Position numbers and translations under genes: made by a program. From Aurantiochytrium sp. KH105 (taxonomy: Eukaryota; Sar; Bigyra; Thraustochytrida; Thraustochytriidae): a stretch of DNA of 24,339 bases. The stretch lies in NCBI GenBank assembly GCA_003116975.1, contig BGKB01000340.1:4481-28819 (forward strand), given 5' to 3'. The notes below the pieces were generated by a model. That model was not told the DNA's origin. It did no database searches and saw only the letters and a list, made by a program, of their open reading frames with translations. Of the stretch, positions 1 through 24,339 are shown in pieces; within the stretch, counting starts at the first letter, position 1; every line of letters starts with the position of its first letter.

Positions 1-270
1 GCGGCAATTCCAAAACTAAGTCATCTTCACATGTTCCAATAATATTTTCTCTCTTTTTAGCTCGCGTCATGTTGATCAACTCTAGCCATCCTTCAATGCC
101 GCAAGTGATCGTCGACAGCAAAACAAACCACGCTCAGCTCTTGCACTCGACCTACGCTGCCTCTGGCTTCCTTTGTTTCGCCTCTGCCATCTCTCGCTTG
201 CTCGATCTCCTGCCACAAAGCCAACCTCATTTTCTTCTTGCATTTGTGTCGTACTTTCTCCTCACAACAG
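1..270. repeat. Array unit 0, partial (right part only)
   Basis: This is the right-hand part of a unit cut by the window edge. It is recognisable by the TTTAGCTCGCGTCATG-like stretch, the GCACTCGACCTACGCTGCC-like stretch and the pyrimidine-rich run ending in CAACAG at 265-270. No gene is supported. Confidence 0.75.
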
Positions 271-2000
271 CGCTGCCTGCACGAGCTCGCCGCCCACGCC
301 GACGAAATCGAGCCACGCCACTTCTCTGCGCAAGACCCACGCATCGCGCGCGTTGCTCTGTCTTATAACGCTACTCACCTCTTCTGCAGGCAGCGAAACC
401 AACAAAGAGCTCAGCTCTAATAACAAAAAGGCACGAGACAAACGCACTAGCGTGCTTTTCTCTCCGCCAACAATCGTTCGAGCCAATTTAAAACCATGGC
501 GTCAGCCTATACACTTGGATCAAGCTTTGCAAGCTCATTTGCAGATCATCCGCCATCCCTCTCAAGTCCCGAGCAGGCCAAAGCACACCAAGCTAGCCAA
601 GCAACACCTCGTTCGCAACGCTAGCCATGACTTACACAAGCAGCACGCTGCCAAAACTACTCTCGCGGGTCTGTCACATGCCTGCCAGCCTCCCCAGGCT
701 CTGTGACCATGATCGCGCTGCATTTGTCTGCTCTCGCGTGCGTTGCCAACGCTGCCCCCATATTGTTCACTTTTACCTTGCTCGCCTTCTTGCATCTCGA
801 ACGCAACACATTTTCTGATGACTCAAAGCCTATCTCTCAGACAAGCTTGCACACGCAGATATGACCATTCGCTGACGACGCGGCACGTTTTTCTATCCGT
901 GAGACCAGTCTCCAAGCCAACACTTTGCATATAACACGCACTCTTGGCTCTCTTCCTCGCCAACGACACCTGCAACATGCGTCAATCATCTTGCAAACGA
1001 GCAAATATATTCACCAACACCCATTCATGCTAATCAGCACAGCGAGCTTGTCTCGTCATGTCTGCAGCTTGCGTATCATCATCAACAACCCATACATATC
1101 TTATCTTCTGGCGCACAGACGCCTCACAGACCCACCGCTGGACCCTTGATCCATGCGAAATCGCACGCATGACGCCACGACATCTTACGCGAACCTACTC
1201 ACAGTGTACGCGGACGATCTGCAGTCTTTGCATCGAGTTCTGCGACGAGCAAGCCCACCCAGCTTGCCTTCTTTGTTGGCTATCGAGGATAGACAATGAC
1301 GCCACCACGGTTGGGACGGCATGGACAAGATGACGTCAACCTTTCGCACATGAACAGCCTCATCTAAACTTCTTGCAGCGGTCAGTGTTCTAGGTGAGGG
1401 CAGACTACAAAGTCGCGGCAGTGAACATCTCCTAGCCGAAAAGTGTGACAAAGCCCCGTGCTCCTCACCAGCTCCTCTGCACATCACTTATCCAAGTCTC
1501 GGACCTGGCGCCGAGGCAAAGCGGTCCCGTCACGAGCAGACCCGAAACATCCGTAGCCAATCAGCGTTAAAACAGAATCCATCTTGCAGTCCATTTCCAC
1601 AACAGTTGCCTCTCGACAAGGCAGCTTTCCGCATCCACTGCAGAGACGATGACTGTGACGACGAGCTCAGTACTTGCCTCAGCCCCAGCTTCTACCTTGC
1701 ACCATCTCACTCTGCCATGCGCGTACCTTTTGCTCACTCGCGCTGCAGCCAAAGCTTGCCATAAACACTCACTCCCCTATTCTCTCTTTAGTATTCCGTC
1801 TTTTTTGGTCAAGTTTAGTCATTCTTCACTGCTGCACGTGACTATCGACAGCACAACCAGTCACGCTCAGCTCTTGCACTAGACCTGCGCTGCCTACCCC
1901 TGCCTTTTTTTCGCCTCTGCCATATCTCGCTCGATCGATCTCGGGCCACAAAGCCACGCCTCATTTTCTTGTATTTGAATCGTGCTTTCTTTCACAACAG
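271..2000. repeat. Array unit 1 (1730 bp, carries a ~326-bp insertion)
   Basis: The unit contains all array anchors in order. It is about 325 bp longer than the standard unit because of the insertion at 1287-1612. Short reading frames here do not agree with those in the other units. Confidence 0.8.
1287..1612. mobile_element. Unclassified ~326-bp insertion in array unit 1, possible 4-bp target duplication
   Basis: In the other units, the CCAGCTTGCCTTCTTT stretch is followed within about 25 bp by the GCAGC..CGCATCCACTGC stretch. Here 326 bp of unrelated sequence lie between them. The insert is bracketed by TCGA at 1283-1286 and TCGA at 1613-1616, which could be a 4-bp target-site duplication. 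The size matches the excess length of this unit. I see no clear terminal inverted repeat, no ORF and no A-rich tail, so the class is unknown. The insertion itself is well supported by comparison with sister units, while the exact ends and the duplication are tentative. Confidence 0.5.
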
Positions 2001-3405
2001 CGCTGCCTGCACGAGCTCGCCGCCCACGCCGACGAAAACTAGCCCCGCGACTTCTCTGCGCAAGACCTATGCATCGTGCGCGTCGCTCTGTCTTATGACA
2101 CTGCTCATCTCGTCTGCAGGCAGCGAAACGCAACAAAGAGCTCAGCTTTAATTAAAAAAAAAAACAAGAGACAAACGCACTAGCATGCTTTACTCTTCAA
2201 CAAAAGTCGCTCCATCCAATCAAAAGCCATGCAGCCAACCTATGCACTTGGATCAGCCTTTTCAAGCTCATTTGCAGTTCATCCGCCATCCCTCTCAAGC
2301 CGCGAGCGGGCCAAAGCACATCTGCATGGCCAAGCAACACCTCGTTCGCGACGCTTGCCTTGACTTACACAAGCAGCACGCTGCCAGAACTGCTCTCGCG
2401 GATCTGCCACATGCCTGCCAGTCTTTCACAAGCTCTGCGATCAGGATCGCGCTTCATTTGCGTGCTCTGACGTACGTTGCCAACGCTGCCCCATATTGTT
2501 CACTTTTACCTTGCTCGCCTTCTTGTATCTCGAACGCAGCACATTTTCTAATGACTCGAAGCCTATTCCTCAAACAAGCTTGCTCACGCAAGTTTGTCTG
2601 TTCGCTGGCCATGCAATGCCTTTTTCTATCCGTGCAGTCAGTCTGCAAGCCAATACCTAGCACATACCACGCACTCCAGGCTCTCTTTCTCGCCAAGCAC
2701 GCCTGCAACATGCGACAATCAGTTTGCAAACGAACACATGTGCTGATCAGCACCCATACATGCCAGTCAGCTCAGCGAGCTTGTCTTGTCGTGTCTGGGG
2801 CTTGCATAGCCGCTTCAAGCACCTGTATGCACCATATCTTCTCGCGCACAGTCGCCTCACAGACCACCGCTAAACCCTCGATCCATGTGGAAATGCTCAC
2901 ATGGCGCCACAATATCTTGCTAGAGCCTGCACGCAGCGCGCGCGGGCGATCTACATCATTTTCATCGAGAGCGGCGGCGGACAAGCCCGGCCAGCTTGCC
3001 TCCTTTCTGGCTTTCAACAAGGCAGCTTTTCGCATCCACTGCAGAGACGATGACTGTGACGACGAGCTTGGCGCCTGCCTCAGCACTATCTCCTATCTTG
3101 CGCCATCTCACTCTGCCATGCGCGTACCTTTTGCTCACTCGCGCCGCAGCCAAAGCTTGCCATATACACTCGCTCCCATATTCTCTCCTTATTTGTTCGC
3201 CTCTTTTTTGTTGACTTTAACCATCCTTTACTGCCGCACGTGGTCGTCGACAGCAATACCAACCACACTCAGCTCTTGCGCTAAATCTGCGCTGCCTATC
3301 GCTGCCTTTGTTTCACCTCTGCCATCTATCGCTCGCTCGGTCTGGTGCCACAAAGTCACACATCATTTTCTTCTTGAATTTTTGTTGATCTTTCTTTCAC
3401 AACAG
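2001..3405. repeat. Array unit 2 (1405 bp, standard length)
   Basis: This is an uninterrupted unit and a useful reference for finding insertions in the others. A 456-codon frame starting at 2185 runs through most of it and into the next unit. Its composition is rich in Cys, Ser and His, and the frame is not preserved in sister units, so I do not call it a gene. Confidence 0.85.
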
Positions 3406-3712
3406 CGCTGCCTGCACGAGCTCTCCACCTACGCCGACAAAACTGAGCCACATCACTTCTCTGCGCAAGACCTACGCAGCGCGCGCCTCGCTCTGTCCTA
3501 TGGCGCTGCTCATCTCTTCTGCAGGCAACGAAACCAACAAAGAGCTCGGCTCTAATAATAAAAAAGAAAGAGACAACCGCACTAGCATGCTTTTCTCAAC
3601 AACAAAAGTCGCTTGATCCAAACAGAAGCCATCGAGCCCATCTATACAGTTAGGTCAGCCTTTGCAAGCTCATTTGCAGATCATCCGCCACCCCTCTCAA
3701 GCCCCGAGCAGG

Positions 3713-4069
3713 TGTAGCACACTGTACCGACAGTACACACAGAGGATATTTGCTACATTGTTACAGGCTTGAGTCTGCCTGGATCTACAAGATTTATACA
3801 AGCAGATTGGGATCGAGGACCACCCGATCGAGGAAACCCAAGACAAGGGATAGGGCTTGCCTTTCTGACCATAACGTTGGCCCGGCAGCCCCGGGCAACA
3901 TACCCCTATTATACCAACTAAAAGATAAAAAAGCGGCCGAACGCGGAGCGCTCGACCCAACAACGTTGTTGTTCGAAGTTGACGAGACATTTGGCGACGC
4001 GCAGGTAGGTTACGCCGGGGGTCATGACCGCGCGGCGCCCCCACCATGGGAAGAGCTTGGTGCGCAACA
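3713..4069. mobile_element. Probable solo LTR (357 bp) with 4-bp target-site duplication
   Basis: The insert begins TGTAGCACAC and ends GTGCGCAACA, so it has the TG...CA ends typical of a long terminal repeat. The first ten bases and the reverse complement of the last ten (TGTTGCGCAC) match at 8 of 10 positions. It is flanked by CAGG at 3709-3712 and CAGG at 4070-4073. Removing the insert and one CAGG restores the uninterrupted sequence seen in sister units (GAGCAGGCCA followed by AGCAC). An A-rich TATA-like stretch lies near 3919-3932. There is no retrotransposon coding sequence, which fits a solo LTR left by recombination between two LTRs. Copia and Gypsy cannot be told apart from this. A short non-autonomous DNA element with imperfect inverted ends is a less likely alternative. 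Confidence 0.65.
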
Positions 4070-5140
4070 CAGGCCATAGCACATCTGCATGGCCAAGCAA
4101 CACCTCGTTCGCAACGCTAGCCTTGACTTACACAAGCAGCACGCTGCCGATACCGCTCTCGCGGTTCTATCACATGCTTGCTAGCCTTTCACAAGCTCTG
4201 CGACCATGATCGCACTGCATTTGCGTGCTCTGACGTGCGTTGTCAACGCTGCCCCATATTCTTCACCTTTATCTTGCTCGCCTTCTTGCACCTCGAGCGC
4301 AGCTGAAATTCCGCTGGTCCCCAGCCCAGTTTTTTCAAATAGGCTTGCCCGCGCAACCCAAACCCTTCGCTGGGCATGCGATGCCATTTTCTATCCGTGC
4401 AGTCAATCCACAAGCCAATACTTTACACATACCGCGCACTCTAGGCTCTCTTCCTCGCCAACGACACGCTGCAACATGTGTCAACCATCTTGCAAACGAA
4501 CAAATATATTGGCCAGCGTGAAAATGTGCCAGTTAGCTCAGCAAGCTCGTCTTGCCGGGTCTGCAGCTTGCGTAGCTGCTTCGCTCACTCATACGCACCT
4601 CATCTTCTCGTGAACAAACGCCATAAAAACCACCGTCAAGGCCCTTGATCCATGCGAAAATGCTTTCATGATGCCATGAAATCTTGCCAGAGCCTATACA
4701 GGAGCGTGCGCGGACGATCTACAGCATTTTCATCGAGAGCGGCGGCGGACAAGCCCGACCAGCTCTTCTTCTTCTTCTTTGCCTCAACAAGCAGCCTCTT
4801 TTCGCATCCACTAGAGAGACAATGACTGTGCCGATGAGCTCACTGCTTGCCTCAGTACTGGCTTCTACTCTGCGCCGCCTCGCCCTGCCATGCGCGTACT
4901 TTTTCATGGTCTTGCAGTTGCCAAACTTTGCCACATACACTCTCTCACATTTTCTCTCTTTATTTGCTCGCCTTGTTTTCCTAACTTCAACTATCCTTCA
5001 CTGCTACACATGGTCACCGACAGCAAAAGCAACCACACTCAGCTCTTGCACTAGATCTGCGCTGCCTTTTGATACCTCTGCGCTGCCTCTCCCGTTCCTC
5101 GCTCGCTCGGTCTGGTGCCACAAAGCCATACCCTGCGGGG

Positions 5141-5520
5141 CTAAAGCACCCGCGATCTGAAGTGCGTTTTTTCCGATGGAATTGTCTTATTGGTTATATT
5201 CGTAGCCGGCGGAGCCGGTCTTGACGAAGGATGACTTATAGAAGAAGGAGACTTGGGAGTAGATCGAGCAGATTTGGTGGCAGGAGAGGCTGTGACTTGC
5301 ACTTTTGACGCGGGCCTTTCAGGTGTGGAAGCAAAGGCGGAAACCTGGCTTGCTTGAAGGAATCGGGGAGGCTGAAAGTCGTCTCACGCAGAAAGAGCAG
5401 GTGCAGATCTCGACGCAGGGAAAAGCTGATGTCTCGTCGGCTGTCCTTGTTGGGTCTTATCGCGGCGGTCTCTATAAGCATCTTCGTCGTCCGTGAGCTG
5501 CCCATGCTCGCTGTCGTTCG
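5141..5520 (-). pseudogene. Remnant of the element-encoded protein in copy A
   Basis: This corresponds to the coding frame of copy B but is truncated. The 748-bp deletion removes the middle and C-terminal parts and shifts the remaining frame by one base, so the last codons differ from those in B. A TGA at 5384-5386 (minus strand) is shared with copy B. At the position where B has a second TGA, this copy has CGA, so that stop in B arose by a C-to-T change. No function is recognised. Confidence 0.45.
5156..5171 (+). repeat. Left 16-bp inverted repeat of the 6.17-kb insertion (copy A)
   Basis: TCTGAAGTGCGTTTTT is the exact reverse complement of 11287-11302. It lies 27 bp inside the left boundary, whereas its partner sits at the extreme right edge, so the two ends are asymmetric. 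Confidence 0.8.
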
Positions 5521-5592
5521 TCTATGACCTCATCCTGCGTCGCGTTGACTTTGTCCCCGCTGTTTGCGCGAGGTCGTACCAAGCAAGCGCGC

Positions 5593-5853
5593 TTAAGGGG
5601 GCATAGGACTTGGTCGAATCACACCAGTAAGTGCAGCCTTCTCGATGATTGTCGCAATGAACGCAAGAACAAGAGCAAGCTCAACAGTATCTATGCTTGA
5701 ACCTACAACATCAACTCTTGCATTGATCACGCCTGAACTTCTTGGGGCCTTCGCACCAGCAAGGTATGTTGACGTAAAGCCCGGGTTTCGCCCGCAGCCG
5801 CTGTTGCACAAAAACCTTATCGCTTCGCTACGAAGGGCGCGACATCGCCACAA
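5593..5853 (-). other. Conserved segment of copy A, possible N-terminal coding segment
   Basis: A minus-strand frame here and its counterpart at 8764-9045 share nearly the same predicted peptide, with a hydrophobic run (IDTVELALVLAFIATII) that could be membrane-associated. An overlapping plus-strand frame is equally well kept, because the two element copies are simply very similar. The sequence cannot decide which strand is coding, or whether either is. Confidence 0.25.
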
Positions 5854-5859
5854 TCGGAA

Positions 5860-7555
5860 GGCTCATCCCGTACATTTGTTTCTCTATTCATTTGCTGAGA
5901 GTGCTGCATTCGAGCTGTTGTGATTGCTGTGGTAGGTCGACCCATGCCACACGCTTCGCTTGAAGTCATGATGCACTTTCATGTTCATTCTTGTTGCTGC
6001 TGTGGTATAGGCGGGCGCCCTTGCCTGCTTTCCAGGCAGGTCTTCATGCTGTTTCTATTGTAGTTGCTGTATAGTGCGAACGCCTGCAGCAAGTAGCCGT
6101 CCTTATAGAGTCAATGGTGCTGTGGTGTGAGCGCTCCACACTATTCGCTTCTGGCCATGGATAGCTGTTTTTGCTGTGGTTGGCATACTCCGGACTGTTG
6201 TTCGTACTGAGGTATTTGTGCCCCCGCACTGTGTGGTACAAGCGCTGCACATTGCCTGTGTTTGGCTTTCGCACTGTGGTATGCATGCGCCTCAGATTTG
6301 CTATCGCTGAGGTATGCGCGACCCGCACTATTCTCAGGACTGGTTCACACGGCAAAAAATGCATTTGCGAGGGAAGATTCTTCACTTGCATCAAGTCGAG
6401 CTACACTTGCGTAACTTGCCGACTAGACACCCTCTTCACGCAGCCTCTAGCAGCGCAGCTAGAAGGCCAAACAGCAAGTCCAAGGATTCTGCACTTGCGA
6501 TGGGCGGTTACGCACTTGCAAATGTAGAGAGCAGCACTTGCGCTCTGAGTGTTGTGCTGACGCCCCGTTCAATGGATTGAGGCTGCCTGGGTCTTTGCCG
6601 CAATGGCTGGCTGCCCGTGGGGCAAATGAATGGCAATGCTGATTCTGCATTTGCAAGCCGCATTGCTCGACTACGACTGACACTAGCTATTGTCGAGAGC
6701 GCCCGAATCACCCCGTGCCGCGAACTTGCACTGAAGTTGCACGGCAGCGGAGCACTCGCGACCCCTCTGTTGTTACTGCTGTGGTATGCGCATGCCTTAG
6801 AACCTGCTGCTGCTTTCAACCCTCATGCTTTGTTGCCGTCGCTCTCCATACTATACCTGTGCCCATGCTGGCGTTCGTGCTGTTGAACGCACGCTCCACA
6901 GCCTGCTTTCGGTGCTTTTCCTATTTCTGATGCTGTCGTGTGACCGCTCCACACGCTTCTCCACAAGTCCATTGACTCTACTGTGGCATAAGCGCTGCAC
7001 ATTGCCTGTCTTTGACTTTCGCACTGTGGTACAATTTGCTATCGCTGGGGTATGCGTGCCCCGCACTATTCTCAGCACTGGTTCACACGGCAAAAAAAGC
7101 ATTTGCGAGCGAAAATTCTTCCCTTGCATCAAGTCGAGCTCCACTTGCAAGCGTTGCAGACTCACTTGCCGACTAGACATCCTCTTCACTCACAGTCAGC
7201 CTCTAGCAGCGCAGCTAGCCAGAAGGCAAAACATCTAGTCCAAGGATTCTGCACTTGCGATGGGCGGTTCTGCACTTGCAAATGTGTCGAGCAGCACTTG
7301 CAATCCGGGTGTTGTGCCAATGCCCCGCTCAAGGGGTTGAGAGTGAGGCCGGCTGGTCACTGCTACAATGACTGGATGCTAATAGAGCAAATGACTGGCT
7401 GCCACTTGCAAGCCGAATTGCTCGACTTGCTGAATAGACACTTGGAAGAGGAAAACAACCCTATTTGACAAGCGATTGAACGGAGAGTTCGTGGAGACGC
7501 GACCGTGCGGAAGACGCCGCAATTGTCAAGTTTCTGCACAAGTTTGCCCCCCGAG
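5860..7555. repeat. Repeat-rich noncoding part of copy A
   Basis: This stretch is built from diverged short motifs. One family follows CTGTGGTATGCG with a C-rich continuation and CCGCACT; another is CACTTGC or CATTTGC spaced tens of bases apart. A block of about 360 bp occurs twice (near 6215-6590 and again near 6985-7345). It resembles the subterminal repeat regions of some DNA transposons, which bind transposase, but that role is inferred. I see no convincing gene. Confidence 0.55.
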
Positions 7556-7639
7556 TAAATCAGTGCTGAAAACGCACTTCAGAAATCAGTGCTAAAACGC
7601 ACTTCAGAAAGATACCCTGCGGGGCTAAAGCACCCGCGA

Positions 7640-7655
7640 TCTGAAGTGCGTTTTT
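7640..7655 (+). repeat. Left 16-bp inverted repeat of copy B
   Basis: TCTGAAGTGCGTTTTT is identical to the copy A left repeat and exactly inverse to 11287-11302. Confidence 0.8.
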
Positions 7656-7670
7656 TCCGATGGAATTGTC

Positions 7671-8816
7671 TTATTGGTTATATTCGTGGCCGGCGGAGCC
7701 GGTCTTGACGAAGGATGACTTGTAGAAGAAGGAGACTTGGGAGTAGGCCAATGAATAAGAGCTTCCTCGACGCGCAGTAGCTGCTTCACCAAAGTCATCA
7801 AGCGGTACGTCCTTGTAGAAATCTCGAAGGAGTCCGTCTGCGTTTGCTTTGAGCGCGATCGCCTTGTCCTTGTCGCCGTGAGCAGCCTCGTAAAGGTATT
7901 CCGCGGCAGCGAGGCGCGCATGGAGGTATTGTTGAACATTTTGCGCCTGGTTCTCCTTCGCGTTCATGTAGGTCGAAGCAATGTCCGGAAGCTCGCGGCC
8001 GAGGTTTGGAAATGACCAATTGTCTCCGGCCGCATCGAAGTCACCACCAGAAAGAAAAGCTATGAGGCCCGTTTGGCAGATGACGGGAAGCTGAGAGAAG
8101 ACGAAGACGCCGGCAATGAGATGAAGCTCGACAGTGTCGAGGGGTACCCAAAGATGGCTTTCGTAGGTAGAGGCTTCATTCTCAGGGTAGCCGTTCTGAG
8201 GTTTATCGCCGCCTTGTTGGAGTTCAGCCTCGTCAATGAGGAATGTGTCCTTGAGCTTGAAGTTGCTGAAGATTTTGACTGCGATCCGCCCTCGGTCGTT
8301 TTTGACAAGCTCGAAACGAATGGGCCAGTTGACGGTAGATCTTTTTTGCTCAAGTGGCTGGTAGATGGAGGCGAGCTTTGTTCTGATCTCTCGGCAGAGC
8401 GTCCTGTAGCTCTTATCGCGAAGCTGGGCGAGCTTCCCGGGTCCTTTGGAGTCCGGCTTGACGACTTTTTGTGCTTTGGACCAGGCTGAGGTAGGTCAAG
8501 CAGATTTGTCAGCAGGTGAGGCTGTGGCTTGCACTTGCGACGCACGCCTTTGAGGTGTGGAAGCAAAGGCGGAAACCTGGCTTGCTTGAAGGAATCGGGG
8601 AGGCTGAAAGTCGTCTCACGCAGAAAAAGCAGGTGCAGATCTCGACGCAGATAAAAGCTGATGTCTCGTCGCCTGTCCTTGTTGGGTCCTGTCGCGGCGG
8701 TCTCTATAAGCATCTTCGTCGTCCGTGAGCTGCCCATGCTCGCCGTCGTTACCGTCTATGACCTCACCCTGCGTCGCGTTGACTTTGTCCCCGCTGTTTG
8801 CGCGAGGTCGTATCAA
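7671..8816 (-). pseudogene. Element-encoded protein of unknown function, interrupted by two TGA codons
   Basis: Read on the minus strand, one frame runs from about 8816 to a TAA at 7671-7673, interrupted by TGA at 8616-8618 and 8496-8498. The part after the second TGA (8495-7671) is fully open for about 274 codons. Although it starts without an early ATG (first ATG at 7965-7967), its composition is protein-like: a basic segment (AWSKAQKVVKPDSKG), a mixed globular part (VNWPIRFELVKNDRGRI, HLWVPLDTVELHLIAG) and an Ala-rich helical segment (ARLAAAEYLYEAAHGDKD) before an aromatic C-terminus. Upstream of the stops the frame is acidic and low in complexity (QLTDDEDAYRDRRD), as in a linker. The second TGA is CGA in copy A, so the gene was recently longer. 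I do not recognise the family. It may be a transposase, gag-like or accessory protein; none is shown. Confidence 0.5.
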
Positions 8817-9045
8817 GCAAGCGCGCTTTAGGGGGCATAGGACTTGGTCGAATCACACCAGTAAGCGCAGCCTTCTCGATGATTGTCGCAATGAACGCAA
8901 GAACGAGAGCAAGCTCAACAGTATCTATGCTTGAACCTACAACATCAACTCTTGCATTGATCACGCCTGAACTCCTTGGGGCCTTCGCACCAGCAAGGTA
9001 TGTTGACGTAAAGTCCAGGTTTCGCCCGCAGCCGCTGTTGCACAA
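8764..9045 (-). other. Conserved segment of copy B, possible N-terminal coding exon
   Basis: This is the copy B counterpart of 5593-5853, with a hydrophobic run (TVELALVLAFIATIIEK) in a minus-strand frame different from that of the main element ORF. Joining the two would need an intron or a frameshift. An overlapping plus-strand frame (8798-9157) is equally conserved between the copies. Coding status is undecided. Confidence 0.25.
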
Positions 9046-9159
9046 AAGCCTTATCGCTTCGCTGCAAAGGGCGCGTCATCACCACAATCGGAAGGCTCAT
9101 CCCGCACATTTGTTTCTCTATTCATTTGCTGAGAGTGCTGCATTCGAGCTGTTGTGATT

Positions 9160-11270
9160 GCTGTGGTATATCGACCCATGCCACACGCTTCGCTTGAAGT
9201 CATAATGCACTTTCATGTTCATTCTGTTGTTGCTGCTGTGGTATAGGCGCGCTCCCTTGCCTGCATTCCAGGCAGGTCTTCGTGCTGTTTCTATTGTAAT
9301 TGATGTATAGTGCGAACGCCTGCAGAAAGTAGCCGTCATTATAGAGTCAAAGGTGCTGTGGTGTGAGCGCTCCACACTATTCGCTTCTGGCTCTCGAATA
9401 GCTGTATTTGCTGTGGTTGGCATACTCCGGACTGTTGTTGCTGCTGAGGTATGTACGCCCCCACACTGTTTTGATCAACAGTGTATATAGTTGATTCTGC
9501 ATTTGTGAGGGACAATTTTGTATTGGCATCAAGTTGATCTCCCCGCACTCCCGTTTGGCCATTGGTGTGGCTACTGACAAAGCGAGTTCTTCGTTTGCAA
9601 GGCTTGCAAGTTTGCTGTTGTTGCTTTAGTGGTAGGACGTCCCCTACATGCTTTGCTCGAAGTCTAATGCTGTTGTCGTAAAGCAGATAAGTCCGAATTC
9701 TGTTGTTGTTGCTGTTATACGAGCGCCGTAAGCAATCAGCTGCTGCTGCACTTTGACGCCGCTGTGGTAGAATAAATGCTCCACACCAGGCCTATTCTCT
9801 GCAGGCTCTTGATTTGCTATTTTTGCTGTGGTTAGCTTGCCCCACACTGATATATATCTGCTGAGGTATGCGCCACCCCACACAATAATTGACTGTGAAA
9901 ACAGTATACCCAAGGTGATTTTGCATTTGCGAGCCACAATTCTGCATTTGCAGCAAGTCGAGCTGCATGTCCTCCCATGTCTGCCATTGCAGTGGCGATT
10001 AACAGAGAGAATTCTTCATTTGCAAGGCGAAATCTGCATTTGCAGATGGACTTGCCGAAAAGGCACCCTGTTCACTCTGACAGTCTCTTGCAACAAGACT
10101 TATTCTGCACTTGCGATGGGCGGTTCCGCACTTGCAAATGTAGAGAACAGCACTTGCGCTCTGTGAGTGTTGTGCTGACGCCCCGTTCAATGGATTGAGG
10201 CTGACTGGGTCTCTGCCGCAATGGTTGGCTGCCAGTGGGGCAAATGACTGGCAAGATTCTGCATTTGCAAGCCGCATTGCTCGACTACGACTGACTAGCT
10301 ATTGTCGAAAGCGCCCGAATCAACCCGTGCCGCGAACTTGCACTGAAGTTGCACTGCGGCAGCGGAGCATCCGCAACCCCTCTGTTGTTACTGCTGTGGT
10401 ATGCGCATGCCTTAGAACCTGCTGCAGCTGCTGCTGCTGCTTCCAACCCTCATGCTTGGTTGCTGTCGCTCTCCATACTATACCTGTTCCCATGCTGGCG
10501 TTCGTGCTGTTGAACGCACGCTCCACAGCCTGCTTTCGGTGCTCTCCCTGCTGCTGATGCTGTGGTGTGAACGCTCCACACGCTTCTCCGCAAGTCCATT
10601 GACTCTACTACTGTGGCATAAGCGCTGCACATTTCCTGTCTTTGACTTTCGCACTGTGGTATACATACTCCTTATCGCTGGGGTACGCGTGCCCCGCACT
10701 GTTGTCTTTGGCTTTCGCGCTGTGGTATGTATGCTCCACCAATTTGCTTTCGCTGAGGTATGCGCGCCCCGCACTACTCTCAGCACTGGTTCACACGGCA
10801 AAAAAATGCATTTGCGAGGGAAAATTCTTCACTTGCAACAAGTCGAGCTTCACTTACTACACTTGCAAGCGTTGCAGACTCACTTGCCGACTAGACATCC
10901 TCGTCACTCACAGTCAGCCTCTAGCAGCGCAGCTAGCCAGAAGGCAAAACATCAAGTCCAAGGATTCTGCACTTGCGATGGGCGGTTCTGCACTTGCAAA
11001 TGTGTCAAGCAGCACTTGCAATCCGGGTGTTGTGCCAATGCCCCGCTCAAGGGGTTGAGAGTGAGGCCGGCTGGTCACTGCTACAATGACTGGATGCTAA
11101 TAGAGCAAATGACTGGCTGCCACTTGCAAGCCGAATTGCTCGACTTGCTGAATAGACACTTGGAAGAGGAAAACAGCCCTAATTGACAAGCGATTGAACG
11201 GAGAGTTCGTGGAGACGCGACCGTGCGGAAGACGCCGCAATTGTCCAAATTTCTGCGCAAGTTTGCCCGG
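9160..11270. repeat. Repeat-rich noncoding part of copy B
   Basis: This carries the same motif families as copy A: CTGTGGTATGCG-type repeats with a following CCCCGCACT, and CACTTGC/CATTTGC repeats. It also contains CTG-rich runs near 10423-10440. It is longer than in copy A by several hundred bases around 9440-10060. A 244-codon plus-strand frame at 10452-11186 is preserved in part in copy A, but its content (His, Leu, Cys, Gln) follows from the repeat motif, so I do not call it a gene. Confidence 0.55.
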
Positions 11271-11286
11271 GTAATAAATCAGTGCT

Positions 11287-11302
11287 AAAAACGCACTTCA
11301 GA
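11287..11302 (-). repeat. Right 16-bp terminal inverted repeat of the insertion
   Basis: AAAAACGCACTTCAGA marks the right edge. From 11303 onward the sequence again matches array units (CACCTCAT...). Confidence 0.8.
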
Positions 11303-11348
11303 CACCTCATATTCTTGTATTTGTGTCGCTCTTTCTTTGCCACAACAG

Positions 11349-12756
11349 CGCTGCCTGCACGAGCTCTCCGCCCACGCCGACAAAATTGAGCCACACCACT
11401 TCTCTGCGCAAGACCCACGCAGCGCGCGCCTCGCTCTGTCGTATGACGCTGCTCATCTCTTCTGCAGGCCACGAAACCAACAAAGAGCTCGGCTCAATTT
11501 TAAAAAAAAAAGAGAGACAAACGCACTTGCGTGCTTTTCTCTTCAACAACAGTCGCTCGATCCAAACAAAAGCCATGGCGCCAACCTATGCACTTGGATC
11601 AGTCCTGGCAAGCTCATTTGCAGTTCATCCGCCATCGCTCTCAAGCCCCGAGCCGACCAAAGCACACCGAGCTAGCCAAGCAACATCTCGTTCGCAACGC
11701 TAGCCTTGACTTACACAAGCAGCACGCTGCCAAAACAACCCTCGCGCTTCTGCCATATGCTTTCCAGTCTTGCCAAAGCTCTGCGACCATGATCGCACTG
11801 CATTTGCTTGCTCTGGCGTGAGTTGCCAACCCTGCCCCATGTCATTCACCTTCACTTTGCTCGCCTTCTTGCACCTCGAAGTCAGCTGGTATTTCTCTGA
11901 TCCGCAGCTCAGCTCTCACACAGGCCTGTCCACCCAAGTTCCGACATTCGCTGGCGATGCGGCACCTTTTTCTGTCCGTGCAGTCAGCTGCAAGCCAATA
12001 CTTTGCACGCACAATGCACGTTGGGCTCTCTTGCTCGACAAGCACACCTGCAACATGAGTCAACCATCTTGCAAACGAATAAATATATTAACTAGCACCA
12101 ATACATGCCATTCAGCTCGCCGAGCACGCCTCGCCGGGTCTGCAGCTTGCGTAGCTGCTTCGCTTAATCGTACGCACCTCATCTTCTCGTGAACAAACGT
12201 CATAAAAACCACCGTCAAGGCCCTTGATCCATGCGAAAATGTTTGCATGACATCACAACATCTTGCTAGAGCCTACACACAGCGTACACGCACGATCGAA
12301 AGTCTTCCCAGCGAGATCTGCGGTGAACTAGCCCAGCCAGCTTGCCTTCTTCTTTGGCCTCAATAAGCAGCCGCGTTCCACATCCACGGCAGAGACAGTG
12401 ACTCTGCCGACGAGCTTGGCGCCTGCCTCGGCTCTAGCTTGGACGCTGCGCCGTCTCGTCGTACGATGCGCGTATTTTTCATGGCCTTTCAGTCGCAAAC
12501 GCCTGGCACGAACACTTGCTCAGATTTTCTCTCTTTATTTGCTCGCCTCAATTTGCTAACTTCAACTATCCTTTACTGCTGCACGTGATCATTGACACCA
12601 ATACCAGTCACGCTCAGCTCTTGCACTAGCCCTGCGCTACTTTTCACTGCCTTTGATTCGCCTCTGCCACTCCTCGCTTGCTCGGTCTGGTGCCACAAAG
12701 CCAGACCTCATTTCCTTCTTTTTTTTTGTGTCGTCTTTTTTTTTCTTTCACAACAG
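11349..12756. repeat. Array unit 4 (1408 bp)
   Basis: This is an uninterrupted unit with all anchors in order. It shares small variants with units 5 and 6, such as the form of the CCAGCTTGCCTTCTTC stretch, which suggests local spread by unequal exchange. No gene is supported. Confidence 0.85.
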
Positions 12757-14150
12757 CGCTGCCTGAACGAGCTCTTTGCTCACGCCGACCAAATCTAGCC
12801 ACGCCACCTCTCTGTGCAAGATCCACGCATCGCGCGCGTCGCTCTGTCCAACGACGCGGCACAGGCAACGAAACCAACAAAGAGCTCGGTTCAAATAACA
12901 AAAAAGATAGAGACAAACGCACTAGCATGCTTTTCTCTCCAATAACAGTCGCTCGATCCAATCAAAAGCCATGGCGCCAACCTATACACTTGGACCAGTC
13001 TCGTCAAGCTCATTTGCAGATCATCCGTCAGTGTTGGCAGGCTGAGGCCGGGCCAAAGCACATCAACTTGGCCAAGCTGCACGTCGTTCGCAACGCTAGC
13101 CTTGACTTACACAAGTCGCACGCTGCCAAAACTGCTCTTGCGGATCTGACACATGCCTGCCAGCTTTCTTCAAGCTCTGCGACCATGATCACACTGCAGT
13201 TGCGTGCTCTCGCGCGCGTTGCCAACGTTGCCACATATTGTTCACCTTTACCTTGCTCTCTTACTTGCACCTCGAGCGCAGGTGGTATTTCTCTGATTCG
13301 CAGCGCAGCTCTCACACAAGCCTATCCACGCAAGTTCGAACATTCGCTGGCGATGCAGCGCCTCTTTCGGTCCGTGCACTCAGTGTCCAAGCCAATTCTT
13401 TGCAGACACCATGCATGATGGGATCTCTTGTTTGACAATCACACCTGCAACCTGCGTCAACCATCTTGCAAACGATCGCATACAATGTCTAGCGCTCATA
13501 CATGCCAGTCAGTTTGGCGGGCTCGTCTCGCCGGGTCTGCCGCTTGCGTGGTGGCATCGCGAACCCGCGCCCATCTCCTCTTCTGTGCAACAAACGCCTC
13601 ATGGACCACCGCCAAGGCCTTTGATCCATACAAGAATGATGGCATGACTCCACAACATCTTGCTAGAGCCTGCGCGCAGCCTGGTCGGACGATCTGCAGC
13701 CAATGCATCGACATCTGTGACAGCAAGCCCGGCCAGCTTGTCTTCTTCTTTAGCTCTCAACAAGCAGCCGCGTTCCGTATACACTGCTAAGACGATGACT
13801 GTGCCGACGAGCTTGGCGCCTGCATCAGCTGTAGCTCGGACGCTGCGCCGTCTTGTCCTACGATGCGCGTATTTTTCCATGGTCTTGCAGTAGCAAACGC
13901 CTGCCTGGCATGAACACTCGCTCGCATATACTCTCTTTATTTGTTCGTCAACTCTTGCCACCCTTCACTGTCGCACGTGATCATTGACAGCAAAAGCAAT
14001 CACGCTTAGCTCTTGCACTAGACCTGCGCTACCTTCCGTTGCCTTTGTTTTGCCTCCGCCATGCCTCGCTTGCTCGGTTTGGTGCCACAAAGTCACGCCT
14101 CATTTCCTTCTATTTTCTGTGTCGTCTTTTCTTTTTTTCTTTCACAACAG
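12757..14150. repeat. Array unit 5 (1394 bp)
   Basis: This is an uninterrupted unit. It shares with unit 6 the variants GCCTGAACGAGCTCTTTGC and GTCAGTGT.GGCAGGCTGAGGC, so units 5 and 6 are close sisters. No gene is supported. Confidence 0.85.
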
Positions 14151-15553
14151 CGCTGCCTGAACGAGCTCTTTGCTCACGCCGACCAAATCAAGCCACGTCA
14201 CCTCTCTGTGCAAGACCTATGCATTGCGCGCGTCGCGTCTTACGTCGCTACTCACCTCTTCTGCTGACGACGAAATTAACAAACATCTCGGCTTAATAAC
14301 AAGAAATGAAAGGGTCAAACGCACTAGCATGCTTTTCTCTCCAACAACAGTCACTTCATCCAAACAAAATCCATGGCGCCAAGCGGCAGATCCATACCAG
14401 CCTTGTCAAGCTCATTTGCAGTTCATCCGTCAGTGTCGGCAGGCTGAGGCCGGGCCAAAGCACATCAACGTAGCCAAGCAACACCTCACTCGCAACGCTA
14501 CCTTTGACTTACACAAGCCGCGCGCTGCCGAGACTGCTCTCGCGGATCTGACACATGCCTGCCAGCCTTCCTCAAGCTCTGCGACTATGATCGCACTGCA
14601 GCTGCATGCTCTCGTGTGCGTTGCCAACGTTGTCCCATATTGTTCGTTTTTACCTTCCTCGCCTTCTTGCACCTCGAACACAGCTGATATCTAGCTAATA
14701 CGCAGCCTAGCTCTCAAGCAAGCTTGCTCACACAAATGTGATTACTCACTGACGATGCGGCACCTTTTCTATCCGTGAGACGAGTCTCCAGGCCAATACT
14801 TGCACGTACAATGCACGTTAGGCTCTCTTGCTTGACAATCACGACTGCAACAGGCGTCAACCATCTTGCAAACGATCGCATACAATGTCTATCACCATTT
14901 ATGCCAATCCGCTTGGCAAACTCGTCTCGCCGGGTCTGCAGCTTGCGTGGCGGCGTCGCGAACCCGTGTTCATGTCCTCTTCTGTGAAACAAAAGCCTCA
15001 TGGACCACCGCCAAGGCCCTTCATCCATGCGAAAATGCTTTCATGACGTCGCAACATCTTGCTAAAGCCTGCAAACAGCATGTGCGGACGATCTGCAGTC
15101 GTCCCAGCGAGATCTGCGGTGTACAAGCCCAGCCAGCTTGACTCATTTTGGGCTCTCAACAAATAGGAGCCTTTTTCGCATCCAATGCAGAGACGATGAC
15201 TCTGTCGACGAGCCCACTGCTTGCCTCAGCACTACCTCCTACTCTGTGCCGCCTCGCTTTGCCACGCGCGTACTTTTTCGTGGCCGTGACGTGGCCAAAG
15301 CTTGCCATATACACTCGCTCCCATATTCTCTCCTTATCTGTTCGTGATTTTTGACCAGGTTTAGCCAGCCTTCACTGCCGCACATGGCCTTTACTGGCAA
15401 AAGTAATCACGCTCAGTTCTTGCACCAGTCCTACGCTGGCCATCCCTGCCTCTGCCTTGCCTCTGCCATTTTTCGCTCGCTTGATCTCGCGCCACAAAGC
15501 CACACCTCATTTTCGTGTTTTCGTGTTTTTGTGTGTGTGTTTTTTTCACACAG
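14151..15553. repeat. Array unit 6 (1403 bp)
   Basis: This is an uninterrupted unit and a close sister of unit 5 by shared variants. No gene is supported. Confidence 0.85.
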
Positions 15554-16946
15554 CGCTGCCTGCACGAGCTCTCCGCCCACGCCGACGAAATCTAGCCACG
15601 CCACCTCTCCGTGCAAGACCTATGCATCGCACGCGTCGGTCTGTCCTACGACGCTGCTCATTTCTTCCGCAGGCAACGTGTCAACCAACAAACATCTCGG
15701 CTCAATAACAAGAAATGAAAGGGTCAAATGCACTATCATGCTTTTCTTTCCAACAACAGTCGCTCAATCCAAACAAAGATCGTAGAGCCAAGCTAGTCAT
15801 TTGGACCAGTCTTGGCAAGCTCGTTTGCAGATCATCCGCCAGGGCGGCAGGCTGAGGCCGGACCAAAGCACATCTACTTAGCCAAGCAACATCTCGTTCG
15901 CAACGCTAGCCTTGACTTGCACAAGCAGCGTGCTGCCAGAACTGCTCCAGTGGATCTGCCACATGCTTGTTAGCCTTTGTCAAGCTCTGCGACAATGATC
16001 GCACTGCATTTGCGTGCTCTCGCGTGCGCTGCCAACGCTTTCCCATATGGTTCACTTTTACCTTCCTCACCTTCTTGCACCTCGAACGCGGCTGCCATTT
16101 TTCTGATCCGTAGGCCAGCTCTCAAACAAGCCTTCTCACGCAAGTTTGACCACTCACTGACGATGCGGCACCTTTTCCTATCCGTAAGACCAATCTCCAA
16201 GCCAATACTTTGCACGTGCAATGCATTCTGGGCTCTCTTCCTCACCAAACACACCTGTAACCTGCGTCAGCGATCTTAGAAACGACTCTCCATATTGCCT
16301 TGCGCTCATTCGTGCCAGTCAGCGTGGCGAGCACGTCTCGTCGGGTCTGCAGCTTGTGTAGCTGCTTCGCTCGCCCGAGCTCACCTCCTCTTCTGTGAAA
16401 TAAACGCCTCATGGACCACCGTCAAGGCCTCTGATCCATGCCAAAATGCTTACGTGACGCCAAAAGATCTTGTCAAAGCCTGTACCTAGCCTGCGCGGAC
16501 GATCTGCAGCCTTCCTATCGAGATCTGCGGCGAACAAGCCCAGCCAGCTTGCCTTCTTTTTTAGCTCAAGATGACGAGCCGCTTTTCGCATCCACTGCAG
16601 AGACAATGACTGTGCCGGCGAGGTCAGCGCTTGCCTCGGCACTAGCTCCTACCCTGCGCCGCCTCGTCCTGCCACGTCCGTACTTTTTTCGTGGCCGTGA
16701 CGTAGCAAACGCCTGCCATAAACACTCGCTCCCATTATGATTTCGTCTTTTTTGGTCAAGTTGAACCATCCTTCACTGTCGCACGTGGTCATAGACAGCA
16801 AATGCAACCACGCTCAGCTCTTGCCTCAGTATTTTGCTGGCCATACCTGCCTTTGCGTTGCCTCTGCCATTCCTCGCTCTCACGATCTCCTGCCACAAAG
16901 CCACACCTCATTTTCTTAGTTTTTTCGTCATTTCTTTTTTAAACAG
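15554..16946. repeat. Array unit 7 (1393 bp), last unit, ends at the kinase-gene splice acceptor
   Basis: This is an uninterrupted unit. Its right end, a T-rich tract ending AAACAG at 16946, takes the place of the TTTCACAACAG that closes the other units. It is immediately followed by coding sequence. A GT microsatellite (15531-15540 region) lies just before its left border. Confidence 0.85.
16925..16946 (+). promoter_or_regulatory. 3' splice acceptor in front of the coiled-coil/kinase exon
   Basis: A pyrimidine-rich run ends in TTTTTTAAACAG. The coding frame that follows is open from the first base and has no initiator Met in a plausible place, so this exon is joined to something upstream. 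The same kind of tract plus CAG occurs at the border of every array unit. Confidence 0.6.
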
Positions 16947-17558
16947 CGCGTCGAAGAGCTCACCGAGGTGCTGTCCCAGCACGTTTCCGGACTGTGTGAG
17001 CCGTGCACGACGGGCGTAGAAGAGATCATGCAAAGAATGCACAAAACGAAGCGGAAGCGTGAACGGCTTGAACATGATCTTCGCTACGCCCGCGAGGATG
17101 CCAATGACGGAGATACAGAAGCTCGAGCTCGGATTCCTGGCCTCGAGCATGAGCTTGCTCAGATCGGGAGTGTTTACAAGCTCGACAGCGAGCTGCGCAA
17201 AGAGCGCGCACGGGTGTTGAAGCATGCGGAAGTACATTTTTCTGAATTGATACAAAACCAAGATTGGCTCAAGAGCTTGCGCATAAAAAATAGCATACCC
17301 CACGAGCTGTCCACGTTGGGTCTCTGGCTGACGAACGCAACGCGTGGAGATTTTGAGACTGTCGCGCAGCTTCCATCCAATTCTGGCAAATTTGTCCTAC
17401 TTCTACGCGATCTAAATGGCCATGAGTTTGTGCTCAAATCCTTTCATCTCGCCAACGAAGAGTGGAGCAGTCGCTTTCCCCGTCAGGCGTCAGTGCTTGC
17501 TCAGATAGAATCAGCCTGTATTGTGCGCATTCAGGGCGCCTTCATGCAGGATGCGCAT

Positions 17559-17561
17559 TAG
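17559..17561 (+). other. In-frame TAG inside the kinase domain
   Basis: The codon lies between the end of the N-lobe (RIQGAFMQDAH) and the hinge region (GCILMPFYKGGDL). Both sides stay in one frame, so a single substitution explains it, for example CAG to TAG. Confidence 0.8.
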
Positions 17562-18348
17562 GGCTGCATTTTGATGCCCTTTTACAAGGGTGGCGACCTT
17601 GATGCCTGGATTCGAGACAACCCGTTTGCAGACGTGGCGACGCGCAGGGGCATCGCCATCGGTCTTTTGTACGATTTGCACGATTTGCACTCGCGAGGTT
17701 TCGTGCATTGCGACATCAAGCCAAAGAATATCTTCCTCGCACCAAGTCTTTCACCAGTGCTAGGGGACTTTGACGGCGCCCAAATGCACGACGTGACCAT
17801 GACGCAGCCTTTGCAATCAATCAAGCAATACATGGCGCCCGAGCTGCTGCGCGACGAAGTTGTTGACAAAGTTGAGTCTGCCGTGGACATGTTCTCTGTG
17901 GGCGTGGTTCTCGCAGAGCTCTTCGAGAACTTAAAGATTTCAGAAGCAACCAAATCACTAATATTGTTTCTGCGGTCTGAAGATTCAAGTCAGCGGCCTA
18001 CTGCACTCGAGGCCTTGCAGCACGAGAACTTTTCAGGTCGAGCCTGTGAAAGAAGCCTCGTGTGCCATTTGCCTCGACATTTATCCCGCCGATGAGGGCG
18101 TCTCTTGCGCTGACGGGCACTTTACGTGCAAAGAGTGCTTGGGCCACGCAGTCCGTGCCGCGGCTCAGCCTGATGCTCACGTGAACTTCTTGCGCGATGG
18201 CAGCATATGTTGTGTTGCGTCAGACTGTGAGCTCCTCATCAGAGGACATGCCATAGCAACTGCTGCCTCAGAAGACTTTGCGAATTGGCTCAACATCGTG
18301 CGCAAGCATTTTGAGCGAGACGCCGCAGCCGAGCAGGAGCGCCAGCTC

Positions 18349-18351
18349 TAG
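18349..18351 (+). other. In-frame TAG between the RING and IBR-like parts
   Basis: The codon follows EQERQL and precedes FRLDAALREHGLDP in the same frame. The helical linker reads naturally across it, and a Gln (CAG) would fit. It is the second TAG in this gene. Confidence 0.8.
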
Positions 18352-18795
18352 TTTCGTCTCGATGCAGCTCTGCGTGAACATGGGCTGGATCCGAGGACGC
18401 AGAATTGCCTTCACACAACTCGAGATTCAGTCCTCGTCATGTCGTGCCCGCGCTGCTCGACAGCCTTTGCCGACTTTAACGGCTACTGTGCTCTGTTATG
18501 CCGCGTTTGCCCGTGTCGTTTCTGCGCACGGTGTCTCCAGGATACAGGCAATGACTCGCAGGCTTGTCATCAGCACGTGGCGAGGTGTGCGTCGAAGCCT
18601 GCTGGAGAAAAGGACCCATTGTTTAGCGATTTCGCTGTTGTACAGCAAGCGTGGGCTCGGCTTCATGCGCAACGTCTTTGTGAGTACATGGCAAATCGTA
18701 TTCAGGATGCAGGCACACGTGCCATCGTCCAGGCCAAGCTGCGTTCACTCCTTACGCCGGACATTGTCGGCGAAAACTTTAGGTTCGACTGGTAA

Positions 18796-20957
18796 ATGTT
18801 GCGAGAATGTTTGAAACGCCCTTGCCCTGACCTGAAGTGCTCGCCGAGGCCCAAGACGCTGCTGTGGCCTTTTCTTTGCCTTCCACCTTGCTGTAAGTAC
18901 GGTGAGCCGTCGGGCAGCGCGAGGCGGTCTTTCTGACTTGCACGTCTCCACTGCAGCTCACCGTACTCAGCCCCCCGCTTCTCTCCTGGCTCTCTCGCTT
19001 ACGTCGCCGACACCCGCGCCTGCAGTCGCCGCCTTCGCGCCTTCGCGCCTTCGCTCGTCGTTGGGTTCATCGTCGTTGGCTCAATCCATCCATCTTCAAG
19101 CCGCTCCCTGCGGCAAGGCGCTGCGGCGAGACCTGCCACGAGCGCGCGTCCGCCTGAGCACATCGGGCTCTCAACGCCATCTGTCAGGGCCCGCGCGCTG
19201 CCTGGGCGCGCCCCTAGCGTCTCCGCGCGACTTCGGGCGTCATCATCTGCGTTGGCGGCGGCGATGAGACAAGAGAGACTTGCCAAGCCTTTGCCGATTG
19301 CGCCTGACTGTTTGTTCATTTGCACGGACCAATGATTCACTTTGCAGCGCACGGATAAAACACTTTGCTGTTGTAGATCTTGGCACCCACATCGACGAGC
19401 TCGCAGCTGCAGCGCGGCAAGTTGGACGTCGACGCCAAAGCCAGACGCGTGGCGCTCGAGGCAGTCTGGCCAGGCCTGTTTGGCCCAAGAGAAGAAGAAT
19501 CAAGGGCGAATGTTTGTCAGTGCTCGAAAAGACGTGCTTATCACTGTCATGCCTTTCACCCCATTGAAGGAGGAAACAAAATGCTAGCGCTCAACCAACT
19601 CACAGCTGGTCTCGCCCCCGTCTCTCGCCAAACGTCTTCTATTATCACCGTATGGCAATAACCACCGTCCAAGCGACACGTCCCCGAGAGTAAGAATAAG
19701 AAGATGCATGATGATGACGATTTTCAGTCGATCTCTTTGGCGGCCACGCAAGTAGCCCTTGCACGACCACCTTATTTTTTTTTTCTTCCTCTCCCCGCGC
19801 GAGCCCACATCGTCTCGACAGCCACCAGGGACAGCGCGTCTCCTCCTTGCGCCCTGGGCCCCCAGCCAGCCAGCCTGTAAGCTGTCAGCCCCCAGGCCGC
19901 TTTGGCGCAGCGCGCGATGCAGCCCCTAGCAGCAGCAGCATCCTCGAGGCGGCCCTCGCGGCGCGTGCCGCAGCTTCGGACATCTCTCCTCCTTTCCCTT
20001 CGCCCCTTTCCTTCTGCACACTGCCGCCTCGATTCCCAGAAAGAGGGTGTGCGCTTGCAAGTAGAACCCGGCCGCAGCCGCTGCGACCTTGGCCAACTCG
20101 CTCGATTGATCGGTCACCGAAGCAAGAAAGCTCGCAGCGTAGCGGACCGACGCGTAGCCTGTTCGTGGCGCAGCAACAGCGGCTCACTCCATGCGCCGGC
20201 GTCAGCAGCACCGCGCCTGCCAGCCTCCCCTACTCATCAGACGCGTCTGCCTCGCGCTCCTCATGTCCCCGTCTGCTTCTTTCTTCCCCAGACACTGGGC
20301 AGCATCTCATCTCTGAGCACGCTTCGGAGAAAATCCGGCGCTTACGGAGAAACTCAGGTGTAATGAGAATGTGGAGCCTCGTATACCCGGCCGACGAGAA
20401 AGTTTCCCCGGTCGATCCTCGCAAGCAGCCAGATGCAGAGCGCAAACGATCTCGTGGGTGGGCTCGGCTCGAGGCAAGCGCGCGCGTGCTCGTGCGCGCT
20501 CGTACGTGCGTGTGGCGCACCCTCCTGCGCTCACTTCGCTGCGCGCCCTTCTTGCCTACCCTCGACCCGCGCGGCGTATTGGGCGATCGGCTAACGAGCT
20601 GAAATTAGACGGTCGTTTTCTTCGCCTGTCTGCCTGCTGTGCGCTTGCGGCGTCGACACCAAGCACGAGACGTTCGTAGAGAAGCCGCGCTAAACGAACA
20701 ACGCATCCGTCTTGCCCTCGTGCACGTGGCGCCAAGCGTCTCTGGCTGCCACGACGCTGCGGTCTCGGCTCGTTTCGCTCGTCGCTTGATACCGTCCTCG
20801 CTCTCGCCGCCAGATTCCCGTCGTCATTTTGGAGAAAGACGTGTCGACGTTGTATCAGCTGCAAGCGTATACTGGTCCCTGCAGAGCATTGTTTTGAAGT
20901 TGTGCTCTTCGTGAGGAGGCCGCGTAAGAAGCTACAAGGTGCAACGAGGTCGAAACG
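18796..20957. other. Intergenic stretch, no gene supported
   Basis: These 2.16 kb separate the kinase fragment from the LRR gene. I see a perfect 12-bp inverted repeat (18896-18907 with 18956-18967), a T-run with pyrimidine-rich surroundings (about 19770-19800), and a GC- and CT-rich zone (19820-20300) that could hold a promoter or 5' leader for the LRR gene. Several frames of 80-250 codons overlap one another here on both strands (the longest 19847-20602), but none shows a recognisable domain or convincing composition. No clear TATA box or polyadenylation signal was found. Confidence 0.5.
18893..18967. repeat. Perfect 12-bp inverted repeat with 48-bp loop, overlapping splice-like signals
   Basis: AGTACGGTGAGC at 18896-18907 pairs exactly with GCTCACCGTACT at 18956-18967. 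The left arm begins inside a donor-like GTAAGT (18893-18898), and an acceptor-like CTGCAG ends at 18956, so a 64-nt intron with both ends at the base of a hairpin is possible. A transcript hairpin about 100 nt after the TAA of the kinase fragment is the other reading. No function is shown. Confidence 0.4.
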
Positions 20958-23900
20958 ATGAGATTTTTTGGCGATGGTGCACTCCAAGAAGCAGTCAAGG
21001 CGATCGAAAACGGCGCGACAAAAATCGAGTACGTATATGACAAATTGCGAGACCTCCCAAATTAATTAAAAGAGCTGACCACAACTCACGCACGCACGTA
21101 CGCACGCATGGGATGCAACGGAATGCAACCCTCGGCGCGAATTCGTTTATCTTCGCGTATCATGCTATGACGAGCGCAGTCTTCAGGACAATATGATCGG
21201 CGACGAGGGCGCCACGGCGCTGGCGAACGCACTCGCGAACAATGAGTCGCTGCAGACACTATAGTAAGTCATTGCGACAAAGTAAAAGCGAGGCCAGAAG
21301 CCCAAGAAGAAAGCAACAAGAGCTGACCACAACTCACATACGCACACGCACGCACGGAACGCAATCCTTGGCGCGATTCCGTTCATTTTGACGTCTCATG
21401 TAATGACGAGCGCAGTCTTTCGTACAACAACATCGGCGACAAGGGCGCCACAACGCTGGCGAAAGCACTCGCAAACAATGAGTCGCTGCACACGCTATAG
21501 TAAGTCATTGCGACAAAGTAAACGTGGGGCGAGAAGCCCAAGAAGAAAGCAACAACAGCTGACCACAACTCACGCACGCACGCACGCATGGGATGCGACG
21601 AAATGCAACCCTTGGCGCGATGTCGTTCATCTTGGCGTCTCATGTTATGACGAGCGCAGTCTTTGGGAGAACAACATCGGCGACGAGGGCGCTACAGCGC
21701 TGGCGAACGCACTCGCGAGCAGTATGTCGCTGCAGACGCTAAGGTAAGTCATTGCGACAAAGTGAAAGTGGGGCCAGAAGCCCAAGAAGCAGCAAAAGCT
21801 GACCACAGCTCACGTACGCACGCACGCACGGGATGCGACGGAACGCAATCCTTGGCGCGATTTCGTTCATCTTGACGTCTCATGTCATGACGAACGCAGT
21901 CTTGGGTGCAACGAGATCGGCGACGAGGGCGCTACGGCTCTGGCGAACGCACTCGCGAGCAACGAGTCGCTGCAGACGCTAGAGTAAGTCATTGCGACAA
22001 AGTGAAAGTGGGGCCAAAAGCCCAAGAAGCAACAAGCACTGACCACGGTTCACGTACGCACGCCCTCACGCACGCACGGAATGCGACGGAACGCAACCCT
22101 TGGCGCGATTTCATTCATCTTGGCGTCCCATGCTATAACGAGCGCAGTCTCAATAGCAACAATCTCGGCCACGAGGGCGTTACGGCGCTGGCGACCGCAC
22201 TCGCGAACAATGGGTCGCTGCAGACACTATAGTAAGTCATTGCGACAAAGTGAAAGTGGGGGCAGAAGCCCAAGAAGCAACAACAGCTAATCACAACTCG
22301 CATACGCACACGCACGCACGGAACGCAACCCTTGGCGCCATTTCGTTCATTTTGGCGTCCCATGTTATGACGAGCGCAGTCTTTCGAGCAACAAGATCGG
22401 CGACGAGGGCGCGACGGCGCTAGCGAACGCACTCGCAAACAATGAGTCGCTGCAGACGCTAGAGTAAGTCATTGCGAGAAAGTGAAAGTGGGGCCAGAAG
22501 CCCAAGAAGCAAGCAATAAGAGCTGACCACAACTCACGCACTCACGCACGCATGGAATGCGACGGACTGCAATCCTTGGCGCGATTTCGTTCATCTTGGC
22601 GTCTCATGTTATGACGAGCGCAGCCTTTATAACAACAATATCGGCCACGAGGGCGCCACGGCGCTTGCGAACGCACTCGCGAACAACGAGTCGCTGCAGA
22701 CGCTAGAGTAAGTCATTGCGACAAAGTGAAAGTGGGGCCAGAAGCCCAAGAAGCAACAACAGCTGACCACAGCTCACGTACGCACGCACGCATGGCATGC
22801 GACGGATTGCAACCCTTGGCGCGATTTCATTCATCTTGGCGTCCCATGCTATAACGAGCGCAGTCTCAATAGCAACAATATCGGCGACGAGGGCGCCACG
22901 GCGCTGGCGAACGCACTCGCGAACAATGCGTCGCTGCAGACGCTAAAGTAAGTCAATGCGACAAAGTGAAAGTGGGGCCAGAAGCCCAAGAAGCAACAAC
23001 AGCTAACCACAACTCACGTACTCACGCACGCACGGAATGCGACGGAATGCAACCCTTGGCGCAATTTCGTTCACATTTTGGCGTCTCATACTATGACGAG
23101 CGCAGTCTTCGAGGCAACGAGATTGGGAACGAGGGCGCGAGGGCGCTGGCGAACGCACTCGCGAAGAACAAGTCGCTGCAGACGCTAGAGTAAGTCATTG
23201 CGACAAAGTGAAAGTGGCGCCTGAAGCCCAAGAAGAAACAACAGCTGACCACAACTCACATACGCACACTCACGCACGGAACGCAATCCTTGGCGCGATT
23301 TCGTTCATTTTGGCGTCCCATGTTATGACGAGCGCAGTCTTTCGAGGAACAAGATCGGCACAGAGGGCGCTACGGCGCTGGCGAACGCACTCGCGAAGAA
23401 CAAGTCGCTGCAGACGCTAGAGTAAGTCATTGCAACAAAGTAAAAGTGGGGCCAGAAGCCCAAGAAGCAAGCAACAAGAGCTGACCAGATCTCGCACACG
23501 GCTGCTCACATGGGATGCGACGGAATGCAAACACTGGCGCGATTTCGTTCATCTTGGCGTCTCATGTTATGACGGGCGCAGTCTTGATTGCAACCGCATT
23601 GGCCACGAGGGCGCGACGGCGCTGGCGAACGCACTCGCAGAAAACAAAACATTGCAAACGCTCGAGTAAGTTTCAAAGAGGACCCACAACCCGAATCAAA
23701 CTCCTTCTTCTGACATTTTATAATGACAGCATCGACTACGACAATCCTGCTCTCGAAGCCGCTCTCGAACGCAATCAAACTCTGTACGAACAGAGTCAGA
23801 CGCCTCTTATGCAGGCGTGCAAGAACGGGGACATCTTGGAGGCCGAAACGTTGGTGGTCAACGGGACTCGAATCGACGCGCGGGACACTTTTGGTCAGAC

Positions 23901-24339
23901 AGCGCTGTATCACGTTTGCGAAGTCAAGGATGATACCTATGCTATTCTTCTAGCGAAGCTTCTTTTCAAGCACAGCGTAGGTCTTTCGAGCGAGTCCCTT
24001 GAAATAAGGAAGGCAATTGCGAATGCTTCTTCCAAACATCATATGAAGCTGTCCGCCTTCCTTCTTTTTATACATTCGTTACCGTTGGCGCAGCTACAAA
24101 CCAACGCATTGCGAGAGATGGTTGTCAAGCTTTACGAGCAGGGCGTGCAGACATTGAAAAAGATTCGCAGTCTTACTTCCGCCCAGCTTAAGAAACTGGG
24201 GATAGCAAGCTTGCAAGACCGCCGTGCGTTGCTGCAAGTGTTTGTAGGTCCTGGGCAAACGAGCAAGCTGGAGATTCTTGCCGCGGAGCTTTCCAATGCC
24301 CGGGCAAAGCGCAGCGAGGAAAAGGCTGAACTCCAGCAT
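20958..24339 (+). CDS. LRR-ankyrin-SAM-like multidomain protein, 13 exons visible, 3' end outside the window
   Basis: The ATG at 20958 has an in-frame TAA 33 nt upstream. Exons: 20958-21028; eleven LRR exons 21180-21263, 21416-21499, 21660-21743, 21900-21983, 22148-22231, 22380-22463, 22624-22707, 22864-22947, 23106-23189, 23338-23421, 23582-23665; then 23730 to the window end. All introns are GT-AG and phase 2; joining gives 535 open codons. Residues 1-24 are a short leader without a signal peptide. About 24-331 are eleven 28-residue ribonuclease-inhibitor/NLRC-type LRRs (pattern LxxNxIGDEGATALANAL). About 355-420 are ankyrin repeats (TPLMQACKNGD, GQTALYHVCE), about 451-503 a SAM-like helix bundle (LTSAQLKKLGI), and then a coiled coil begins. 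The absence of a signal peptide suggests an intracellular sensor. The missing 3' part may encode kinase and RING/IBR domains like the broken gene upstream (inferred). Confidence 0.85.
21029..21179 (+). other. Intron 1 of the LRR gene (151 nt)
   Basis: The donor is GTACGT and the acceptor GCGCAG. Its first 40 nt or so are unlike the other introns, but from AAAAGAGCTGACC onward it matches them. The repeat unit therefore reaches upstream of the first LRR exon and may have been founded here. Confidence 0.8.
21180..23665 (+). repeat. Eleven tandem exon-intron cassettes of ~240 bp, each one LRR
   Basis: Cassette starts are 232-248 bp apart (21180, 21416, 21660, 21900, 22148, 22380, 22624, 22864, 23106, 23338, 23582). 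Every exon is exactly 84 nt, and every intron has donor GTAAGT. The ten introns between cassettes share an ACGCACGCACG run, a TTCGTTCAT or close variant, and an acceptor region ending GCGCAG or, once, GGCGCAG. Intron sequence is nearly as conserved as exon sequence, which indicates recent duplication or ongoing homogenisation. Because all exons are multiples of three with phase 2 on both sides, gain, loss, skipping or exchange of any cassette keeps the frame. An unspliced intron always reads xxG TAA, ending the protein right after a complete LRR. Confidence 0.92.
23666..23729 (+). other. Last visible intron of the LRR gene (64 nt, unrelated to the cassette introns)
   Basis: The donor GTAAGT diverges after six bases from the cassette introns. 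The tract CTCCTTCTTCTGACATTT precedes the acceptor GACAG. It marks the boundary between the homogenised array and the unique downstream part. Confidence 0.85.

Follow-up and report, generated by a model that had tools for sequence, protein, structure and literature searches.

We identified an array of eleven LRR exon cassettes in a 24,339-nucleotide stretch of the Aurantiochytrium sp. KH105 genome (hereafter the window; G000:C340:4481-28819). The array belongs to an expanded, probably intracellular family that we think fairly likely to serve recognition and to have been diversified by positive selection together with cassette exchange through introns. The cassettes noticed in a first-pass annotation of this sequence were confirmed, and its interpretation, recognition-type diversification, is supported. 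Under this explanation, each 28-residue RI-type LRR would correspond to one 84-nt phase-2 exon. Recombination in the similar introns would then allow such exons to be duplicated, lost or exchanged between genes with the reading frame kept. Selection would replace residues of the inner (concave) face at codons 1, 3 and 4, and less clearly 6, and would preserve the scaffold and the downstream ankyrin/SAM-like/kinase/RING-like part.

Structure of the locus

The window lies at the end of a contig in a 76.0 Mb genome of 367 contigs; contig and window both end at position 28819, where the last exon of the family gene is cut. The eleven LRR exons were recovered exactly where the first-pass annotation had placed them, each precisely 84 nt long with an AG acceptor and a GTAAGT donor, and the residues that it listed match. 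The features of the locus, in window coordinates, are as follows.

16968..18588, + strand: degenerate, stop-broken remnant of an upstream paralogue, its C-terminal half (kinase, RING-like); an internal TAG lies in C340:22541-23068
18900..20957, + strand: intergenic stretch 5' of the start exon
20958..21028, + strand: start exon MRFFGDGALQEAVKAIENGATKI, 71 nt, ending in phase 2; a similar MRFVGNGALQEAVEAIENGATEI begins Hondaea protein P0002
21180..21263, + strand: LRR exon 1, 84 nt
21416..21499, + strand: LRR exon 2, 84 nt
21660..21743, + strand: LRR exon 3, 84 nt
21900..21983, + strand: LRR exon 4, 84 nt
22148..22231, + strand: LRR exon 5, 84 nt
22380..22463, + strand: LRR exon 6, 84 nt
22624..22707, + strand: LRR exon 7, 84 nt
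22864..22947, + strand: LRR exon 8, 84 nt
23106..23189, + strand: LRR exon 9, 84 nt
23338..23421, + strand: LRR exon 10, 84 nt
23582..23665, + strand: LRR exon 11, 84 nt, ending ENKTLQTL
23730..24339, + strand: last exon, cut by the contig end, with the ankyrin and SAM-like part

The introns are in phase 2, and the residue before the first Leu of each repeat is split between two exons. The ENKTLQTL ending is common to 16 of the 22 last cassettes listed (own count), and in intact paralogues the last exon reaches approximately 1050 aa with kinase and RING-like modules. The introns between cassettes had been described as nearly fixed, which they are not: the ten inter-cassette introns have a mean pairwise difference of 0.118 (0.064-0.179), and the exons 0.188.

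The broken C-terminal half lies directly upstream of the array, and several other arrays have similar broken upstream copies. The 4-kb stretch at 16900-20950 can be found at eight other places in the genome with 85-92% similarity over most of its length. Elsewhere in the window, positions 7600-9100 are repeat-like and resemble a mobile element, with 54 genome matches (including itself) at 76-100% identity.

The family across the genome

With up to three mismatches allowed, a cassette 27-mer is found 234 times in the genome and its reversed control not once, so the array is no chance match. Cassettes are present on at least 33 contigs (own count). Our cassette analysis sampled 23 loci (L017-L039), 22 of which hold 199 cassettes (L028 has none), called at 13 or more of 24 consensus residues, a threshold that misses very divergent copies. 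No internal stop occurs in any of the 199, the GTAAGT donor is found in 192, and the 177 spacer introns have a median length of 159 nt. Dropping cassettes with no AG or no GT at their edges left 196 clean cassettes, 174 of which have codon 1 and both introns readable; the 173 distinct ones among these entered the codon model. Three cassettes of a further locus, L040, stand outside all statistics.

The downstream modules are also widespread. In the genome, 53 matches were found to a 62-aa SAM-like segment of the window gene and 132 to the RING-like module; by our own count, 48 of the 132 span the module in a stop-free open frame of at least 900 aa, many of the remainder being broken or partial. 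The C-terminal part (1050 aa) of an intact paralogue, L018, has 24 protein matches, the first 11 being from Hondaea fermentalgiana (45-90% identity over 38-99% of the query; seven named 'protein kinase, putative') and the remainder being one EukProt protein, one JGI protein and 11 weaker matches that carry a kinase. These matches place the genome with the thraustochytrids, near Hondaea. Two non-cassette contigs treated as a haplotype pair differ at 120 of the 3107 sites compared; with alleles about 96% alike and close paralogues up to 96.8%, the two are indistinguishable here.

Arrays on C340, C101, C303, C243, C122, C44 and C137 are no more than about 20 kb away from a contig end, a position that may reflect assembly breaks or a subtelomeric location. 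TTAGGG x4 has no occurrence in the assembly. The genome appears TIR-rich, with at least 150 TIR_2 matches (150 of 258 candidates were scored), 17 NACHT and 2 NB-ARC.

Variation within the repeat

Variation had been assigned to four positions, which correspond to codons 1, 3, 4 and 6. These do rank first to fourth of 28 in amino-acid entropy (2.91, 3.70, 3.46 and 2.73 bits; 196 clean cassettes, with codon 1 from 174), but they are not alone: codons 9, 21 and 23 vary too (2.08, 1.83 and 1.48 bits in the same 196), being D/H/N/T, N/S/K/E and E/M/G/A/K, respectively, among the eleven window exons. Across the 196 clean cassettes, variation is concentrated and not spread evenly over the repeat. The entropy order in 18 Hondaea cassettes, one of which is out of register at its start, is codons 3, 4, 9, 1, 21 and 6.

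Asn, Tyr, Trp and Asp are favoured at the variable sites, and Pro, Thr and aliphatic residues are shunned. Proline occurs once in 588 residues, L/I/V/M/A make up 4.4% compared with 23.7% expected, and aromatics are threefold up. This preference might fit an exposed interaction surface.

Intron diversity, at 0.13-0.14 per site, is below that of scaffold wobble sites (0.23; window 21028-23729 and L017-L039), and synonymous diversity is uneven between codons (0.65 at codon 12, 0.02 at codon 14). Homogenisation, splicing constraint or codon bias may underlie both observations.

Cassette exchange

For 140 of the 196 cassettes, the nearest exon is found only in another locus; same-locus nearest neighbours number 56, where 14 would be expected by chance and at most 27 were obtained in 500 shuffles. 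Exchange and local duplication therefore both occur. Some exons that are 0 or 1 nt apart share an identical first 60 nt of the downstream intron and have upstream introns that are 15-18% different, which points to breakpoints in or near the introns. Codon 1, the first two bases of which lie on the preceding exon, is unlinked to codon 3 (mutual information 0.73 vs 0.71 shuffled) and weakly linked to codons 4 and 6; codons 3, 4 and 6 are linked mutually.

A more far-reaching reading, which we consider doubtful, is that of a genome-wide pool of interchangeable LRR cassettes. Arrays would be continually rebuilt by intron recombination, possibly with alternative splicing joining different cassettes, to give a combinatorial intracellular LRR-ankyrin-kinase-RING(-TIR) repertoire in which the first variable residue of each repeat would itself be put together across the splice junction.

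Selection on the cassettes

The claim of diversifying selection is supported. In a pruning likelihood codon model of the 173 distinct cassettes (kappa 1 to 4, 21 scaffold codons), which assumes a single tree and is violated in this respect by recombination, omega was 3.7-6.6 over the four putative concave codons jointly and 0.33-0.41 in the scaffold. Even so, synonymous and replacement rates at the concave codons come from the same codons, and the synonymous rate of the interspersed fixed codons is not raised. Measured with the scaffold synonymous rate (alpha 1.57; the refitted scaffold alpha is 1.75), omega was 4.6, 14.1, 8.1, 3.6 and 3.7 at codons 1, 3, 4, 6 and 9, respectively. When the codons were given synonymous rates of their own, omega stayed far above 1 at codons 1, 3 and 4, was about 1.2 at codon 6 and fell below 1 at codon 9, so codon 9 is variable but lacks support as a selected site. 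Codons 9, 21 and 23 jointly gave omega 0.52-1.33.

Counting methods were also applied. For the window alone, NG86 gave pN 0.525 and pS 0.455 at the four codons and pN 0.089 and pS 0.254 at the other 24, with introns at 0.118. Across the 174 cassettes (21 scaffold codons), the ratio of concave pN to scaffold pS was 2.3-4.0 in the five bins with an intron distance below 0.16 and 1.5 in the last one. NG86 pN/pS inside the concave codons was 1.2-1.4 in the five bins above 0.02, with pS = 0 in the first bin. The 13 closest pairs represent two arrays only, 10 from L025 and 3 from L038; the closest L025 pairs differ mostly at variable codons, and the closest L038 pairs show no difference in the four codons.

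These figures can be set against relaxed constraint, whereby gene conversion would homogenise scaffold and introns and solvent-exposed positions would drift without selection. Cassette exchange is indeed visible, exposed positions are the least needed for folding, wobble diversity is as high as 0.65 at codon 12, and the within-codon NG86 ratio is only 1.2-1.4 in the five bins above 0.02. However, the joint omega obtained with the codons' own synonymous rate, the excess of concave pN over scaffold pS in every bin and the strong residue preference of the variable sites all argue for selection, and we regard relaxed constraint as unlikely.

Hypermutation targeted at the concave codons, of the somatic or element-driven kind, would agree with the sharply local replacement and with two-base differences within one codon between near-identical neighbouring L025 cassettes. 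Synonymous sites interspersed among these codons should then be raised as well, yet L2 is CTT in 173 of 185 Leu, N5 is AAC in 171 of 178 Asn, G8 is GGC in 179 of 186 Gly, and the synonymous rate of L2, N5, I7 and G8 jointly is 1.35. Local hypermutation, tested through these sites, is thus unsupported and in our view very improbable.

For the downstream control, twelve C-terminal ORFs from the 23 loci gave pN/pS of 0.12-0.72 in 15 of 15 windows, with peaks at residues 226-300 (0.72) and then in the array-adjacent window (0.69). The downstream part is thus conserved, under purifying selection.

Fold and downstream domains

A Pfam scan of the window gene placed LRR_6 (PF13516) in 11 stretches (E 1.3e-68), followed by ankyrin and by a SAM signal that stayed below its cut-off. 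The repeat has the 28-residue LxxLxLxxNxL pattern with a helix that marks an RI-like LRR (LRR_6) array. The proposed RI-like class is further supported by the AlphaFold model of the Hondaea homologue P0002, in which each repeat is predicted to form a strand and a helix in a horseshoe like that of ribonuclease inhibitor and NOD2; the whole model is poor (mean pLDDT 48.7, 8 sequences) and only its LRR part was used for structure matching. In agreement with the first-pass annotation, the variable residues map to the predicted concave face of this homologue, on or just after the inner strand. The P0002 LRR model resembles NOD2, ribonuclease inhibitor and axonemal LRR proteins (the last among the best matches), and NLRC3-type proteins are the commonest named matches to the P0002 LRR region among the 120 listed of 444.

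Ankyrin and kinase domains were detected by Pfam in the C-termini of paralogues, with ankyrin below the cut-off in some; the SAM-like assignment is weak. The RING-like modules were compared with RBR-type E3 ligases, which are defined by RING1, IBR and a catalytic RING2. They have a conserved Cys/His pattern in five members; Pfam RING was below the cut-off, and the best PDB profile match was a weak one to RNF216 (E 0.013; RNF31 E 2.1). Long helices between the downstream domains appear only in the low-confidence AlphaFold model. On contig C343, L040 continues from its three cassettes into a single 1211-aa frame that holds ankyrin, kinase and TIR. On C229, matches to the SAM-like, RING-like and TIR parts share one reported frame length (1215 aa), and Hondaea P0003 unites a cassette with a kinase and, at its C-terminus, a TIR. 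In the JGI protein P0013, a single chain joins a C-type lectin to a related kinase, and its C-terminal modules look Cys-rich by eye, which suggests that different recognition modules can be attached to the kinase-RING-like core.

Pfam scans found no Roc or COR in the truncated window gene or in paralogue and Hondaea C-termini, no NACHT or NB-ARC in the truncated window gene or paralogue C-termini, and no LRRNT or LRRCT cap domains in the window gene. In a crude test, no strongly hydrophobic 19-residue stretch was found (maxima 1.13 and 1.37).

Possible function

Diversified concave residues on a fixed scaffold are the pattern expected of proteins that recognise many different partners. A diversified family of intracellular scaffold or signalling proteins, with LRR faces that bind many self partners and serve no non-self role, might produce it as well. 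Axonemal and Ran-GAP proteins, which also have RI-type LRR arrays, rank among the best matches in sequence and structure. The expansion, omega above 1, the many broken copies and the in-frame TIR fit a conflict-driven family better, by argument and not by test, and we give the self-partner reading little credence, marginally below that of relaxed constraint.

Our preferred explanation remains recognition diversified by selection and cassette exchange. From this we infer ligand binding, and immune or partner recognition, as the function of the family: the predicted exons would be spliced together as read from the sequence, the concave face would bind diverse ligands, and the kinase, RING-like and TIR parts would relay that binding. 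The ligands may be non-self, namely parasites, viruses, bacteria or mating partners.

Comparison with known systems

Lamprey VLRs have LRRNT and LRRCT caps and are secreted or GPI-anchored. Unlike in VLRs, Pfam found no cap domains in the window gene, and the crude test found no strongly hydrophobic stretch. The analogy drawn with VLRs in the first-pass annotation can be kept as one of logic, any likeness in mechanism, such as somatic assembly of the gene from cassettes, being conjectural, and the closest analogues are instead brown-algal LRR-ROCO genes and Podospora NLR repeats. Judged by the defining domains tested, the predicted family is neither LRR-ROCO, NLR nor VLR.

Brown algae and thraustochytrids are both stramenopiles, and the LRR-ROCO genes of the former were reportedly studied by Zambounis in 2012. 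According to excerpts of a published account, these genes encode one LRR per phase-2 exon, undergo exon shuffling, carry four concave-face sites under positive selection and are proposed immune receptors (PMC11378527). The window family likewise has one LRR per phase-2 exon and selected concave sites. As far as those excerpts go, brown-algal genes have 72-bp exons, 23-residue LRRs and a ROC-COR GTPase, whereas here the exons are 84 nt and RI-type and the partners are ankyrin, kinase, RING-like and, in some members, TIR. If our explanation is true, diversifying LRR exon cassettes arose in brown algae and thraustochytrids alike, on different LRR classes and signalling domains, and repeated origin becomes testable within one supergroup.

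Fungal NLRs, including those of Podospora, are described in the portions of PMC4986451 consulted as having near-identical repeats that evolve in concert, both inside a gene and from gene to gene, while a few surface positions of each repeat (four in WD repeats) are under positive selection. The window family shares concerted repeats and selection on a few surface residues; the fungal repeats described there are WD, ANK or TPR, without LRR, and exon cassettes are absent from that description. Tetrahymena LRR genes also consist of equal-length phase-2 exons, of 90 bp compared with 84 nt here, with ectopic recombination between genes and some protein-kinase fusions; the term positive selection is absent from that text (PMC6564038). 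In human and other vertebrate NOD/NLRC proteins, a NACHT-bearing NLR family, 28-residue RI-type LRRs are encoded one per exon, and the extracts used describe no shuffling of LRR exons from one gene to another (PMC6642158).

Given these brown-algal, Tetrahymena, fungal and NOD/NLRC precedents, the way of working is already known. Thraustochytrids grow in culture and some are transformable, so that ligands and function would be directly testable in them, which is hard in kelps. Listings of open-licence papers showed no earlier thraustochytrid description of such a family. Compared with the known systems, what is new within the literature searched is the lineage, the repeat class under this regime and the LRR-ankyrin-kinase-RING-like(-TIR) architecture.
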